Assembly: GCA_030536995.1 (NCBI GenBank)
Contig: JAUNOY010000007.1
Location: 62,001-126,000, forward strand
Source of the DNA: Eubacteriales bacterium
Lineage (GTDB): Bacteria; Bacillota; Clostridia; Lachnospirales; Lachnospiraceae
Reading direction: 5' to 3'
DNA length: 64,000 nt
Shown here: positions 1-64,000 of the stretch, one piece after another
How positions within the stretch are numbered: position 1 is the first letter of the stretch
Layout of the letters: every line of letters starts with the position of its first letter
Position numbers and translations under genes: made by a program
The notes under the pieces: model-generated
Databases searched by the model: none
What the model was told of the DNA's origin: nothing
Seen by the model: the letters and a program-made list of their open reading frames with translations, nothing else

Positions 1-286
1 TGGTCTGCGCCAGAACCTGTCCGTCTGACGACTGAATAGTCCCTCTCACAACACGATCTGAGAAAGTATCCTGCCTTGTGTTATAAGGACTGTTGATAAA
101 ATCTTCACTTTTAACCGCATTAAAATAAACCACATAACCGATCAGGCTCACAAAAATCAGCACAAAAAACCAGGATACAAAGGAATACTCCCTGTTTCGG
201 GCTTTTTTTCGTTTAGCAGCCTCGCGCTCTTCGAGCTTCTTCTGCTTCAAAAGCTCTTTTCGCCGCTTCTTTTCGATGTCTTTCAA
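1..286 (-). CDS. Penicillin-binding protein (transpeptidase family), N-terminal part only
   Basis: The readable part is a very basic N-terminus rich in Lys, Arg and Glu, one membrane-spanning segment (YSFVSWFFVLIFVSLIGYVV) and the start of an extracytoplasmic region with INSPYNTRQ and RVVRGTI. That pattern is typical of class B PBPs of the FtsI/PBP2 type, which crosslink peptidoglycan as partners of SEDS glycosyltransferases. The gene runs off the left edge. No ATG exists in frame after the upstream stop at 308-310. The best start is TTG at 284-286, behind a GAGG-like ribosome binding site, so the gene overlaps the end of the ftsW-type gene by 74 nt in another frame. The SEDS-PBP pairing supports the call; the start is less sure. 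Confidence 0.75.
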   Translation of the reverse strand, partial: MKDIEKKRRKELLKQKKLEEREAAKRKKARNREYSFVSWFFVLIFVSLIGYVVYFNAVKSEDFINSPYNTRQDTFSDRVVRGTIQSSDGQVLAQT

Positions 287-1583
287 TTTCCTCGTCCTCG
301 TCTTCCCTTAAAATATACAATCCCTGAATGATTGCCAACATCAATATGGTACTCATTACAGAACTTCCACCATAGCTTACAAGAGGAAGCGTAACACCCG
401 TTAACGGAATAAACTTTGTCGCTCCTCCAATGGTCAGAAACACCTGAAAGGCATATTCTGTGCCAAGCCCCAGAGCAATCAGCTTATAAAACGGATTCTT
501 GATCTGAATGGCAATATTTACGATCATAAGAAAAAAGCTCATGCACACAAGAATCAGACAAATAGCAAAAATGCCGCCCATCTCTTCGCAGATCGCGCTG
601 AATATAAAGTCATTCTTTACTACAGGTATTTTCTCTGGAGATCCCTGGCAAAGCCCCATGCCAAACCATCCTCCTGTTCCGATGGCAAATAAAGACTGCA
701 CAATCTGATAACCTTCATTCTGATACACTGCCATGGGATCTTTCCATGCGCTCACTCTCTGGCGAACATGACCAAACAGCTGATAGGCGATCACAGAGGC
801 CACACTTCCACCGGCAATTCCCAGACCAAGATAGGCAACCTTCTTCGTTGCAACATAAATCATAATAAGATAAGCTGCAAAAAAGATTACCGCACTTCCC
901 AAATCTCGCGAAAGGACAAGAATACCTACATGAAGAGCCGCAATAATCGTTGCCAGAACCACCTTTCTAAATGTCAGCATTCCACTGAGAATGGATGCCA
1001 TAAAAAAGACAAAGGTCAGTTTAATTACTTCCGAAGGCTGGATTCCCATAAGGGACAGCTTCGCTCCGTAACTCGTCTTGGCCAGCACAAGAACCGCGCC
1101 CAAAAGCAGGATACCGATTCCCGCATATACCCAGGTAAGCCTTCTGAGAAATTTCATTTTACGAATCATTACCGGTATCACCAGCGCAATGGCGCTTCCT
1201 CCCGCTGCGATAAGAAGCTGCTTCGTCGCCGTTTCAAGATCAAGACGCGCCAACATTACGAACCCAATGCTTAACAGCATGCACATATTATTCAGAAGAA
1301 GCAGGGAAGCCTTTTTATAAAACAGCCTGTACAAAATCTGAATCGCCGCAAAAAATACCATCATCTCAATATAGAATATGATTACTTCAAAATTATTTGT
1401 CTTTAAATAAATAACAAGAAACGCCGTAAAATCCATAAAGAAAATGAGCATCAGCTGCTGACGAAGTGCATCATTTTTTTCTTCCTCATCCTGCTTCTTC
1501 ACCATATAAAAACAATGAAACGTATACACCACCATCAGGGTGAGAATTACATATTTCGATAATTCTACAATTACATTAATCAT
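213..1583 (-). CDS. ftsW: FtsW/RodA/SpoVE-family (SEDS) peptidoglycan glycosyltransferase
   Basis: This 456-residue polytopic membrane protein has about ten hydrophobic segments and the SEDS signatures GIQPSEVIKL, SRDLGSAVIFF and GVTLPLVSYGGSS. SEDS proteins polymerise glycan strands from lipid II together with a class B PBP, and such a PBP gene overlaps its 3' end. The C-terminus is a charged cytoplasmic tail (EDEDEEIERHRKEAAK). It starts 5 nt after the stop of the U32 gene, so it is in the same transcript as zapA. Family membership is certain. Whether it serves division (FtsW), elongation (RodA) or sporulation (SpoVE) cannot be settled from sequence, although the zapA neighbour favours division. 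Confidence 0.9.
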   Translation of the reverse strand: MINVIVELSKYVILTLMVVYTFHCFYMVKKQDEEEKNDALRQQLMLIFFMDFTAFLVIYLKTNNFEVIIFYIEMMVFFAAIQILYRLFYKKASLLLLNNMCMLLSIGFVMLARLDLETATKQLLIAAGGSAIALVIPVMIRKMKFLRRLTWVYAGIGILLLGAVLVLAKTSYGAKLSLMGIQPSEVIKLTFVFFMASILSGMLTFRKVVLATIIAALHVGILVLSRDLGSAVIFFAAYLIMIYVATKKVAYLGLGIAGGSVASVIAYQLFGHVRQRVSAWKDPMAVYQNEGYQIVQSLFAIGTGGWFGMGLCQGSPEKIPVVKNDFIFSAICEEMGGIFAICLILVCMSFFLMIVNIAIQIKNPFYKLIALGLGTEYAFQVFLTIGGATKFIPLTGVTLPLVSYGGSSVMSTILMLAIIQGLYILREDEDEEIERHRKEAAKRAFEAEEARRARGC

Positions 1584-1588
1584 ACGCC

Positions 1589-3754
1589 TTACTCGGCTCC
1601 TCTTTTAAAATGTCCTTTCGTGTAATCACGTTGGGGTGGATTCACACCATCTTTATACACACTTCGAAACTCCCTGAAAATCTTCACTGCCTCCTGGGGA
1701 TGTTCCGTCGTGAACGCAAGACGCACAGAAGAAATTCCCAGTTCCTCTGCCTGTCTGTACTCTTTCAGCAGTCCATAGGGGATGCTGTTATAAATAATAT
1801 TATAACAGGGAGTTGTGTACCTTGTATTTTCCATTTTCCATGGATTGCAGTAACAGGAAGCACGAAATTCCTTGCCATAACGGTCACGAAGCGTCACCCA
1901 CTCCTCCTGTCCGCTGCATCCGTAAAGATTCTTCCTGACACACTGAGCGGAAATCATCAGAGGAAGGTAACCATAGATCAGCATTTCACTTCCTTCGTTA
2001 TTTCTGTGGCGGAGTTCTCCTTCATTGAGCTCCAGAGGCAGGGTATTTCTTAAAACCTTCTGCTCTTTCCAGAAGTCTACCGCCTCATTATTCCAGGTAT
2101 ACATCGTATAATCCAGCACACATTTATCTGCAAGCCCTGCTTTTTTAAGAGCTGCAAATCCTTCCAGACTGCGTACCAGAAAACCACTCATCCCCTGTTC
2201 CAGCCACTCGCGCGCCTGGGAAAGAAATCCCTCCGGCAGCTCCCCTCTTACTATATAAGGAGTTGTGAGATACATCTCTATTCCTCTGTAACGACCTTCC
2301 TCCAGACATTCCTTCATGGAATCGAAAGAAAGATACATTCCCTGTAAATTTTCTTCCTGCATAAGCGCAAACGCCGTCTTGCTGTCCTCACATGAAACAT
2401 ACATTGCAGGTGAATTTTCGGTTTTCGCCTTCTTTTGCGTCTTAAAAAATTCTTTTTTATGCGCCCCTGTCCGTCTCATGCTCTTTAAGATTTCTTCTTC
2501 CAGAGCCGCAAAAGCTTCTCTTCTTACCTGATTAAGTTCCTTCATAGAAACAAAAATATTTCCGTCCGCCTCAATTTCCAGCTTTCCCCATTCATAAGCC
2601 GTATTTCCAAGTTTCTCCATCTGACGGCGGATTCTTTCTCTGTCAAGAGGCTGGTTCCTGGCATACTGAACTTCTCCTGCTGCCGCTGTAGCCGTTGTCT
2701 CTCCCAAAGACACATTCAGAATCACCGGACCTCCCGCAAATAACATCAGCTGTCCGTCAACCTTTTGTTTTATCTCTTTCAGGTCAACTGACACATCTCC
2801 TGTTTTTTTCTCATTGGTAAACGCCATCATTGCCGGTCCGTTAGCCATCTGGTAATATCCTTTGCAGGAACCGCCTCTGTTAAAGATATCGATCAGATAT
2901 TTTCTGTCACTGTCCTTCACGTGATAATTCTCAGATCCCTTTTCAAAAAGAATATCCAGGTATTTACGATACATGGAGGTCACACCGGCTGTGTAGGCAG
3001 GCTGTTTCATTCTTCCTTCGATTTTTAGAGAAGTGACTCCTGCCTCCAGAATTTCCGGAAGGATTTCAATTGTGGAAATATCCTTCAGGCTCAAAGGACA
3101 GAGCTCTTTTTTCCCTTTATATCCCTGCCCTTTTAAGGCAGTTTCATAAGAAAGCCTGCAGGGTTGTGCACATCTTCCGCGGTTTCCGCTCCTCCCCCCC
3201 AGCATGCTGCTCATCAAACACTGCCCTGAATAGCTGTAGCACAATGCACCGTGAATAAAGGTCTCAATTTCAATGGGACTTGCCTCGTGCATTTTCCGAA
3301 TTTCTTCCAGTGAAAGTTCACGGGCAGGTACAACACGGGATACCCCCTGTTCTTCCAAAAACTTCATCGCCTCCGGTCCCGTCACCGTCATCTGGGTGCT
3401 GGCATGTAAAGGCAGCCCCGGGAACATCTCCCGAATAGCCGAAAGCGCTCCCAGATCCTGCACGATCACAGCATCCAGCCCGGCTTCATAATAGGGAAGC
3501 AGGTAATCGTAGAGCTGTTCTGTTAATTCCCGGTTCTTAAACAGTGTATTTACTGTAAGATATAATTTTTTCCCGTGGATGTGAGCGTAATCAATGGCTC
3601 GGATAAGTTCCTCCTCTCGAAAATTCTTCGCGTAGGCCCTTGCACCGAAAGACGCCCCTCCCACATAAACAGCATCTGCTCCCGCGCCTATCGCAGCCTC
3701 AAATCCTTCATAAGAACCTGCCGGCGCCAGCAGTTCAATATCCTTTTTTTTCAA
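1589..3754 (-). CDS. U32 family peptidase / RNA hydroxylase-like protein
   Basis: The protein has about 721 residues. It opens with IELLAPAGSYEGFEAAIGAG, the hallmark of the U32 (collagenase-like) family. Near residue 190 it has YSGQC followed by RGRCAQPCR, the conserved cysteines thought to hold an iron-sulfur cluster. A long C-terminal half follows, as in the two-domain members with a DUF3656 region. E. coli relatives RlhA and TrhP hydroxylate rRNA or tRNA rather than cut protein, so a prephenate-dependent RNA hydroxylation role is plausible but inferred. A longer TTG start at 3790 exists, but the TTG at 3752-3754 has GAGAGG seven bases upstream and immediately precedes the conserved core, so it is preferred. 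Confidence 0.88.
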   Translation of the reverse strand: MKKKDIELLAPAGSYEGFEAAIGAGADAVYVGGASFGARAYAKNFREEELIRAIDYAHIHGKKLYLTVNTLFKNRELTEQLYDYLLPYYEAGLDAVIVQDLGALSAIREMFPGLPLHASTQMTVTGPEAMKFLEEQGVSRVVPARELSLEEIRKMHEASPIEIETFIHGALCYSYSGQCLMSSMLGGRSGNRGRCAQPCRLSYETALKGQGYKGKKELCPLSLKDISTIEILPEILEAGVTSLKIEGRMKQPAYTAGVTSMYRKYLDILFEKGSENYHVKDSDRKYLIDIFNRGGSCKGYYQMANGPAMMAFTNEKKTGDVSVDLKEIKQKVDGQLMLFAGGPVILNVSLGETTATAAAGEVQYARNQPLDRERIRRQMEKLGNTAYEWGKLEIEADGNIFVSMKELNQVRREAFAALEEEILKSMRRTGAHKKEFFKTQKKAKTENSPAMYVSCEDSKTAFALMQEENLQGMYLSFDSMKECLEEGRYRGIEMYLTTPYIVRGELPEGFLSQAREWLEQGMSGFLVRSLEGFAALKKAGLADKCVLDYTMYTWNNEAVDFWKEQKVLRNTLPLELNEGELRHRNNEGSEMLIYGYLPLMISAQCVRKNLYGCSGQEEWVTLRDRYGKEFRASCYCNPWKMENTRYTTPCYNIIYNSIPYGLLKEYRQAEELGISSVRLAFTTEHPQEAVKIFREFRSVYKDGVNPPQRDYTKGHFKRGAE

Positions 3755-3828
3755 ACTTTTACCTCTCTTTTCTATAAAAACAGAATCCAAGAAATCAAAA
3801 GAGGATTACCGAAGCAATCCCCTTCCTT

Positions 3829-4236
3829 TTACTTAAGTATCTCGTCAAGTTCTTTTTCAAGTTCTTTGATTTTTCCTTCCAGAAGACTCTTCTGTTCCAG
3901 GGCCTCTTTCGCCTGTTTCTGAGATTCTTCAATCTGCATGCGAAGGGAAATCAGCTCATGTTTCAAATCGTACATCTCCTGATCTTTCTGCTGTAAATCC
4001 AGCTCAAAGACCTCCGCCTGTTTCTTTGCCTTAAAATAGTCATCCGCAATATTTAAACTCAGCAGAGTATGTTTCGATTCCATGGGCTGCCTGCTATATC
4101 CGGGCATTCCGCTTAATTCCGCAATTTTATTGTTTATGTATGACGCCACTTTCTGGAAGTACTCTTCAGATTCATAGCCGCCCAGAGTAATAATCTTTCC
4201 GCCGATAATTACTTGTGCCGTATTCTTGACTGCCAT
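3829..4236 (-). CDS. zapA: Cell division protein ZapA
   Basis: This 135-residue protein has the ZapA head (VIIGGKIITLGGYESEEYFQKVASYINNKI shortened here to its key residues GGYESEEY) over residues 10-45. A long heptad-rich coiled coil of Gln, Glu and Lys runs from about residue 70 to the end. ZapA stabilises FtsZ protofilaments at midcell. It is the first gene of a zapA-U32-SEDS-PBP transcription unit with its own promoter just upstream. Length and architecture fit Firmicutes ZapA well. Confidence 0.88.
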   Translation of the reverse strand: MAVKNTAQVIIGGKIITLGGYESEEYFQKVASYINNKIAELSGMPGYSRQPMESKHTLLSLNIADDYFKAKKQAEVFELDLQQKDQEMYDLKHELISLRMQIEESQKQAKEALEQKSLLEGKIKELEKELDEILK

Positions 4237-4268
4237 TCGTACAAGCCTCCTTGGTATTTATCTCTTTC

Positions 4269-4297
4269 ATTATACTCGAATTATGTTGAAATGTATA
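4269..4297 (-). promoter_or_regulatory. Sigma-A-type promoter of the zapA operon
   Basis: On the minus strand, TATACA (4292-4297) is followed after 17 nt by a perfect TATAAT (4269-4274). It lies about 33 nt upstream of the zapA start and downstream of ruvB, so it separates zapA from the ruvAB unit. The -35 box matches TTGACA at four of six positions. Confidence 0.6.
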
Positions 4298-4348
4298 GGA
4301 ATTTTTAAAAAACTTTTAATTCCCCTCTTTTTTCGGCCAATTCATACA

Positions 4349-5350
4349 TTATTTTTCCGTATAATCATACCCAAGGTGTTCATAGGCAAGGGAGGACGCC
4401 ATCCTTCCTCTCGGCGTACGGTTCAGAAAACCATTCTGAAGAAGATAAGGCTCATATACATCTTCCAATGTTCCGGAATCCTCTCCGATAGCTGCCGCCA
4501 GAGTCTCCAGTCCTACAGGACCGCCCTTGAAGTTTACGATAAGCGTCTCCAAAATCCTTCTGTCAATCTTATCAAGCCCGTACTGGTCTACCTCAAGAAG
4601 ATTCAATGCAAAACATGCAACCTCAAAGGTAATCCGTCCGTCATATTTCACCTGTGCAAAATCCCTTACCCTCTTTAAAAGACGGTTTGCAAGACGGGGT
4701 GTTCCTCTGGATCGCTTGGCAATCTCTGCTGCTCCCAGCGTATCAATCTCTACTCCAAGAACCTGAGCAGAACGGATAATGATGGTCTGCAGCTCTTTCT
4801 GGTTATAAAATTCCAGATGATGCATCACACCAAAACGGTCACGAAGCGGTGCTGAAAGAAGTCCTGCCCTTGTAGTCGCCCCCACCAGAGTAAATTTCGG
4901 CAGATCAAGGCGGATAGAGCGGGCAGACGCTCCCTTACCGATCATAATGTCAATAGCGAAATCCTCCATAGCCGGGTAAAGAACCTCTTCCACCTGACGG
5001 TTCAGACGGTGAATCTCGTCCACAAAGAGGATATCTCCCTCCTGAAGGTTATTCAAAATAGCAGCCATCTCTCCGGGCTTCTCAATGGCAGGGCCGGAAG
5101 TCACCTTCATGTGCACTCCCATCTCATTAGCTATTATACCGGAAAGTGTAGTTTTCCCAAGTCCCGGAGGCCCGTAAAAAAGCACATGGTCCAAAGCGTC
5201 ATGGCGTTGCTTTGCAGCTTCAATATATATTTTTAGCGTTTTTTTCGTCTTTTCCTGGCCTATATACTCGTCAAGAGACTGAGGGCGAAGATTCCCCTCT
5301 AAAGAAAAATCCTCCTCCGTTACATCTGTTGTTATCATTCTTTTTTCCAT
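4349..5350 (-). CDS. ruvB: Holliday junction branch migration helicase RuvB
   Basis: This 333-residue AAA+ ATPase drives branch migration of Holliday junctions with RuvA. The Walker A motif GPPGLGKTT lies near residues 60-68, Walker B VDEIHR near 110-115, and sensor GATTRAG and the arginine-finger region LRDRFG follow. The C-terminal winged helix ends with RTPRGR, as in the family. Length is normal. It follows ruvA after 24 nt in the same orientation, the usual ruvAB pair. Confidence 0.98.
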
Positions 5351-5374
5351 AAAACCAACCTTTTATTCCCTAAA

Positions 5375-5986
5375 TCAGAAGTTCTTAAGCGCAGCTCTGA
5401 GAAGGCCTTCCACATCGTCGGCAGGCACATCTGTAACTGAACGGACTGCCCGCATTGCATCTGTACTGCTGTATCCTAAAGCTACAAGCGCTTCCACGGC
5501 TTCCTGTCTTCCGTCTGAAGCCTCTCCGGAAACGCCTCCCGCTGCTTCCTGTTCATGGGCAAGTTTCAGTTCAAAGGCCTCTTCCAGTTTCAGCTTGTCC
5601 TTAAGCTCCAGAATCAGCTTCTGCGCTGTCTTCTTCCCAATTCCGGGCGCTTTGGATAAGGTCTTCACATCATCGGATAATATGGCAAATCGAAGCTCAT
5701 CTGCGCTCACTGCAGAGAGTACGCCAAGGGCTGCCTTGGGTCCTACTCCGTTGACACAGAGAAGAAGCTTAAACATACTCAGATCGTCTTTCGAAGAAAA
5801 ACCGAAAAGCAGCATCGCATCCTCCCGTACCTGATGATAGGTATGGATCTTCACCTGCTCCCCGATATGGAGTCTTCCAAGATCAGTTCCCGTCATATAT
5901 ATTTCATATCCAATTCCGCCTGCTGTTTCCACAATCACAGAATTCTCCGTCATGTCAGCAGCCGTTCCACGGACAAAAGCAATCAT
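5375..5986 (-). CDS. ruvA: Holliday junction DNA-binding protein RuvA
   Basis: The 203-residue protein has the RuvA layout: an N-terminal OB fold starting MIAFVRGTA, two helix-hairpin-helix motifs (VNGVGPKAALG and APGIGKKTAQKLI, about residues 80-120), an acidic linker, and a C-terminal domain (about 155-203) that contacts RuvB. It binds four-way junctions as a tetramer and loads RuvB. It is first in the ruvAB unit, with a good promoter and a GGAGAG ribosome binding site. Confidence 0.97.
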   Translation of the reverse strand: MIAFVRGTAADMTENSVIVETAGGIGYEIYMTGTDLGRLHIGEQVKIHTYHQVREDAMLLFGFSSKDDLSMFKLLLCVNGVGPKAALGVLSAVSADELRFAILSDDVKTLSKAPGIGKKTAQKLILELKDKLKLEEAFELKLAHEQEAAGGVSGEASDGRQEAVEALVALGYSSTDAMRAVRSVTDVPADDVEGLLRAALKNF

Positions 5987-6029
5987 CTTATCTCTCCAAT
6001 CCCTGTTTCATTCGTTCATTTTCTATGCA

Positions 6030-6058
6030 ATCATAGCATATGCTCTCTGAAAAAGCAA
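6030..6058 (-). promoter_or_regulatory. Promoter of ruvAB
   Basis: TTGCTT (6053-6058) and TATGAT (6030-6035) are separated by 17 nt on the minus strand, 44 nt upstream of ruvA. The promoter sits just downstream of the terminator that ends the rnf operon, so ruvAB is an independent unit. Confidence 0.6.
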
Positions 6059-6070
6059 ACATATTTTCGC

Positions 6071-6101
6071 ATAAAACAAGAGGGAGACTTCTCTCCCTCT
6101 T
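6071..6101 (-). terminator. Rho-independent terminator of the rnf operon
   Basis: A perfect 10-bp stem (AAGAGGGAGA with TCTCCCTCTT) and a four-base loop lie 16 nt after the rnfB stop. It is followed on the minus strand by GTTTTAT. Placement at the end of the six-gene rnf cluster supports the call. Confidence 0.8.
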
Positions 6102-6116
6102 CTCTTTTGTATTTCC

Positions 6117-6908
6117 TCAGGAAATGATTCCTCTCGGGCAGGCTTCTTTACATGCGCCGCAGTTTGTACATTTGTCGTAGTCGATATGAGCACAGAAATC
6201 TGTCACTATGATCGCACCATTTGGACAGGTTTTTTCGCATTTCTTACAGCCGATACAACCCACCTCACAAGCTGAGGTCACTGCCTTTCCCTTTGCGTGA
6301 GAACTGCACTGCACTTTTGTTTCCTGTATATACGGAATCAGCTCAATCAGATGTCTCGGACATTTTGCCACACATTTGCCGCATGCCTTGCACAGTTCCT
6401 TATTCACCACTGCCACTCCGTTTATGATTTCAATTGCGCCAAAGGGACAGATCTTTACGCAGCTTCCGAATCCAAGACATCCGTAAGTACACGCCTTATC
6501 TCCACCTCCGGGAACAAACGCCATCATCTCGCAGTCTTCCACACCTGTGTACTCATAATTCTTTGTTACTTTTTCGCAGGTTCCGGCACATTTAACAAAA
6601 GCCGTCTGACGAACGGTTTCCTTTACTTCCTGTCCCATGATTCCTGCTATCACCTTTGCCACAGGATCGCCGCCTACCGGACAGCCGTTTACAGGAGCTT
6701 CCCCCTTCGCAATTGCTGCTGCCATACCATCGCACCCCGGATATCCGCAGCCGCCGCAGTTGTTTCCCGGAAGCGCGTCACGTACCGCCACTTCTCTTTC
6801 GTCTACTTCAACGGCAAACTTTTTGCCCGCTACTCCAAGGAAGATGCCGATAAAAAGACCTACTGCCGCAACAAGAAGGGTTGCCGCGATAATCGCTCCA
6901 ATATTCAT
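6117..6908 (-). CDS. rnfB: Rnf complex subunit RnfB (polyferredoxin)
   Basis: The 263-residue protein has an N-terminal membrane anchor (residues 1-25), then the Cys-rich CGGCGYPGCDG motif (Cys51, 54, 59), and four further ferredoxin-like CxxCxxCxxxCP motifs through to the C-terminus (SCVKICP, CGKCVAKCP, CKKCEKTCP, CGACKEACP). RnfB is taken to be the entry point for electrons from reduced ferredoxin into the membrane complex. It is the last gene of rnfCDGEAB, as in acetogens and other Clostridia. Length and cluster content are normal for the clostridial form. Confidence 0.97.
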   Translation of the reverse strand: MNIGAIIAATLLVAAVGLFIGIFLGVAGKKFAVEVDEREVAVRDALPGNNCGGCGYPGCDGMAAAIAKGEAPVNGCPVGGDPVAKVIAGIMGQEVKETVRQTAFVKCAGTCEKVTKNYEYTGVEDCEMMAFVPGGGDKACTYGCLGFGSCVKICPFGAIEIINGVAVVNKELCKACGKCVAKCPRHLIELIPYIQETKVQCSSHAKGKAVTSACEVGCIGCKKCEKTCPNGAIIVTDFCAHIDYDKCTNCGACKEACPRGIIS

Positions 6909-6921
6909 TTCTACCGCCTCC

Positions 6922-7497
6922 TTAAATCAGTCCCGAAAATCCGAAGAACGCAATTGCCATCAGTCCTGCAGTGAGAAGGACAATCGGAAATCCCTGAAAC
7001 GCTTTCGGAATATCGTTGTATGCAATTTTTTCACGGATACCTGCCATCAGTACAATGGCGATGGTAAAGCCCGCCGCAGTTGCAAAGCCGTTTACTGTTC
7101 CCTGAAGAACACTGTACTCCTTCTGGACATTGATGATCGCAACTCCGAGAACCGCGCAGTTCGTCGTAATCAGAGGAAGGTATACGCCAAGCGCCTTATA
7201 AAGAGAAGGCATGGCTTTTTTCAGAAACATCTCCACAAACTGAACGAGGGCAGCGATAATCAGAATAAAAACAATCGTCTGTAAATAAGTCAGGTCCAAG
7301 GGAACAAGAACATAATTGTAAATCAATCCTGTCACCAGAGATGACAGCGTAATAACGAAAATAACTGCTCCGCCCATGCCTGCCGCCGTCTCAATACTCT
7401 TGGATACGCCCAAGAAAGGACACAGTCCAAGAAACTGACTCAAAACAACATTATTGACAAGGGCAGAACCGACAATGATCAATGCTAATTCTTTCAT
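6922..7497 (-). CDS. rnfA: Rnf complex membrane subunit RnfA
   Basis: This 191-residue integral membrane protein has six hydrophobic helices. It carries the conserved NNVVLSQFLGLCPFLGVSK stretch near the N-terminus and TTNCAVLGVAI in the middle, including the paired Cys regions that hold the intramembrane FeS centre in the RnfA/RnfE and NqrD/NqrE families. It helps form the ion-translocating core with RnfD and RnfE. It sits 13 nt before rnfB and 6 nt after rnfE. Confidence 0.97.
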   Translation of the reverse strand: MKELALIIVGSALVNNVVLSQFLGLCPFLGVSKSIETAAGMGGAVIFVITLSSLVTGLIYNYVLVPLDLTYLQTIVFILIIAALVQFVEMFLKKAMPSLYKALGVYLPLITTNCAVLGVAIINVQKEYSVLQGTVNGFATAAGFTIAIVLMAGIREKIAYNDIPKAFQGFPIVLLTAGLMAIAFFGFSGLI

Positions 7498-7503
7498 TCT
7501 GAG

Positions 7504-8217
7504 CTACCCCCTTTTACCTTTACACATAGTATTTCCGCAGGACGCGCAGCTTCCGCCGCAGTCCGGATTGCTTGGATCTATGCCTTTTTTTGCTGCGCCA
7601 AGACGGAACTTATTCTGGAAGGCAGAGAGAAAGGCAAGGACAAAGAAAGCGCCCGGAGCCAGTATAAAAATTGTAACCGGCTCATAGCCTGCAGTTCCTG
7701 CCGCTGCATCTGCCACCGGAATAATCTGATGACCGAAAAGCTGGCCTGCGCCGATAAGCTCGCGCACAGCGCCTATACAGGTGATACTGAGAGTAAATCC
7801 CAGTCCCATTCCGATGCCGTCGAAAAGAGATGCAATCGGTTTATTTTTGGAGGCATACGCCTCTGCGCGGCCGAGGATGATACAATTTACAACGATCAGA
7901 GGAATATAAATTCCAAGCGCATCGTAAAGACTCGGGATAAATCCCTGCAGGAGAAGCTGCACAACCGTTACAAAAGAGGCAACGACTACGATATACGCAG
8001 GCATACGCACCTTGTCCGGAATGAAATTCCGAAGCAGAGAAATCATAAGGTTGGAGGCTGCAAGAATCACCATTGTAGTAAGTCCCATTCCGATACCGTT
8101 GGATGCGGATGTGGTAATTGCCAGCGTAGGACACATACCAAGCATCAGCACAAAGGTAGGGTTTTCTTTGATGATACCGTTAAACAGCCGTTCTGACGGT
8201 GTATTTGCTTTCATCAC
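7504..8217 (-). CDS. rnfE: Rnf complex membrane subunit RnfE, with Cys-rich tail
   Basis: This 237-residue polytopic protein has the RnfE/NqrD signatures NPTFVLMLGMCPTLA and VVNCIILGRAEAYA. It pairs with RnfA in the membrane. Its last 26 residues are unusual: after the final helix comes a soluble tail with Cys220, 224, 227 and 232 (DCGGSCASCGNTMC), ending in a basic KGKRG. That tail could bind a metal or FeS centre, which is inference. The start overlaps the rnfG stop by 4 nt. Confidence 0.95.
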   Translation of the reverse strand: MMKANTPSERLFNGIIKENPTFVLMLGMCPTLAITTSASNGIGMGLTTMVILAASNLMISLLRNFIPDKVRMPAYIVVVASFVTVVQLLLQGFIPSLYDALGIYIPLIVVNCIILGRAEAYASKNKPIASLFDGIGMGLGFTLSITCIGAVRELIGAGQLFGHQIIPVADAAAGTAGYEPVTIFILAPGAFFVLAFLSAFQNKFRLGAAKKGIDPSNPDCGGSCASCGNTMCKGKRG

Positions 8218-8825
8218 TGATTTCCCCCTTTCTCATATCTGAATGCGCACAGACCGGCATTTACGCCGTTTGTCATGGCATTTGTGGTCACTGTAGCGCC
8301 GCTTAAGGCATCAATCTGATTGTCCTGCGAAGCGCCTGACTTCGTATATTCAAATTTCTCTACGTTTTTTTCTTTAAACTGATTCTTGAAAGCATCTGTA
8401 TTCGCCTTCATTCCAAGACCTGCAGTCTCTCCGATAGCAAGAATGGAAATACCGTTTAAGGTTCCGTCTTCCTGTACGCCCATGGCAAATTTAATGTCTC
8501 CTCCATATCCTTCGGAGGTAGTCACTGTAAAGGCATAGCCAAGTTCTGCGCCGGAGCCGTCCTTTGCAAGCATCACTTCATCGATTGTCTGTGCCGGAAA
8601 TCCGTTTTCATCAAGATAGGTCTCAAGAGATTCGTCCTGTTCTGTCAGAACCGGTTCAAAGCTGTCCGCATCTGCAAACACGGCTTTATACGCTTTTTCT
8701 TTTGCAAGAGCCTCCTGTTTGGCAATCGGCTCCGCCGTAATATCCTGTACAACACCAAGGGCAAGACCTGCCGCAAGCGTGATCAAAGTGATGGCGATTG
8801 TATCTTTTACAATTGTATTTTTCAT
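8214..8825 (-). CDS. rnfG: Rnf complex FMN-binding subunit RnfG
   Basis: The 203-residue protein has one N-terminal membrane helix and an extracytoplasmic FMN-binding domain. The covalent flavin site is SGATVTT, with Thr178 the expected phosphoester attachment residue. Known RnfG proteins pass electrons between RnfB and RnfD flavins on the outer side. The gene overlaps its neighbours by 4 nt at both ends, implying translational coupling with rnfD and rnfE. Confidence 0.96.
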   Translation of the reverse strand: MKNTIVKDTIAITLITLAAGLALGVVQDITAEPIAKQEALAKEKAYKAVFADADSFEPVLTEQDESLETYLDENGFPAQTIDEVMLAKDGSGAELGYAFTVTTSEGYGGDIKFAMGVQEDGTLNGISILAIGETAGLGMKANTDAFKNQFKEKNVEKFEYTKSGASQDNQIDALSGATVTTNAMTNGVNAGLCAFRYEKGGNQ

Positions 8826-9799
8826 GCCTTTTTACCCCCTTTCCCAAATGCCGGGGTACGTGTCACACGCTCAATCACAGGAACAAGAAGGTTTCCGAAA
8901 ATAATCGCATATGACACACCTTCTGCAGAACCGCCGAAAAGACGGAATATCGCAGTCATAATACCAAGACAGCAGCCATATACAAGCTGACCTCTCGGCG
9001 TGATCGGTGTTGTCACATAATCGGTTGCCATAAACCATGCTCCCAGCATCAGACCTCCTCCGAACAGATGCGTAAGAAGATAGTTTATATCAAATCCCAT
9101 ACCAGAAAACAGCATATAGCAGGTTATAAATATTCCAAAAGTTCCGATGTAAGTAAGTGGAATCTTCAGGTCAATGATTTTAAATGCCAAAAGAATCGCC
9201 GCACCCAGAAGAATGGCAAGAGCGGAGGTTTCTCCGATTGTACCCTGTGTATTTCCGAGAAACAGATTCAGAACAGGAACAGAACCTTCCGTAAATCCAT
9301 TTTCCTTTAATGCCGCCAGAGGTGTCGCCCCTGTCACAGCATCCACAACTCCGCGGAATTTATCGGAAACCGCAAAATCCGTCATACGTCCTGCAAATGA
9401 GATCATCAAAAAACATCTTCCTGCAAGCGCAGGGTTCATAAAGTTCTGTCCAAGCCCGCCAAACAGCTGCTTCACCACTATAATGGCAAACGCACTTCCA
9501 AGTACAGGCATCCATAACGGAATGGACACCGGCATATTCAGCGCCAGAAGAAGACCTGTAACAACAGCACTGAAATCCGTAACTGTATTTTTCTTATGCA
9601 TCAGCCTGTCATAGAGCCATTCAAAAAAAACACTGGACACTATGGATACTGCGATGATAAGAAGGGCTCTAAACCCGAAATTATAAATACCGAACACACT
9701 GGCCGGAAGCAGGGCTGCCGCTACCATTTTCATAATTGTGCCGGTAGTCATCTTGTCCCTTACATGGGGATTCGATGATACATGTAACATCTGACTCAT
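8822..9799 (-). CDS. rnfD: Rnf complex membrane subunit RnfD
   Basis: This 325-residue membrane protein has about nine hydrophobic segments and belongs to the RnfD/NqrB family. It carries the covalent-FMN motif TGATPL, with Thr159 the expected attachment residue. It also has GGLGQNFMNPALAGR and ATDYVTTPIT, which are conserved in the family. It is considered a main part of the Na+ or H+ path. Which ion is used here cannot be read from the sequence with confidence. Confidence 0.97.
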   Translation of the reverse strand: MSQMLHVSSNPHVRDKMTTGTIMKMVAAALLPASVFGIYNFGFRALLIIAVSIVSSVFFEWLYDRLMHKKNTVTDFSAVVTGLLLALNMPVSIPLWMPVLGSAFAIIVVKQLFGGLGQNFMNPALAGRCFLMISFAGRMTDFAVSDKFRGVVDAVTGATPLAALKENGFTEGSVPVLNLFLGNTQGTIGETSALAILLGAAILLAFKIIDLKIPLTYIGTFGIFITCYMLFSGMGFDINYLLTHLFGGGLMLGAWFMATDYVTTPITPRGQLVYGCCLGIMTAIFRLFGGSAEGVSYAIIFGNLLVPVIERVTRTPAFGKGGKKA

Positions 9800-9816
9800 T
9801 TTTCCTGTCCCCCTGT

Positions 9817-11133
9817 CTATTTTTTCTTGCGGCTTGCCAAAACCATCTTACGCATGGATTTAATGCTCTGGGTCAACGGACGTTTCGCAGGACAGACATA
9901 ACTGCAGCAGCCGCATTCGCAGCATTCCATACCGTCAAATTTCTGGAAGCTCTCCATATCACCGTGCTCTGCAAAAGTAGCCAGACGGGCAGGAATCACC
10001 TGTCCCGGACAGACACTTACACAGCGCCCACAGTTGATACAGGCTGTCTGTTCAGCATCAGAAACCTCATCCTTCTCAAGGCAGAGGCAGGCAGATGTCG
10101 TCTTAATACACGGAACATGAAGGTCATACATGGCAAATCCCATCATAGGACCTCCTGCAATCACCTTCACAGCCGTGTCCTTCATGCCTCCTGCAGCTTC
10201 AATCACCTCTGCCATATCAGTTCCTGTGGGTACGGATATGTTTTTCGGAGATCTGGCCCCTTCTCCTGTCACTGTAATAATTTTATTCATAACAGGACGT
10301 CCGAGAAGAACTGCATTGCTGATTGCACAGACCGTATCTACATTGTCCACCACGCAGCCCACGTCTGCCGGCAGCATGGAAGAATTAATCTCTCTTCCTG
10401 TGGCCGCATAAATCAGAAGACGCTCACCGCCCTGCGGATATTTGGTCATCATTGCTTTAACCTCGATTCTCGGAATCTCTTTTACAAGCTCCTGCATTTT
10501 TGCAATACAATCCGGCTTATTATCCTCAATACATATGTATCCTTTTGCATTGTCAAACAACGTAAGCATAATCCGAAGTCCGTCAATAATCTTTTCCGGC
10601 TCATTCAGCATTCTCTTATAATCACTGGTAAGATAAGGCTCACACTCCGCACCGTTTACAAGCACATAGTCAATTTTGTCCGGTTCTTTGGGAGCAAGTT
10701 TTACATGGGTGGGGAAACCGGCTCCGCCCATTCCCACAACCCCTGCCTCTTTGATACGAGCCAGAATATCCTGCTTGGACAGATCTTCCAGCCGGGCAGC
10801 CGTAAACTCTGCTTCTTCATAAAGTCCGTCATTTTCGATTACTATAGAGTTTACCATGGAGCCGGTAGCTGTAAGATGCATTTCCACTCCTTTCACTGTT
10901 CCCGATACAGAAGAGTGAATCGGCGCAGATACAAATCCTCCGGCATCCGCAATTTTCTGTCCGGCAAGCACATGCTCCCCCTTCTCAACAACAGGTACGG
11001 CAGGAGCGCCGATATGCTGTGAAAGTGGAAATACAAGATTTCCCTTGGGAAGATATCTCTCCACCGGGCTGTCTTTGGACAATTCTTTTCCGTCATAAGG
11101 ATGAATTCCACCCTTAAAGGTTAAAAGTCCCAT
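9817..11133 (-). CDS. rnfC: Rnf complex NADH-side subunit RnfC
   Basis: The 438-residue soluble subunit holds an N-terminal barrel-sandwich segment (HIGAPAVPVVEKGEHV), a NADH/FMN-binding core with GMGGAGFPTHVKL, and two C-terminal 4Fe-4S motifs: CINCGRCVSVCP at about 365-376 and CCECGCCSYVCP at about 404-415. It is the site of NAD+ reduction. It is the first rnf gene, with an AGGAGGG ribosome binding site. No clear promoter was found in the 58-nt gap to the CmpB-family gene, so that gene may share the transcript. Confidence 0.97.
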   Translation of the reverse strand: MGLLTFKGGIHPYDGKELSKDSPVERYLPKGNLVFPLSQHIGAPAVPVVEKGEHVLAGQKIADAGGFVSAPIHSSVSGTVKGVEMHLTATGSMVNSIVIENDGLYEEAEFTAARLEDLSKQDILARIKEAGVVGMGGAGFPTHVKLAPKEPDKIDYVLVNGAECEPYLTSDYKRMLNEPEKIIDGLRIMLTLFDNAKGYICIEDNKPDCIAKMQELVKEIPRIEVKAMMTKYPQGGERLLIYAATGREINSSMLPADVGCVVDNVDTVCAISNAVLLGRPVMNKIITVTGEGARSPKNISVPTGTDMAEVIEAAGGMKDTAVKVIAGGPMMGFAMYDLHVPCIKTTSACLCLEKDEVSDAEQTACINCGRCVSVCPGQVIPARLATFAEHGDMESFQKFDGMECCECGCCSYVCPAKRPLTQSIKSMRKMVLASRKKK

Positions 11134-11191
11134 TACTCATTCCCTCCTTTATAATACGCATTTATGTTAAGCTTCTTTTCACAAAAACAGC

Positions 11192-12058
11192 TTAAGCGTT
11201 CTTTTTGGTGTCTTTTTCTTTTCTGTGTTTTCTGAGCTTATAACCACGATTCAGATTCGGATAGGAATTAACAAAACGGCTGATATTGCGGCCCAGTTTT
11301 GCAGCTGTCGCTTTCTTTCTGCGCTCAACCTCGGCAGTAAGCTCTGTCATAAGCGCCGCCCGTCTTTCCTCCAGATCCTTTAACACTTCAATATCGCCAA
11401 GACGTTCTTTCACAGTTTCCAGTGTCGCGTCTTTCGCAAAGCTTACGCTCTTCAAACGCTCGTGCATTTTGAGCAGCAACTCATCTCTCGCCTGTTCTAC
11501 TGCCTGTTCAATAACAGGGATACGCTCTTGAAGCTTAAATGCCGCCGCTGCAGAATACGCAAAATCCACAAGATAACCGACTGAAATTATGCAGACTGCA
11601 ATCTTCCCCACATAAACCGGGTAAAATGAAACCAGCTTCTCCACTGCAGGATGCAGCACCTTAAACAAAAGCAGAGTAAACACTCCCCATCCCAGTGATG
11701 CTCCCAGACAGATTCTGCCCTGAAAATTAAATTTATTGTCACTGTAGTCCCACCAGGAAGTATGGAATATACTCTCCATCAAAACTGCTGTTACATATTC
11801 CAGAACAGTCGCTACCACAATCCCCCCGAAGAACAGGCACAGAATGCTGTCACTGACAGGCTTCAGAATAAGGTATACGGCAAGCGCTCCAAATCCGTAT
11901 ATGGTACAGAATGGCCCATTAATAAATCCCCTGTTCACATACTTTCCGTTTTTTAAAGATACAAAGCAAGTCTCCCACAACCACCCCAAAAAACTGTAAA
12001 TAAAAAACCAGTTTATTAAATGATAAAAATCAATACCTCTTATTGATAATTCCCACAT
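11192..12058 (-). CDS. CmpB-family (PF06541-type) membrane protein
   Basis: The protein has about 288 residues. Its first 160 contain several membrane segments and the family pattern FFIYSFLGWLWE, VNRGFINGPFC and YGFGALAV. A helical, charged C-terminal third (residues 170-288) ends in Lys/Arg-rich sequence. The family is labelled putative ABC transporter permease, but no ATPase partner lies nearby and its function is not established. The ATG at 12056-12058 has AAAGG seven bases upstream and is chosen over a longer start at 12091 that lacks a site. It may be the first gene of the rnf transcript, a position that invites a link to Rnf assembly, though this is speculation. Confidence 0.8.
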   Translation of the reverse strand: MWELSIRGIDFYHLINWFFIYSFLGWLWETCFVSLKNGKYVNRGFINGPFCTIYGFGALAVYLILKPVSDSILCLFFGGIVVATVLEYVTAVLMESIFHTSWWDYSDNKFNFQGRICLGASLGWGVFTLLLFKVLHPAVEKLVSFYPVYVGKIAVCIISVGYLVDFAYSAAAAFKLQERIPVIEQAVEQARDELLLKMHERLKSVSFAKDATLETVKERLGDIEVLKDLEERRAALMTELTAEVERRKKATAAKLGRNISRFVNSYPNLNRGYKLRKHRKEKDTKKNA

Positions 12059-12098
12059 TGTTTCGCCTTTCTGTTTTATGTATTTCCACAATTTTCAT

Positions 12099-12113
12099 AG
12101 TTATACTATAACT
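12099..12113. promoter_or_regulatory. Perfect 15-bp palindrome in a divergent intergenic region
   Basis: AGTTATACTATAACT reads the same on both strands apart from its centre base. It lies between the divergent CmpB-family and RNase H-like genes, about 41 nt upstream of the former start. Its arms also resemble a -10 box (TATAGT or TATAAC). It could be an operator or simply promoter sequence. Confidence 0.35.
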
Positions 12114-12156
12114 CATTTTATAAAAAAATTCACTACCCAAATAAAGTTTTTTTGTG

Positions 12157-12162
12157 TATAAT
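12157..12162 (+). promoter_or_regulatory. Probable -10 box for the plus-strand RNase H-like gene
   Basis: A perfect TATAAT lies 32 nt upstream of the ATG. There is no convincing -35 box at 16-18 nt spacing; the region there is CTACCC-like. Promoter assignment rests on the -10 box and position only. Confidence 0.4.
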
Positions 12163-12194
12163 TAGATACAATTTACGAAAGGATAAAAATTAAC

Positions 12195-13214
12195 ATGATT
12201 GTTAAAAAAATACCGTATTTACAAGGGTTTCCGGACTTTGAGACTGTTAAAAATTTGTCTTTTTCCAGGGTGAAATACGACGATTTTCGCCCTGTTTTTT
12301 ACGATATAGAAACTACCGGATTATCACGAAATTCCACTTTTCTCTATCTGATCGGCGCAATTGCATATATCGACGATTCCTGGCAGCTTTTTCAATGGAT
12401 GGCGGAGACTCCCAAAGAGGAACCTTTGGTTCTTAACGCTTTTTCAGCATTTGTAAAAGATTTTACCTGCCTCATCTCCTATAACGGGGAACATTTCGAT
12501 TCCCCTTATCTGGAAACCAGATGCAGTATCCATAATATCCCCTTCCCTTTCGAGGGAAAGACTTCTCTTGACCTCTACCTGCATTTGAAGCCTCTGAAAA
12601 AGCTCCTGAAGCTTCCTGCTCTCAAGCAGCCCTGCCTGGAGGAATTTCTCGGTATCGGAAACCGTATTTACTGCGACGGAAAAGACTGCATAAAGCTTTA
12701 TAAGGATTTTTTGAAGAAAAGGGACTCTGTGACCGCCGACACTGTAATAGGCCACAACCTCGAAGATATCCTTGGCCTTGGAAAAATCTTTATGATGCTC
12801 GGATACCTGAATCTTTATGAGGGGAATTATGAAATCATTTCCGCAGACCCCGATGACGAACACCTCATCTTTACCCTCGCCCTCCCCTCTGCCCTTCCGG
12901 TGCCTTTCTCAAACGGAAACGACACCTTTTACCTTACCGGCAAGGACAGCTCTGTACGCTTTATTATCAAGGCTGTAAACGGGCGTTTCCGCCAGTATTA
13001 CCCCAACTATAAGGACTATGACTATCTTCCTGCCGAAGATACCGCCATCCCCAAAGCCCTGAGTTCCTGCATGGATAAAAAGCTCCGGAAATCTGCTACC
13101 AAAAACACCTGCTACACCTGGTTTACATGTACGGACGCGTTTCTTGAAAGCCCCCGGATGCAGAAACAGTACCTTTCCCACACCCTTGCCTATCTTCTGT
13201 CAACTTTAAAATAA
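12195..13214 (+). CDS. YprB-like ribonuclease H-like domain protein
   Basis: The 339-residue protein has an exonuclease-type RNase H fold. Motif I is FYDIETTGL (Asp37, Glu39), motif II SYNGEHFDSPYL (Asn97, Asp102), and motif III is the GHNLEDILGL region near residue 195. These acidic residues would bind two metal ions for 3'-5' nuclease chemistry. B. subtilis YprB has this domain plus TPR repeats. The C-terminal third here is divergent and shows no clear repeat. It is a single-gene plus-strand unit between two minus-strand operons, closed by a bidirectional terminator. The substrate is unknown. Confidence 0.8.
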   Translation: MIVKKIPYLQGFPDFETVKNLSFSRVKYDDFRPVFYDIETTGLSRNSTFLYLIGAIAYIDDSWQLFQWMAETPKEEPLVLNAFSAFVKDFTCLISYNGEHFDSPYLETRCSIHNIPFPFEGKTSLDLYLHLKPLKKLLKLPALKQPCLEEFLGIGNRIYCDGKDCIKLYKDFLKKRDSVTADTVIGHNLEDILGLGKIFMMLGYLNLYEGNYEIISADPDDEHLIFTLALPSALPVPFSNGNDTFYLTGKDSSVRFIIKAVNGRFRQYYPNYKDYDYLPAEDTAIPKALSSCMDKKLRKSATKNTCYTWFTCTDAFLESPRMQKQYLSHTLAYLLSTLK

Positions 13215-13222
13215 CGCAAAAA

Positions 13223-13254
13223 CGGACAGGTATAAGTACCTGTCCGCTTTTATT
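13223..13254. terminator. Bidirectional terminator between the YprB-like gene and rpsA
   Basis: CGGACAGGTA pairs with TACCTGTCCG around a four-base loop. The plus strand then reads CTTTTATTA and the minus strand TTTTTGCG. It serves two convergent genes. Confidence 0.85.
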
Positions 13255-13267
13255 ATCATTCAAAAAA

Positions 13268-14350
13268 TTATTCTTCTGTAGCTTCTGCTGCTTCTGCCGG
13301 CGCTTCCAGAGCTTTCATGCTCAGGCTGATTTTTTTGTCTTCGCTATTGAAGTCAACAACTTTCGCTTCAATTTCCTGTCCAACGGAAAGTACGTCTGCC
13401 GGTTTTGCAACGTGTTCTCTGGAAATCTGGGATACGTGAAGGAGTGCATCTACACCAGGTGCAAGCTCTACGAATGCACCGAAGTCTGTCATACGTGCAA
13501 CTTTACCTTTTACTACGTTTCCTACTGCAAAATCCTCTGCTGCTGTAAGCCACGGATTTGCTTCCGGGAATTTAAGAGAAAGTGCAATCTTGTCTCCGTT
13601 GATCTCTTTGATGAGAACTTTCAGAGTTTCGCCTACTGTGAATACTTTCTTCGGATTCTCTACTCTGCCCCAGGACATTTCGGAAATGTGAAGAAGTCCG
13701 TCAGCTCCGCCGAGGTCGATGAATGCGCCGAAGTCTGTTACATTCTTAACAGTACCTTCTACAGTATCACCAACGTGGATTCTCTCCATTAATTCTTTCT
13801 GTTTCTCAGCTTTTGCAGCTAAGAGAAGCTGTTTGCGGTTACCGATGATACGGCGTCTTCTCGGATTGAACTCTGTGATTACGAATTCAATTTCCTGGTT
13901 TGCGTATTTGGATAAATCTTTCTCATATGTGTCAGATACAAGGCTTGCAGGAATAAATACTCTTGCTTCCTCTACGTTTACACATAATCCACCGTCAAGA
14001 ACCTGAGTAACCTGAGCTTTTAATACTTCCTGGCTCTCAAATGCTTCTTCCAGACGTTTATTTCCTTTTTCTGCTGCAAGTCTCTTGTAGGTTAAGATAA
14101 CCTGACCTTCGCCATCATTTACTTTGAGAACTTTTGCATCCATTGTGTCACCAACGTGAACCGCATCAGCAAGTACAAGGCTGGAATCATTAGAGTATTC
14201 ACTCTTAGTGATAATACCGTCTGCTTTGTAACCGATATTTAAAATAATCTCATCTTCTTTAACATCGATGACAGTACCCTGCACGATCTCTCCATTTCTG
14301 ATAGTTTTTACGGAATCTTCCAGCATCTGTTCAAAACTTAATTCTGACAT
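13268..14350 (-). CDS. rpsA: 30S ribosomal protein S1 homologue (four S1 domains)
   Basis: The 360-residue protein carries four S1 RNA-binding domains (about 17-87, 105-170, 190-258 and 275-345). The last two contain the strong repeats VTDFGAFIDLGGADGLLHISEMSW and MTDFGAFVELAPGVDALLHVS (key words DFGAF and LLHIS/LLHVS). In many Clostridia this protein is fused to IspH. Here it is separate: its ATG overlaps the 3' end of ispH by 20 nt in another frame, with AGGAGG nine bases upstream inside ispH. It ends with an Ala/Glu-rich acidic tail. Low-GC Gram-positive S1 homologues are shorter than the six-domain E. coli protein. Confidence 0.92.
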   Translation of the reverse strand: MSELSFEQMLEDSVKTIRNGEIVQGTVIDVKEDEIILNIGYKADGIITKSEYSNDSSLVLADAVHVGDTMDAKVLKVNDGEGQVILTYKRLAAEKGNKRLEEAFESQEVLKAQVTQVLDGGLCVNVEEARVFIPASLVSDTYEKDLSKYANQEIEFVITEFNPRRRRIIGNRKQLLLAAKAEKQKELMERIHVGDTVEGTVKNVTDFGAFIDLGGADGLLHISEMSWGRVENPKKVFTVGETLKVLIKEINGDKIALSLKFPEANPWLTAAEDFAVGNVVKGKVARMTDFGAFVELAPGVDALLHVSQISREHVAKPADVLSVGQEIEAKVVDFNSEDKKISLSMKALEAPAEAAEATEE

Positions 14351-15197
14351 GTTCTTGAACCTCCTCGATAATTTTCTTTGGGGTGGAAGCCCCTGCTGTA
14401 ATACCTACGCAACTACTGCATTGGAACATTTCAGAATCCAAGTCTACAGGTGTTTGTATATAGTAAGTATTTCCACATTCCTTTTTGCATATTTCAAACA
14501 GCTTTTGTGTATTGGAACTATGTCTGCCCCCGACGACTAACATAGTATCTACCTCTGCAGCAATTTCTCTTGCTTCTCTCTGACGCTCTTCGGTAGCATT
14601 ACAAATCGTGTTTAAAATACTAAGAATATCTAAAACACCATTATCATAACTCTTTTTGTGAAGAATTTCAACTAAATCTTTAAATTTGTTGTAATTAAAT
14701 GTCGTCTGTGACACAATACAGACCTTTTTGCCTTCCGGGAAACAAAATTTTTCTGTTTCCTCCCTGTTTTTGAGTACAGTATAAGACCCTTCGCACCAAC
14801 CGCAGATTCCTTTTACTTCCGGATGATCCTTATCCCCAATGATAATGATGTGTTTCCCCTCTTTGCTCTCTCTCGCAACAATCCTGTGGATTTTCAGGAC
14901 AAAAGGACATGTTACATCTACATATTCCACGCCGCAGCTTTCCAGCTTTTCATAAATCTTTTTTCCGACGCCGTGAGAACGGATAACAACAACCCCCTCT
15001 TTCAGAGATTCGATATCCCCTTCTTCAATAACCTGTACTCCTTTTGATGCCAGATCGTTTACCACTTCCTCATTGTGAATAATCGGTCCCAGCGTGTAAA
15101 TAGGACTTTTACCGCTTTCAATCAGCTCGTACACCTTATCTACCGCCCGTTTTACTCCAAAACAGAATCCTGCAGTTTTTGCTACTTTTACCTCCAT
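14331..15197 (-). CDS. ispH: 4-hydroxy-3-methylbut-2-enyl diphosphate reductase IspH
   Basis: The 288-residue enzyme makes the last step of the MEP isoprenoid pathway, giving IPP and DMAPP. The three Cys ligands of its FeS cluster are visible: Cys12 in GFCFGVKRA, the Cys of DVTCPFV, and the Cys of NTICNATEERQ. The conserved VVGGRHSSNT and GITAGASTP motifs are intact. The gene starts 1 nt after the cmk stop and overlaps the S1 gene by 20 nt, so the three are translationally coupled. Confidence 0.97.
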   Translation of the reverse strand: MEVKVAKTAGFCFGVKRAVDKVYELIESGKSPIYTLGPIIHNEEVVNDLASKGVQVIEEGDIESLKEGVVVIRSHGVGKKIYEKLESCGVEYVDVTCPFVLKIHRIVARESKEGKHIIIIGDKDHPEVKGICGWCEGSYTVLKNREETEKFCFPEGKKVCIVSQTTFNYNKFKDLVEILHKKSYDNGVLDILSILNTICNATEERQREAREIAAEVDTMLVVGGRHSSNTQKLFEICKKECGNTYYIQTPVDLDSEMFQCSSCVGITAGASTPKKIIEEVQEHVRIKF

Positions 15198-15198
15198 A

Positions 15199-15870
15199 TC
15201 AGATTCCTGCCTTTTCCCTGTATAATTTCAGGATTGTTTCCACAACCTCTTCAATTCCCATTTCAGAAGAATCCACCAGGACTGCATCCTCAGCCTGACG
15301 AAGAGGTGAAACTTCTCTGTTCATATCGCGTTCGTCTCTGTCGATAATATCCTGTCTGATCTGCTCCAGATCACACTTGACATTCTTTTCCGTAAGCTCC
15401 AGATAACGTCTTTTTGCCCTTGTGTCAGCGCTTGCAGTAAGATATATTTTTATGTCCGCATTCGGTAGAATTGTGGTTCCGATGTCACGGCCATCCATGA
15501 CTACGTCGTTTTCTGCCGCAAGATTTCTCTGAAGTTTCAGAAGATGCTCCCGGACCTTCGGATTTGCGGAACTGACAGATGCCATGTTCCCCACCTCTTC
15601 TGTACGCAGTTTATGATTTACATTTTCGCCGTTTAAGAGAACAATCTGCTCTCCGTCACGATATTCAATGGAAATCTCTGCTCCCGGGCAAGCAGCCGCA
15701 ATATCCGCTGCACTGACACCATCAATCCCTTTTGTCAGAAGGTAGAGCGCCATTGCTCTGTACATGGCCCCTGTGTCCACATAAATAAAAGACAGTTCCT
15801 TTGCCACACGTCTGGCAATTGTGCTTTTTCCTGCGCCTGCAGGTCCGTCAATGGCAATATTACATCCCAT
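15199..15870 (-). CDS. cmk: Cytidylate kinase
   Basis: This 223-residue P-loop kinase phosphorylates CMP and dCMP. The ATP-binding loop GPAGAGKST lies at residues 8-16, followed by YVDTGAMYRA, the NMP-binding MDGRDIGTTILPNA and the lid region RRYLEL. Length is standard. It lies between the HI0933-type flavoprotein and ispH, an order common in Clostridia. Confidence 0.97.
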   Translation of the reverse strand: MGCNIAIDGPAGAGKSTIARRVAKELSFIYVDTGAMYRAMALYLLTKGIDGVSAADIAAACPGAEISIEYRDGEQIVLLNGENVNHKLRTEEVGNMASVSSANPKVREHLLKLQRNLAAENDVVMDGRDIGTTILPNADIKIYLTASADTRAKRRYLELTEKNVKCDLEQIRQDIIDRDERDMNREVSPLRQAEDAVLVDSSEMGIEEVVETILKLYREKAGI

Positions 15871-15902
15871 TTTTCGTTTTCCTCCTTGCCGTTTACATTT
15901 TA

Positions 15903-17135
15903 TTACTGAATCGCCTGCGCCGCCAGATAAGCGGTTGACCAGGCAATCTGGAGATTATAGCCTCCGGTGACAGCATCCAGGTCTGTCACTTCACCGATAA
16001 AATACAGATTTCGGATAATCTTTGATTCCATAGTTCCCGGACGTAATTCTTTCACGGAAACGCCCCCTCTTGTGATGATCGCTTCCTTAAATTCTCCCAT
16101 TCCGGTGATTGTAAAAGGAAATGCCTTCACAAGTTCCACGAATCTTAATCGTTCTTCTCTGGAAATATCGTGTATTTTTTTATCAGGTGGAATTTCTCCC
16201 AGTTCCAGCATGACAGGGGTAAGTGACGACGGAAAAAGAACGCCTATCACATTTTTGAACTGTTTATTTTGTCCCGCCTCAAATTCTCTTAATATTCTGG
16301 CATCAAGCTGCTCCTTTGTAAGGGCAGGCTTCAGATCAAGATATGCCTTCAGTTCACCCTCTTTTTCAAGCTGCTTCCCAATCTTTGCGCTCGCAGAAAG
16401 AATCATGGGACCGGTCACTCCGTAATGGGTAAACATCATTTCTCCAAAATCCTCGTAGAGAGTCTTCTTTCCCGATTTCACCACAAGTCCCGTATTTTTC
16501 AAGGAAAGTCCCTGCAACCTGGGAATATACGCCTCTTTCGTCTTTAAAGGCACAAGAGAGGGTTTTATTTCTGTCACCTTATGTCCCAGCTCCTTCGCAA
16601 AACGGTAGCCGTCTCCTGTCGAGCCTGTACTCTGGTAGGAAAAACCTCCTGTGGCCGCAATGACAGCATCACCCTCCACTATAGTTCCATCTGCAAGCTC
16701 TATACTCTTCACCTCATCGTTTGCAGAGCCGATTTTCTTCACCTCTGTATGAAGGTGAATTTTTGCTCCCGTTTTTTTCAGTTCCCGTTCCAGAGCCCTT
16801 ATAATATCCGAAGAATGGTCAGACTGGGGAAATACTCTTCCGCCTCTTTCTGTTTTAAGAGGCACTCCCGCCTCCTCGAAAAATCCCATAACATCCTGAG
16901 GTGTACAGGAGTAAAACGCGCTGTACAAAAACTTAGGATTGCTCATCACAGCTCCGAAAAGTTCCTCTGTCTCACAGTTGTTTGTGACATTACAGCGTCC
17001 CTTTCCTGTGATAAAAAGCTTTTTCCCCAGTTTTTCATTTTTTTCAAAGATGTGGACCTCATGGCCGTTTCTGCCTGCAAAAACCCCTGCAAACATTCCG
17101 GCAGCTCCGCCTCCGATTATCAAAACTTTACTCAT
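15903..17135 (-). CDS. HI0933-family NAD(P)/FAD-dependent oxidoreductase
   Basis: The 410-residue flavoprotein has the dinucleotide-binding GGGAAGM at residues 8-14, the family motif KLFITGKGRCNVTN near 43-56, and the C-terminal FAD motif TGGYNLQIAWSTAYLAA. Relatives include E. coli YhiN and the bile-acid enzyme BaiN, but most have no proven substrate, so none is assigned here. It is the first gene of the cmk-ispH-rpsA operon, 32 nt before cmk. The two aminoacyl motifs around EYF are absent, so it is not a GidA relative. Confidence 0.88.
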   Translation of the reverse strand: MSKVLIIGGGAAGMFAGVFAGRNGHEVHIFEKNEKLGKKLFITGKGRCNVTNNCETEELFGAVMSNPKFLYSAFYSCTPQDVMGFFEEAGVPLKTERGGRVFPQSDHSSDIIRALERELKKTGAKIHLHTEVKKIGSANDEVKSIELADGTIVEGDAVIAATGGFSYQSTGSTGDGYRFAKELGHKVTEIKPSLVPLKTKEAYIPRLQGLSLKNTGLVVKSGKKTLYEDFGEMMFTHYGVTGPMILSASAKIGKQLEKEGELKAYLDLKPALTKEQLDARILREFEAGQNKQFKNVIGVLFPSSLTPVMLELGEIPPDKKIHDISREERLRFVELVKAFPFTITGMGEFKEAIITRGGVSVKELRPGTMESKIIRNLYFIGEVTDLDAVTGGYNLQIAWSTAYLAAQAIQ

Positions 17136-17183
17136 AGATTTACCTTTCTATGGTTTTCTGTACTTTTGTCATAGATTCAGTAA

Positions 17184-17208
17184 GGGAGCCTGTAAATTAC
17201 AGGCTCCC
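17184..17208. terminator. Terminator hairpin after the decarboxylase operon
   Basis: GGGAGCCTGT and ACAGGCTCCC form an 11-12 bp stem around AAATT. It lies 26 nt past the oadA stop. The long T tract is on the plus strand, and the minus strand has A residues before the stem and only a weak T tract after it, so efficiency in the minus direction is uncertain. Confidence 0.65.
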
Positions 17209-17233
17209 CTTTTTTATGCACATATATTTCAGA

Positions 17234-18646
17234 TTACACCGGGTATGCACCGTTTTTTGTATCTGCTGCTGTTTCGTCTACTTTTGTCTTCTGTGCCTGA
17301 CGGTATTTGAAGAAGTCTGTAGCAACCTGTGGGAACAGTGCGTAGGATAATACGTCCTCATCCTGCTCTTTGTACTGTGCCATTTCGCTCTCAAGCTTGT
17401 CAAGCTCATTGTCCAGAAGATCTGCCGGACGACAGGTGATCGGCTCTGTATCACCAATACATTTTTTCTGAACTTCCTGATTGAACGGTTTTACTGTTGC
17501 GCCGTATTTTCCGCTTAAGACATCCTTTGTCTCTTTGGTAACCATCTTGTATCTCTCGCCCATAAGCACGTTAAATACAGCCTGTGTACCAACAATCTGA
17601 GAAGACGGAGTAACAAGCGGCGGCTCACCAAGATCTTTACGCACACGCGGAACCTCTTCCAGAACATCGTAGAATTTATCTTCTGCATGCTGCTCTTTTA
17701 ACTGGGAAGTAAGGTTGGATAACATACCACCCGGTACCTGATAGAGCAGAGTCTTGATATTTACGCCGAGGTTCTTCGGATTGAGAAGACCACTTTCAAG
17801 AGCTTCGTCACGCATTGGACGGAAGTAATCTGCGATTTCAGCAAGAAGCTTCTGATCGAATCCTGTATCATACGGAGTTCCCTTAAATGTCTCAACCATA
17901 ACCTCTGTTGCCGGCTGGGAAGTTCCAAGGGCAAACGGAGACATAGCTGTATCAATAATATCAACGCCTGCCTCAACTGCTTTGAGGTAAGTCATGGAAG
18001 CAACACCTGAAGTATAGTGTGTATGAAGGTCAATCGGAATCTTAACTGCTTCTTTTAATGCTGTAACAAGCTCTGTAGCTTTGTACGGAAGAAGAAGACC
18101 TGCCATATCTTTGATACAGATGGAATCTGCACCCATTTCCTCGATACGTTTCGCAATAGATGTCCAGTATTCCAGAGTATAAGCGTCACCTAATGTATAG
18201 GAAAGCGCTACCTGTGCATGAGCTTTCTCTTTGTTTGCTGCAGATACTGCTGTCTGAAGGTTACGAAGGTCATTGAGACAGTCAAAAATACGGATGATGT
18301 CGATTCCGTTTGCAGCAGATTTCTGTACGAAGTATTCTACTACGTCATCTGCATACGGACGATATCCAAGGATATTCTGTCCACGGAACAGCATCTGTAA
18401 TTTAGTATTTTTGAAACCGTCACGTAATTTACGAAGTCTTTCCCATGGATCTTCTTTTAAGAAACGAAGGGATGCGTCAAAAGTTGCGCCGCCCCAGCAC
18501 TCTACTGCATGGTAGCCGACTTTATCCAGTTTTTCAACGATTGGAAGCATCTGTTCTGTACTCATACGAGTCGCAATCAGGGACTGATGAGCATCACGCA
18601 GAATGGTTTCCACAATTTTAACAGGTTTTTTCTGTAATTCTGCCAT
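17234..18646 (-). CDS. oadA: Oxaloacetate decarboxylase alpha / pyruvate carboxyltransferase (5S-type) subunit
   Basis: The 470-residue TIM-barrel carboxyltransferase has RDAHQSLIATR near the N-terminus (metal-binding Asp and catalytic Gln region), CIKDMAGLL with the carboxylated metal-bridging Lys, and the metal-binding DLHTHYTSG. It moves a carboxyl group between biotin and pyruvate or oxaloacetate. Unlike full-length OadA it has no biotin domain, which is supplied by a separate gene three positions upstream. The length and content match the transcarboxylase 5S subunit as well as a split OadA. It is the last gene of a five-gene operon. Confidence 0.92.
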   Translation of the reverse strand: MAELQKKPVKIVETILRDAHQSLIATRMSTEQMLPIVEKLDKVGYHAVECWGGATFDASLRFLKEDPWERLRKLRDGFKNTKLQMLFRGQNILGYRPYADDVVEYFVQKSAANGIDIIRIFDCLNDLRNLQTAVSAANKEKAHAQVALSYTLGDAYTLEYWTSIAKRIEEMGADSICIKDMAGLLLPYKATELVTALKEAVKIPIDLHTHYTSGVASMTYLKAVEAGVDIIDTAMSPFALGTSQPATEVMVETFKGTPYDTGFDQKLLAEIADYFRPMRDEALESGLLNPKNLGVNIKTLLYQVPGGMLSNLTSQLKEQHAEDKFYDVLEEVPRVRKDLGEPPLVTPSSQIVGTQAVFNVLMGERYKMVTKETKDVLSGKYGATVKPFNQEVQKKCIGDTEPITCRPADLLDNELDKLESEMAQYKEQDEDVLSYALFPQVATDFFKYRQAQKTKVDETAADTKNGAYPV

Positions 18647-18661
18647 AATTATTCTCCTTTA

Positions 18662-19810
18662 TTATACTCCAAAGATAGCCATGAAGGTTCCGGCTGCTAC
18701 TGCAGTACCGATAACACCGGCAACATTTGGTCCCATGGCATGCATGAGCAGGAAGTTTGTCGGATCTGCCTCTGCACCTACCTTCTGGGATACACGGGCT
18801 GCCATAGGAACCGCAGACACACCGGCAGAACCAATCAGCGGATTAATCTTACCGCCGGAAAGCTTACACATAATCTTGCCAAACATAACACCGCCAAAGG
18901 TACCGATTGCGAAAGCAACAAGTCCTAATACAACGATTTTGATTGTATCCATATTCAGGAATGCTTCTGCGCTTGTAGACGCACCTACAGATGTACCGAG
19001 AAGGATAACTACGATGTACATCAAAGCGTTGGAAGCAGTCTCTGTGAGCTGTTTTACAACACCGCACTCTCTGAACAGGTTACCGAGCATCAGCATACCT
19101 ACAAGGGGAGCTGTAGTCGGAAGAATCAGACATACAACAATCGTGATAACGATTGGGAATAAAATCTTCTCAAGTTTGGATACAGGACGAAGCTGATCCA
19201 TTTTAATCTTACGTTCTTTCTCTGTTGTAAACGCTTTCATAATTGGCGGCTGGATAATCGGAACCAGTGACATATAGGAATATGCCGCCACCGCAATCGG
19301 TCCCATAAGTGCAGTCTGTCCCAGCTTACCTGCAAGGAAGATGGAAGTCGGGCCGTCAGCACCTCCGATGATAGAAATCGCTGCTGCTGCTTTTCCGTTA
19401 AATCCAAGGAAAATAGCAAGGAAATATGCTGCATAAATACCAAGCTGTGCTGCTGCGCCAAGAAGGAAACTCTTCGGGTTTGCAATCAGCGGAGCAAAGT
19501 CTGTCATGGCACCTACACCCATAAAGATAAGTGACGGTAAAATACTCCACTCGTCAAGGAGATAGAAGTAATGAAGAAGTCCGCCTACACCATTAGACAT
19601 GTCTTCCGGTCTTGCCATGATATCCGGGTAGATATTAACAAGCAGCATACCAAATGCGATAGGAACAAGAAGCAGAGGCTCAAATCCCTTTGCAATGGCA
19701 AGGTACAAGAACACACATGCAACCAGAATCATCAGGTAATTGCCCCATGTCAGATTGAAGAAGGCGGTCTGATGAAGCAGGTTGGACAAAGTATCTGTTA
19801 CATAAGACAT
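18662..19810 (-). CDS. oadB: Na+-translocating decarboxylase beta subunit (OadB/MmdB/GcdB family)
   Basis: The 382-residue membrane protein has about ten hydrophobic segments. The family regions ISIIGGADGPTSIF (with the functional Asp) and the C-terminal SAGVSAVPMAARVSQ are clear. Beta subunits decarboxylate carboxybiotin and export Na+. The family name depends on the partner enzyme. Here both an acyl-CoA carboxyltransferase and an OadA-like subunit are in the operon, so the substrate is left open. Confidence 0.95.
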   Translation of the reverse strand: MSYVTDTLSNLLHQTAFFNLTWGNYLMILVACVFLYLAIAKGFEPLLLVPIAFGMLLVNIYPDIMARPEDMSNGVGGLLHYFYLLDEWSILPSLIFMGVGAMTDFAPLIANPKSFLLGAAAQLGIYAAYFLAIFLGFNGKAAAAISIIGGADGPTSIFLAGKLGQTALMGPIAVAAYSYMSLVPIIQPPIMKAFTTEKERKIKMDQLRPVSKLEKILFPIVITIVVCLILPTTAPLVGMLMLGNLFRECGVVKQLTETASNALMYIVVILLGTSVGASTSAEAFLNMDTIKIVVLGLVAFAIGTFGGVMFGKIMCKLSGGKINPLIGSAGVSAVPMAARVSQKVGAEADPTNFLLMHAMGPNVAGVIGTAVAAGTFMAIFGV

Positions 19811-19826
19811 TTGACTACCTCCCGTC

Positions 19827-20192
19827 TTAGTTCATTGTTGCTAAAGTATCTCCGTTCTCTACAGAAGCACCTTCAGCAACATCAATGCTAGCAATAGTAC
19901 CGTCCTGCGGCGCTACTACAGGAATTTCCATTTTCATGGATTCAAGGATAACCACGCTGTCACCTGCTTTTACAGCCTGACCAACGCTTGCTGCAATTTT
20001 AACAACTTTTCCAGGTACGGAAGCTGCAACTTTTACACTGCCAGCACCTGCTGGAGCTGCTGCTTTCTTAGGAGCTGCTGCCGGTGCTTTAGGTGCTGCC
20101 TTAGGAGCTGCTGCCGGTGCGGAAACGCTTCCTGTTTCTTCTACAGTTACTTCATATGCTGTTCCGTTTACAGTAATTGTATAACTTTTCAT
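19827..20192 (-). CDS. Biotin carboxyl carrier protein (decarboxylase gamma / 1.3S-type)
   Basis: The protein has 121 residues. An N-terminal segment (1-25) leads into a flexible Ala/Pro/Lys linker (26-50) and then a biotinyl domain with ESMKMEIPV, where Lys87 is the biotin site. The start is the ATG at 20190-20192 behind AGGAGG at nine bases; an upstream in-frame extension lacks a site. It is the only biotin carrier in the operon, so it must serve both carboxyltransferases and the beta subunit. Confidence 0.93.
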   Translation of the reverse strand: MKSYTITVNGTAYEVTVEETGSVSAPAAAPKAAPKAPAAAPKKAAAPAGAGSVKVAASVPGKVVKIAASVGQAVKAGDSVVILESMKMEIPVVAPQDGTIASIDVAEGASVENGDTLATMN

Positions 20193-20236
20193 TTTATAAG
20201 TCCTCCTAATGATACTTTTCATTCATTTTCTTTTTA

Positions 20237-20974
20237 TTATCGTCTGCCGCGATTTACTTTACGAATGGAACGAACTACGAAATCGTCAGTGCTTGTTCCT
20301 TCTGAAGCCGCGATTGCCGCTGCGATCACTGCGATCAGCTCGCCGTCGTCTGCAGCTTCTTCCTCAACAGGAGCTGCTGCAATCACTGCAGGAGCCGGAG
20401 CTGCTTCAGAAGCCGTTTTCTTCTTGCCCTCAACAAGAGCAGGAACATATTTGAACAGAGAGATTACAAAGCTTAAGAAAATAAGCATAAGGAATACCGT
20501 TCCGATTCCCATTAAGGTATTAAGACCCGCTCTCTGTAAAGTTACAGACATAGGATACTGGACATCTACTGTTGCAGAAGCCGGAACTCCTGTCTCATCA
20601 AATACGAAAACAAAGTTCGCATCTGCTTCTTCAAACGTTCTCGGAACAGTAACGGTGTACTGGTCACCTGACTGGGCAAACTCTGTTTCCCCTGCGTCCT
20701 CGTCTGTTTTGGCACCCAGTTCCGGTTTCGCCGCTTTCCAGGAAGTCATAGCACCTACTGTAAACGGATCTCCTGCGTTCATATAGCTTTCAATCTGTTC
20801 ATCTTCAAATGAAATAATCGCATCTGTCAGCCCCTCTGCGGTTGTAACGAGAGTCGCTTTAAGAGCTTCATCTACCTCACCTTCTGCATACACTGCAACT
20901 GCGCCGGAAACCATAAGAATTACCGCACAGAGAAATGCCGCGCAGACAGATGATACTTTTTTGAAAATCTTCAT
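20237..20974 (-). CDS. OadG-family decarboxylase small subunit with extracytoplasmic domain
   Basis: The protein has about 245 residues. A signal-like hydrophobic N-terminus (residues 5-28) is followed by an extracytoplasmic domain of about 120 residues. Then come the OadG core helix (LMGIGTVFLMLIFLSFVISL, about 152-172), an Ala/Glu-rich cytoplasmic linker, and a C-terminal helix ending VRSIRKVNRGRR. OadG proteins hold the alpha, beta and biotin subunits together. The extra N-terminal domain makes this much longer than the roughly 80-residue classical form. The ATG at 20972-20974 with GGGGTG upstream is chosen. Confidence 0.82.
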   Translation of the reverse strand: MKIFKKVSSVCAAFLCAVILMVSGAVAVYAEGEVDEALKATLVTTAEGLTDAIISFEDEQIESYMNAGDPFTVGAMTSWKAAKPELGAKTDEDAGETEFAQSGDQYTVTVPRTFEEADANFVFVFDETGVPASATVDVQYPMSVTLQRAGLNTLMGIGTVFLMLIFLSFVISLFKYVPALVEGKKKTASEAAPAPAVIAAAPVEEEAADDGELIAVIAAAIAASEGTSTDDFVVRSIRKVNRGRR

Positions 20975-20988
20975 ATGCTTCACCCCGC

Positions 20989-22419
20989 TTAGACCGTTCC
21001 GTGTTTCTTAGACGGACGATCTTCCCTTTTTGTGAACAGCATTTCAAATGCACCAATTACATATTTTCTTGTGTCAGCCGGACTGATAACAGTATCAACA
21101 TAGCCCCTTGCTGCTGCAGAAGCCACACCGGACTGAAGTTCTCTGTACTGTGCTGCTTTTTCATTTAAAACTGCAGCATCAGAACCTGCATACATGATCT
21201 TCGCAGCAAGAGATGCATCCATCATACCGATTTCCGCGCTATCCCATGCATAAACCATATCTGCACCGATTGCCTTGCTGTTCATTGCAACATAAGCTGT
21301 TCCATATGCTTTTCCGATGATTACATTCACCTTCGGAACTGTTGCATCAGCAAATGCATGAATCATTTCACCAACAGACTGTGCCATCATCTTCTCATTG
21401 CAAAGAGTAGCCTTAAAGCCTGTTGTATTTGTAAGTGTAAGCACCGGAATAGAGAAAGCGTCACAGAATTTCACAAAATCTGCTGCTTTTCTTGCGCCTC
21501 TTGCAGAGATGCTTCCGTCAAACTCTTCTACTTTTTTGCCTTCTGCGTCATAAATCTCGCTTCTGTTTGCAACTGCACCTACAGTCGCGCCGTTTAAACG
21601 GATAAAACCTGTCACCATATCTTTTCCATATCCAGCTTTTGTCTCAAAGAAAAGACCGCTGTCAGAAATCTGAGAAAGTGCAATTGCTGTATCACCTGTG
21701 CAATTCTCAATGTCAGCACATACGCGATTCAGGTCATCTGTACATTCATCGTAGCAGTCTGCATCTTCAAAATTAGATGGAAGAAGGGTTACAAGCTCAC
21801 GGATCTGTCCGAGAATCTCTTCTTCTGTTCCCACTCCGTCAATGAGGCCTGTCTCCTCGCTCTGGAATTTCGCATCGGCTGTATCACATTTATCCTTGCT
21901 GTTTCCTTCCAGTGCATTCGGTGTGTTTACAAACATTTTGCCCTTTTTTGCTTCCATGAATGTGAAATCTGTCAGAGCCGGAATCACAGCCATACCGCCG
22001 CCGCAAGTTCCGAAGATACCTGTGATCTGCGGAATCACACCGGATGCCAGTGTCTGTTTCAGATAAATCTCACCGAAAGCTTCCAGTGCGTCTGTCGCTT
22101 CCTGGAGACGAAGTCCTGCACAGTCCACAAGCCCGATGACCGGTGCGCCTGTCTTCATTGCCAGATCGTAGATTTTGGAAATTTTTTTGGCATGCATCTC
22201 GCCTACAGTTCCGTTTAACACAGAAGCGTCCTGGCTGTATACATATACCAGATTACCATCGATTACACCATAGCCGGTAATTACACCGTCTGAAGGCGCT
22301 TTCTTCTCAGTCATGTTGAAATCTGTAGTTCTGGCTGTTACACTTTGTCCGATTTCAACAAAACTGTTTGCGTCAAGCAAAGAATTGATTCTGTTGCTTG
22401 CTAATGTTGCATTACTCAT
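20989..22419 (-). CDS. mmdA: Acyl-CoA carboxyltransferase (methylmalonyl-CoA decarboxylase alpha / 12S-type)
   Basis: The 476-residue protein has the carboxyltransferase fold in two crotonase-like halves. The N-half has YSQDASVLNGTVGEMHAKK and GIFGTCGGGMAV; the C-half has LTNTTGFKA and KAYGTAYVAM with DMVYAWDSAEIGMM. These match biotin-dependent acyl-CoA carboxylase beta subunits and methylmalonyl-CoA decarboxylase alpha. It is shorter than typical 510-residue members, mainly at the N-terminus. It is the first gene of the operon, with a near-consensus promoter 65 nt upstream. The acyl-CoA (methylmalonyl, malonyl or glutaconyl) cannot be fixed by eye. Confidence 0.88.
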   Translation of the reverse strand: MSNATLASNRINSLLDANSFVEIGQSVTARTTDFNMTEKKAPSDGVITGYGVIDGNLVYVYSQDASVLNGTVGEMHAKKISKIYDLAMKTGAPVIGLVDCAGLRLQEATDALEAFGEIYLKQTLASGVIPQITGIFGTCGGGMAVIPALTDFTFMEAKKGKMFVNTPNALEGNSKDKCDTADAKFQSEETGLIDGVGTEEEILGQIRELVTLLPSNFEDADCYDECTDDLNRVCADIENCTGDTAIALSQISDSGLFFETKAGYGKDMVTGFIRLNGATVGAVANRSEIYDAEGKKVEEFDGSISARGARKAADFVKFCDAFSIPVLTLTNTTGFKATLCNEKMMAQSVGEMIHAFADATVPKVNVIIGKAYGTAYVAMNSKAIGADMVYAWDSAEIGMMDASLAAKIMYAGSDAAVLNEKAAQYRELQSGVASAAARGYVDTVISPADTRKYVIGAFEMLFTKREDRPSKKHGTV

Positions 22420-22483
22420 TCTTGTTTGCCCTCCATTTTATAAGAATTTTATAAAAGTATAACCAAAAATTTAGCCGATTTTA

Positions 22484-22512
22484 ATTGTACAATTTTTCGA
22501 AAACATTTTCAA
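22484..22512 (-). promoter_or_regulatory. Promoter of the decarboxylase/transcarboxylase operon
   Basis: TTGAAA (22507-22512) and TACAAT (22484-22489) are exactly 17 nt apart on the minus strand, in an AT-rich stretch just after the terminator of the preceding operon. Confidence 0.75.
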
Positions 22513-22563
22513 TACTTTTTGGTGTTTTTGTTAAAAATTTTACATACTTATATTCTTTTTCAT

Positions 22564-22604
22564 AATCGAAAAGCCCTTTGGTTTTTTCTGTCCAAAGAGC
22601 TTTT
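22564..22604. terminator. Terminator after the DD-carboxypeptidase operon, likely bidirectional
   Basis: GCCCTTTGG (22573-22581) pairs with CCAAAGAGC (22592-22600) with one G-T pair. The minus strand then reads TTTTCG and the plus strand TTTTTT. It lies about 60 nt past the carboxypeptidase stop. Confidence 0.7.
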
Positions 22605-22660
22605 TTACCGATTTTATGCCTTTTCGCACTTCATTAATCCAATACCGTCCGCGTCTTCTT

Positions 22661-23857
22661 TTACCTGTGAAAGAAATCATGAAAAACCTTATCCACATAC
22701 CACCTGTACGTAATCCTGGGAACAGTTTTTTCTGCAATAACCGGATAAGAAGCAATCAATTCCTCTCCTATACTGAAAGTCAGTGTTCCAATCTTCTGCC
22801 CTTTTTTTACAGGTGCAGCCACAGCTTTGGGCAAATGAATCCTGACAATTACCTCCTCTTCATCCCCCATAAGAATCTTCTGTCTTTTTTCATTCCCTGT
22901 AACCCGACACTTCCCCCGAAGATACACTTTCTCTCCCAACTCTGCTGCCCCGTCTGTTACCAGAACAGGCTCTGATTTGGGCAGTTTCCATATCTCTCGG
23001 TATTGATAATTCTTTTCCCCATATTTCAAAAGTTTTTCTGCATCTCTCCATTTATACGTTTTATGCCCCGGCCAGCCGCAGCCCAGCAGACTGACCACCA
23101 AAGTCTTCCCCTCTTTTTTCCAGGCACATACATAGCAGTATCCTGCCTCCCCGGTGTACCCTGTTTTCCCGGAAATCACTCCATCCACCATATCCAACAG
23201 GGCATTTGTATTTTGTACAGAAAAATTCCTCTTTCCTGAAAGATCGAAAAAAGAATAGTTCCTTGTTTCTGTAATTTTCAAAAATTCCCGGTTTTTTACG
23301 GCATAACTCATGATCAGAGCCAAATCTCTGGCTGTTGTGCGGTGTTCCCCTGCACTGTCCTTTGCATCTAACCCGTTTGGTGTTATAAAATGAGTGTTTG
23401 TACACCCTATGGCTTCCGCCTTTTTATTCATAAGAACCGCAAAGCTTTCCACTGTCCCCCCAACATGCTCGGCTATGGCAACTGCAGTATCATTGTGACT
23501 TTTCAGCATTAGGGAATAAAGGAGGTCTTTCATATAATACTGCTCTCCTTCCCTCATATTGAGCTGTACATCCGGCTGCAAAGCCGCTCTTTGGGAAACT
23601 GTCACAATTTCCTCCGGCTGTGCATTCTCCAGTGCAAGAATACAAGTCATAACCTTTGTAGTACTGGCATTTGGTCTTGGCGTCTCTCCTTCTTTTTCGT
23701 ATAAAACACGCCCCGTCTCTCCATCCATCAAAACTGCAGACAGGGCATGTAATTCTCCCGGTTCCTTCTGTACCGCTGCCAAGGGTCTCTCCGGAAAAAT
23801 CTGCAAAAAAAGAACCGCTGCCAGGGCACTGACAGCGGCGATACATCGACTCTTCAT
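22661..23857 (-). CDS. dacF: D-alanyl-D-alanine carboxypeptidase (S11, DacF-like)
   Basis: The 398-residue precursor has a signal peptide (residues 1-28). Its penicillin-binding domain carries Ser65-TT-Lys68 (STTK), Ser120-His-Asn122 (SHN) and Lys231-Thr-Gly. A C-terminal beta domain and a basic amphipathic end (WYVDKVFHDFFHR) probably attach it to the membrane. It trims the terminal D-Ala of peptidoglycan stem peptides. The ATG at 23855-23857 with GAGG six bases upstream is preferred to a longer start. It is the last gene of the ABC-phosphoesterase-scpAB unit. Confidence 0.93.
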   Translation of the reverse strand: MKSRCIAAVSALAAVLFLQIFPERPLAAVQKEPGELHALSAVLMDGETGRVLYEKEGETPRPNASTTKVMTCILALENAQPEEIVTVSQRAALQPDVQLNMREGEQYYMKDLLYSLMLKSHNDTAVAIAEHVGGTVESFAVLMNKKAEAIGCTNTHFITPNGLDAKDSAGEHRTTARDLALIMSYAVKNREFLKITETRNYSFFDLSGKRNFSVQNTNALLDMVDGVISGKTGYTGEAGYCYVCAWKKEGKTLVVSLLGCGWPGHKTYKWRDAEKLLKYGEKNYQYREIWKLPKSEPVLVTDGAAELGEKVYLRGKCRVTGNEKRQKILMGDEEEVIVRIHLPKAVAAPVKKGQKIGTLTFSIGEELIASYPVIAEKTVPRITYRWYVDKVFHDFFHR

Positions 23858-23974
23858 ATCCCACCTCACATACCGCATACTCAATGGTATATTCCCCACT
23901 TATACGCAGAGCATTCACCATCTGATACATCTTATGCGGACATGCCAGGCTTTATCCGTTTTTCTGTTATCATC

Positions 23975-24769
23975 TTATCCGTTATAGGTACGGTTCCATC
24001 TTGCAGAAAGGCGGAAATCCCCCTCTGTAAGAGAATATAATTCCCGAAGATAATCCGGCGTTTCAAGAAGCGCCTCATTATAAAGACGTCTGAATTCTGA
24101 CAGCGGTCCCTGAGAGCCTTCCACCGGTTCTTTTTCCATAAAATGCTCAAGAAGCGCCTCACCAGAAGGTCCTCCCAATTTCAGTATATGGCCGATAAAC
24201 CGTTTTCTTCGTCCACCATCATCACAAACCATAGCGTTCGTGAGAACTTTCATCATTTTCATAGAAATGAAAATATTTACTGTTTGCACAAGAGGAAGCA
24301 CTTTGTGAATCACTTTCGCATACTTCCATCGAGGTACAATACAGTCTGAAGGATAGAAGTGATATGGGTCTTTTCCTGTTACCAGCATCAGCGCACGGTC
24401 AAATTCCTTTTCAAGAATTGTATGTGACACAATTTTTTTATCTGCCATTTCATCCACATAGGGATGGCATGCCGAATCCAGAAGATAGTGACAGCCGAAT
24501 CCCAGAAGATAGGCAAGAAGGGCTTCATCTCCATCTTCCCGAACCTGTTTCATACCCTGTTCAAAAAATGCCTTTGCTTTTTCTTTATGCATTTCTACTC
24601 CAAACCTGGAAACCGGATTTTTAGATACCATGAAATAAAACAAAATATCCGGACCATGAAGCCCGATTCTGTAAAGATTCCCATGCTTTCTGATTATCTG
24701 TTTCATTTCCAAAGGCAGTTTCCTGTAAACCTCTTTCCCGAATAAATCATGTGTATATGTTGTCGGCAT
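23975..24769 (-). CDS. Zinc-dependent phospholipase C family protein
   Basis: The 264-residue protein resembles the PF00882 zinc-dependent PLC fold. His and Asp residues that would bind zinc lie in THDLFGKEVY near the N-terminus, GLHGPDILFY near 38-47, the LGFGCHYLLDSACHP segment near 89-103 and FDRALML near 120. There is no signal peptide, unlike secreted clostridial alpha-toxins, so a cytoplasmic role on an unknown substrate is more likely. It lies 14 nt after scpB. Confidence 0.8.
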   Translation of the reverse strand: MPTTYTHDLFGKEVYRKLPLEMKQIIRKHGNLYRIGLHGPDILFYFMVSKNPVSRFGVEMHKEKAKAFFEQGMKQVREDGDEALLAYLLGFGCHYLLDSACHPYVDEMADKKIVSHTILEKEFDRALMLVTGKDPYHFYPSDCIVPRWKYAKVIHKVLPLVQTVNIFISMKMMKVLTNAMVCDDGGRRKRFIGHILKLGGPSGEALLEHFMEKEPVEGSQGPLSEFRRLYNEALLETPDYLRELYSLTEGDFRLSARWNRTYNG

Positions 24770-24783
24770 TTTCCTTTCCTCCT

Positions 24784-25353
24784 TTATATATCCAGACGAA
24801 GCTGGATTTCCTCTTCTGCTTCTGCTTTAAAATCTTCTATCTGTACCGGATCAAGCACCGGAAGCTCCTCCAGCCCCTGTACTCCAAAGCACCTTAAAAA
24901 TTCCTCCGTCGTTCCCAAAAGGATCGGACGTCCCGGAGCATCCAATCTTCCCAGTTCCTTCACAAGGTTGTATTCCACCAACTTATTAATGGCATGGTCG
25001 CATTTCACTCCGCGTATTTTTTCAATTTCCGCCTTAATCACAGGCTGTTTATAGGCAATGATAGATAATGTCTCCAGCATTACATCTGTAAGAGCCGGTT
25101 TCTTCGGCTGCATGGCAATACGTATCAGGTATTCATGGTACTCCTTTTTCGTACACATCTGATACGCATTTTCCAGCTCAATAATCTGAATGCCCCTGTC
25201 TTCTTCCTGATAGCGGTCCATCATATTATGGATAATTTTCTCTGTTGTTCCGGCATCCATCCCGATTGTTTCGGCAATCCGGGATAGCTCCACAGACTCT
25301 CCCATGGTAAAAAGAATTGCCTCAATGGCTGCCTCTGTTTTTTTTATTTCCAC
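24784..25353 (-). CDS. scpB: Segregation and condensation protein B
   Basis: The 189-residue protein has the tandem winged-helix architecture of ScpB, starting with IEAILFTMGE and containing ALTDVMLETLSIIAYKQPV and the GRPILLGTTEEFLRCFG motif near the C-terminus. ScpB dimers bind the kleisin ScpA in the SMC condensin complex. It follows scpA after 61 nt. Confidence 0.95.
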   Translation of the reverse strand: MEIKKTEAAIEAILFTMGESVELSRIAETIGMDAGTTEKIIHNMMDRYQEEDRGIQIIELENAYQMCTKKEYHEYLIRIAMQPKKPALTDVMLETLSIIAYKQPVIKAEIEKIRGVKCDHAINKLVEYNLVKELGRLDAPGRPILLGTTEEFLRCFGVQGLEELPVLDPVQIEDFKAEAEEEIQLRLDI

Positions 25354-25414
25354 TCAAACAAACCTCGTTCCTGTTCTATTCCTGTACCAAGCAGTGAACG
25401 TGAACAGAACCCTG

Positions 25415-26200
25415 TCACTCCTCTGCAAATTCCGTTAAATTCTTCCATGTTTCCGGATCAGTCACAACCTCTACGGATATATCGTCAAAAAGCTCCTCCT
25501 GTTCCGCATGAATATGCCCCATCTTCATCAGCTCCAAAATTGACAAAAACGTAACAATCACCTGTATTCTGGAGTGCTGGCCTTCCAGGAGATTGCGGAA
25601 ACTGAATCTGCGATGTTCCTTTGCATATTCCCTTAGTTCAAGCATCTTGTCCGAGAGGCTGACCTCTTCTTTTTCAATCTTCCCGAATTTACTTCGAATG
25701 GGGTCAATTTTATCCTCCTGTCTGCGAATAATAGATTTATAAATCGCATTAAGCTTCTCCAACGTCATACCTGCAAGAAGTTCCTGAGGATCTACCGGCT
25801 CTTTATATTTTAACACATCATCAGGAATTGTAGGCTTTTTAAAAAACACATTTGCGGCTTCATCCATTTTATCTTTCAGTTCATAGGACATAAACTTGTA
25901 CATCTTATATTCAAGAAGTTTCTCTACCAGCTCTGCTCTGGGATCTTCTTCTTCGCCTTCTTCATTGATTTCCTTGGGAAGCAGCATCTTACATTTAATA
26001 TCAAGAAGAGTTGCCGCCATAACCATAAATTCGCTCATCACCCCAAGATCCGATTCTTCCATATCCTGTATATATTCCATATACTGGTCTGTAATTTCCA
26101 CAATCGGAATATCATAGATGTCTATTTTATTCTTGTCAATCAGATGCAGAAGAAGATCCAGAGGGCCTTCAAACACATTCAGCTTTACAGGTATTCCCAT
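25415..26200 (-). CDS. scpA: Segregation and condensation protein A
   Basis: The 261-residue kleisin begins with the typical VKLNVFEGPLDLLLHLIDKN, then IYDIPIVEITDQYMEYI and the MAATLLDIKCKMLLP segment. The C-terminal winged helix holds VTFLSILELMKMG. It bridges the SMC heads and carries ScpB. Length is standard. It is downstream of a phosphoesterase gene by 39 nt. Confidence 0.96.
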   Translation of the reverse strand: MGIPVKLNVFEGPLDLLLHLIDKNKIDIYDIPIVEITDQYMEYIQDMEESDLGVMSEFMVMAATLLDIKCKMLLPKEINEEGEEEDPRAELVEKLLEYKMYKFMSYELKDKMDEAANVFFKKPTIPDDVLKYKEPVDPQELLAGMTLEKLNAIYKSIIRRQEDKIDPIRSKFGKIEKEEVSLSDKMLELREYAKEHRRFSFRNLLEGQHSRIQVIVTFLSILELMKMGHIHAEQEELFDDISVEVVTDPETWKNLTEFAEE

Positions 26201-26239
26201 AAAAGAATTCTACCTCTTTCTTCTTTTTTCGATTCTATT

Positions 26240-27055
26240 CTATACGTAGCCGCCATGTTTTTCAAGTGGTTTCATGTCAATCACAAGAAGTTCGCGGGGA
26301 TTGTGAATCCGGACAGGGATAGTATGCTCACCAAGACCGGCGCTTACAAGCATATGGCTCTCTCCTCTGTGAAAATCTCCGCAGCAAAACGGCGGAAACA
26401 GAAGAAATTGCGGGCAGGTAAGTCCAATATGTTTTCCAAAACGTACTATCCCGCCATGATAATGTCCGGAAAGAATCAAATCCCCTCCCCATTCCAGATA
26501 TGTTCTGCCATATTTCGGATTATGGGCAAGAAGAATATTGATACTTTGGGGTGCAGGTTTCCCTATCAGTTCTTCCATTTTCTCCAGAGTAAGCTTAGGA
26601 GAGTTAGGTTTGTGATAATAAATGATAGGAAGTTCCAGCCCAAAGATTGTAAACCTATTACCTCTTATTGTAAACTCTGTTTTTTCATTGTGCAGAAAGC
26701 ACACGCCCGAAGCACTCAGATTCGCTTCATACTCCAGATATTCTTCCTGATAGCATCCTCCTGAATACGGTTTGAACTCGTGATTTCCAAGAGAATAGTA
26801 AACTTTGCATTTGTTTACAATATGTTTTATCAGCGTTTCTACCGGTTTTAGGGAAGAAAGCTCGCTTCTCACAATCATATCTCCTGTAATCAGAACTGCG
26901 TCCGGCTTCAGTCTATCTATTTCTTCAAGAAGAAGTCGATTTTCTTCGCCAAAGGACAGACCATGAAGATCTGTCAGCATGACAAAACGTACCCCGCGAG
27001 AATCTTTTATTTTTTTTGTCAGAATCTCATATCCGGTTGTAATGAATTTTTTCAT
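26240..27055 (-). CDS. Metallophosphoesterase (YkuE/YaeI-like)
   Basis: The 271-residue protein has the calcineurin-like metal site: VMLTDLHG (Asp, His), LITGDM, YSLGNHEF, LLAHNPKY and LSGHYHGG. Relatives cleave phosphodiesters or lipid-pyrophosphates. No N-terminal membrane anchor is seen here, unlike YkuE. The ATG at 27053-27055 follows AAGGAGG with a short 3-nt gap; a GTG 21 nt upstream is an alternative. It is coupled to the ABC exporter upstream. Confidence 0.85.
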   Translation of the reverse strand: MKKFITTGYEILTKKIKDSRGVRFVMLTDLHGLSFGEENRLLLEEIDRLKPDAVLITGDMIVRSELSSLKPVETLIKHIVNKCKVYYSLGNHEFKPYSGGCYQEEYLEYEANLSASGVCFLHNEKTEFTIRGNRFTIFGLELPIIYYHKPNSPKLTLEKMEELIGKPAPQSINILLAHNPKYGRTYLEWGGDLILSGHYHGGIVRFGKHIGLTCPQFLLFPPFCCGDFHRGESHMLVSAGLGEHTIPVRIHNPRELLVIDMKPLEKHGGYV

Positions 27056-27083
27056 ATGCCTCCTTCTGTCCTGCACAAAGTTT

Positions 27084-28829
27084 TTAAAGCCCCGCTTTAA
27101 TCAGTCCGGCGTATACGCCGTCCTTTTCCATCAGTTCTTCGTGAGTGCCCTCTTCTGCAATTCCCTCTGCAGTGAGCACCAGAATCCTGCGCGCATTGCG
27201 GATTGTGGACAATCTATGCGCAATGACAAAGGTAGTTCTGTCCTTTGCAAGCTTCTCTAAAGACTCCTGTACCACTTTTTCACTTTCGTTGTCAAGAGCT
27301 GACGTCGCCTCATCAAAAATAAGAATCGGCGGATTCTTAAGAAATGCTCTGGCAATAGAAAGTCTCTGCTTCTGGCCGCCTGAAAGCTTCACTCCGCGCT
27401 GTCCGATATCTGTATCATAATCCTCAGGCATTTCCATAATGAAGTCATGAGCATTGGCAGCTTTTGCCGCGCGAATAACCTCTTCGTCTGTTGCATCAGG
27501 TTTTCCGTAGCGGATATTCTCCATAATTGTTCCCGCAAAAAGATATACATCCTGCTGTACAATTCCAATCTGACGCCTCAAATCATCCAGACGAATCTTA
27601 CGGATATCTGTTCCGTCCAAAAGTATCTCACCGGAAGACACATCATAAAATCTCGGAATCAGACTGCAAAGAGTCGTTTTTCCCGCACCTGAAGTTCCCA
27701 CAAGAGCCACATAGTCTCCCGGCTTCACTTCCAGATTCACATGAGAAAGAACCTCTTCATTGTTATCCTCATATCGGAAAGACACCTCTTTAAATTCGAT
27801 TTCTCCCTTCGCCTTTTCAATCGACACCGCATCCGGTGCATCCTCAATATCCGGTGCAATTGCCATCATCTCAAGAAAGCGGTCGTAGCCGCTGTATCCG
27901 TTCTGAAACTGCTCTGTAAAATTCACAAGCTTGGTTACCGGCTCTGTAAAATTATTGATATAAAGAAGGAAAGTCACAAGATCTGTAACCTCCAGACTTC
28001 CATCTGTCAAAAAGAATGCTCCTGCAATCAGGGATGCAACGGTAATCAGGGTGGTAAACGCATCCATTCCAGAATGATATCCCGCCATATAACGATAGGA
28101 CAGGCGCTTCGCAGCCACGAAACGGTCATTGCCTTTTGCAAATTTCTCCATTTCTCTCTGCTCGTTTCCGAAGGATTTTACCACGCGGATTCCCGCAAGG
28201 CTATCTTCTATCTGGCTGTTAATATCTGCAATTCTTGCACGGTTTTCTTTAAACGCATGCTTCATTCTTCTGTTGTAAACAAGTGCATAAAATAGCATAA
28301 CAACCACAATAGCCAGACAGATCAGAGACATCTTCCAGTTTACATTCAGCAGAATTATCATGGCTCCGATAAGCTTGATCACTGAAATCACAATGTCCTC
28401 CGGTCCATGATGAAGAAGCTCACTGATATCAAAAAGGTCATTGGTAATCCTTGATAAAAGATGACCTACTTTCTGATTATCATAAAAGGCAAATGAAAGC
28501 TTCTGATAGTGGCTGAAAATTTCATTTCGCATATCATGTTCAATATACGCCCCCATCATATGCCCATAGTAAGTAATGAAGAATCTGCTTCCAAGCTGAA
28601 CGAGAATCAGACCTATCATAATAAGACCGATTTTCAGAATTGCAATTTTCGCTTCACTAAGAGACATTTCTCCTACTGAATTCATAATATAACGAACCAG
28701 GAGCGGGATTACCAGAGTTACCGCCGCTCCCAGAACTGCGAAAAACAAATCTGCCAGAAACAGACCTTTATAAGGCTTGTAATACCCAGCCAGTAATTTT
28801 AGTTTGTTTTGTTTTTTTTCTTTTGTCAT
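27084..28829 (-). CDS. ABC exporter, fused permease and ATPase (MsbA/BmrA-like)
   Basis: The 581-residue half-transporter has six N-terminal membrane helices (about 20-310). The ATPase domain has Walker A GTSGAGKTT, Q-loop, signature LSGGQKQRLSIARA, Walker B ILIFDEATSALD and switch AHRLST. It should act as a homodimer exporting lipids or drugs. The substrate cannot be predicted. It starts the operon, with a consensus promoter whose -35 box overlaps the stop codon of the preceding gene. Confidence 0.95.
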   Translation of the reverse strand: MTKEKKQNKLKLLAGYYKPYKGLFLADLFFAVLGAAVTLVIPLLVRYIMNSVGEMSLSEAKIAILKIGLIMIGLILVQLGSRFFITYYGHMMGAYIEHDMRNEIFSHYQKLSFAFYDNQKVGHLLSRITNDLFDISELLHHGPEDIVISVIKLIGAMIILLNVNWKMSLICLAIVVVMLFYALVYNRRMKHAFKENRARIADINSQIEDSLAGIRVVKSFGNEQREMEKFAKGNDRFVAAKRLSYRYMAGYHSGMDAFTTLITVASLIAGAFFLTDGSLEVTDLVTFLLYINNFTEPVTKLVNFTEQFQNGYSGYDRFLEMMAIAPDIEDAPDAVSIEKAKGEIEFKEVSFRYEDNNEEVLSHVNLEVKPGDYVALVGTSGAGKTTLCSLIPRFYDVSSGEILLDGTDIRKIRLDDLRRQIGIVQQDVYLFAGTIMENIRYGKPDATDEEVIRAAKAANAHDFIMEMPEDYDTDIGQRGVKLSGGQKQRLSIARAFLKNPPILIFDEATSALDNESEKVVQESLEKLAKDRTTFVIAHRLSTIRNARRILVLTAEGIAEEGTHEELMEKDGVYAGLIKAGL

Positions 28830-28861
28830 CGTAGTCCCTCCATAATGTCCATACAGAGTTT

Positions 28862-28891
28862 ATTATAACTCTTTATCCTATCATTTGTCAA
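28862..28891 (-). promoter_or_regulatory. Consensus promoter of the ABC exporter operon
   Basis: TTGACA (28886-28891) and TATAAT (28862-28867) are both perfect, 18 nt apart. The -35 box overlaps the TGA stop of the upstream carboxypeptidase gene. Confidence 0.8.
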
Positions 28892-30087
28892 AGTAGTTCC
28901 AGAATCTTTTTCATGCAATCTCCATAGGTTATTCTGGGCACGTTTTTGTCATAAAGGATGCGAACACTGCCGATTTCTTTCCCATCTGCGAAATACACCA
29001 GTTCCCCTGCCTGTACCCCTTTCTTTACAGGAGCCTCCACTTCTCTGTGAATTTTCAGTTTACGGGTAATCTTTCCGACAGACTCTCCATTGGTATTCAG
29101 ATATTTAAACTGGTTCTCGACCTTCAAAGGTACTGCATCCCTTTTGCCTTTTTTCACCGGAATTTTCGGAAGTTCCTTTAAGTTTCTGTCTATGTAAATA
29201 TTGCATCTGGAAAAACCATAATTCAGCATAGATGCCGCGTCTCTAAAACGCACTTTATAGTCCGGCGCTGCCATAACCACAGCAATCAGCGTTACCTCGT
29301 TTCTTCTGGCAACAGCAGATAGACAATATTTTGCCACACTTGTACTCCCCGTTTTTAATCCCACACATCCCTCATAACTTCGAATCAGTTTATTTGTATT
29401 TGTAAGCCCGAACTCTTTTGTTCCCTGCTTCGTAACATGAGTAATGTTTTCCATCCAGATAGAGGAATAATCCAGAATTTTCGGATATTTTGTAACCAGC
29501 TCGCGGCTCATTACAGCAATATCCTTTGCAGTCGTATAATGATTGGGAGAATCTGTTAGTCCGCAGCAATCCTCAAAGTTTGTATTCTCCATCCCCAGTT
29601 TCTTTGCCCTAAGATTCATCCGGCGTACAAATTCCTTCTCACTTCCGCAGATATGTTCTGCCATTGCCACACTTGCATCATTTCCTGATGCTATGACAAT
29701 GCATTTAATCATCGTTTCCACATCCTGTGTTTCTCCCTCTTCCAGAAAAACTTGGGAACCGCCCATCGATTTTGCCTGGGAACTTGTCGTTACCATATCT
29801 TCCATCTGAAGAGTTCCTTTTTCCAGCGCATCAAAAATCAAAATTAATGTCATAATTTTTGTAATGCTTGCAGGACTTCTGCGGGTATCTCCATCCTTTT
29901 CAAAAAGAATACTGCCTGTTTCCGCCTCCATTAGCACACCGGAGGGCGCATCTATAAGAACAGCCCCCTCTTCTTCGTTTCCTCTCTCTTCCCTTTGTAT
30001 CTCCCCTGCCTCTGCCACAACTCTTATCGGATTTGCCAAAAGACCGATCAGTATCATCCATACGCACAACACTCTTATTTTAGCCAT
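28888..30087 (-). CDS. D-alanyl-D-alanine carboxypeptidase (S11), second copy
   Basis: This 399-residue precursor has a signal peptide (1-26) and an acidic linker. The catalytic motifs are Ser74-IT-Lys77 (SITK), Ser134-Gly-Asn136 and Lys245-Thr-Gly. The C-terminal domain ends with a short amphipathic MKKILELL. It belongs to the same family as the gene at 22.7-23.9 kb but is clearly divergent, so this is not a recent duplication. Such paralogues divide vegetative and sporulation roles in other Firmicutes; which role applies here is unknown. Confidence 0.92.
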   Translation of the reverse strand: MAKIRVLCVWMILIGLLANPIRVVAEAGEIQREERGNEEEGAVLIDAPSGVLMEAETGSILFEKDGDTRRSPASITKIMTLILIFDALEKGTLQMEDMVTTSSQAKSMGGSQVFLEEGETQDVETMIKCIVIASGNDASVAMAEHICGSEKEFVRRMNLRAKKLGMENTNFEDCCGLTDSPNHYTTAKDIAVMSRELVTKYPKILDYSSIWMENITHVTKQGTKEFGLTNTNKLIRSYEGCVGLKTGSTSVAKYCLSAVARRNEVTLIAVVMAAPDYKVRFRDAASMLNYGFSRCNIYIDRNLKELPKIPVKKGKRDAVPLKVENQFKYLNTNGESVGKITRKLKIHREVEAPVKKGVQAGELVYFADGKEIGSVRILYDKNVPRITYGDCMKKILELL

Positions 30088-30177
30088 ATGTTTCCCTCTG
30101 AATCTTGTTCTTATATCCTATTTTAAATGGGATCCTGCAAAAATATGACTAAATACAAAAATAAGAAGTCATAATAT

Positions 30178-30249
30178 AAAATAAGCTCCCGTTTCGGGGA
30201 AAGAGATCGGTCTCTTCAACCTCTTTCCCCGAAAACGAAAGCTTATATT
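30178..30249. terminator. Long hairpin terminator after the chromate transporter genes
   Basis: A 14-bp perfect stem (TTTCGGGGAAAGAG at 30192-30205 with CTCTTTCCCCGAAA at 30221-30234) is extended by ATAAGCT and AGCTTAT outside a short bulge. On the minus strand the hairpin is followed by TATTTTATATT. It lies directly after the chromate transporter stop. Confidence 0.7.
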
Positions 30250-30252
30250 TTA

Positions 30253-30825
30253 TCAAAATTTAAAAACAATTCCTACAACTGCTGCTGCAGCAATATAAAA
30301 AATCGGGTGTCCCTTGAATTTCTTCAAAGCCACATAAATCACCAGCGCAAGTGCTGCTGTTTCCCACCGAAAATTAGAGATCACCTGCTCCAGGCTCAAC
30401 TTAGACCAGTCAAAATCATGGAAAAAGGCAAGCTGCGCAACGCTGAGTCCTGCTGCTGTGATAAGCGCTGTAGAAGCCGGACGAAGTCCTTTAAAAATCC
30501 CTTCCACAACAGGAGATCCCTTAAATCTGTCCAACATCTTTGAAATCAGAATAATCACTACTACAGACGGCGCTGCCAGAGCCAGAGTTGCAAGAATTGC
30601 TCCGGGAAGCCCAGCTGTAATAAAGCCTACATAAGTAGACATATTAATCCCAATAGCTCCGGGAGTAGATTCGGAAACTGCAATGAGATTCATAATATCC
30701 CCTCTGGTAAACCAGCCGGTAGCTTCACTCATCTCATAGAGAAAGGGAAGCGTCGCAAGACCTCCTCCTATGGCAAAAAGCCCGGTCTTGAAAAATTCAT
30801 ACATTAAACGCAGATACAGCATCAT
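30253..30825 (-). CDS. Chromate transporter family, half protein 2
   Basis: The 190-residue membrane protein has the ChrA half-domain pattern: FFKTGLFAIGGGLATLPFL at the N-terminus and AVSESTPGAIGINMSTYVGF. Two adjacent half-size genes together correspond to one fused CHR protein. The real substrate in anaerobes is unknown, as chromate is only a namesake. It overlaps the first half gene by 4 nt. Confidence 0.9.
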   Translation of the reverse strand: MMLYLRLMYEFFKTGLFAIGGGLATLPFLYEMSEATGWFTRGDIMNLIAVSESTPGAIGINMSTYVGFITAGLPGAILATLALAAPSVVVIILISKMLDRFKGSPVVEGIFKGLRPASTALITAAGLSVAQLAFFHDFDWSKLSLEQVISNFRWETAALALVIYVALKKFKGHPIFYIAAAAVVGIVFKF

Positions 30826-31364
30826 GATTTCGTCCTCCCGATCACATACATAAGATAACCAACCACGCCGGCTGCAATTACAAGCACAACAGTAGAAATG
30901 TTGGTAAACAGTGCCAGAGCCAGAACAATCAGAAACAAAATCACAGCTTTATTATCAGACAGCGATTTCTTTCCCAACTTAACAACTGCATCAAAAATCA
31001 ACACACATACACAGACACGGATTCCTGCAAATGCATGGATCACAATCGGAAGAGAAGCAAAGTTGCTCAAAAATGCAGCAATCGCTACAATAATTACAAT
31101 AGAAGGAGATAAAAAGCCGAGAGCCGCTGCAATAGCCCCCATAATCCCTGCATATTTTACACCGATAAAGGTCGACGTATTAATGGCAATGATCCCCGGG
31201 GTGCACTGACCGATGGCATAATAGTCCATCAGTTCTTCTTCCGTTGCCCAATGGTACTTTTCAACAATCACTTGCTGCAACAATGACAGCATGGCATAAC
31301 CGCCTCCAAAACAGCAGATTCCTATACTGAAAAATACGGTATACAGTTTCCACAACTTTTTCAT
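30822..31364 (-). CDS. Chromate transporter family, half protein 1
   Basis: This membrane protein of about 180 residues has FFSIGICCFGGGYAMLSLLQ and YAIGQCTPGIIAINTSTFIG, matching the other CHR half-domain. Gene order and the ATGA overlap with half 2 suggest a heterodimer. The ATG at 31362-31364 has AAAGGA upstream and is preferred over a longer start that would enter the cardiolipin synthase gene. It follows that gene by 28 nt and may share its transcript. Confidence 0.88.
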   Translation of the reverse strand: MKKLWKLYTVFFSIGICCFGGGYAMLSLLQQVIVEKYHWATEEELMDYYAIGQCTPGIIAINTSTFIGVKYAGIMGAIAAALGFLSPSIVIIVAIAAFLSNFASLPIVIHAFAGIRVCVCVLIFDAVVKLGKKSLSDNKAVILFLIVLALALFTNISTVVLVIAAGVVGYLMYVIGRTKS

Positions 31365-31392
31365 GTTCGAATTTTTCCTTTCCGTTATACAA

Positions 31393-32988
31393 TTACAGCA
31401 TTGGCGCAAACAGGCGAAGAATATTCTGCATAATTCTTACAGGCAATTTTCTTCCTGTGCAGAATTCCACTCCTACCGGATTGCAGTACTCAAGCGTATC
31501 CAGAAAATCACGTTTAATATCTGCAATTGCATCATTTTTATACATCCAGACACCATCCTCAAAATGAAGATAAAGACTTCTGTAGTCCAGATTAATGGTC
31601 CCGACCACTGCCACTTCATCATCACAGACAAAGGATTTCGCATGGAGGAAGCCCGGTTGATATTCGTAAATTTTTACTCCTGCCTCAATAAGCTGTTGGT
31701 AATAAGACTGGGTCAGGAGAAATACCATCTTCTTATCTGGAATTCCCGGAGTCATAATACGCACATCAATTCCGCTTTTTGCAGCCAGGCAGAGACTTGT
31801 CATCATTTCATTGTCTATAATCAGATATGGAGTACAGATATAAACATAATGTTTCGCCCTGTTGATGATGTTCATATAAACATTTTCGCCCACAATCTCA
31901 TGATCAAGGGGCGTATCGCTGAACGGCTGTATAAAACCAGAGCCTTCGAACTCCTCTTTATGGATAGCATGAGGAAGGTATTTCGTATAATCTACCGGTT
32001 CTCTGGAACGCAGAATCACATCCCACATATGCAGGAACATGATTGTCATATTCCACACAGCCTCTCCCTTGAGCATAACAGCCGTGTCTTTCCAGTGCCC
32101 GAATCTCTCTCTCTGATTAATATACTCATCTGCCAGATTGACTCCTCCGGTAAACCCTACCCATCCGTCAATAATGCAAAGCTTACGATGGTCACGATTA
32201 TTCTGGATAATATTCAGGAACGGGCGGAAAGGATTAAAAATCACACACTTAATACCTTTTTTACGGATTTCCTCATCATATTTATATGGAAGGGTAGTCA
32301 GACATCCAAATCCGTCGTAAATAAGACGTACATCTACTCCTTCGGCTGCCTTTTTCTCCAGAATATCAAGAATCGTACGCCACATCACACCGTCATTAAT
32401 GATAAAGTATTCAATAAAAATATACTTCTTCGCCTGAGACAGCTCTCTGACAAGAACTGGAAACATATCATCTCCCACCTGAAAATATTCGGCAGATGTA
32501 TTCTCATGTACCGGATACCCTGCACTCTTTGTGATGTAAGCAGACTGCTTGGAAATAGAAAAATCCTCTTCATCAAGCTTCTGCCTTGTCTCTTCCTTTT
32601 CTTTCAGATATTCCCTGCTTTCTACTCTTTTCTGTTCAAAAGCTGCCTCTGTTGCAGAAGCAATTCTGGACTCTCCAAACAGAAGATAAAGTGTCACGCC
32701 GAAAATCGGAACCATCAGCACAAGAATTGTCCACGCAAGCTTATAGGATGGATTGATCTTTCTGTTTACAATCCAGAGAACCACAAGAGCACAGAGACAA
32801 TTTACAACAATTGAAATATAGCTGGAATACGCAACAAGACGCCATGCCATCAGGAGAATCCAGCCCAGCTGTATCAGCAATGCCACAGCCACATAAAAAA
32901 TCCTGTTAAACAGAAGCTTGCTCAGCTCATTTAAAAGCTGAAACAGCCAGTTTTTTTTCTTTTTCAGTTCTTTTTTCTCTAAAATCAA
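31393..32988 (-). CDS. cls: Cardiolipin synthase (phospholipase D family)
   Basis: The 531-residue protein has two N-terminal membrane helices (about 25-85). Two HKD motifs follow: HRKLCIIDGWVGFTGG near residue 240 and HAKSFVCDDEVAVVG near 410. It condenses two phosphatidylglycerols to cardiolipin. The start is TTG at 32986-32988, behind GGAAGGAG six bases upstream. It lies just beyond the rpsU terminator. Confidence 0.93.
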   Translation of the reverse strand: MILEKKELKKKKNWLFQLLNELSKLLFNRIFYVAVALLIQLGWILLMAWRLVAYSSYISIVVNCLCALVVLWIVNRKINPSYKLAWTILVLMVPIFGVTLYLLFGESRIASATEAAFEQKRVESREYLKEKEETRQKLDEEDFSISKQSAYITKSAGYPVHENTSAEYFQVGDDMFPVLVRELSQAKKYIFIEYFIINDGVMWRTILDILEKKAAEGVDVRLIYDGFGCLTTLPYKYDEEIRKKGIKCVIFNPFRPFLNIIQNNRDHRKLCIIDGWVGFTGGVNLADEYINQRERFGHWKDTAVMLKGEAVWNMTIMFLHMWDVILRSREPVDYTKYLPHAIHKEEFEGSGFIQPFSDTPLDHEIVGENVYMNIINRAKHYVYICTPYLIIDNEMMTSLCLAAKSGIDVRIMTPGIPDKKMVFLLTQSYYQQLIEAGVKIYEYQPGFLHAKSFVCDDEVAVVGTINLDYRSLYLHFEDGVWMYKNDAIADIKRDFLDTLEYCNPVGVEFCTGRKLPVRIMQNILRLFAPML

Positions 32989-33034
32989 CGCTAACTCCTT
33001 CCTTTGGTTTTCCCTTATTTTTTCTTTTGATTTT

Positions 33035-33070
33035 TATTTAAAAATCCCTGACTGTTCAGCCAGGGATTTT
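33035..33070 (-). terminator. Terminator of rpsU
   Basis: AATCCCTG and CAGGGATT form the stem around a 10-nt loop. The minus strand continues TTTTTAAATAAAAATC. It lies 13 nt after the rpsU stop. Confidence 0.8.
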
Positions 33071-33080
33071 AAGCGCACAA

Positions 33081-33257
33081 TTAATTATATTTACGTTTTC
33101 TTGCGGCTTCAGATTTTTTCTTACGACGAACACTTGGTTTCTCGTAATGCTCTCTCTTGCGGATTTCCTGCTGAATTCCTGCTTTAGCACAGCTTCTCTT
33201 GAATCTGCGAAGAGCGCTATCTAAAGTCTCGTTCTCTTTTACGATTACATTTGACAT
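33081..33257 (-). CDS. rpsU: 30S ribosomal protein S21
   Basis: This 58-residue, very basic protein begins [20 protein letters not shown] and ends in [15 protein letters not shown], the S21 pattern. The true ATG is at 33255-33257; the reading frame stays open for 37 codons upstream, but that extension crosses the promoter. It has its own promoter and terminator, so it is a monocistronic unit downstream of alaS. Confidence 0.97.
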
Positions 33258-33335
33258 AGACTCACACCTAACCTCCCTCCAGTTGTAGATTGTGCTTAAA
33301 TACAACTGTCTGGGTATTTTTCTTGCACAAGTGAT

Positions 33336-33365
33336 ATTATATATCATAGCTGTAAGGTTCGTCAA
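33336..33365 (-). promoter_or_regulatory. Promoter of rpsU
   Basis: TTGACG (33360-33365) and a perfect TATAAT (33336-33341) are separated by 18 nt, in the gap between alaS and rpsU. The leader is about 70 nt. Confidence 0.75.
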
Positions 33366-33405
33366 CAACTTTTGGTTAAATTTGCAAAGTTTTTTTCAAC
33401 TTTTT

Positions 33406-36045
33406 TTATTTAATCTGACCTTCCAGGATTCCTTTCACCGCTTCAATAGCTTCGTCCACCTTTTCAGGGTTCTTTCCGCCTGCCTGAGCCATGTTCGGGC
33501 GTCCGCCTCCGCCTCCGCCTACAATGGCAGCTGCAGCTTTCACAATATTTCCTGCGTGAGCACCGGCTTTCTGTGCAGCATCCGTTACCATGGAAAGGAG
33601 ATTTACTTTTCCACCGTTTACTGCCGCAAGAAGAATCACACCTTCACCCAGTTTTTCTTTCAGGCTGTCTCCAAGGTCACGAAGGCCATTCATATCCACA
33701 CCTTCTACTTTGGCAGCAAGAAGCTTCACACCTTTTACTTCCACAACCTTATTCATAACATCGCCAAGAGAGCCCTGTGCCATCTTGCTCTTTAAGGACT
33801 CGTTTTCACTCTGAAGTGTTTTTACTTCTCCCTGAAGATGTGCAATCTTCTCCACAATCTCTGCCGGCTGTGCTTTCAGTGTTTTCGCTGCTGCATGGAG
33901 GAGTTCCTCCTGCTTCTTATAATATTCCAGTACACCGTTGCCTGTAAGCGCTTCAATACGACGTACACCTGCTGCGATACCAGATTCGGAAACAATCTTG
34001 AACAACATGATGGAACCTGTATTGGAAACATGAGTACCGCCACAAAGTTCTTTTGAGAAATCACCCATAGACACCACGCGTACCTTCTGATCATATTTCT
34101 CTCCGAAAAGAGCCATAGCTCCGGACTTCTTTGCTTCTTCAATGTCCATAACATCTGTACGAACCTCAAGACCTGCCTGGATCTCTCTGTTTACAATTGC
34201 TTCTACCTCTGCAATTTCCTCTGCTGTCATAGCCTGGAAGTGGGCAAAGTCAAAACGCAGTCTGTCAGGAGTTACCAGAGAACCCTTCTGTTCTACATGA
34301 GAACCCAGAACAGTTTTCAAAGCTTTCTGAAGCAAATGTGTTGCACTGTGGTTTTTCTCTGTCGCTTTTCTTGCAACAGTATCCACATGAAGAGACACAG
34401 TCTCACCTGCTGAAATCATACCGGATTCCATATGTCCCACATGACCGATTTTACCGCCGCGAAGCTTAATGGTATCTTCTACAACAAATCTGCCGTTTGC
34501 AGTCTCAATCACACCGGAATCTCCTTCCTGACCACCCATAGTCGCATAGAAAGGAGTTTCTTCTACAAATATTGTTCCCTTCTGACCTTCCATAAGGGAA
34601 GTTACAATTTCTGTTTCTGTTGTAAGAACAGTTACTTTTGAATCATAGGAAAGGTGCTCATATCCAACAAACTCTGTTGTAACATTTACATCAATCTCAT
34701 CATATACTGTCGCATCTGCTCCCATGTAGTTTGTTACTTCACGGGCTGTACGCGCTTTCACACGCTGTTCCTCCATTGCTTTATGGAAGCCTTCCTCATC
34801 AATGCCGTATCCTTTTTCTTCCAGAATTTCTTTTGTAAGATCAATCGGGAAGCCATAAGTATCATATAACTTGAATGCGTTCTCACCGGAAAGTGTTGTC
34901 TCACCGGCTGCTTTCATTTCCTCTTCCATATCCGCAAGAATACGAAGACCCTGATCAATGGTCTTGTTGAACTGGTTCTCTTCATTTGTAAGAACCTTGA
35001 AAATAAATTCTTTCTTTTCTTCCAGTTCAGGGTATCCTGCTTTTGAACCATTAATCACTTCCTCACTTAATTTAGAAAGGAAAGCTCCTTCTATACCAAG
35101 AAGACGGCCATGACGGGCTGCACGACGAATCAGACGGCGAAGCACATAGCCACGTCCCTCATTCGTAGGCATTATACCGTCAGAAATCATAAATGTAGCA
35201 GAACGGATATGGTCTGTGATCAGGCGGATAGAAACGTCGTCATTGTACACTTTTCCGTATTCTTTATTCGCCACTTTGCATACGAGATTACGGAGCGCAC
35301 AGATTGTATCTACATCGAAAATAGAATCTACGTCCTGTACAACAACAGCCAGACGTTCCAGACCCATACCTGTATCAATGTTTTTCTGAGTCAATTCTGT
35401 ATAATTACCGTTTCCATCATTCTCGAACTGAGTAAATACGTTGTTCCACACTTCCATATAACGGTCGCAGTCACAACCTACTGTACAGCCTTCTTTTCCG
35501 CAGCCGTATTTTTCTCCTCGATCGTAATAGATCTCAGAACACGGTCCGCACGGACCTGCGCCATGTTCCCAGAAGTTGTCCTCTTTCCCAAAGCGGAAAA
35601 TACGCTCTGCCGGAATACCGATTTCTTTATTCCAGATTTCAAAGGCTTCATCATCGTCCTGATATACAGACGGATAGAGACGGTCTGCATCAAGACCTAC
35701 GACTTCTGTAAGAAACTCCCAGGACCATGCAAGAGCTTCTCTCTTAAAATAATCGCCAAATGAGAAGTTTCCAAGCATTTCAAAAAAAGTACCGTGACGC
35801 GCAGTTTTGCCTACGTTCTCAATATCACCTGTGCGGATACATTTCTGACAGGTAGATACACGTGTTCTCGGCGGAATCTCAGCTCCTGTGAAATATGGCT
35901 TCAGCGGAGCCATACCTGCGTTAATCAGAAGAAGACTCTTATCGCCCTGGGGAACCAGGGAAAAGCTTTTCATTACCAGATGTCCTTTGCTCTCCATAAA
36001 GTCGAGAAACATCTGACGAAGTTCATTTACTCCGTATTTTTTCAT
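33406..36045 (-). CDS. alaS: Alanyl-tRNA synthetase
   Basis: The 879-residue enzyme has the class II catalytic domain (MFLDFMESKGH, RTGDIENVGKTARHGTFFEMLGN keyed by TARHGTFFEM), the editing domain with HSATHLLQKAL, and the zinc-binding CGGTHVSNTG. The C-terminal DHHA1 region has GGGGGGRPNMAQAGG. The length is standard. It lies 24 nt after tyrS with a GGAGG site and no obvious promoter between, so it is likely co-transcribed with tyrS. Confidence 0.98.
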   Translation of the reverse strand: MKKYGVNELRQMFLDFMESKGHLVMKSFSLVPQGDKSLLLINAGMAPLKPYFTGAEIPPRTRVSTCQKCIRTGDIENVGKTARHGTFFEMLGNFSFGDYFKREALAWSWEFLTEVVGLDADRLYPSVYQDDDEAFEIWNKEIGIPAERIFRFGKEDNFWEHGAGPCGPCSEIYYDRGEKYGCGKEGCTVGCDCDRYMEVWNNVFTQFENDGNGNYTELTQKNIDTGMGLERLAVVVQDVDSIFDVDTICALRNLVCKVANKEYGKVYNDDVSIRLITDHIRSATFMISDGIMPTNEGRGYVLRRLIRRAARHGRLLGIEGAFLSKLSEEVINGSKAGYPELEEKKEFIFKVLTNEENQFNKTIDQGLRILADMEEEMKAAGETTLSGENAFKLYDTYGFPIDLTKEILEEKGYGIDEEGFHKAMEEQRVKARTAREVTNYMGADATVYDEIDVNVTTEFVGYEHLSYDSKVTVLTTETEIVTSLMEGQKGTIFVEETPFYATMGGQEGDSGVIETANGRFVVEDTIKLRGGKIGHVGHMESGMISAGETVSLHVDTVARKATEKNHSATHLLQKALKTVLGSHVEQKGSLVTPDRLRFDFAHFQAMTAEEIAEVEAIVNREIQAGLEVRTDVMDIEEAKKSGAMALFGEKYDQKVRVVSMGDFSKELCGGTHVSNTGSIMLFKIVSESGIAAGVRRIEALTGNGVLEYYKKQEELLHAAAKTLKAQPAEIVEKIAHLQGEVKTLQSENESLKSKMAQGSLGDVMNKVVEVKGVKLLAAKVEGVDMNGLRDLGDSLKEKLGEGVILLAAVNGGKVNLLSMVTDAAQKAGAHAGNIVKAAAAIVGGGGGGRPNMAQAGGKNPEKVDEAIEAVKGILEGQIK

Positions 36046-36069
36046 GGTTATTTCCTCCGTTTATTCGTT

Positions 36070-37299
36070 TCATTTTATTACAATTTTACAGAATTTCTTT
36101 TTGCCTCGTTTCAGAACAACGCCCTCTCCGGAAATTGTCTCCTTAGCAACAGTATGTCTGATATCGGTAATCTTTTCTCCATCTACAGATACACCGCCCT
36201 GTTCAATCGCACGACGTCCCTCGGAACGGCTCGGAACAAGATCTGCTTTTACAAGCATGGAAATAAGGTCAATAGTTCCATCCTCAGCGAAGTCTTCCTC
36301 AGCAAGCTCTGCTGTCGGCATATTGGCTGTGTCTGCCCCGCCTGCAAAAAGAGCTTTCGCACCTTCCTGTGCTTTCTTTGCTTCCTCTTCGCCGTGAACA
36401 AGATTTGTCAGCTCGTATGCAAGGATTTCCTTTGCCTTGTTTAACTGGCTTCCTTCCCATTTTGCCATCTCGTCAATCTGCTCCAGAGGAAGGAAAGTAA
36501 GAAGACGCATACATTTGATAACATCCGCATCGTCCACATTTCTCCAGTACTGGTAGAAATCAAACGGACTTGTCTTATTTGGGTCAAGCCATACAGCACC
36601 TGACTGAGTTTTACCCATTTTCTTTCCTTCAGAGTTCAGAAGGAGGGTAATTGTCATTGCATGTGCATCCTTACCCAGTTTACGGCGGATCAGTTCTGTA
36701 CCGCCCAGCATATTCGCCCACTGGTCATCTCCGCCGAACTGCATTGTACAGCCGTATTTCTGGTACAGCATGTAGAAATCGTAGCTCTGCATGATCATGT
36801 AGTTGAACTCAAGGAATGTAAGTCCTCTTTCCATACGCTGTTTGTAGCACTCGTGAGAGAGCATACGGTTTACTGAGAAGTGTGCTCCCACCTCACGGAG
36901 AACTTCCACATAGTTTAAGTCCATCAACCAGTCTGCATTATTTACCATCATTGCTTTTCCATCAGAAAAGTCAATAAAACGCTCCATCTGTTTCTTAAAA
37001 CAGTCGATGTTGTGCTGAATCGTTTCCACTGTCATCATCTGACGCATATCACTTCTTCCGGATGGATCTCCGATCATACCGGTACCACCGCCAAGAAGGG
37101 CAATCGGTTTATTTCCTGCCATCTGGAGACGTTTCATCAGGCAGAGTGCCATGAAATGTCCTACATGAAGGCTGTCTGCAGTCGGGTCAAAGCCGATATA
37201 GAAAGTAGCTTCCCCTTTGTTTACCATATCTGCAACTAATTTTTCGTCTGTTACCTGGGCCACAAGACCGCGGGCTTTCAGTTCTTCCCAAACTGTCAT
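36070..37299 (-). CDS. tyrS: Tyrosyl-tRNA synthetase
   Basis: This 409-residue class I synthetase has the HIGH-type motif LHVGHFMAL, GGGTGMIGDPSGRS, the tyrosine-binding MLQSYDF-like segment (IMQSYDFYMLYQKYG), the KMSKS-type motif KMGKTQSGA, and a C-terminal S4 RNA-binding domain. The long leader upstream is a T-box riboswitch with a UAC specifier, which agrees with the enzyme. Confidence 0.98.
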   Translation of the reverse strand: MTVWEELKARGLVAQVTDEKLVADMVNKGEATFYIGFDPTADSLHVGHFMALCLMKRLQMAGNKPIALLGGGTGMIGDPSGRSDMRQMMTVETIQHNIDCFKKQMERFIDFSDGKAMMVNNADWLMDLNYVEVLREVGAHFSVNRMLSHECYKQRMERGLTFLEFNYMIMQSYDFYMLYQKYGCTMQFGGDDQWANMLGGTELIRRKLGKDAHAMTITLLLNSEGKKMGKTQSGAVWLDPNKTSPFDFYQYWRNVDDADVIKCMRLLTFLPLEQIDEMAKWEGSQLNKAKEILAYELTNLVHGEEEAKKAQEGAKALFAGGADTANMPTAELAEEDFAEDGTIDLISMLVKADLVPSRSEGRRAIEQGGVSVDGEKITDIRHTVAKETISGEGVVLKRGKKKFCKIVIK

Positions 37300-37321
37300 T
37301 TAAAATTCCTCCTATAATATC

Positions 37322-37612
37322 AAAAAATCCCGGTTCACCTGTCCTTTTAGGACGAGAACCGGGCCTCGTGTTACCACCTAAATTCGCAGAAAACTCGCAT
37401 TTCCTGCCTCCGTAAGTGATCTGCTCTGATAATACAGATTCAATCACTCCAGCACGTTAACGGGTGCCAGTCCGCCGCAGCCTACTTGCTCTCTTTCGGT
37501 GCGGAGCTCCGGGATGTATTCGCATAAGTTCCACAGGCGCCTCTCACCAGCCGGCAGCTCTCTGTCTGCTTGTCCTTATCCTACTTCTTCCCTTCAAAGC
37601 CGTTGCATATAA
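37322..37612 (-). promoter_or_regulatory. Tyrosine T-box riboswitch
   Basis: On the minus strand, the leader shows the stem I signatures GAAGTAGGATAAGGACA and GAGCTGCCGGCTGGTGAGAG. The specifier loop is GCGAATACATCC, with codon UAC (Tyr) at 37516-37518. The T-box sequence AGGTGGTAACACGAGG lies at 37364-37379. A strong terminator follows: CCCGGTTC pairs with GAACCGGG at 37329-37363, then a T tract. Uncharged tRNA-Tyr should stabilise the antiterminator and raise tyrS transcription. Confidence 0.95.
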
Positions 37613-37619
37613 TAATGAA

Positions 37620-37648
37620 AGTATACAAACAGACGTTTTATTTGTCAA
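37620..37648 (-). promoter_or_regulatory. Promoter of the T-box-tyrS-alaS unit
   Basis: A perfect TTGACA (37643-37648) and TATACT (37620-37625) are 17 nt apart on the minus strand, placing the transcript start at about 37612, just upstream of T-box stem I. Confidence 0.85.
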
Positions 37649-37696
37649 GGAAATTTCACGATATTTTGACAACTTAAAGTAATACAGCATTATTGT

Positions 37697-37729
37697 AAAA
37701 AGAAAACAGCAACACTCCTGTGTCACTGT
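37697..37729 (-). terminator. Terminator of the hydrolase/MutS-like unit
   Basis: A 10-bp stem with two G-T pairs (ACAGTGACAC with GTGTTGCTGT), loop AGGA, is followed by TTTTCTTTTT on the minus strand. The stop codon of the MutS-like gene lies inside the stem. Confidence 0.65.
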
Positions 37730-39426
37730 TCTTTTAACATTTTCCAGACTCCCGTCTGCTCAAAATCTGCGGCAGCTCTGCCCGCATCCTCCACAAGGGT
37801 TTTGTCATATCCCAGCATCTCCAGAAGACGGATGGCATTTCTCGTTGTTGCGCGTCCTGACTTCAAAAGATAATTAAAAACAACCTCATTCTCCAGAACC
37901 TCTTCCTCAAAATGATAATTTTTGTAAATTCCATTCAAAATATAGGAAAGCTCTATATCATGGGTGGCTGCAAAGGGCAATACATGAGGCTGTGCAAGTT
38001 CCTTCAAAATTCTTGATGAAGCCGCAATTCTCTCAATGGTATTCGTTCCTCTCAACACCTCATCAATAATGCATAAAAGAGGTTCCTTCGTTTTGCTCTC
38101 GTCCAGAATTCGTTTCAGCGATTTAATTTCTACAATGAAATAGCTTTCTCCTCCGGACAGATCGTCACGCAAAGCCATAGAGGTCATCACCTTCAGAAAC
38201 GGCGCTTTATATGCGCCTGCTGTACAGGTACACAGAGTCTGGGCAAGAATCGCATTAATTGCAATATTTTTCAGAAAAGTAGATTTACCTGAAGCATTGG
38301 AACCTGTTACAAGCACACCGCCCTGTACAGAAATACTGTTCGCTACAGGCTCGGAAATCAACGGATGATACAAATCCTCAACCTCGAGGCGTACCTCCTG
38401 CCCGTCAGTAAATTCCGGCATACATTTCAGAAGAAGCATTTCCCTGAAAGACGCAATGGAAATTGCCGCATCAAGTTCTCCCATATTATCAATCATTTCT
38501 ATAATCTTATCTGTCTTGTCTCCAACCTCTCGAAGGATCGAATTATATGCCAGAATATCTACATGGAAAACCATTCTTACATAATCGAGGATTGCCTGCA
38601 GGAAATCGCCTGTTCCGTCGTTCTTACCGGTCAGAAAGACTGCCTTTTTTCGCAGCCCTCCAAAAGCCTTTTTTCCGTCACGTATCGCATCCATCTGTTT
38701 CTTTGTTTCCGCCCAGTCAACAGTCTCCATTTTATCAGCAGCAGACAGCATCCGAAGCAGACTCACAAAAGAATCCAGATACATTTCTATAAGCTTATAA
38801 TCCTTGCTTGCATAGTAAATCATCATATTCGCGACACCCAGCACCAGAAAAAGAAAAAATCCATAGAGCGGTGACGCAGGAACTGCTATGAACAATGTCA
38901 AAAGCAGTAAAACCAGCATAAAAATGTGGATTTTCGGATTTACTTTCGGCGCATTGCGGATTGCAAGAACTGTTTCTGAAAGAGAACCAAGCTTTGTCTT
39001 TCCGACAGAAGACAAAAGGAACTGTATTTTCTCTCTTTTTTCTGTCTCCTGTGCAAAGAATTCTATAAGCGCCTCCCTTTCCTGAACTTTTTCCTTCGAA
39101 AAAAGAGGTCTGCGCATCATATCATAAAGAACATCCTCACCGGGAGAGGAAATTGTCTGATTTACCATCATAAAGACCCGATCCATGTCAAGATCATTCC
39201 AGGTAATATCATCAATATAAAATCCCTCGCTCTGTTTCCCCCGGAAATAAGTGGAAATGCGCTCGATATCTCCTGTTTCATATTCTCTCTCCGGAACCTG
39301 TCCGTAAATACGGCGAATTTTTCTCATTATGGATTTTTTCCGCTTATGCTCCGCACGTATAATCATCACTGCAACTGCCAGAGTAAAACCTGCCGCACAC
39401 AAAAACACTGCCAAATATGGGTTCAT
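37723..39426 (-). CDS. Membrane-anchored MutS-like ATPase
   Basis: The 567-residue protein has an N-terminal membrane helix (about 4-24) and a hydrophobic hairpin near 165-205. A MutS-type core and ATPase domain follow: Walker A GSNASGKST near residue 380, DDLSGGESYFIVE, Walker B LLCIIDEVLRGTN and the ATHDIEL switch. It lacks the mismatch-recognition domain I (no GxFYE motif), so it should not do canonical mismatch repair. Its job is unknown. It follows the cell wall hydrolase by 9 nt and shares its transcript. Confidence 0.85.
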   Translation of the reverse strand: MNPYLAVFLCAAGFTLAVAVMIIRAEHKRKKSIMRKIRRIYGQVPEREYETGDIERISTYFRGKQSEGFYIDDITWNDLDMDRVFMMVNQTISSPGEDVLYDMMRRPLFSKEKVQEREALIEFFAQETEKREKIQFLLSSVGKTKLGSLSETVLAIRNAPKVNPKIHIFMLVLLLLTLFIAVPASPLYGFFLFLVLGVANMMIYYASKDYKLIEMYLDSFVSLLRMLSAADKMETVDWAETKKQMDAIRDGKKAFGGLRKKAVFLTGKNDGTGDFLQAILDYVRMVFHVDILAYNSILREVGDKTDKIIEMIDNMGELDAAISIASFREMLLLKCMPEFTDGQEVRLEVEDLYHPLISEPVANSISVQGGVLVTGSNASGKSTFLKNIAINAILAQTLCTCTAGAYKAPFLKVMTSMALRDDLSGGESYFIVEIKSLKRILDESKTKEPLLCIIDEVLRGTNTIERIAASSRILKELAQPHVLPFAATHDIELSYILNGIYKNYHFEEEVLENEVVFNYLLKSGRATTRNAIRLLEMLGYDKTLVEDAGRAAADFEQTGVWKMLKEQ

Positions 39427-39435
39427 AACCCCCTC

Positions 39436-40857
39436 CTACTTTCTCGGACTTACCCAGTCCACGAAAAACATATGGTCTTTATATAAAAAACTGTCAACCT
39501 TTTTGAAATCCAAAGGCTGTTTCCAAAAAGAATCCTCCATCATAAAGTACATGAAATTGAAATCCTTTCGGTCAAACCCTTTCAGAGTTCTTGGTTTTTT
39601 GAATTTCACATAGTCTTCAAAAATTTCAAGAGCTTCATCTGCCGCCTGATATGCCAAAGTCTTATTATAATAATTTCCGTTAAGACGTTCTAAAAGCGCT
39701 CCGTTTCTTACAGGAGAATACTGAGGATATTTGTAATATTTAGGATTCCCCTGTTCGTAAAGAACCATCCTTATATCTGACGGAAACTCTCTGGTCGGTT
39801 CTATGGTTCTGTTTAAAATACAAAGAGCAACAGCTTCCATACCAATCAGCCCCTGGTCGCCAGCCTCTGCTTCGCAGATTGCTGCCAGCAAATCTCTATC
39901 CGTCTTCTCCCCATTTGCCACACCGGGATGGGTTGCAAATTCTTTTGCCAGATAATAGTATCTTCCATTTTGGGGATCGTAGGCTTTCACATAACCGCCG
40001 TACTCGCTATGCACAGTATACTGATACTTGCCGTTTCCTTCAGAAGCGGTTACTTCCGTCACAACACCATTTCCATCCGCGCTGTATTTTTTTCCGCCCA
40101 ACTCAAAGGTTGTATTTTTATACATAACGCCGGTTTTATCAAAATAATATTTCTTTCCATCCAGCTCCAGCCATTTCGTCTGAGCCTTTCCATTGGATTT
40201 GCTGAAGTAATAAGTTTTTCCATCAACCTCCAGAAATCCCTTCTGATAACGAAGCCCTGTTTTTTTGTCAAAATAATAGTAATAGCTTTCTATCTTTTTT
40301 AATCCGACATACATAACTCCGTTCTTCGTATTGAAATAACGGTACTGATCTTTGCTGTTTTTGAGCCAGCCTGTAGCCATCTTTCCGCTTTTGGAAAAAT
40401 ATCGCTTCTGCCCCTTACTGTCCTCTGCCCAGCCTGTCATCATAGCGCCTACGCCGCTTGTAAAATAATAGGTTTTCCCCTTAATTTCCTTAAATCCTCT
40501 TGCAAGAAGCCCTGTTTTTGGTTCAAAATATCTGGTAATCCCCTTACTGTCTTTAAGGAATCCCTCAGCCATCACTCCGCTGCCTTTTGAAAAGTATCGT
40601 ATCACCTGGCCTTTTGAATTCTTTGCCCAGCCTTTAAGCTGAACACCTGTCTTTTTATCAAAGTAATACTTCTTTCCATTCAGCTCCAGCCAGCCTTTCT
40701 GTTTACTGCCATCCTTCTTTATGTAATAGGATTTCCCCTTTTCTGTGACAAACCCGGTCTTTTGGGCCGCAGAAACGCCCGTACTTCCGAATACCAGCAT
40801 AAAGAGCGCGGACATCAGAAGTATCCGAAGAAAATATTTCTTTATTTTATGATTCAT
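39436..40857 (-). CDS. Secreted cell wall hydrolase with cell wall-binding repeats
   Basis: The 473-residue precursor has a signal peptide (about 1-30). About eleven tandem repeats of roughly 20 residues follow (patterns such as GWLELNGKKYYFDKKTGV and GFLEVDGKTYYFSKSNGK), resembling choline/cell wall-binding CW repeats. The C-terminal domain (about 320-473) resembles the SleB/CwlJ hydrolase family, with LLAAICEAEAGDQG containing the likely catalytic Glu and ALCILNRT. It probably binds and cleaves peptidoglycan or another wall glycan. It has a fully consensus promoter and a WalR-type box downstream of it. Confidence 0.88.
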   Translation of the reverse strand: MNHKIKKYFLRILLMSALFMLVFGSTGVSAAQKTGFVTEKGKSYYIKKDGSKQKGWLELNGKKYYFDKKTGVQLKGWAKNSKGQVIRYFSKGSGVMAEGFLKDSKGITRYFEPKTGLLARGFKEIKGKTYYFTSGVGAMMTGWAEDSKGQKRYFSKSGKMATGWLKNSKDQYRYFNTKNGVMYVGLKKIESYYYYFDKKTGLRYQKGFLEVDGKTYYFSKSNGKAQTKWLELDGKKYYFDKTGVMYKNTTFELGGKKYSADGNGVVTEVTASEGNGKYQYTVHSEYGGYVKAYDPQNGRYYYLAKEFATHPGVANGEKTDRDLLAAICEAEAGDQGLIGMEAVALCILNRTIEPTREFPSDIRMVLYEQGNPKYYKYPQYSPVRNGALLERLNGNYYNKTLAYQAADEALEIFEDYVKFKKPRTLKGFDRKDFNFMYFMMEDSFWKQPLDFKKVDSFLYKDHMFFVDWVSPRK

Positions 40858-40920
40858 ATTCTTCCCCCTGTTTCATAATTGTAATATTTTTCGCCTGTTT
40901 ATGTCGAATTCTTTTCTTTT

Positions 40921-40937
40921 GTTACATTTCTGTTACA
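40921..40937 (-). promoter_or_regulatory. WalR-type binding box in the hydrolase leader
   Basis: The minus strand reads TGTAAC-AGAAA-TGTAAC, an exact fit to the published WalR (YycF) consensus TGTWAH-N5-TGTWAH. It lies about 4-20 nt after the expected transcript start of the cell wall hydrolase, a position from which binding would repress. The match is seen; WalR binding is inferred. Confidence 0.6.
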
Positions 40938-40946
40938 TATAGTTTT

Positions 40947-40975
40947 ATTATAAACGACACCCTCAAAACTGTCAA
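40947..40975 (-). promoter_or_regulatory. Fully consensus sigma-A promoter of the cell wall hydrolase
   Basis: TTGACA (40970-40975), a 17-nt spacer and TATAAT (40947-40952) are all ideal. Such a strong core promoter usually needs a repressor, in keeping with the box just downstream. Confidence 0.88.
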
Positions 40976-40998
40976 CTTTTTTTAACTTCCTCAAATCC

Positions 40999-41027
40999 TT
41001 CACACTTTTACGCAATACACATATGAT
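40999..41027 (+). promoter_or_regulatory. Promoter of the Cys-rich small protein gene
   Basis: TTCACA (40999-41004), a 17-nt spacer and TATGAT (41022-41027) fit sigma-A. The same stretch also fits a mother-cell sigma-K pattern (AC at 41002-41003, 16 nt, CATATGATA at 41020-41028), so the controlling sigma factor is open. Confidence 0.55.
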
Positions 41028-41057
41028 AGAGTGTAAAGAAAATTTGGAGGACTTATT

Positions 41058-41348
41058 ATGAGTGATTTAGCTGCTACAAATTGCGGATGCGGAGATGACA
41101 GAAGCTGTGGTTGTGGATGCGGATGCGAAAACAACAACGATAACGGATGTGGCATTATGGGCGGATTCGGAAACAACAACTGCTGTTCCATTCTCTGGAT
41201 TATCATCCTTCTGTGCATGTGCGGAAACGGCAACAGGGGCTGTTCAAACTGGGGAGGCGGCGACAATTGCTGCTGGATTATCATTGTATTACTTCTTCTG
41301 TGCTGCGGAAATAACGGAAACGACTGCGGATGCGGCTGCAGATGCTAG
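41058..41348 (+). CDS. Cys/Gly-rich chorion-like small protein
   Basis: The 96-residue protein has 20 cysteines, mostly in CGCGCG runs at both ends and as CC pairs. Two very hydrophobic stretches (ILWIIILLCMC and CCWIIIVLLLLCC) lie between Gly/Asn-rich segments. Clostridial relatives are named chorion class high-cysteine HCB protein 13, a label of convenience with no known function. The ATG has GGAGG seven bases upstream, and a dedicated terminator follows, so the gene is real. A spore-coat, metal-binding or surface role would be guesswork. Confidence 0.8.
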   Translation: MSDLAATNCGCGDDRSCGCGCGCENNNDNGCGIMGGFGNNNCCSILWIIILLCMCGNGNRGCSNWGGGDNCCWIIIVLLLLCCGNNGNDCGCGCRC

Positions 41349-41358
41349 CCAGATTCCC

Positions 41359-41388
41359 AAAAGGCAGAGGTTAATCCCTCTGCCTTTT
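41359..41388. terminator. Bidirectional terminator shared by two convergent small genes
   Basis: AAAAGGCAGAGG and CCTCTGCCTTTT form a perfect 12-bp stem. It ends the Cys-rich gene on the plus strand (TTTTCTCC follows) and the 49-codon gene on the minus strand (TTTTGGG follows). The stop codon of the minus-strand gene (41371-41373) lies in the loop. Confidence 0.85.
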
Positions 41389-41520
41389 CTCCTGTTTGCT
41401 CTTTATACGTTCTTCTTTTTCTTTCTCTTTTCTCCGCATACATTCCAGATCTATTTCATAGAAGGAATTTCCTTCCATAATAATATTTTCCCTTTTGATC
41501 AGCTCTTTCTTTTTATCCAT
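41371..41520 (-). CDS. Small highly charged protein, 49 residues
   Basis: The frame starts MDKKKELIKRENIIMEGNSF and continues with YEIDLECMRRKEKEKEER to a Lys/Arg-rich end. About half its residues are charged, and the second half should be one long helix. An AAGGGG ribosome binding site lies six bases before the ATG. A possible promoter (ATGACG and TAATAT, 18 nt apart) lies upstream. No family was recognised. The ribosome binding site and the terminator placed at its stop argue for a real gene. Confidence 0.65.
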   Translation of the reverse strand: MDKKKELIKRENIIMEGNSFYEIDLECMRRKEKEKEERIKSKQEKRQRD

Positions 41521-41633
41521 TATTTTCCCCTTTCAAGTGTATGTTTCAAAGTCTTTCCTATATATTATGTCAAAAATCTATCTGTCGTCATATCCTGATA
41601 CTAAAAATCATAGTATTGAGAGAAGGAAGCTCT

Positions 41634-41990
41634 ATGAACCAGAATTTTATCTCTCAGACAGCTCTGGATCAGATGGTCTCCTCTGACCGGGACCAGATGC
41701 TAAAAGCCGCAGTTCCCTATCTTCCTCCAAAAGGTCAACAGATTTTGTCTGTCTATGAAAAAGCCAGAGAGCTGGCAAATACAGCCGCCCTCTTTGGAAA
41801 TCCCCGAAACGATGTTTCCATCTGCTCTACCCAGACTGCAGACCCTATGGAAGCACTCAACGATATCCGTCGCTTCTGTTACGGACAAAGCCGCCGCTTT
41901 CTCGACAACGCAGTCAATATGATGGCTGTTGTACAGATGATACAGCTTATGAATACCCCCGCAGAATCCGAAGAAAATTTTAAAACTTAA
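41634..41990 (+). CDS. Hypothetical protein, 118 residues
   Basis: No family was recognised. The soluble protein starts MNQNFISQTALDQMVSSDRD. It has a helical middle with LPPKGQQILSVYEKARELA and a C-terminal segment rich in Met and Gln (NMMAVVQMIQLMN). AAGGA lies six bases before the ATG at 41634, which is preferred over longer in-frame starts. It is followed after 26 nt by another unknown gene in the same orientation, probably translated from the same message. Confidence 0.7.
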   Translation: MNQNFISQTALDQMVSSDRDQMLKAAVPYLPPKGQQILSVYEKARELANTAALFGNPRNDVSICSTQTADPMEALNDIRRFCYGQSRRFLDNAVNMMAVVQMIQLMNTPAESEENFKT

Positions 41991-42016
41991 TTTCATAATT
42001 CACAGGAGGAAATCTG

Positions 42017-42292
42017 ATGAGTGATGACTGGCGAAACAATCCCAAACTTGCACAAATGGATAAAGCCAAACTGGATATGCTGCAAAACCTTGCAGCTCAG
42101 GGAAATAACAAAAGCGCAAACGAACTCCTCCCCTTCCTTATGGGAGCTGCTGCTCAGGGAAAAAAAGGCGGACTCAAATTCAGCTCCGATGAGATATCCA
42201 CCATCATCGAAGTATTGAAAATAGGCAAATCAAGAGAAGAAACAGAACGGCTCGACCGGGTGGTAAGCCTTATGAAAATGATTCGCCGATAA
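42017..42292 (+). CDS. Hypothetical protein, 91 residues
   Basis: No family was recognised. The protein has an amphipathic helical start (WRNNPKLAQMDKAKLDMLQN), a hydrophobic middle (ELLPFLMGAAAQGKKGG) and a charged C-terminal helix (ETERLDRVVSLMKMIRR). AGGAGG lies seven bases before the ATG. With the preceding gene it forms a two-gene unit ended by a strong terminator. Both products look like small helical cytoplasmic proteins and could interact. Confidence 0.7.
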   Translation: MSDDWRNNPKLAQMDKAKLDMLQNLAAQGNNKSANELLPFLMGAAAQGKKGGLKFSSDEISTIIEVLKIGKSREETERLDRVVSLMKMIRR

Positions 42293-42308
42293 GTTTCTCC
42301 TGTAATCC

Positions 42309-42349
42309 AAAAAGAGAGGCTCCCGCAATGACGGTAAACCTCTCTTTTT
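42309..42349. terminator. Bidirectional terminator between a small-gene unit and cinA
   Basis: AAAAAGAGAGG and CCTCTCTTTTT form an 11-bp stem with T tracts on both strands, ending the plus-strand pair and the seven-gene minus-strand operon. Confidence 0.85.
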
Positions 42350-42365
42350 AATATATTTATTAATG

Positions 42366-43634
42366 TCACGCTTTTTTAGTAACACCCTCCATCACACATT
42401 CGCGGAGAAATGCAAGTCCGTGGGCAACTGCCTGCTCCCGGATTTTTGCACGATTCCCGGTGAAATGAAATTCTCTTACAATGACTTTACTGTTATAACA
42501 ACATCCCATGAACACAGTTCCTACAGGCGTCTTTTCTGTTCCGCCGTCAGGACCTGCAATTCCTGTAACAGAAAGACAGATATCTGCTCCGGAAACTGCG
42601 CATCCGCCTTTCGCCATTTCCTTGGCGCATTTGGCGGAAACTGCTCCTTCTAATTTAAGGGTTGTTTTCTTTACACCAAGCATTTTTCTTTTGGCGCGGT
42701 TGCTGTATGTTACATAGCCATGCGTAAAGACATCGGATGAACCCGGCACATTTACGATACGCGCAGCAATTGCGCCGCCTGTACAGGACTCTGCGAGAGC
42801 AAGCGTAAGCTCCTGGTCTTTCAGCATGTCCTCCACAGCCTCCTCCAGACTCTTAGACGCGTCTGTGGCAAAAATATTGCTTCCGAAACGCCCCTTCAGT
42901 TCACGGACTATCGGTTTTATCATCTTCTTGCATTCTTTTTCATTCTCTGCCTTGGCTGTAATACGCAGATGAACCTCTCCTGTTTTTGCATAAGGAGCAA
43001 TGGTTGGATTACTCTGATTTTCAATGAGTTCCTGAATCTCTTCTGCCACCTGACTTTCCCCGATTCCACAGATTTTAACTGTCTGAGAATAGATAATTTC
43101 AGGCTGCCTTTCACGAAGGTAAGGATAAACTGCCTCTTCAAACATCGGCTTCATCTCGTTCGGAGGTCCGGGGAGAAGAATTGCTGTTTTGCCGTTTTTC
43201 TCCATAATCAGTCCCGGCGCAGTTCCATTATGATTATCAAGAACAATCGCGCCTTCCGGAACCATAGCCTGCTTATAATTATTCTTTGTGATACGACGGT
43301 TCGGACTGTTCTTCTCATACTGTTTCATATAAGTCTCCAGAAGTTCTCTGGAATGGCTGTCCTCAATAAGCTTAAAGCCCATAACCTCTGCTGTGATTTC
43401 TTTGGTCAGGTCATCCTCCGTAGGTCCGAGACCTCCGGTAAGGATAATCACATCGGAACGCTCCAGTGCAGATTTAATGGTCATTTTCATTCGTTCTTCA
43501 TTGTCTCCGACAACCGTCTGGTAATATACAGACAGCCCAAGCTGTGCACATTTCTCAGATAAATATGCACTGTTCGTATTTACGATGTTTCCTAATAAAA
43601 TTTCTGTACCAACAGATATCAGTTCTGCTATCAT
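42366..43634 (-). CDS. cinA: Competence/damage-inducible protein CinA
   Basis: The 422-residue protein has an N-terminal MoCF-like domain (AELISVGTEILLGNIVNTN; ILTGGLGPTEDDLTKE) and a C-terminal CinA deamidase domain (LALAESCTGGAIAARI; GIAGPDGGTEKTPVGTVF). It has ADP-ribose pyrophosphatase and nicotinamide-mononucleotide deamidase activities in characterised bacteria. It is the last gene of the yicC-cinA operon. Confidence 0.96.
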   Translation of the reverse strand: MIAELISVGTEILLGNIVNTNSAYLSEKCAQLGLSVYYQTVVGDNEERMKMTIKSALERSDVIILTGGLGPTEDDLTKEITAEVMGFKLIEDSHSRELLETYMKQYEKNSPNRRITKNNYKQAMVPEGAIVLDNHNGTAPGLIMEKNGKTAILLPGPPNEMKPMFEEAVYPYLRERQPEIIYSQTVKICGIGESQVAEEIQELIENQSNPTIAPYAKTGEVHLRITAKAENEKECKKMIKPIVRELKGRFGSNIFATDASKSLEEAVEDMLKDQELTLALAESCTGGAIAARIVNVPGSSDVFTHGYVTYSNRAKRKMLGVKKTTLKLEGAVSAKCAKEMAKGGCAVSGADICLSVTGIAGPDGGTEKTPVGTVFMGCCYNSKVIVREFHFTGNRAKIREQAVAHGLAFLRECVMEGVTKKA

Positions 43635-43669
43635 CAGTATCCTCCCTTTCAGGCATTTTCACACAGGAC

Positions 43670-44209
43670 TTACTCCTGCATGGAAAGTACATTTTTGTTC
43701 TGCATAATATAGGTCAGCAGGGAAATAATTGTCAGCGCCACAGATACCCAGACAAAAATCTGCTCTAAGATATCAAACATGCCACCAAGGTCAAGAATCA
43801 GAAGGATAATCATAATCATCTGGGATACAGTCTTAAATTTACCCCAGTAATTCGCTGCGATCACCACTCCGTTTTCTGCCGCAATCAGGCGGAAGCCGCT
43901 GATAATAAATTCTCTCGCAATAATAATAATTACAATCCACGCGTCCAGTCTGTCCATCTCTACCAGACAGATTAAGGCAGAACAGACAAGAAGCTTATCT
44001 GCCAGCGGGTCCATAAACTTGCCAAAGTTTGTAACCAGATTATATTTTCTTGCAATTTTTCCGTCAAACCAGTCTGTGATGCTGGCTCCTGCAAATATTG
44101 CAAGAGAAATGTAGGAGTTATACTCTCCGCCCCATCCGGTCAGCATAAAAAGAACAAGAAATGGTACCAGAATCATTCTGGCTATTGTCAATTTATTCGG
44201 TGTGTTCAT
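43670..44209 (-). CDS. pgsA: CDP-diacylglycerol-glycerol-3-phosphate 3-phosphatidyltransferase
   Basis: The 179-residue membrane enzyme has the CDP-alcohol phosphotransferase motif: DWFDGKIARKYNLVTNFGKFMDPLADK, read as DG-x2-AR-x8-G-x3-D-x3-D. It makes phosphatidylglycerol phosphate, the precursor used by the cardiolipin synthase encoded at 31.4-33.0 kb. Its start overlaps the rimO end by 17 nt. Confidence 0.96.
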   Translation of the reverse strand: MNTPNKLTIARMILVPFLVLFMLTGWGGEYNSYISLAIFAGASITDWFDGKIARKYNLVTNFGKFMDPLADKLLVCSALICLVEMDRLDAWIVIIIIAREFIISGFRLIAAENGVVIAANYWGKFKTVSQMIMIILLILDLGGMFDILEQIFVWVSVALTIISLLTYIMQNKNVLSMQE

Positions 44210-45530
44210 CTGCCAACTCTCCTATCAAATCATATTCCAGAGATCCGGTCACTCTTACTCTGGCGAAATCTCCTGTTATCAGAAGCTCTCCTGTCTGCAC
44301 AAAAATATACCCGTCCACCTTCGGCGCGTCTCCGTAGGTTCGTCCGATATAGGCTGCTTCTCCGGAAACCTTTCCTTCAATCATAACAAGAAGCTCCTGA
44401 CCGATTTTTTCAGTTCCTTTGTCATAGGAAATTTCCTGCTGAAGCTCCATGATCTCATCTCTTCGCTCTGCCTTAATTTCCTCCGGAACCTGATCCTTCA
44501 TAGCTGCTGCAGGAGTATCCTCCTCCTGTGAATAAGTAAAAACACCAAGTCTGTCAAATTCCATTTCATCTACGAACTCCATCAGCTCTTCATGGTCTTC
44601 CTGCGTCTCGCCCGGAAAACCGCTGATCAGAGTTGTACGAAGAACAATATCCGGAATCTCTCTTCGAAGCTTTGTTACGATTTCTATAAGTTCATCCCTT
44701 GTCGTTCTTCTTCCCATTCTCTTTAAGACATTGTCGCTTGCGTGCTGAATCGGCAGATCAAGGTAATGACAGATTTTTTTCTCTTCCTTCATAGTCTGAA
44801 TCAGCTCGTCATAGATTTCCTCCGGATAACAATAGAGGACACGAATCCAGCGGATTCCTTTAATCTTACAAAGTTCCTTTAAGAGAAGATGAAGTGTTTT
44901 TCTGCCGTAAAGGTCTGTACCGTAAATAGTTGTCTCCTGAGCTACAAGAATCAGTTCCTTTACGCCTTTATCCGCCATTTCCTGAGCCTGTTTCAAAAGT
45001 CTTTCCATCGGTATGCTTCGGAATTTACCGCGGAGCTTTGGAATAATACAGTAAGTACAGCGTTTATCGCAGCCCTCTGCAATTTTCAGGTATCCGAAAT
45101 GGCCTCCTGTAGTGAGAACCCTTTCTCCCATATCCCCCGGAAGATAATCAATATCTTTAAATTCCTGAAAATGCTTCCCTTTCTGCGCTTCCAAAACAGC
45201 TTTGAGAATATCTTCATAGGAGGTTGTTCCAAGAACAACGTCCACCTCCGGAACTTCTTCTATAATTTCCTGTTTATAGCGCTGTGCCATACAGCCTGTG
45301 ACTGCCAGCACCTTACAGCTTCCGCTTTTTTTGTACTCTGCCATTTCAAGAATCGTGTTTACGCTTTCTTCCTTGGCGTCATTTATGAAGCAGCAGGTAT
45401 TGATCACAATCGCCTCGGCCTCATTTTCGTCATCTACAATCTCAAATCCATTTCTCGTAAGCAGTCCCAGCATTTCCTCTGAGTCTGCAAGGTTTTTATC
45501 ACAACCCAATGATATGAATAATAATTTCAT
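44193..45530 (-). CDS. rimO: Ribosomal protein S12 methylthiotransferase RimO
   Basis: The 445-residue enzyme has an N-terminal UPF0004 domain (SLGCDKNLADSEEMLG, INTCCFI, TGCMAQ), the radical-SAM motif CDKRCTYCIIP near residue 155, and a C-terminal TRAM domain (from about 375). The SLGCDKN start and C-terminal form separate it from MiaB and MtaB. It adds a methylthio group to an aspartate of S12. Confidence 0.96.
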   Translation of the reverse strand: MKLLFISLGCDKNLADSEEMLGLLTRNGFEIVDDENEAEAIVINTCCFINDAKEESVNTILEMAEYKKSGSCKVLAVTGCMAQRYKQEIIEEVPEVDVVLGTTSYEDILKAVLEAQKGKHFQEFKDIDYLPGDMGERVLTTGGHFGYLKIAEGCDKRCTYCIIPKLRGKFRSIPMERLLKQAQEMADKGVKELILVAQETTIYGTDLYGRKTLHLLLKELCKIKGIRWIRVLYCYPEEIYDELIQTMKEEKKICHYLDLPIQHASDNVLKRMGRRTTRDELIEIVTKLRREIPDIVLRTTLISGFPGETQEDHEELMEFVDEMEFDRLGVFTYSQEEDTPAAAMKDQVPEEIKAERRDEIMELQQEISYDKGTEKIGQELLVMIEGKVSGEAAYIGRTYGDAPKVDGYIFVQTGELLITGDFARVRVTGSLEYDLIGELADEHTE

Positions 45531-45580
45531 AAGTTCTCCTGATTGACATAAAGGCTGCCCAAAAGCAGCCTCCCTGTTTT

Positions 45581-45892
45581 TTATTCTTCAGTTGTTTCCT
45601 CTGCTGCAGTTTCCTCTTCAGACACAGACTCTGCCTGCGCTTCTTCTGTCTCTTCTGTTTCTTCTCCTGCCAGAATTTTTACTTTTCCTTTATAAAGCTC
45701 ATCAATTGCAATGGAAAGAGGTTTTTTACCTGCTGCTCCCTCCACAAGAGGTTTAGAGCCTGCAATAATCTGACGCGCACGTTTACTTGTTGCAAGAACA
45801 AGTGAGTAACGGCTGTTCACTAAAATCTCATCGTCCTCGTTGCTGTTTGTATTGATTGCCTGCATTAATTCTGAATAAGATGGATGTATCAT
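45581..45892 (-). CDS. rpoZ: RNA polymerase omega subunit
   Basis: The 103-residue protein has the omega core: SRYSLVLATSKRARQIIAG and KPLSIAIDELYKGKV, then an acidic tail of Glu, Thr and Ala (residues 75-103). AAAGGAG precedes the ATG. It follows gmk, the classic gmk-rpoZ order. The acidic tail is longer than in E. coli omega. Confidence 0.92.
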   Translation of the reverse strand: MIHPSYSELMQAINTNSNEDDEILVNSRYSLVLATSKRARQIIAGSKPLVEGAAGKKPLSIAIDELYKGKVKILAGEETEETEEAQAESVSEEETAAEETTEE

Positions 45893-45940
45893 ATCTGTTC
45901 TCCTTTCTATACTAAACGGCTTTTCGCCGTTTTTGCCTTA

Positions 45941-46564
45941 TTATTTTTTGAAAATAAGAGCCTGCTGTCTGATTTCTTCCACAAACTCTGTATTTCTTGC
46001 TGTACGGGCATGTTCGCTGCGGATAATCTGATGAAGGTTATCTACACATTCCTCCAGATTATCGTTTACAAGAATATAATCGTAGGCGCCCATTCCCTCT
46101 GCCTCTTCTGCTGCGCGGGCAAGTCTGTCTGCAATGACATCCTCTGTCTCAGTGCCTCTGCCCACCAGACGGTTCTTAAGCTCTTCCACTGTAGGTGGTG
46201 TTACGAAAACCAGCAACGCTTCCGGATTTTTCTTTTTCACCTTCATAGCGCCCTGAATCTCAATTTCCAGAATAACATTTTTCCCCTGAGAAAGCTGCTC
46301 TTCCACGTAAGAACGGGGCGTTCCGTAATAATTGCCTACATACTGCGCATACTCAATCAGAGCATCCTCATCAATAAGTTTTTCAAATTCTTCTTTGCTG
46401 CGGAAGAAATATTCTCTTCCGTCTACCTCACCCTCTCTTGGGTTTCTGGTCGTTGCTGAAACAGAAAGCGCATAATCGTTATATTTCTCCAGGAGGCGCT
46501 TCATAACAGTTCCTTTACCGGCTCCTGAAAAACCGGACACCACCACTAAAATGCCTTTACTCAT
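45941..46564 (-). CDS. gmk: Guanylate kinase
   Basis: The 207-residue enzyme phosphorylates GMP. The P-loop is SGFSGAGKGTV (residues 10-20), followed by SATTRNPREGEVDGREYFF and the VILEIEIQGA segment. The ATG at 46562-46564 is the family start and overlaps the end of remA by 8 nt. Longer in-frame extensions run inside remA and are not used. Confidence 0.97.
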   Translation of the reverse strand: MSKGILVVVSGFSGAGKGTVMKRLLEKYNDYALSVSATTRNPREGEVDGREYFFRSKEEFEKLIDEDALIEYAQYVGNYYGTPRSYVEEQLSQGKNVILEIEIQGAMKVKKKNPEALLVFVTPPTVEELKNRLVGRGTETEDVIADRLARAAEEAEGMGAYDYILVNDNLEECVDNLHQIIRSEHARTARNTEFVEEIRQQALIFKK

Positions 46565-46871
46565 GGACTTCTCCCTTATCTTCATAATTCTCGTGAACGC
46601 TTCCGCGCTCCGGCTGCGGGTTACGCAATACTTCTTCCCCTGCAAATCTGCGGGCAATCGTCTCCGGCTGCAGCGCGCTGAGCACCAGATAATCGTCTGA
46701 AGTGACGATGACCGCCTTTGTTTTCCTGCCTTGAGTCGCATCAATCAGAGAGCGTGTTCCCTTAACACTCTGCACCATACGCTTCACCGGCGCAGCATCT
46801 GGACTTACCACAGCTACGATTTTCTGCGAATTGACTACATTTCCAAAACCTATGTTAATTAATTTAGCCAC
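46557..46871 (-). CDS. remA: RemA-like (DUF370) regulatory protein
   Basis: The 104-residue protein begins LINIGFGNVVNSQKIVAVV and contains SAPIKR-like APVKRMVQSVKG and LIDATQGRKTKAVIV, the RemA pattern. In B. subtilis RemA is a DNA-binding activator of biofilm matrix and osmoprotection genes. Here the usual core of about 85 residues carries a short charged extension at the C-terminus that overlaps gmk. The yicC-remA-gmk-rpoZ order is widely conserved in Firmicutes. Confidence 0.93.
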   Translation of the reverse strand: MAKLINIGFGNVVNSQKIVAVVSPDAAPVKRMVQSVKGTRSLIDATQGRKTKAVIVTSDDYLVLSALQPETIARRFAGEEVLRNPQPERGSVHENYEDKGEVHE

Positions 46872-46884
46872 TGATTTTGACCTC

Positions 46885-47763
46885 TTATTCCACGTTCTGA
46901 ATCTGTTCTCTGATCTTCTCGATTTCTGTTTTCAGGTCAATGGCAATGTTTGAAATTTCCAGGTCGCTGGATTTGGACAAAATCGTATTTGCCTCTCTGT
47001 TCATCTCCTGCGCCATGAAATCAAGCTTTCGCCCGATTCCCTCTTTTTCAGTGACAATCTTCTGCATATTCTTGATATGGCTGCGCAGACGAACTGTTTC
47101 CTCATCATTGCAGATTTTGTCCGAAAACATAACAACTTCCGCCGCTATTCTGGAATCGTCAATCTGGCTGTCCTCAAAAAGTTCATGTACACGAGCTTCT
47201 AATTTCGCTCTGTAAGCATTGACTACTTCAGGAGAACGCTCCTCTACCATCTGAACCTTTTTATCCAGCTCCTCAAGCTTCTCAAGCAGATCTTTCTCCA
47301 GATTATGTCCCTCCAAAATACGAGTATCCACAAACTTCTCACACGCCTGCCTCAGAACCGGTTCCAGAAAGCTCCAGAGTTCCTCCTCGTCCGGAGACTG
47401 GTCTTCCATGGTAAGAACCTCCGGATATCTGGAAAGTGCGGAAACCTTGATGTCGTTTTCCAGTCCGAATTCTTCCTGCATCTGTCTGAGATATCCCAAA
47501 TATTCTGCTGCAAGCTCCTTATTATATTTCAGCGCCCCTCTGTTTAAGGTATAATCTTCATATGTGATAAAGACATCTACCTTTCCCCTCTGAATATATG
47601 TCTTCATCAGGTTACGGATAGCAGATTCAAGGAAACTTAATTTCTTCGGCATTTTGATGCTGAGATCCAGATATCTGTGATTTACGGATTTCAGCTCCAC
47701 TGTTATTTTACGCTCACCGGTCACTGCCTCTGACCGGCCAAATCCTGTCATACTTTTTATCAT
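46885..47763 (-). CDS. YicC/YloC family endoribonuclease
   Basis: The 292-residue protein opens MIKSMTGFGRSE and contains SVNHRYLDLSIKMP and the C-terminal GRKLDFMAQEMNREANTI, all conserved in YicC/YloC. E. coli YicC cleaves and helps degrade small RNAs such as RyhB. It is the first gene of a seven-gene operon and is driven by a strong promoter facing away from rqcH. Confidence 0.94.
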   Translation of the reverse strand: MIKSMTGFGRSEAVTGERKITVELKSVNHRYLDLSIKMPKKLSFLESAIRNLMKTYIQRGKVDVFITYEDYTLNRGALKYNKELAAEYLGYLRQMQEEFGLENDIKVSALSRYPEVLTMEDQSPDEEELWSFLEPVLRQACEKFVDTRILEGHNLEKDLLEKLEELDKKVQMVEERSPEVVNAYRAKLEARVHELFEDSQIDDSRIAAEVVMFSDKICNDEETVRLRSHIKNMQKIVTEKEGIGRKLDFMAQEMNREANTILSKSSDLEISNIAIDLKTEIEKIREQIQNVE

Positions 47764-47808
47764 TTTAATGTCCTGCTTTATATTTGTTTGTTATATACAT
47801 ACAGATTT

Positions 47809-47837
47809 ATTATAGTTCATTGTAAAACTCTAGTCAA
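47809..47837 (-). promoter_or_regulatory. Promoter of the yicC-cinA operon
   Basis: TTGACT (47832-47837), 17 nt and a perfect TATAAT (47809-47814) lie 45 nt upstream of yicC. Confidence 0.85.
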
Positions 47838-47860
47838 ATCCTTTTTTTATGTGTTATAAT
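47832..47860 (+). promoter_or_regulatory. Likely promoter of rqcH, divergent and overlapping
   Basis: A perfect TATAAT (47855-47860) has AGTCAA at 17 nt spacing (47832-47837). This poor -35 box is the same six base pairs that form the -35 box of the opposite yicC promoter, so the two promoters should compete for polymerase. Confidence 0.55.
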
Positions 47861-47888
47861 AAACTCCGTTAAGAAAGGAGATTTTTCT

Positions 47889-49637
47889 ATGGCATTTGAT
47901 GGTATTACCATTGCTGCAATGGTTCAGGAATTAAATAAAAACCTTGGCGGCGGACGCTTTAATAAAATCGCCCAGCCTGAAACAGACGAGCTTATGATCA
48001 CAGGAAAAGGCGCAGGCGGACAGCGCAGACTTCTTCTGAGCGCCAGCGCTTCCCTGCCTCTTATCTATTTTACAGAAAAAAACAAGCCCAGCCCCATGAC
48101 TGCCCCGAACTTCTGTATGCTTCTCCGCAAGCATATCGGAAGCGCACGCATCTTTGCTATTCGCCAGAAAGGAATGGAACGTGTAGTAGAATTCGAGCTG
48201 GAACACTTAAATGAAATGGGAGACCCATGCAGAAAGTTTCTGATCATGGAACTTATGGGCAAACACAGCAACATTATCTTCTGCGATGACAAATACATGA
48301 TTCTCGACAGTATCAAACACGTTTCTTCACACATGAGCTCTGTGCGGGAAGTGCTTCCCGGAAGAGAGTATTTTATTCCTCATACACAGGACAAGCTCGA
48401 CCCTTTAACAATCACAGAAGAGCAGTTTATGGAAACTGTTTTTACCAGACCCTGCAATCTTTCCAAAGCAATCTATACGTCCCTTACAGGATTAAGCCCT
48501 GTCATTGCAGAAGAAATCTGCTACCGCGCTTCCATTGACGGCGGGGATTCTCCTCAGGCTCTCGACGAAACAGCCAGAACGCATCTCTATCACACCTTCC
48601 TCCGTTTGATGGAGCAGGTAAAAGAGGGCGATTTCACTCCGAACATTATATATCGGGGAGACGAGCCTGTGGAATACGGCGTACTTCTCTTCCAACAGTT
48701 TGGAAGCGAATACCGCTGCGAAACTTTTGACAGCGTCTCTTCCATGCTGGAAGCCTACTATGCTACAAAGAACACCATCACCCGCATTCGTCAGAAGTCT
48801 TCCGACCTTAGAAGAATCGTTCAGACTGCTCTGGAGCGCAACCGCAAAAAATTAAGCCTTCAGCAGAAACAGATGAAGGATACTGCCAAAAAAGAAAAAT
48901 ATAAGGTTTACGGCGAACTTATCAACACCTATGGATACGGACTTGAAGAAGGCTGCAAATCCTTTCAGGCGCTGAATTACTATACCAACGAGGAAATCAC
49001 CATTCCTCTTGACCCGGCTCTGACTCCGGCAGAGAATTCCAAAAAGTATTTTGAGAAATACGGAAAACTGAAACGGACGGAGGAAGCGCTGACAGAACAG
49101 ATTGCAGATACCCAGAGCGAAATCGAACATCTGGAATCCATCTCCAATGCTCTGGACATTGCCCTCGCCGAAAGCGACCTTGCACAGATCAAGGAAGAAC
49201 TGACAGAATACGGCTACATTAAGAAGCATTATTCCGGCAAAAAAGGCGCTAAAGCCCAGATGAAATCTAAGCCTTTCCACTACATATCCAGCGATGGCTA
49301 CGATATTTACGTTGGGAAAAACAACTTCCAGAACGACGAACTCACCTTCAAATTTGCCACAGGAAACGACTGGTGGTTCCACGCAAAAAAAATGGCAGGT
49401 TCTCACGTAGTTGTTAAAAATAACAAAGACGAAGAAATGCCGGACAGAGTTTTCGAGGAGGCAGGCAGACTTGCAGCTTATTACTCCAAGGGACGCACTG
49501 CCCCTAAGGTCGAAATCGATTATATCCAGAAAAAACATGTAAAGAAACCGGCAGGCGCCAAGCCCGGCTTTGTAGTCTACTATACAAACTATTCCCTGAT
49601 GGCGGAACCGGATATAGCAGGACTTTCAGAAGTCTAA
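47889..49637 (+). CDS. rqcH: Ribosome quality control protein RqcH (NFACT family)
   Basis: The 582-residue protein has an N-terminal NFACT-N domain (MAFDGITIAAMVQELN; GGRFNKIAQP), a central coiled-coil region (about 290-440) and a C-terminal NFACT-R domain (NDWWFHAKKMAGSHVVVKN). It binds stalled 50S-peptidyl-tRNA and adds alanine tails. Older annotation calls it fibronectin-binding protein. AAAGGAG lies eight bases before the ATG. Confidence 0.95.
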   Translation: MAFDGITIAAMVQELNKNLGGGRFNKIAQPETDELMITGKGAGGQRRLLLSASASLPLIYFTEKNKPSPMTAPNFCMLLRKHIGSARIFAIRQKGMERVVEFELEHLNEMGDPCRKFLIMELMGKHSNIIFCDDKYMILDSIKHVSSHMSSVREVLPGREYFIPHTQDKLDPLTITEEQFMETVFTRPCNLSKAIYTSLTGLSPVIAEEICYRASIDGGDSPQALDETARTHLYHTFLRLMEQVKEGDFTPNIIYRGDEPVEYGVLLFQQFGSEYRCETFDSVSSMLEAYYATKNTITRIRQKSSDLRRIVQTALERNRKKLSLQQKQMKDTAKKEKYKVYGELINTYGYGLEEGCKSFQALNYYTNEEITIPLDPALTPAENSKKYFEKYGKLKRTEEALTEQIADTQSEIEHLESISNALDIALAESDLAQIKEELTEYGYIKKHYSGKKGAKAQMKSKPFHYISSDGYDIYVGKNNFQNDELTFKFATGNDWWFHAKKMAGSHVVVKNNKDEEMPDRVFEEAGRLAAYYSKGRTAPKVEIDYIQKKHVKKPAGAKPGFVVYYTNYSLMAEPDIAGLSEV

Positions 49638-49721
49638 AACTATCTGCTGCATAAATTTATTTTCAGCAGCAGCCCAGCGGCTGTCACAATGAAATCCAGT
49701 ATAGAATAAAGGAGATTTTGA

Positions 49722-51278
49722 ATGAGTATTTTAAACGTTGAACACCTTACACACGGTTTTGGAGACCGCGCCATTTTCAATGATGTGTCCTTTCGTCTGT
49801 TAAAAGGCGAACACATTGGTCTTGTAGGCGCCAACGGAGAAGGTAAATCCACCTTTTTTAATATCGTAACAAATAAGCTGATGCCGGATGAGGGCAAAAT
49901 CGAGTGGGCAAAAAACGTCCGGGTCGGATACCTTGACCAGCACACTGTACTTTCTCAGGGAATGACCATCGGAGATGTTCTGAAATCCGCTTTTTCCTGG
50001 CTTTTTGAAATGGAAGAACGAATGAATGTTATCTGCGATTCTCTGGGAGAGGCTTCTCCCGAAGAAATGGACGCTCTCATGGAGGAGCTGGGAACCATTC
50101 AGGATTCCCTTACTATGCACGATTTCTATATTATAGATGCAAAGGTAGAAGAGGTTGCAAGAGCTCTCGGCCTTCTTGATATCGGACTTGACCGGGATGT
50201 AACCGATTTGAGCGGAGGTCAGAGAACCAAAGTTCTCCTTGCCAAGCTTCTCCTCGAAAAACCGGACATCCTGCTTCTTGACGAGCCCACCAACTATCTG
50301 GACGAGGAACATATTGAATGGCTGAAGCGTTATCTTCTTGATTACGAAAATGCCTTCATCCTCATCTCCCATGACATTCCGTTTTTAAACGAGGTCATTA
50401 ACCTTGTTTATCATATGGAAAATCAGGAGCTGAACCGCTACGTGGGAAACTATGACCATTTCCAGGAGGTTTACGCGGTAAAAAAAGCGCAGCTTGAAGC
50501 AGCTTATCGCCGCCAGCAGCAGGAAATCAGCGAACTCAAAGATTTCGTAGCCAGAAACAAAGCCCGTGTTTCCACAAGAAACATGGCAATGTCCCGTCAG
50601 AAAAAACTTGACAAAATGGATGTGATCGAGCTTGCAGCCGAGAAACCGAAGCCGGAATTTCATTTCCGCCAGGGACGTACACCTGGCAAATATATTTTCG
50701 AGACAAAGGATCTGGTAATCGGTTACGATGAACCGCTTTCCAAACCTCTTACGCTTTCTATGGAGCGCGGTCACAAAATTGCTCTTGTAGGTGCTAACGG
50801 TATTGGAAAAACAACTCTGTTAAAGAGTATTCTTGGTTTAATCCCGGCGCTTAAAGGTTCTTGTGAACTGGGCGAGAATCTCCAGATCGGTTACTTCGAA
50901 CAGGAAGTAAAAGGAGACAACAAGACTACCTGCATTGATGAAATCTGGGCAGAATTTCCTTCTTATACCCAGTACGAGGTACGCTCCGCTCTTGCCAAAT
51001 GCGGACTTACCACCAAGCACATCGAAAGTCAGGTACGTGTTTTAAGCGGAGGAGAACAGGCAAAGGTACGCCTCTGTAAACTCGTGAACAAGGATACCAA
51101 CATCCTTCTTCTCGACGAGCCAACCAATCATCTGGACGTAGATGCCAAGGACGCTCTCAAAAAAGCTCTGATTGAATATAAAGGAAGCATTCTTCTCATC
51201 TGCCACGAACCGGAATTCTATAAAGATGTAGTTTCAGAAGTGTGGGACTGCAGTAAATGGACAACTAAAATTTTATAA
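49722..51278 (+). CDS. ABC-F family ATPase
   Basis: The 518-residue soluble protein has two ATPase domains: Walker A GANGEGKST and GANGIGKTT; signatures LSGGQRTKV and LSGGEQAKV; Walker B LLLDEPTNYLD and LLLDEPTNHLD. A charged linker (about 245-310) lies between them, and no membrane segments are present. ABC-F proteins act on the ribosome in translation control or antibiotic protection. The layout resembles the YkpA group, which is not mainly a resistance group. It follows rqcH by 84 nt, and a shared transcript is possible. Confidence 0.92.
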   Translation: MSILNVEHLTHGFGDRAIFNDVSFRLLKGEHIGLVGANGEGKSTFFNIVTNKLMPDEGKIEWAKNVRVGYLDQHTVLSQGMTIGDVLKSAFSWLFEMEERMNVICDSLGEASPEEMDALMEELGTIQDSLTMHDFYIIDAKVEEVARALGLLDIGLDRDVTDLSGGQRTKVLLAKLLLEKPDILLLDEPTNYLDEEHIEWLKRYLLDYENAFILISHDIPFLNEVINLVYHMENQELNRYVGNYDHFQEVYAVKKAQLEAAYRRQQQEISELKDFVARNKARVSTRNMAMSRQKKLDKMDVIELAAEKPKPEFHFRQGRTPGKYIFETKDLVIGYDEPLSKPLTLSMERGHKIALVGANGIGKTTLLKSILGLIPALKGSCELGENLQIGYFEQEVKGDNKTTCIDEIWAEFPSYTQYEVRSALAKCGLTTKHIESQVRVLSGGEQAKVRLCKLVNKDTNILLLDEPTNHLDVDAKDALKKALIEYKGSILLICHEPEFYKDVVSEVWDCSKWTTKIL

Positions 51279-51294
51279 CTTCTTTATGAAAACT

Positions 51295-51342
51295 AAAAGT
51301 ACAGGACAGACTTTTTTACAAGCCATTGTCCTGTACTTTTTT
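51295..51342. terminator. Bidirectional terminator between the ABC-F gene and a kinase gene
   Basis: AAAAGTACAGGACA and TGTCCTGTACTTTT form a 14-bp stem with T-rich ends on both strands, between convergent genes. Confidence 0.88.
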
Positions 51343-51343
51343 A

Positions 51344-52243
51344 TTACTCGAAAGGCAATTGAATCGTTATCAGAAGCCTTCCGTTTTTATAAGACGCAGT
51401 TATTGTTCCATTCATCTGCTCAAGAAGATTCCGGGCAATAGACAGCCCCAGACCTGTAGATTTGCGGGCATTTTCCACTGTATAAAAACGGTCAAATATT
51501 CGCTCTGCTTCCACTGCTGTCAAAGAACCTGCTGTGTTTGCAAAGATGATTTTCCCCTCTTTTGTAAGTGTAATTTCCAGATCGCCGTCACTGTATTTCA
51601 TGGCGTTGTTTATGAGGTTTGCAAAAATCCTTGACAAAGCGGCGCGATTGAGAAAACAGACCACCTTTTCTTCCGGCATAGTGATTTCCGGCGTAATACC
51701 TTTTTCGTTCAGCGCCGCATAAAAACCGAGAATACTTTCTTCTAGCACCGCCTTCACATCTACCTGTTCTTTCCCTGACAGGTCATATTCCGGAGAGGTA
51801 ATTACCGAATAGCCAAACAGCTCCTCTGTCAGCGCCTCCAGAGCCCTTGTTCTTCCTCTGATAACCAGAAGACAGCGTTCAATCTCCTCACTCTTTTCCA
51901 TCCCCTCCATCAAATCCAGATAACCGCTGATTGCAGTAAGGGGTGTGCGCAGATCGTGGGAAATATTTGTCACTGCATTTTTCAGTTCCGTATCCCCCTG
52001 AAAGAAACGCTGTCTCTGCCTGCGAAGAAGCTTAAGCTGTGTGTTCAGAGAAGCCGCAAGCTCGTTCATCGCCTTGTCATTGGAAGAAATGGATATCAGG
52101 GTGTTGGTATCGGTATCAAGCCATCGGGCAAGCCGCAATGCAATTTCCCGCACTGATTTTTTCATTACAGCTATTTTCACGGACAGGAACAGAACCGCCA
52201 GTCCCAATCCCGCGCACAAAACTGCCAAACCTGTACTCTTCAT
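51344..52243 (-). CDS. Sensor histidine kinase
   Basis: The 299-residue kinase has one N-terminal membrane helix (about 5-27) and almost no extracellular sensor loop. The H-box ISHDLRTPLTAISGY (His96), N-box NLINNAMKYSDG and G-box TGLGLSIARNLLEQMNG are intact. Small intramembrane-type kinases of this kind are often coupled to an ABC exporter. Here its response regulator, ABC ATPase and permease lie directly upstream in the same operon. The signal is unknown. Confidence 0.93.
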   Translation of the reverse strand: MKSTGLAVLCAGLGLAVLFLSVKIAVMKKSVREIALRLARWLDTDTNTLISISSNDKAMNELAASLNTQLKLLRRQRQRFFQGDTELKNAVTNISHDLRTPLTAISGYLDLMEGMEKSEEIERCLLVIRGRTRALEALTEELFGYSVITSPEYDLSGKEQVDVKAVLEESILGFYAALNEKGITPEITMPEEKVVCFLNRAALSRIFANLINNAMKYSDGDLEITLTKEGKIIFANTAGSLTAVEAERIFDRFYTVENARKSTGLGLSIARNLLEQMNGTITASYKNGRLLITIQLPFE

Positions 52244-52268
52244 CCCGAATCCTCCTCTCCCCGGACAG

Positions 52269-53102
52269 TTATTTTATATCTTTTCTGCGGAACAGCCAGA
52301 TTCCTCCCGCAGTCGTCAACACCAGAATGGCTCCGGAATACACAGGAAGCGCGAAGGGATGCGCCAGTGTTTTTCTGACACATTGAACTTCCTGACCTCC
52401 CGGAAGAAAATCATAAACAAACTGATAAACTTCTCTTTTTTTGCCGTCCACATATCTTGGATTTTTTATTTTTACTCCTGTATCTTCTATTTTTCCGCCT
52501 ACTGTATAATTATAATCTGTATAAAATTCCGGTTCTTCCAGTCTAGAGCTGATATAAACTCCCGAAAAAAGCAGCACAAATGCGGCAAGGATACATCCTG
52601 CTGTAACTCCCGCCTTATTGGAACTAAGCATTGCGATCATCGTATAAATCGCACCGTAAGCACAGATTAAAACAAGAGTAACCGCCATGATCAGAAGAAT
52701 TTTTCTGATGTCTGCCTCGAAACTTCCAAGCAGCGGGATTCCAACTGCCAGATAAGGCAGAAGATACAGCGCACAAAAGGCAATCCCTGCCGCCAGCATA
52801 GTAAGCAGATTTGACAGATAAATATGAAGACGGCGATGCCCTACCATAACCTTGTTGCGTATGGTTCCGTCACTGTATTCCGTCCCGAGAAACAGACTTC
52901 CGAAAACAGCCAGTAATACAGGCGCAAATAAAATATAGACAAAACAGTTTCCATCCAGCGTATAATTCCACCCCATCTTTTTCATATCCGCATAACTTCC
53001 AGCCGCAAAATAAATCCCCATCACAAACATCAAAGCCGAACATATCCAGAAGCATTTATTCTTCTTCACTCTCATAAAATTCGCAGATAACAGTCTATTC
53101 AT
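52269..53102 (-). CDS. ABC-2 type transporter permease
   Basis: The 277-residue membrane protein has about six hydrophobic segments with a large extracytoplasmic insert between the last two (about 180-250). It resembles ABC-2 permeases of peptide-antibiotic export or immunity systems. Its start overlaps the ATPase gene by 8 nt. The TDGTIRNKVMVG-like stretch (GTEYSDGTIRNKVMVG) after helix 2 is common in this family. Confidence 0.88.
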   Translation of the reverse strand: MNRLLSANFMRVKKNKCFWICSALMFVMGIYFAAGSYADMKKMGWNYTLDGNCFVYILFAPVLLAVFGSLFLGTEYSDGTIRNKVMVGHRRLHIYLSNLLTMLAAGIAFCALYLLPYLAVGIPLLGSFEADIRKILLIMAVTLVLICAYGAIYTMIAMLSSNKAGVTAGCILAAFVLLFSGVYISSRLEEPEFYTDYNYTVGGKIEDTGVKIKNPRYVDGKKREVYQFVYDFLPGGQEVQCVRKTLAHPFALPVYSGAILVLTTAGGIWLFRRKDIK

Positions 53103-54009
53103 CCTTGCCGCCTCCCAAAAGATTGATATAATAGCTTTCCAGACTTTCGTCCTTTTCCTGAATTTTCAGGATTTCGCATCCCCCGGAAGCCAGCTTCATT
53201 GTCAGTTCCGTCACAGAAATCTCTCCGAAAATATCGGCTTCTCTCTCAGAAAGAACCGCATATTCCATCCCCAGTTCATCCAGAACACGAACAAGGCTTT
53301 TGGTGTCGGAAACTGTCACATGCATACATTTGCGGCAGACTTTCTCCAGTTCGGAAGCGCTGATTTCCTTTATAACCTGTCCTTTGTCAATGAACCCGAA
53401 ATGGGTGGCAAGTCTGGACAGTTCATCCAGAATATGACTGGAGATCAGCACCGTAATTCCCTGTTCCCTGTTCAGTTTCAGAATCAGTTCTCTGATTTCC
53501 ACGATTCCCTGAGGGTCCAGCCCGTTTACAGGCTCATCCAGAATCAGGAAATCCGGATCTCCGGCAAGGGCAATGGCTATCCCCAGTCTCTGACGCATAC
53601 CAAGAGAAAAGTTTTTCGCCTTTTTTTTGCCTGTATACTCCAGGCCTACCAGTTTCAGAAGCCCGTCAATCCCCTCAAAAGACGGAAGTCCCAGAATCCG
53701 GTACTGCTCTTTCAGATTGTCCTCTGCCGTCATGTCAAGGTAAATAGAAGGTGTCTCAACTACTGCTCCGATGCGTCTCCTTTCCTCTGCAATCCCTTTT
53801 TGGCTGTTTTTCTGTCCGTAAATGGTGTATTCTCCTGCTGACGGCTCCTGAAGCCCGCAGACCAGACGGATAAGCGTGGTTTTGCCTGCGCCGTTTTTTC
53901 CAACAAAACCATAAATGCTTCCTTTTGGCACATTCATGGAAAGTCCGTTCAGAGCTTTGAAATTTCCGTATACCTTTTTCAGCGCATGTGTTCTTAATAC
54001 ATACTCCAT
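53095..54009 (-). CDS. ABC transporter ATP-binding protein
   Basis: The 304-residue ATPase has Walker A GKNGAGKTT (about 37-45), signature FSLGMRQRLGIA, Walker B FLILDEPVNGLDPQG and the SSHILDEL switch. A C-terminal domain follows, as in BcrA/NatA-like ATPases. It works with the permease encoded just downstream. Four direct repeats, a likely regulator site, precede it, so its transcription may be controlled by the adjacent response regulator. Confidence 0.95.
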   Translation of the reverse strand: MEYVLRTHALKKVYGNFKALNGLSMNVPKGSIYGFVGKNGAGKTTLIRLVCGLQEPSAGEYTIYGQKNSQKGIAEERRRIGAVVETPSIYLDMTAEDNLKEQYRILGLPSFEGIDGLLKLVGLEYTGKKKAKNFSLGMRQRLGIAIALAGDPDFLILDEPVNGLDPQGIVEIRELILKLNREQGITVLISSHILDELSRLATHFGFIDKGQVIKEISASELEKVCRKCMHVTVSDTKSLVRVLDELGMEYAVLSEREADIFGEISVTELTMKLASGGCEILKIQEKDESLESYYINLLGGGKDE

Positions 54010-54053
54010 CTTTTTTCCTCCTTTTCTTCTATACAGCTATCTTATCCTCACTC

Positions 54054-54095
54054 GGTAAAGGAAGCGGTAAAGAAAAAGGTAAAGATTTGGTAAAG
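54054..54095 (-). repeat. Four CTTTACC direct repeats, likely response-regulator operator
   Basis: On the minus strand, CTTTACC occurs at 54089-54095, 54078-54084, 54066-54072 and 54054-54060, with periods of 11, 12 and 12 nt, about one helical turn. The array fills the gap between the response regulator and the ABC genes. The last TTTACC could double as a -35 box, with TGTATA 18 nt on. Same-face repeats of this type are typical for OmpR-family dimers. Confidence 0.65.
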
Positions 54096-54097
54096 AT

Positions 54098-54763
54098 TTA
54101 TTCTGCTTTCATTTGAAAACCAATTCCCCAGACAGACGCAATATACTCCTTTTCCCCGATGTCCCGAAGTTTTTTTCTCAAATTACTGATGTGCATTTTC
54201 AGAGAGTTTTCCGTACAGTCCGGCGTATCCTCGCTGATTCGCTCCAGGAGCAGGGATTTCGTGATCACCTGGGCAGGATTCATCATCAGAAGCTTAAGGA
54301 TTGCAAATTCTGTTCTTGTCAGACGGATTTCTTTCCCGTTTATCTCGGCTTCATGTGTGTCCATGTGCAGGGACAGTTCTCCAAAGGTCAGAACTTTATT
54401 TTCCCCTGCGCCGGATGCTTTGCGAAACTGTACGGCAATCCGTGCAAGAAGCTCCTTTGTGTCAAAAGGCTTCGTAACATAGTCTGCAGCTCCCCCCATA
54501 AGAAGGTCTACCTTGTCTTCAATACCTGTTCTGGCACTGACTACAATTACAGGAATCCCCTTTATACGGGGCAAAACCTCTTCCCCTTTCAGTCCCGGAA
54601 GCATCAGATCAAGAAGCACCAAATCCGGCTTTTCTCCTGAAATGCAAAGAAGAGCCTCTGTTCCAGAGTATGCTCTGGCAACCGCATATCCTTCCTTTGT
54701 CAAAATTTCTTCCAGCATATCTCCGATATAAACATCGTCATCTATAATTAAAATTTTTTTCAA
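54098..54763 (-). CDS. OmpR-family response regulator
   Basis: The 221-residue regulator has a receiver domain (1-115) with acidic DDD at 8-10, phosphoacceptor Asp52 in LLDLMLPG and a conserved Lys in VTKPF. A winged-helix DNA-binding domain follows (about 125-221), with RLTRTEFAILKLL. It pairs with the kinase gene three positions downstream. The start overlaps the acetyltransferase stop by 4 nt. Confidence 0.95.
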   Translation of the reverse strand: MKKILIIDDDVYIGDMLEEILTKEGYAVARAYSGTEALLCISGEKPDLVLLDLMLPGLKGEEVLPRIKGIPVIVVSARTGIEDKVDLLMGGAADYVTKPFDTKELLARIAVQFRKASGAGENKVLTFGELSLHMDTHEAEINGKEIRLTRTEFAILKLLMMNPAQVITKSLLLERISEDTPDCTENSLKMHISNLRKKLRDIGEKEYIASVWGIGFQMKAE

Positions 54764-55347
54764 AGCAAATCCTCCTTTAATTCTGAAAAAGGAATAAACG
54801 GTTCAGGATTCTTTTTATGTTCTCCGATAGTTTTTTCCATCCATATGAGATTATACCAGTTTTCGAATTTGTAGCCGCATTTATGAAATTTTCCCACGAA
54901 CTGATAGCCAAGATGCGCGTGAAACTGTGCGCTGTTGAAATTCAGATGTTCATCCTCCGTATCCGGAACTGCAATGCAGGCATTTAAGTTTACAATGTTT
55001 TGTGCCTTTGAAATCTTTTCGATGGCATTATAAAGCATTTTGCCCACGCCCATCTTCGTGCCGGTTTCTTTTAGATATATGCTTGTCTCCACTGACCAGT
55101 CGCAGGCAGCGCGGCCGACAAACGCCCCTGTATAAGCATATCCCAGAATTTCTCCTTCTTTTTCTGCCACAAGATAAGGATATTTCTTCAGGGTACTGCG
55201 AATTCTCTCCCGAAATTCTTCAAGAGAGGGGACTTCATATTCAAATGTAATCGCTGTGTTTTTTATATACGGTGCATATACATCCAGAATCGCCTGTGCA
55301 TCCTCTTCTGACGCTCTCCGGATAAGCACTTTCTCTTTTATTTCCAT
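54760..55347 (-). CDS. GNAT family acetyltransferase (Pat/MnaT-like)
   Basis: The 195-residue protein has a GNAT fold resembling phosphinothricin acetyltransferase: IRRASEEDAQAILDVYAPYI at the start, a central YLVAEKEGEILGYAYTG, and a C-terminal FHAHLGYQFVGKFHKCGYKF. The acetyl-CoA loop (KMGVGKMLYNAI) is at about 98-109. The substrate is unknown; relatives acetylate methionine analogues or small amines. Its start overlaps the arsC stop by one base (TAATG). Confidence 0.88.
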   Translation of the reverse strand: MEIKEKVLIRRASEEDAQAILDVYAPYIKNTAITFEYEVPSLEEFRERIRSTLKKYPYLVAEKEGEILGYAYTGAFVGRAACDWSVETSIYLKETGTKMGVGKMLYNAIEKISKAQNIVNLNACIAVPDTEDEHLNFNSAQFHAHLGYQFVGKFHKCGYKFENWYNLIWMEKTIGEHKKNPEPFIPFSELKEDLL

Positions 55348-55835
55348 TATTCATCTCCTGTCTTTTTCTCAGTACAGTATACAATACCTGTCTTTGGCAA
55401 ACAAGAGGGGAGCTTTTGGATTTCTTTTCTCAGTCCCAGTATATTTCTTTCAATTTTTTTCACAATCTCAAGGAATTTCTCATCACTCTGCCCTGTTGGG
55501 TCTTCAAGTCCCCAATTTAAGTTCTGCTTTCCCGGGATATATGGGCAGACTACATTACATCCCATGGAAACTACAATATCAGCCTCCGGAATTTCCTCAA
55601 ACAGCTTGGAGTATTGGTCTTTTTCCATATCTATCCCATATTCCTGCTTCATCAGACGAACTGCATCCTGATTGATTTCAGGTTTTGTCTCTGTCCCCGC
55701 AGAGTAACAGTCGCAGATATCAGAAAGATATTTTTTCCCCAGAGCTTCTGCCATCTGACTGCGGCAGGAATTGTGCACACAGATAAAAGCAACCTTTGTC
55801 TTCGGGTGATTCTGGTATTCTTCTCTCATTTTCAT
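55347..55835 (-). CDS. arsC: Arsenate reductase / low-molecular-weight phosphatase family
   Basis: The 162-residue protein has the CX5R loop Cys19-VHNSC-Arg25 followed by SQMAEAL, and the SMGCNVVCPYIPG and ENWGLEDPTG-like (NLNWGLEDPTGQ) motifs of thioredoxin-coupled ArsC. No other ars gene (arsR, arsB) is nearby. A second ATG six bases downstream could be the start. Its tail beyond residue 140 is a short charged extension. Confidence 0.85.
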   Translation of the reverse strand: MKMREEYQNHPKTKVAFICVHNSCRSQMAEALGKKYLSDICDCYSAGTETKPEINQDAVRLMKQEYGIDMEKDQYSKLFEEIPEADIVVSMGCNVVCPYIPGKQNLNWGLEDPTGQSDEKFLEIVKKIERNILGLRKEIQKLPSCLPKTGIVYCTEKKTGDE

Positions 55836-55852
55836 TTCCTTCCTGTATTCTG

Positions 55853-56869
55853 TCAGTTTCTCTCTCCTTCATTGGCTTCCTCCATCACAATGTCTTCCGC
55901 CGGAAGTTCCTTTGTGAAAGAGACTCTTATTACAGCCTGAGGCCAATTCAGAGAAACCTTCGCGTGTTTTTCTTTTTTAACTGCCTCTTCTTCTACAATA
56001 TGAAGGAGTTCAGCCAGCATTTCTCGTGTAAGGTATCCTCCTCTCCAGTGAAAGGTCAGAGTCTTTCCTTTTTTGGCTGCCTGCAGCGCGCGTTTGCGGA
56101 CTTCCTCTTCTTTTGTGAAAGAAAGTTTTTTGATTTTATAATAAAAATGATCCCCGTCGCTGCACTTTGGCGTCTCATAGATCACCGGCTCATGGTCGCG
56201 GTATATCTGTTTATCAGAAAGCAGAAAATAGTCATAGCGCAGTTCCTCTGCTTTTCCCAGCGTATTGTCAAAGGTAGCGTCCACGTGATAATATTTTCCC
56301 TCAATCTTCACAACATTCCATGCATGACGGTATTTAATCCCCTTCTCGGGATTGTTGTCGCAAAGAGCTACAATACACCAGATATTCAGAGCATCGCACA
56401 GAATCTTTACTGTTTTTGCTATGCCTTCGCAAACACCTACTCCCAGTCCGAGAGGCCCTATAATCTCATGGGAGTAGGCTTTTTTCAGCTTGTCATACCG
56501 GACTGACTGGCAGATAAAGTCATGGATATAAAGAAGCTTATCCATCTCCTTTAACTCCTTTGCCGGACGTACAAGTTTTTCTATACGCGCATTCATATTT
56601 CTTCGGTGTTCCTGAATTTTCTTTTTATCAAAGAGGTATTCCGGTATCATTTCTGCGTTAGACGCATTTTTGTAAAATCTGTATTTATATGTCACGGAGT
56701 AGAACAGCTCCGGATGATCCATGCGCAGACAGAAATAAATATCTGCCAGTTCCTTCCCCTCCAAAAGCGGCACCTGAAAAGAGGAATTCAGATTCTGAAG
56801 TCCTGTCATCATTGCATGGTACGCACTCTGAGCGGGTTTGTTTAATCGATTATAATAATATGGTTCCAT
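55853..56869 (-). CDS. Transglutaminase-like domain protein
   Basis: The 338-residue protein has a papain-like transglutaminase triad: Cys147 in GVCEGIAKT, His182 in YRHAWNVV and Asp197 in YYHVDATFD. No signal peptide is seen, so it should be cytoplasmic. Such domains act as peptidases or crosslinkers in bacteria. The N-terminal 100 residues and C-terminal 100 residues did not match known domains by eye. It is 17 nt upstream of arsC. Confidence 0.82.
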   Translation of the reverse strand: MEPYYYNRLNKPAQSAYHAMMTGLQNLNSSFQVPLLEGKELADIYFCLRMDHPELFYSVTYKYRFYKNASNAEMIPEYLFDKKKIQEHRRNMNARIEKLVRPAKELKEMDKLLYIHDFICQSVRYDKLKKAYSHEIIGPLGLGVGVCEGIAKTVKILCDALNIWCIVALCDNNPEKGIKYRHAWNVVKIEGKYYHVDATFDNTLGKAEELRYDYFLLSDKQIYRDHEPVIYETPKCSDGDHFYYKIKKLSFTKEEEVRKRALQAAKKGKTLTFHWRGGYLTREMLAELLHIVEEEAVKKEKHAKVSLNWPQAVIRVSFTKELPAEDIVMEEANEGERN

Positions 56870-56923
56870 AATTTACATTTTATCCTGTTGTTTTGTATAT
56901 GTTTATTTCTTTGAAAAATAAGC

Positions 56924-57523
56924 TCAGCCCACTTTAAAAATCAAGATTTTCTCTCTTGGATTTTCTCCGGGAAAGAGGTCGCGGCAATCAATTTCATCCA
57001 GAAAATTCAGTTCTTCCACTGTCATCAGCCAGGAAACATATTCATCCTGAGGATAATAAAAAAACAGAAGAATCTCTCTGGGCGACTCATAATAAGATTC
57101 CCGGATACGTCCCATAACCCTGCGAAGAATCTCAATAGAAAAAGGATTGAAGAAATACAGTCTGTCCATCTCCTGAGGAATAACAAATTCTGCTGCATCT
57201 CTATGCACAAAGGACACTCTGGAAGCTAAAACTGCCCTGCTCCTGTTTTCTTCTGCCCTGTCAAAAATCCTTTTATCATATTCAATGCCTACTGAACGAC
57301 ATCTCGTCTGGTAAGACAGAAAGAAATCTACACGTCCCTTCCCGCATCCATAATCCGCCAGCACATTGTTTTTACGGATATAGCCGCTGTTTGCCAGCCT
57401 TTCCAGTACACTGTAAGGAGTCGGTTCATAAGGATAACGATACTGGTCTGAATTTGAGTCATCTCTTCCCAGCGTTTTAATCTGCAGTACTCTGTCCCAT
57501 CCGGCTTCCTTTTCCTGATTCAT
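56924..57523 (-). CDS. SAM-dependent methyltransferase, class I
   Basis: The 199-residue protein has motif I LADYGCGKGRVDFFL (about 55-69), then VGIEYDKRIFDRAEEN (motif II) and RLYFFNPFSIEIL (motif IV region). The substrate is unknown. The ATG at 57521-57523 overlaps the deformylase stop by 4 nt, with GGAGG ten bases upstream inside it. Confidence 0.85.
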   Translation of the reverse strand: MNQEKEAGWDRVLQIKTLGRDDSNSDQYRYPYEPTPYSVLERLANSGYIRKNNVLADYGCGKGRVDFFLSYQTRCRSVGIEYDKRIFDRAEENRSRAVLASRVSFVHRDAAEFVIPQEMDRLYFFNPFSIEILRRVMGRIRESYYESPREILLFFYYPQDEYVSWLMTVEELNFLDEIDCRDLFPGENPREKILIFKVG

Positions 57524-57930
57524 ATAATCACGCCCTCCAGATGATCGCATTCGTGAAGTATAATCTGTGCAGTCCAACCATGAAATTTACTTCTCTGCTT
57601 TTGAAAATTTATGTCTTCATATGCAACTTCTATTTCCTCATACCGGGTGCACGGACGCACGCCGGGAAGAGACAGACAGCCTTCCTCTGTCTTATATGCA
57701 CCTGATTTCTTCAAAATAACAGGATTGAACATAACGACATTCATGAATCCTACATTTACGGCAATAATTCTTTTTTTCACACCAATCATATTCGCAGCCA
57801 TTCCCACACATTCTTCCTCGTGAGCTTTCAGCGTATCCAGCAGGTCAATTGCCGTTTGCTTATCTTCTTTCCCCGCAGGTTCTGACTTTTGTTTCAGGAA
57901 CATTACATCCCTCATAATCGGTCTTATCAT
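57520..57930 (-). CDS. def: Peptide deformylase
   Basis: The 136-residue metalloenzyme has the three PDF motifs in variant form: GMAANMIGV (for GLAAPQIG), EEGCLSLPG (metal-binding Cys85) and LHECDHLEG (His126, Glu127, His130). Several Clostridia carry a short divergent PDF like this one beside a second conventional copy. It may be the accessory one, since the Pro and Gln of motif I are replaced. Confidence 0.9.
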   Translation of the reverse strand: MIRPIMRDVMFLKQKSEPAGKEDKQTAIDLLDTLKAHEEECVGMAANMIGVKKRIIAVNVGFMNVVMFNPVILKKSGAYKTEEGCLSLPGVRPCTRYEEIEVAYEDINFQKQRSKFHGWTAQIILHECDHLEGVII

Positions 57931-58433
57931 ACTTTCCCGTTCCTTTCTTCTGTTCTCAGGTATTCTTCTGCATCTTCTCTTTTCCTGAAAATATGCAGTT
58001 CCTTCTCTTTTTCATATTTTTTCAGAAGCTCATAAATCTTCGGCAGGCTGTCTCTGGGAAAATCCACAATAAATTGTCGAAATTCCAGGTCAAGCTCCGA
58101 TTCTATCCACGGCATATCCGGGCGCTCTTTCCCAATACGGGAGGATGCCCCTTCAAGACACAGCTCCAGCGGGTAATCCAGAAGAAAAACCGTATCACAT
58201 TCTTTCAGGCGCATTTCCAGTGTCCGAATATAATTTCCATCAAGAATCCATTGCTCCTTCTTCATAATTTCCTTTATTTTTCCATCAAATTCATCTCTGG
58301 AAATATTTGTTCCATCTGCCTTATGCCAGATCATATCCAGATAAAAAAGAGGCAGTCCTGTTTTCTCTTTTAATTTTCTCGCAAAGGTACTTTTCCCCGC
58401 GCCGGGACATCCAATGATAATCACTTTCTCCAT
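57927..58433 (-). CDS. P-loop kinase (topology-modulation / adenylate kinase-like)
   Basis: The 168-residue protein has the P-loop GCPGAGKST (8-16), LFYLDMIWHKADG and WILDGNYIRTLEMRL, the pattern of small FlaR/topology-modulation kinases in the P-loop NTPase fold. The substrate is unproven. The ATG at 58431-58433 is behind AAGGAG at six bases. It is first in the kinase-deformylase-methyltransferase group with 4-nt overlaps, and the mobile element is inserted just upstream of it. Confidence 0.85.
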   Translation of the reverse strand: MEKVIIIGCPGAGKSTFARKLKEKTGLPLFYLDMIWHKADGTNISRDEFDGKIKEIMKKEQWILDGNYIRTLEMRLKECDTVFLLDYPLELCLEGASSRIGKERPDMPWIESELDLEFRQFIVDFPRDSLPKIYELLKKYEKEKELHIFRKREDAEEYLRTEERNGKV

Positions 58434-58469
58434 AAATGTCTCCTTATTCCCCCATACCATATAGTAAAA

Positions 58470-58500
58470 CAGCGCCGGTAAACAAATATTACCTGCGCTG
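58470..58500. terminator. Terminator hairpin between the mobile element and the kinase operon
   Basis: CAGCGCCGGTAA and TTACCTGCGCTG form a 12-bp stem with one mismatch. GTTTTACT follows on the minus strand. It would stop integrase transcription from entering the kinase operon. Confidence 0.7.
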
Positions 58501-58656
58501 TTCTTTCACTGTACCTTGAAATTCTACTCATTTTCTACTTAGATGCAAAAATACCATATCCACATCTATTTATATAATCTCATACTTATTTCTGCACAAT
58601 ATTTATATCTACTTGAAAATGTTGGTTTTACGCTGTTTTCGCTATTTATCTTCTGA

Positions 58657-58682
58657 TTTACTCCATTTTTACTCCAAATTTA
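58657..58682 (+). repeat. Left TTTACTCCA repeats (candidate integrase arm sites)
   Basis: Two copies, TTTACTCCATTTTT at 58657-58670 and TTTACTCCAAATTTA at 58668-58682, overlap each other and the integrase stop codon. The same words recur at the right end in the same orientation. Confidence 0.6.
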
Positions 58683-59882
58683 AGCCAATATTTTCAGTTC
58701 AGCTACTTCTTCTTTTTTCTTCTCTTCTGAAACGTGAGTGTATAAATCGGTTGTCATTGCCAATGTTGAGTGACCTAAGAGTTTCTGCACTACCTGTTGG
58801 TCTACTCTATTTTCATAACACCTTGTAGCGTATGTATGTCGCAGAGTGTGACAGGTAAACAGTTCAAATATCTTCGGCTCTCTCTTTTCTTCCTTTGCCA
58901 GTTCAATCTCTATTACATTGATTTTTGCCACATAGTCTTTGATTGCGCTATTGACGTTGTAATAATAAACTGGCGAACCGTCCGAACAGGTAAATACCAA
59001 GTTTTGAAATTCTTTATGCTGTTTCCATATCGAGCGTTTCCACATCTTCTGTTCTGTCTGCTTTATCTTCTGATTTTGTAAAATCTCATACACTTCATCT
59101 GTCATAGGAATGACACGATTACTGGATATGGTTTTTGCAGTCGTATAGAAAAACTTTGAACCCTCTACGGGACTAGAAGCCTTTGAATAATGAATTGTCT
59201 TATTGATTGTAATTTCTCTTTTTTCAAAGTCACAATCTTCCCATTTTAGTCCCAGCACTTCTCCAATCCGACAGCCTGTTGTCACAGCAAATTTCAGAAC
59301 ATTGATGTGTATGTAGGAAGAAGCAAATGTAAAAAATTTCTCCTGTTCTTCTCTTGTTAATACACGTCTTTCTTTTTTCACTTCTTTTGGCATTTCCACG
59401 CCGATACAGGGATTTTTTCTGATGTATTCACTCAATACTGCTTTATCAAACATATCACTTAACATAAATCTGATATTCGATACTGTTCCATGTGCAAGAC
59501 CGCTGTCTATCAAGTCATTCAAAAACTTCTGAACGTGATATGTTTTAATGTCCTGCAAATACATCTTTCCGATAGAGTTCTTCACTCTTGAATTGTAGTA
59601 ACTGTGGTTTTTATATATCGTAGTCATTTTAACTGTTTTCTTCTTATACAACTCTGTCCACGTTACATACCATGCGTTTAAAGTGATACTTTCGCCATTG
59701 CCATTCAAACCATGTTCATCTTCATAAACCGCTTCTCGCAACTTCCGTTTTAATTCATTCAGTTTAAAATCATAAAGCGTTTTACGTTTCCCTGTTTTAC
59801 TTGTAAATCTTGCAATATAGCGTCCGTCTGCTCTCTGTGAAATTCCCTTACCGAGTTCTTTGCCTTTTAAATCTTTACCCAT
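58680..59882 (-). CDS. int: Tyrosine recombinase integrase (Tn916-type)
   Basis: The 400-residue integrase has an N-terminal arm-binding segment (about 1-65), a SAM-like core-binding domain (about 70-165) and a catalytic domain. The catalytic residues are Arg205 (TGCRIGEVLGLKW), His345-x-x-Arg348 (CHTLRHTYATR), His371 (LLGHSTLAMT) and Tyr381 (DLYTHV). AAAGGA lies eight bases before the ATG. It reads outward to the left end. The family drives integration of ICEs and mobilisable elements. Confidence 0.96.
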   Translation of the reverse strand: MGKDLKGKELGKGISQRADGRYIARFTSKTGKRKTLYDFKLNELKRKLREAVYEDEHGLNGNGESITLNAWYVTWTELYKKKTVKMTTIYKNHSYYNSRVKNSIGKMYLQDIKTYHVQKFLNDLIDSGLAHGTVSNIRFMLSDMFDKAVLSEYIRKNPCIGVEMPKEVKKERRVLTREEQEKFFTFASSYIHINVLKFAVTTGCRIGEVLGLKWEDCDFEKREITINKTIHYSKASSPVEGSKFFYTTAKTISSNRVIPMTDEVYEILQNQKIKQTEQKMWKRSIWKQHKEFQNLVFTCSDGSPVYYYNVNSAIKDYVAKINVIEIELAKEEKREPKIFELFTCHTLRHTYATRCYENRVDQQVVQKLLGHSTLAMTTDLYTHVSEEKKKEEVAELKILA

Positions 59883-59964
59883 ACCAACTTTCCTTTCTTC
59901 TACTGAAAGAAATATGGTAAAGTAAATATTTCAATTTTCATTATATCGACACCCCATTTTCTTT

Positions 59965-60144
59965 TCAAGCCCTTTTGCATTGATATTCTAGCCATTCATC
60001 AAGTAATTTCTTATTTGCATACAGCCGATTACCAATGCGTACCGTAAATCTATTTTTCGGATTGTTCAACAGTTCTCTTGCCTTTGTTTTTCCAATCCCC
60101 ATATACTCACAAAATTCATTTATATTTAGTAATGCTTTTTCGAT
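59965..60144 (-). CDS. xis: Excisionase-like small protein, apparent AUC start
   Basis: The 59-residue frame reads EKALLNINEFCEYMGIGKTK at the start, then RELLNNP, and ends VRIGNRLYANKKLLDEWL plus a basic tail. This is the winged-helix pattern of Tn916-type Xis and DNA-binding domain family 17 proteins. No ATG, GTG or TTG lies before the fold in frame; the only internal ATG (Met15) would cut it. AUC at 60142-60144 has GGGGG seven bases upstream, so an AUC start is proposed. It begins 4 nt after the MobT-type gene and lies 82 nt upstream of int. Confidence 0.75.
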   Translation of the reverse strand: MEKALLNINEFCEYMGIGKTKARELLNNPKNRFTVRIGNRLYANKKLLDEWLEYQCKRA

Positions 60145-60148
60145 ACGA

Positions 60149-61222
60149 TTACCCCCTTTCCTCTAATCTTCTTGCTTTTATATAATCATCATACAACTGC
60201 TTCTGTGTGATATTCATTTCTCCATTTGCCACAAGATTACCGATATAATCCCTTTTCTCTATCTTTCCAACCTCTGCAAACAGTTTCAAAGACGGAGCAA
60301 CATACTTTTCTAACCATTCCCACACCTTTTGCAGACTTTTCTTCTGTGGTTGCATGGTAAGTTTCACCTTGCCTATGTCTTTCATCAGTTCCGCCCATGC
60401 TTGATAAGTTGGATAAAGCCTTTTTCGTGTCGTCATGCTGTCTGTCGGCTTTTCTAAAAATCGTATTTTGCTGTTCAACACTTCCATTGCCAGTCCTGCC
60501 ACATCTCTATATCTCAATAATTCCTGTACTACACTTACCGCCATTTCCTGCCGAAATCTCAACTCATATCTATTCCAATTTTCGTCTAATTCTGTTCCAT
60601 ACTTTTTATTCTGTTCATATCCCTTTTCATAAAATACCAATCTCAAATTACTGACTGAACTGCCGAGATAAAGACTACCACCTTTACTCTGAAACACTTC
60701 TTCTTTCAGTTCTCCCGAGTCGTGAAAATCTATCTCCCTTAGTTTTGTGGAAAGCAATCCCTCTTTTGTCCGTACAATCAAATCGGGAATACTCAAATAC
60801 GGTTTTCTGTCGTCTATCGCCAAATCAATCCGAGGAAAATTGATGTGATACTGACAAACTCTGTTTAAGAAATCAAACCATGTTTCCTCATTGAGTTGTA
60901 AAAAATTCTCATAGTTGCGACAGCCTTTCCCACTCATCAAAATCTGAAAGCCTTGATACTGTGCGTTTCCTGTCGGCTTTAGCACCTTGATATTATCGAA
61001 GATTGCCACAACCTCATGTCCTGCAATCCCCTTTTCATAGCCCGTTACGGTCATAAGTTCCAAAGGTATTCTCAGTACATCTTCTATAACTGCTTCTAAC
61101 GGAACTTCCTTAACGGTTATCTGACACCAGTCTATCAAGGCACTTAATTCTTCTTTCTGTCGTATTACTCCCCTGTTAGTGTAGGGGAGTTCTGGAAGAA
61201 AACTTCCGCTTCTTTCTTCCAA
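60149..61222 (-). CDS. MobT/Rep_trans-type replication-initiation or relaxase protein
   Basis: The protein has about 357 residues. The N-terminal LIDWCQITV, the central FPRIDLAIDDRKPYL, and GGSLYLGSSVSNLRLVFYEKGYEQ match the Rep_trans family, which includes rolling-circle initiators and MobT relaxases of Tn916/ICESt3-like elements. The Tyr in VFYEK or a nearby Tyr may be catalytic, though this is inferred. A TTG at 61220-61222, ten bases after AGGAGG, is preferred to the TTG nine bases upstream that abuts it. Two hairpins directly upstream may be its oriT. Confidence 0.8.
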   Translation of the reverse strand: MEERSGSFLPELPYTNRGVIRQKEELSALIDWCQITVKEVPLEAVIEDVLRIPLELMTVTGYEKGIAGHEVVAIFDNIKVLKPTGNAQYQGFQILMSGKGCRNYENFLQLNEETWFDFLNRVCQYHINFPRIDLAIDDRKPYLSIPDLIVRTKEGLLSTKLREIDFHDSGELKEEVFQSKGGSLYLGSSVSNLRLVFYEKGYEQNKKYGTELDENWNRYELRFRQEMAVSVVQELLRYRDVAGLAMEVLNSKIRFLEKPTDSMTTRKRLYPTYQAWAELMKDIGKVKLTMQPQKKSLQKVWEWLEKYVAPSLKLFAEVGKIEKRDYIGNLVANGEMNITQKQLYDDYIKARRLEERG

Positions 61223-61243
61223 ATTTATCAAACCTCCTTATCT

Positions 61244-61304
61244 GCAATGGCGTTGCCATTGCCCTGCCCTCAACCTGCCGTTTGGTACGTCAGAACGAGG
61301 GCAG
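61244..61304. other. Paired inverted repeats, candidate oriT or replication origin
   Basis: GCAATGGC-GTT-GCCATTGC (61244-61262) is a perfect 8-bp hairpin. It is followed by CTGCCCTC (61264-61271) and its complement GAGGGCAG (61297-61304), enclosing an imperfect inner stem (CTGCCGT with ACGTCAG). The block is GC-rich in an AT-rich element and lies directly upstream of the MobT-type gene, where oriT is found in Tn916-like elements. The nick site is not identified. Confidence 0.5.
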
Positions 61305-61317
61305 GAACTTTGACCGC

Positions 61318-61647
61318 CTACATATTTTTGTTTGGAACAGGGCGGATACCCTTACAGGTAATCTTCTCCACTAATACAGGGAAGTTTCCTCTCTGCACAT
61401 AAGGGGCATAAACTGGTTCTTCCAGTTCCACCACAGCATAAGGCTCAATCTTCGGAAGTTCCGTTGCTTCCAAGCGAATATCCACGCTGTTCCCAAGCTT
61501 CATGCTTCCAAGATGAAGTTTTAAGGCTTCCACTTCCTCTGTTTTCTTCTTACTGTCTTTATCATAGCGGTAACAGTTATCCGCACCCATGAAACGAAGT
61601 TCTCCAAATGCTTCTTTTACCTGTTCTTTTGTCAATGTAATCTGCAT
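61318..61647 (-). CDS. DUF961-like protein (Tn916 Orf23/YdcP type)
   Basis: The 109-residue protein has FGELRFMGADNCYRYD near the start, TEEVEALKLHLGSM, and the late PKIEPYAVVELEEPVYAPYV, resembling Tn916 Orf23 and YdcP of ICEBs1. Their role is unsettled, though in ICEBs1 relatives help plasmid-like replication of the excised circle. AAAGGA lies six bases before the ATG. It is the first gene of the int-ward operon and faces the repressor promoter region. There is no second DUF961 copy. Confidence 0.7.
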   Translation of the reverse strand: MQITLTKEQVKEAFGELRFMGADNCYRYDKDSKKKTEEVEALKLHLGSMKLGNSVDIRLEATELPKIEPYAVVELEEPVYAPYVQRGNFPVLVEKITCKGIRPVPNKNM

Positions 61648-61724
61648 ACACGTTCCTTTCTCCCCGTTGAACCGATAGGTCAGTTTCTCATATTTTCATT
61701 TTCATATTTACGACGTCGATTTTT

Positions 61725-61807
61725 AGTTCAGTTATTTCTGAACTTAATTGTATATTAGCACAGACGCATTCGTTTTGCAATACAAAGTTTAGTTTTTTAT
61801 AAACTTT
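61725..61807. promoter_or_regulatory. Divergent promoters sharing one -35 box, with operator palindromes
   Basis: The palindrome TTGCAA (61775-61780) serves both strands: plus-strand -10 TATAAA at 61798-61803 and minus-strand -10 TAATAT at 61752-61757, each 17 nt away. AGTTCAG-N6-CTGAACT (61725-61744) lies at the start of the minus transcript, and AAAGTTTA-N8-TAAACTTT (61784-61807) overlaps the plus promoter. These look like repressor operators in a lysogeny-type switch. Confidence 0.65.
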
Positions 61808-61899
61808 TTATTTTCTTTTTTCTGAACTTGTGGTATAGTGTCCTTAGATGATAAGATATGAGCAGTTATAACGAGATATGGAAAGAGAGGTTTTTTCAG

Positions 61900-62583
61900 A
61901 TGAATACAGTCGCAGAACGGATTAAATTTGCCATGAAAGCAAAAAATAAAAAACAGGTGGATATAGTCAAAGATACTGGTATCAGCAAAGGGGCGTTCAG
62001 TTCTTATCTTTCGGGACAGTACAACCCGAAAGCCGATAAAATGGAACTGATTGCTGACTCCTTAGATGTAGACTTGCGGTGGCTTTACGGACAAAATGTG
62101 CCTATGGAACATACAAGCCAAAATAACAATGCCCTGCAATATGTCTTTTATAACAACTCCTGTTCCGAATATCTTCTTGATAATTTAGACGATATATATA
62201 TTGCCATGATGACCCAGTATGCCGCCCTTATTCCACGCTTTTATGTTCTTGTCAATCGTGCTGGAAATGCAATGCACATATTACCTTTATTTTTGAAAGA
62301 GGATAGTTCCCAATTCTATGAATGTCCGTCTGATTTCTTCTATTCCGACAGGCATACTATTTTTACAAGAGATTTTGAAAGCATTCACATGGTATTAACA
62401 ACTGCCACAATTTACTATTACGGAATTGATACAAAGACCTATGAACCAAGAGTTACCAAACTTTCCTACTCACAGACTGACGATTGCTTTTATATCGACA
62501 ATGAAGTACATGATTGTCACATAAAAGCATTTGAAAAAGAAGTGATAAAAGAAGCACTTTACTTAAAGAATAACGCCCAGTAA
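61900..62583 (+). CDS. XRE-family transcriptional repressor
   Basis: The 227-residue protein has an N-terminal helix-turn-helix (about 5-62: AERIKFAMKAKNKKQVDIV, then GISKGAFSSYLSGQYNP). A C-terminal domain (80-227) lacks the Ser-Lys dyad of S24 peptidases, so it is not a self-cleaving CI-type repressor. It is transcribed away from the int operon, and operators lie between. It probably keeps the element silent. The ATG at 61900 has GAGAGG nine bases upstream and is preferred over a start at 61858. Confidence 0.85.
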   Translation: MNTVAERIKFAMKAKNKKQVDIVKDTGISKGAFSSYLSGQYNPKADKMELIADSLDVDLRWLYGQNVPMEHTSQNNNALQYVFYNNSCSEYLLDNLDDIYIAMMTQYAALIPRFYVLVNRAGNAMHILPLFLKEDSSQFYECPSDFFYSDRHTIFTRDFESIHMVLTTATIYYYGIDTKTYEPRVTKLSYSQTDDCFYIDNEVHDCHIKAFEKEVIKEALYLKNNAQ

Positions 62584-62590
62584 CAGACAA

Positions 62591-62625
62591 GAGGACTTGC
62601 AAGGTTTCTGACCTTTCAAGTCCTC
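62591..62625. terminator. Hairpin after the repressor gene
   Basis: GAGGACTTG and CAAGTCCTC form a stem, with inner AGGT and ACCT pairing. The T tract is weak, so this may be a poor terminator. Confidence 0.55.
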
Positions 62626-62660
62626 TGCTGTATCATGGTGCTGTTGGCTGTGTCCGTTCC

Positions 62661-62706
62661 GTCAAGGACTGCCCTACGGCGTATCGGCTTCGCCTTGATC
62701 CTTGAC
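62661..62706. repeat. GC-rich inverted repeat between repressor and anti-sigma genes
   Basis: GTCAAGGA (62661-62668) and TCCTTGAC (62699-62706) enclose an inner GGCG/CGCC pair. The block is markedly richer in GC than the surrounding element. Purpose unknown; a mobilisation-related or regulatory site is possible. Confidence 0.5.
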
Positions 62707-62719
62707 CTCACTACACACC

Positions 62720-63307
62720 TTATTTTATTTTCTCATCTACCAATTCTCCATTTTCAATCACAATTATTCTGTCTTTAAATTCTAATATCCACTGATGTGG
62801 TTCTCCACTTCTATTACTCTCTCCTTCTAAGCGAACCATATTTTTATCATTCCCCCATATATTTCGAGCATACATAACTTTCAAACTAGATTTATTCTCA
62901 TCCGTTGCCCCCGAAAAATTCAACTCATATCCTGGTTTCCCTTGCAGTGTAAGATAAGCCGTATCCCCTTGCACTCCATAATTTAAAATAACATTTTCAT
63001 ACATTGCTACACCATGTGTCAAGTGGAAACCAACTCCCATAAGAACTCCCGACAAAATAAACGCTCCAACGAATATTCCTAATGCTTTTCTTCTATTTTT
63101 TTTCTTGATTTTTTTAATCAAATTTACATCTTCAATTTCTTCATTTGTTATCACTGAAAAATTGTCGATTCCCCCTGTCATTTCCTGATAGTACTTTTGA
63201 CATTCTTCACAATTTTTCAAGTGTTTTTCAATTTCTTGATTACTTTCTTTGCTTGTCAATCCATCAATATATAGAGGTAACAAATCTCTAATCATTTCAC
63301 ATTTCAT
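62720..63307 (-). CDS. Zinc-finger anti-sigma factor, membrane-anchored
   Basis: The 195-residue protein has an N-terminal zf-HC2-type domain (His29, Cys33, Cys36 in KHLKNCEECQKYY, with Cys3). One membrane helix follows (about 75-95: LGIFVGAFILSGVLMGVGF), and then an extracytoplasmic domain of about 100 residues with no recognised fold. It should hold the co-encoded ECF sigma at the membrane until signal. Its start overlaps the sigma gene by 11 nt. AT-rich codon use agrees with an element-borne origin. Confidence 0.85.
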   Translation of the reverse strand: MKCEMIRDLLPLYIDGLTSKESNQEIEKHLKNCEECQKYYQEMTGGIDNFSVITNEEIEDVNLIKKIKKKNRRKALGIFVGAFILSGVLMGVGFHLTHGVAMYENVILNYGVQGDTAYLTLQGKPGYELNFSGATDENKSSLKVMYARNIWGNDKNMVRLEGESNRSGEPHQWILEFKDRIIVIENGELVDEKIK

Positions 63308-63782
63308 GGTTACTCTCCTTTCTTATTCTTTGCTTTCCACGATAAAAAGTCACTCTTGCCCAATTTTCATCTTTACCCATAATTTCTCCAATTTCTTTAA
63401 ATGTAAAATCGGCATTTAATCTCAAATACATAACTTCTCGCACCGGCTCTTCCAACAAATGAAGCTTTTTATACAACTCTATTACTTCCATTTTCTGTAT
63501 TGCCGAATTTTCTGTGATTTTCTGACAAGTAGTTTCTTCTACATATTCTGCCACTACTTCTCTATCTTTCTTCTTTAATTCTTTATACCATAAATGCTTT
63601 GCAATCGAACATAACCATACATATATCTTACAGTCACCACGAAAACTATCAATAGATTTTAGGGCTTGAAAAAAAGTTTCTTGTGTGAGTTCTTCGCTTA
63701 AATGTGCATCATGACAAAGGCTAAATAAAAATTTATATACTTGTGGCATATATTTTCGATAGATTTCTACCATTTCTTCCAT
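63297..63782 (-). CDS. ECF-type RNA polymerase sigma factor
   Basis: The 161-residue sigma factor has region 2 (about 8-75: SEELTQETFFQALKSIDSFR; IYVWLCSIAKHLWYKE) and region 4 (about 105-155: REVMYLRLNADFTFKEIGEI; WARVTFYRGKQRIRKE). AGGAGG lies seven bases before the ATG. It forms a unit with the overlapping anti-sigma gene. No obvious target gene lies inside the element, so it may act on host genes or its own promoter. Confidence 0.9.
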   Translation of the reverse strand: MEEMVEIYRKYMPQVYKFLFSLCHDAHLSEELTQETFFQALKSIDSFRGDCKIYVWLCSIAKHLWYKELKKKDREVVAEYVEETTCQKITENSAIQKMEVIELYKKLHLLEEPVREVMYLRLNADFTFKEIGEIMGKDENWARVTFYRGKQRIRKESNHEM

Positions 63783-63807
63783 ACTCTACCCTCCTTTACC
63801 TATATGT

Positions 63808-63831
63808 ACTTTACATATATTTTTCGTTACA
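63808..63831 (-). promoter_or_regulatory. Candidate autoregulated ECF promoter
   Basis: TGTAAC (63826-63831) upstream of the sigma gene resembles ECF -35 elements. The matching -10 is not clear (GTACATATAG is at about the right distance), so this is tentative. Confidence 0.25.
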
Positions 63832-63850
63832 CAAATTTTTTAATTTTTAA

Positions 63851-63888
63851 AAATGGCGTAGATAATGTTCCCACTACCTACGCCATTT
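63851..63888. terminator. 11-bp inverted repeat near the right end, terminator-like
   Basis: AAATGGCGTAG and CTACGCCATTT pair perfectly around a 16-nt loop. TTTTTAAAAATT follows on the minus strand, so it could stop transcripts coming from beyond the window. Confidence 0.5.
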
Positions 63889-63908
63889 CTCATTACATCT
63901 TTGAAATA

Positions 63909-63954
63909 TTTACTCCATTTTCTTTCAATCTTTACTCCAAATTTACTCCATTTT
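63909..63954 (+). repeat. Right TTTACTCCA repeats (candidate integrase arm sites)
   Basis: Copies start at 63909 (TTTACTCCATTTT), 63931 (TTTACTCCAAATTTA) and 63942 (TTTACTCCATTTT). They match the left-end copies in sequence and orientation, supporting the right boundary of the mobile element just beyond. Confidence 0.6.
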
Positions 63955-64000
63955 AAAAATCTGTTACGATATTTTGCGGTATTCTACGATACCTTTTCTT

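Follow-up and report, generated by a model that had tools for sequence, protein, structure and literature searches.

The window analyzed here, a 64,000-nucleotide stretch of DNA, ends in a small mobile element that, with high confidence in the explanation taken as a whole, is an integrative mobilizable element (IME) inserting site-specifically at the 3' end of leuS. From core to core it spans 5,502 bp and contains a tyrosine integrase (Int), a Tn916-type excisionase (Xis), a Rep_trans/MobT-type protein, a weakly matching DUF961-like protein, an XRE-type regulator, an ECF sigma factor, and an anti-sigma factor. A Pfam and NCBIfam scan of the seven genes between the cores, with smaller overlapping ORFs left out, found no transfer genes, and neither type IV secretion nor coupling genes were found among them, consistent with the first-pass annotation of this DNA as a stripped element. 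The analysis fixes where this small element begins and ends, which gene it targets, how it is laid out, and where its cargo sits; the element has recently moved between genera of gut bacteria and offers a natural example in which an entire sigma/anti-sigma operon travels as the only cargo.

Ends of the element and its target gene

The left end of the element lies at 58586, where an 18-bp attL core, AATATTGTGCAGAAATAA (58586..58603, minus strand), is a copy of the leuS 3' end comprising the last codons and the stop, identical at 18/18 positions to the genome's own leuS end on contig C16. The right end falls at ~64105 in extrapolated window coordinates, slightly beyond the window and the contig end, and the attR core (~64088-64105), at the leuS 3' end, is reached via a contig overlap. 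The right core copy and leuS both lie on C16; immediately beyond the window, C16 and the window's contig, C14, have 55 bp in common at their ends, and this overlap is the sole match of the C14 tail outside C14 itself (E <= 0.001; 61 genomes). The picture is one of site-specific insertion with a duplicated core, the right copy being supplied by the 55-bp contig-end overlap. Because the core carries the last leuS codons and the stop, leuS stays intact, and Int, aided by Xis, would recombine this core. A right boundary far downstream with conjugation genes would have refuted the first-pass annotation; the boundary is instead ~100 bp past the window, next to leuS, with no conjugation genes among those it encloses. 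The join of C14 to leuS depends on these 55 bp shared by the two contig ends and is not backed by gene order.

An unoccupied leuS end bearing the same core is found in a genome of the same genus, G011. Of the empty-site comparison proposed at first pass, this part succeeded, whereas kinase gene order gave no support: in the fetched stretches of three further genomes of the genus (G015, G036, and G009) the kinase homologues are not near leuS, and no kinase is encoded in the stretch retrieved around leuS in G011.

The boundaries first proposed, 58628..63975, had been drawn from TTTACTCCA repeats and have to be moved outward, as the 18-bp core lies outside them. In the window, TTTACTCCA occurs twice at the left end (58657-58665 and 58668-58676, together 58657..58676, plus strand; retained in relatives), three times at the leuS end (63909..63950, plus strand), and once far off at 15151. 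The 9-mer is common genome-wide (39 matches versus 28 for a reversed control), and TTTACTCCAWWTTTA, allowing <=1 mismatch, is found four times in the window, at the two ends only, against 0.08 expected. A role for TTTACTCCA as attachment repeats was rejected, since the exact core sits outside the repeats and relatives are laid out alike. The repeats inside both ends are probably sites that serve Int as arm sites, a label presumed from general background on such integrases together with the Pfam domain.

Mobility genes and a candidate oriT

The gene set named at first pass (Int, Xis, MobT/Rep_trans, XRE, and ECF sigma with anti-sigma) is borne out by profile scores, although not every label is equally secure: those of the integrase, Rep_trans, XRE, and the sigma pair stand, whereas DUF961 and the NCBIfam MobT fall below their cut-offs and Xis passes only when read from ATC. 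Int (58680..59882, minus strand; 400 aa) matches Phage_integrase in Pfam at 96.9 bits (cut-off 27.1) and has a Tn916-type N-terminal DNA-binding domain, Integrase_DNA of Tn916, at 27.4 bits (cut-off 27.0); its dN/dS is 0.03-0.04 against three relatives. The gene for Xis (59965..60153, minus strand) has a probable non-ATG start, ATC at 60151-60153, and scores 28.7 bits from there with the Tn916-Xis model (cut-off 22.9), compared with 14.9 bits for the ATG version (59965-60102). A 31-bp repeat (family D4) linking xis to the sigma upstream region was dropped from consideration because it lies in xis coding DNA, the protein of which is 96-100% conserved in the eight relatives whose slot lacks the sigma/anti-sigma pair. 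The XRE-type regulator (61858..62583, plus strand; HTH_3 25.8 bits versus 23) is divergent from the mobilization genes and may control the mobility module.

The Rep_trans/MobT-type protein (60149..61231, minus strand; 360 aa), a relaxase or replication initiator by Pfam, NCBIfam, and PDB matches, scores 187.7 bits for Rep_trans (PF02486; cut-off 29.6) and also contains a Rol_Rep_N domain, whereas its 178.5 bits for the NCBIfam MobT equivalog are far under the 600-bit cut-off. The DUF961-like protein (61318..61647, minus strand; 109 aa) stays at 17.0 bits, below the cut-off of 25 (E 0.0085), and the position of its gene beside mobT is conserved in relatives. Between these two genes lies a hairpin with a CGTAC loop (61257..61309, minus strand), a candidate oriT or nick region. 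Compared with shuffles, the hairpin has z -4.9 in the window, and 8/9 segments, the window's included, have z -3.2 to -8.6; the remaining segment, which may truncate the outer stem, folds no better than shuffles (z 0.1). The consensus fold of the oriT-region alignment is weak because the alignment misaligns distant members. After excision, Rep_trans/MobT would nick this region upstream of its own gene, which could let the circle replicate and/or be mobilized by a conjugative element present in the same cell.

It is also conceivable, if unlikely, that the protein does no more than initiate rolling-circle replication of the excised circle, and that the element spreads by transduction, transformation, or a helper's relaxase. 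The presence of Rol_Rep_N and the missed MobT cut-off are consistent with this, as is the one relative with a solved structure that sequence searching turned up, PDB 4cij (E 3.8e-19), which is described in the part of PMC6499999 used here as the plasmid-type initiator RepSTK1. The faecal "Bacteriophage sp." record MT839987 likewise contains a related Int/Rep_trans/DUF961 segment; it was the only truly similar one of three matches among phage records, over 22% of the query, and has no terminal repeat of at least 15 bp. No MobT relatives were found in IMG/VR, and plasmid records gave one 60-bp piece only. What weighs against an initiator without relaxase function is that, in the passages drawn on from PMC5357655 and PMC7563843, the putative relaxase of streptococcal IMEs comes from the PF02486 family and transfer has been demonstrated for one IME by means of its relaxase, a distant relation of MobT, and that the hairpin region is placed, before the relaxase gene, like the oriT of ICESt3 (PMC6499999, in part).

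One cargo slot and its sigma/anti-sigma operon

The first-pass suggestion to look for the same gene set with other cargo proved productive. Nine elements, the window's among them, have 90-100% identical Int. Each is linked to leuS (in seven cases on the same contig, in the window by contig overlap, and in Blautia hansenii by a separate leuS contig), and their one slot is filled with cargo that varies from element to element; the hosts of the relatives are gut genera such as Cuneatibacter, Blautia, and Mediterraneibacter. Backbone DNA is 93-96% identical in 6/8 relatives, whereas their LeuRS proteins are just 55-85% identical to the window's, and near-identical backbones despite such divergent LeuRS point to recent transfer. 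An immobile relic that has lost excision and is kept for its cargo only appears improbable by comparison with a mobile IME. Decayed relatives do exist, one with a truncated mobT (L062) and one lacking XRE and with a truncated DUF961 (L038), and the assembly contains no second Rep_trans protein, so that no Tn916/ICEBs1-type helper is visible there. Nevertheless, seven of seven genes are open, both cores are present, int and mobT together have dN/dS of 0.03-0.08, and the near-identical backbones are found in other genera.

Comparison among the elements shows a single, exchangeable cargo slot between the leuS-end hairpin and the backbone, corresponding in the window to the stretch not common to other leuS elements, 62715..63850. 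The slot's backbone edge is sharp (62713-62715 in 7/8 relatives), and the cargo of new members can therefore easily be read off. Its leuS-side edge is less uniform, at 63848-63851 in 4/8 relatives (L037, L038, L040, and L043); in L042 and L044 it lies closer to the arm sites, the shared block stopping short of the hairpin, and in L073 the block stops within the hairpin. The hairpin itself, with its T run (63851..63888, minus strand), is a presumed terminator insulating cargo from leuS read-through; it has z -8.9 in the window, and all six of the right ends tested have z -5.0 to -9.1 (L038, L042, L044, and L073 left out). It was not called by a simple terminator scan, and the hairpin of L037 lacks a clear T run. 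In one other slot, a protein matches the phage-defense candidate model PDC-S61 almost in full, and in yet another the match is partial, to the exonuclease domain of PDC-S48, which makes the slot also a place to seek small defense genes. For the MerR and XRE proteins of L037, PADLOC matches (mad1, RmrA, and others) were not counted as defense because they covered mainly DNA-binding domains.

The window's slot holds nothing except the sigma/anti-sigma pair, as had been proposed from the start. Pfam and NCBIfam identify sigma70 regions 2 and 4 and a zinc-finger anti-sigma factor. The SigM-like ECF sigma factor (63297..63782, minus strand) scores 55.2 bits for Sigma70_r2 (versus 24), has a dN/dS of 0.06 against its B. 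hansenii homolog, and overlaps by 11 bp the anti-sigma factor (62720..63307, minus strand), which scores 44.7 bits for zf-HC2 (versus 22.2), has one hydrophobic segment at residues 76-94, taken as its membrane segment, and has a C-terminal part without a Pfam match; the anti-sigma alignment comprises four sequences only. The sigma factor is predicted to be autoregulated through an upstream promoter, TGTAAC-N16-GTACATATA (63801..63831, minus strand), and TGTAAC lies upstream in 19/22 sigma homologs (shuffles: mean 0.6, max 3). The idea that the cargo would rewire host transcription is unsupported, since the genome search found the exact promoter once, before sigma itself. Near matches (<=2 mismatches) numbered nine in all genome-wide versus 27 for the reversed control, and a second promoter pattern gave 1 versus 1. 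In our interpretation, the membrane anti-sigma factor would hold sigma until an envelope signal releases it, and freed sigma would act chiefly on its own operon, with few other promoters, if any, under its control.

That the pair is instead the element's own control circuit, in which an envelope signal frees sigma to turn on excision or mobilization genes, seems very unlikely. The pair lies inside the element and adjoins XRE, and element-borne regulators of transfer are, as a matter of general knowledge, common. However, it occupies the slot in just one of nine leuS elements sharing the backbone, the best second promoter copy in the element has three mismatches (one site inside xre), and sigma homologs stand alone in the chromosome, without element genes, in 22/22 fetched regions.

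The pair's closest relative (sigma 86%, anti-sigma 49%) lies in B. hansenii just beyond a leuS-type element, which was assembled from two contigs without overlap, the leuS contig bearing an element right end. This location might suggest an old chromosomal neighbor of leuS, with the apparent element being a partly decayed insertion beside the operon, and we give that reading hardly any credence: the window's pair sits within the duplicated cores, with the arm sites of the leuS end on one side and the backbone on the other; the B. hansenii pair comes after a remnant right end, and of 20 genomes of the genus this one alone has it contiguous with queH-argH (close contig ends not judged); and the leuS region of G011 has no such pair. 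Returning to the pair as cargo, a broader and more tentative reading, which we regard as possible rather than probable, is that leuS-targeting elements are plug-in carriers in gut bacteria; the uneven leuS-side edge of the slot makes it somewhat less likely. A fixed backbone, with an insulating hairpin in most copies examined, would carry exchangeable autonomous cassettes (candidate phage defense, regulators, and an ECF switch) across genera, and new cargo would enter by accretion at leuS, as at the B. hansenii remnants. If true, a complete sense-and-respond unit passes from genus to genus while leuS expression is left untouched.

Relation to known elements and operons

The element belongs to the known MobT-type kind of IME; in a limited literature search, leuS was not found as an element target, nor was a sigma/anti-sigma pair found as (sole) element cargo, apart from one sigma-70 gene. 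The latter is in the tet(O) fragment of Streptococcus pyogenes, a putative IME with an RNA polymerase sigma-70 factor among its listed cargo (PMC5704250, Table 3); as given in that part of the source, it is 13.4 kb, carries tetracycline resistance and five unknown genes, and has no anti-sigma factor listed. The part of PMC6907783 consulted offers general gut-IME background only. According to the sections of PMC5357655 cited here, streptococcal MobT-type IMEs (class 1) combine a tyrosine integrase with a PF02486 relaxase-like protein, and streptococcal IMEs lack a coupling protein in 21/45 cases, have a mean size of 10 kb, target 3' ends of genes, and form tandem accretions. The leuS elements share with the MobT-type ones the integrase, the PF02486 protein, and the 3'-end target, but differ in host genera, in the leuS target, in a very small backbone whose one slot takes few cargo genes, and in a relaxase far under the NCBIfam MobT equivalog score. 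The IME_oriT family (2.7-10.9 kb) likewise has an integrase, a relaxase distantly related to MobT, a regulator, and varying cargo; in the excerpted text of PMC7563843, it targets ICE oriT rather than leuS, half of its members carry lsa(C), and no sigma/anti-sigma pair appears. With Tn916/ICEBs1 ICEs, the element shares the Tn916-type Int domain, Xis, a weakly matching DUF961-like protein, Rep_trans/MobT, and an oriT candidate before the relaxase gene, whereas it has no transfer genes among its seven genes and a fixed target site. The chromosomal ECF sigma/zf-HC2 operons (L078-L089 and L100-L109) have the same sigma-then-anti-sigma order, with a TGTAAC-type promoter in 17/20 tested, and stand alone; the window's pair differs from them in being carried by a mobile element.

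Integration of the element at leuS

The gene set listed by the first-pass annotation is present in full between 58586 and the contig end, 75 bp beyond the window end: the minus strand encodes the integrase, the excisionase, the Rep_trans/MobT and DUF961-like proteins, and both sigma and anti-sigma, whereas the XRE gene is on the plus strand. The element is a MobT-type integrative mobilisable element (IME), a known kind, and is well delimited. An 18-bp core, AATATTGTGCAGAAATAA, corresponding to the leuS 3' end including the stop codon, is found in two copies, at 58586-58603 and at leuS, with a core-to-core length of 5,502 bp, and the leuS stop codon is retained after insertion. In this genome (2.83 Mb in 40 contigs, assembly 92% complete), leuS is carried on a second contig, C16, and the window spans bases 62001-126000 of contig C14; the final 55 bp of C14 are identical, in inverted orientation, to the final 55 bp of C16, with leuS beyond the overlap; no other match to the C14 tail was found at E <= 0.001 among 61 genomes. 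The break between the two contigs falls within the element's right end, in the 55-bp stretch common to both (L009:8021-8075 / L063:12740-12794), and might reflect the presence of another copy, or of a strain with the same element end. In G011, a genome of the same genus whose LeuRS is 90% identical, the identical core is followed by ordinary flank, so that the site is unoccupied.

The TTTACTCCA repeats had been taken to flank the element, a view that no longer holds, as they lie in the interval between the two 18-bp cores, two on the integrase side and three on the leuS side. Their clustering exceeds chance expectation, they are retained in relatives, and they are read as putative integrase arm sites, by analogy with Tn916/lambda-type integrases together with a match to the Tn916 Integrase_DNA domain. 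The excisionase exceeds the Tn916-Xis cut-off only if read from an ATC codon; the ATG-start protein covers only positions 26-64 of the 69 in that model, and the longer reading covers 13-64. The apparent ATC start overlaps the mobT stop (60102-60153).

Two hairpins lie near the ends of the insertion. On the leuS side, all six right ends folded (window, L037, L040, L043, and, from Blautia hansenii, L139 and the L039 remnant) fold far better than shuffles, two of them with a different stem sequence and that of L037 without a clear T run; in the window, this hairpin is absent from the list of a simple terminator scan. It is taken as a replacement terminator for leuS. The second hairpin, on the kinase side (58455-58520, z -4.8), may be the original leuS terminator, now 5.5 kb off.

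Relatives at leuS and the variable cargo slot

A pattern-based scan with the MobT protein across 84,980 species, each represented by a single genome, yielded 26 loci. A protein search with the integrase at E <= 1e-120 found 6 of 397 family genomes, own included (five 91-100% identical, one 55%), three of which are judged to be the genomes of L037, L042, and L043 and are counted once; at E <= 1e-100, the window's genome is the only one among 64 of its genus. Integrases at 90-100% identity to the window's define a group of nine elements, the window's among them; the other eight are found in Cuneatibacter caecimuris (L037), [Ruminococcus] torques (L038), B. hansenii (L039), a Lachnospiraceae MAG (L040), Clostridiales VE202-21 (L042), two Mediterraneibacter MAGs (L043, L044), and G251 (L073). 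Seven are linked to leuS on the same contig, the window's by the contig overlap, and that of B. hansenii through an element right end on the contig with leuS (G483:C7), there being no overlap between its two contigs. A tenth element at leuS, L062, has a truncated mobT. Backbone DNA is 93-96% identical to the window's in L037, L038 (over 2.9 kb only), L039, L040, L042, and L073, and 80-81% identical in L043 and L044; the LeuRS proteins of these hosts are just 54-85% identical to the window's.

In the stretches fetched for the remaining MobT relatives from the species scan, the integrase is either absent or only 34-40% identical, which argues that the integrase is an exchangeable module. In L041, MobT is 94% identical to the window's and the integrase just 38%, a combination that shows a swapped integrase on the same mobilisation module. 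Relatives of Int (39%), MobT (63%), and the DUF961-like protein (89%) are also present in L065 (MT839987.1, 4636 bp, faecal), filed as 'Bacteriophage sp.', which thus contains a fragment of such an element.

The edges of the cargo slot, between the backbone and the leuS-side hairpin, were defined by blastn of the joined leuS-element-flank order against the loci of eight relatives. The shared backbone starts at 62713-62715, ~5 bp beyond the anti-sigma stop, in seven of the eight, the exception being L038, which has a longer deletion. On the leuS side, the shared block ends at 63848-63851, on the 3' side of the hairpin, in L037, L038, L040, and L043; in L042 and L044 it stops just beyond the arm sites, and in L073 within the hairpin. 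For B. hansenii (L039), the comparison meets only a remnant right end. It had been suggested that the same backbone set should be sought with different cargo, and the slot content does differ between elements. The sigma/anti-sigma pair (62720-63782, minus strand) occupies the slot in the window, one of nine elements. L037 carries a MerR/TipAS and an XRE protein, L038 a GNAT protein, L040 a DUF3795 protein with small proteins, and B. hansenii (L139) two small proteins, seemingly membrane-bound by eye. The cargo of L044 (4006-5490) is a 494-aa protein whose N-terminal part gave a weak HATPase match, below cut-off, in the domain scan of this copy; in L042 the protein is split over two frames. L043 (2907-4775) encodes a 622-aa DEDDh exonuclease protein, of which the exonuclease part only matches PDC-S48 models (E 2e-30), while in L073 (11814-13202) residues 30-279 of a protein adjoining an XRE protein match PDC-S61 (E 1.3e-114). 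The PDC-S61 and PDC-S48 models are phage-defence candidate models.

Origin and reach of the sigma/anti-sigma pair

The sigma factor passes the general ECF model (73.3 bits, cut-off 42.9), and its nearest subfamily model is SigM (103 bits, cut-off 148); the anti-sigma combines a zf-HC2 domain with a single hydrophobic segment, and its C-terminal part matches no Pfam family. ECF-type relatives are widespread, with matches at E <= 0.001 in 52 of 61 relatives, and close sigma relatives are less common, occurring at E <= 1e-50 in 11 of the 397 family genomes, the window's genome among them. No relatives of int, xis, mobT, DUF961, or XRE were found at E <= 1e-4 in 22 regions around the better sigma matches. 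A sigma (43%)/anti-sigma (33%) pair is also present in a faecal sequence filed as phage (L066:4233-5041, MT836894.1).

The nearest relative of the pair, in B. hansenii (L039:4226-6629; sigma 86%, anti-sigma 49%), lies just beyond a leuS-type element, and dN/dS between the two is 0.06 for sigma (dS 1.2) and 0.22 for anti-sigma (dS 2.0), both dS values being high. The order there is a remnant right end (core, hairpin, and 101-aa ORF), GNAT, sigma pair, and then a lipoprotein-like gene, queH, and argH, these last three named by eye. The argH-side sequence is present in 20/20 genomes of that genus, and the sigma pair adjoins it in one, B. hansenii, as judged from genomes without a contig end close by; other members have sigma relatives located elsewhere. 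Element accretion at leuS, with capture of neighbouring genes, would explain this arrangement. Tandem accretion is known for IMEs (PMC5357655, PMC5704250). In L044 and L037, what looks like the right end of a second element lies just beyond the integrase-side core, after attL, which suggests older accretions at leuS there too.

Of 22 sigma genes compared, 19 are preceded by TGTAAC (mononucleotide shuffles: mean 0.6, max 3); the set consists of the window's, that of L039, and those of 20 fetched regions, all of the 22 but L088 and L089. The upstream sequences are not all independent, some being nearly identical to one another. Two of the exceptions carry a one-base variant, and the third, L109, has no assigned sigma start. 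In most cases, an ACNTATA-like element follows at near-constant spacing. The first-pass annotation had supposed that the cargo would rewire host transcription, an expectation that the promoter searches do not bear out. The exact pattern TGTAAC-N16-GTACWTATA occurs once in the genome, before sigma (63801-63831), and genome-wide matches with up to two mismatches number 9 in all vs 27 for the reversed control. A second promoter pattern gave one match vs one for the control in the same genome and at most two sites in each of 10 other genomes; in six of the seven among these that have a close sigma homologue, one of the sites is sigma's own promoter. With so few sites in its own and 10 other genomes, a large regulon is not indicated, and it is possible that sigma acts on a few divergent target promoters besides its own.

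Transfer and comparison with known elements

No second Rep_trans protein was found in the 92% complete assembly, and thus no Tn916-type helper is seen there. Neither the leuS target nor the sigma/anti-sigma cargo was found in print within the literature searched, which included parts of PMC5357655, PMC5704250, PMC6499999, PMC6907783, and PMC7563843. One putative IME with a sigma-70 gene is already described (Table 3 of PMC5704250). Between the DUF961-like gene and mobT lies a hairpin with a CGTAC loop (61257-61309), a candidate oriT, and eight of nine segments of this gap from different elements, the window included, fold with z of -3.2 to -8.6; the ninth folds no better than shuffles. The oriT of ICESt3 is located between orfK and orfJ, the latter being the relaxase gene (PMC6499999), and here too the hairpin precedes mobT.
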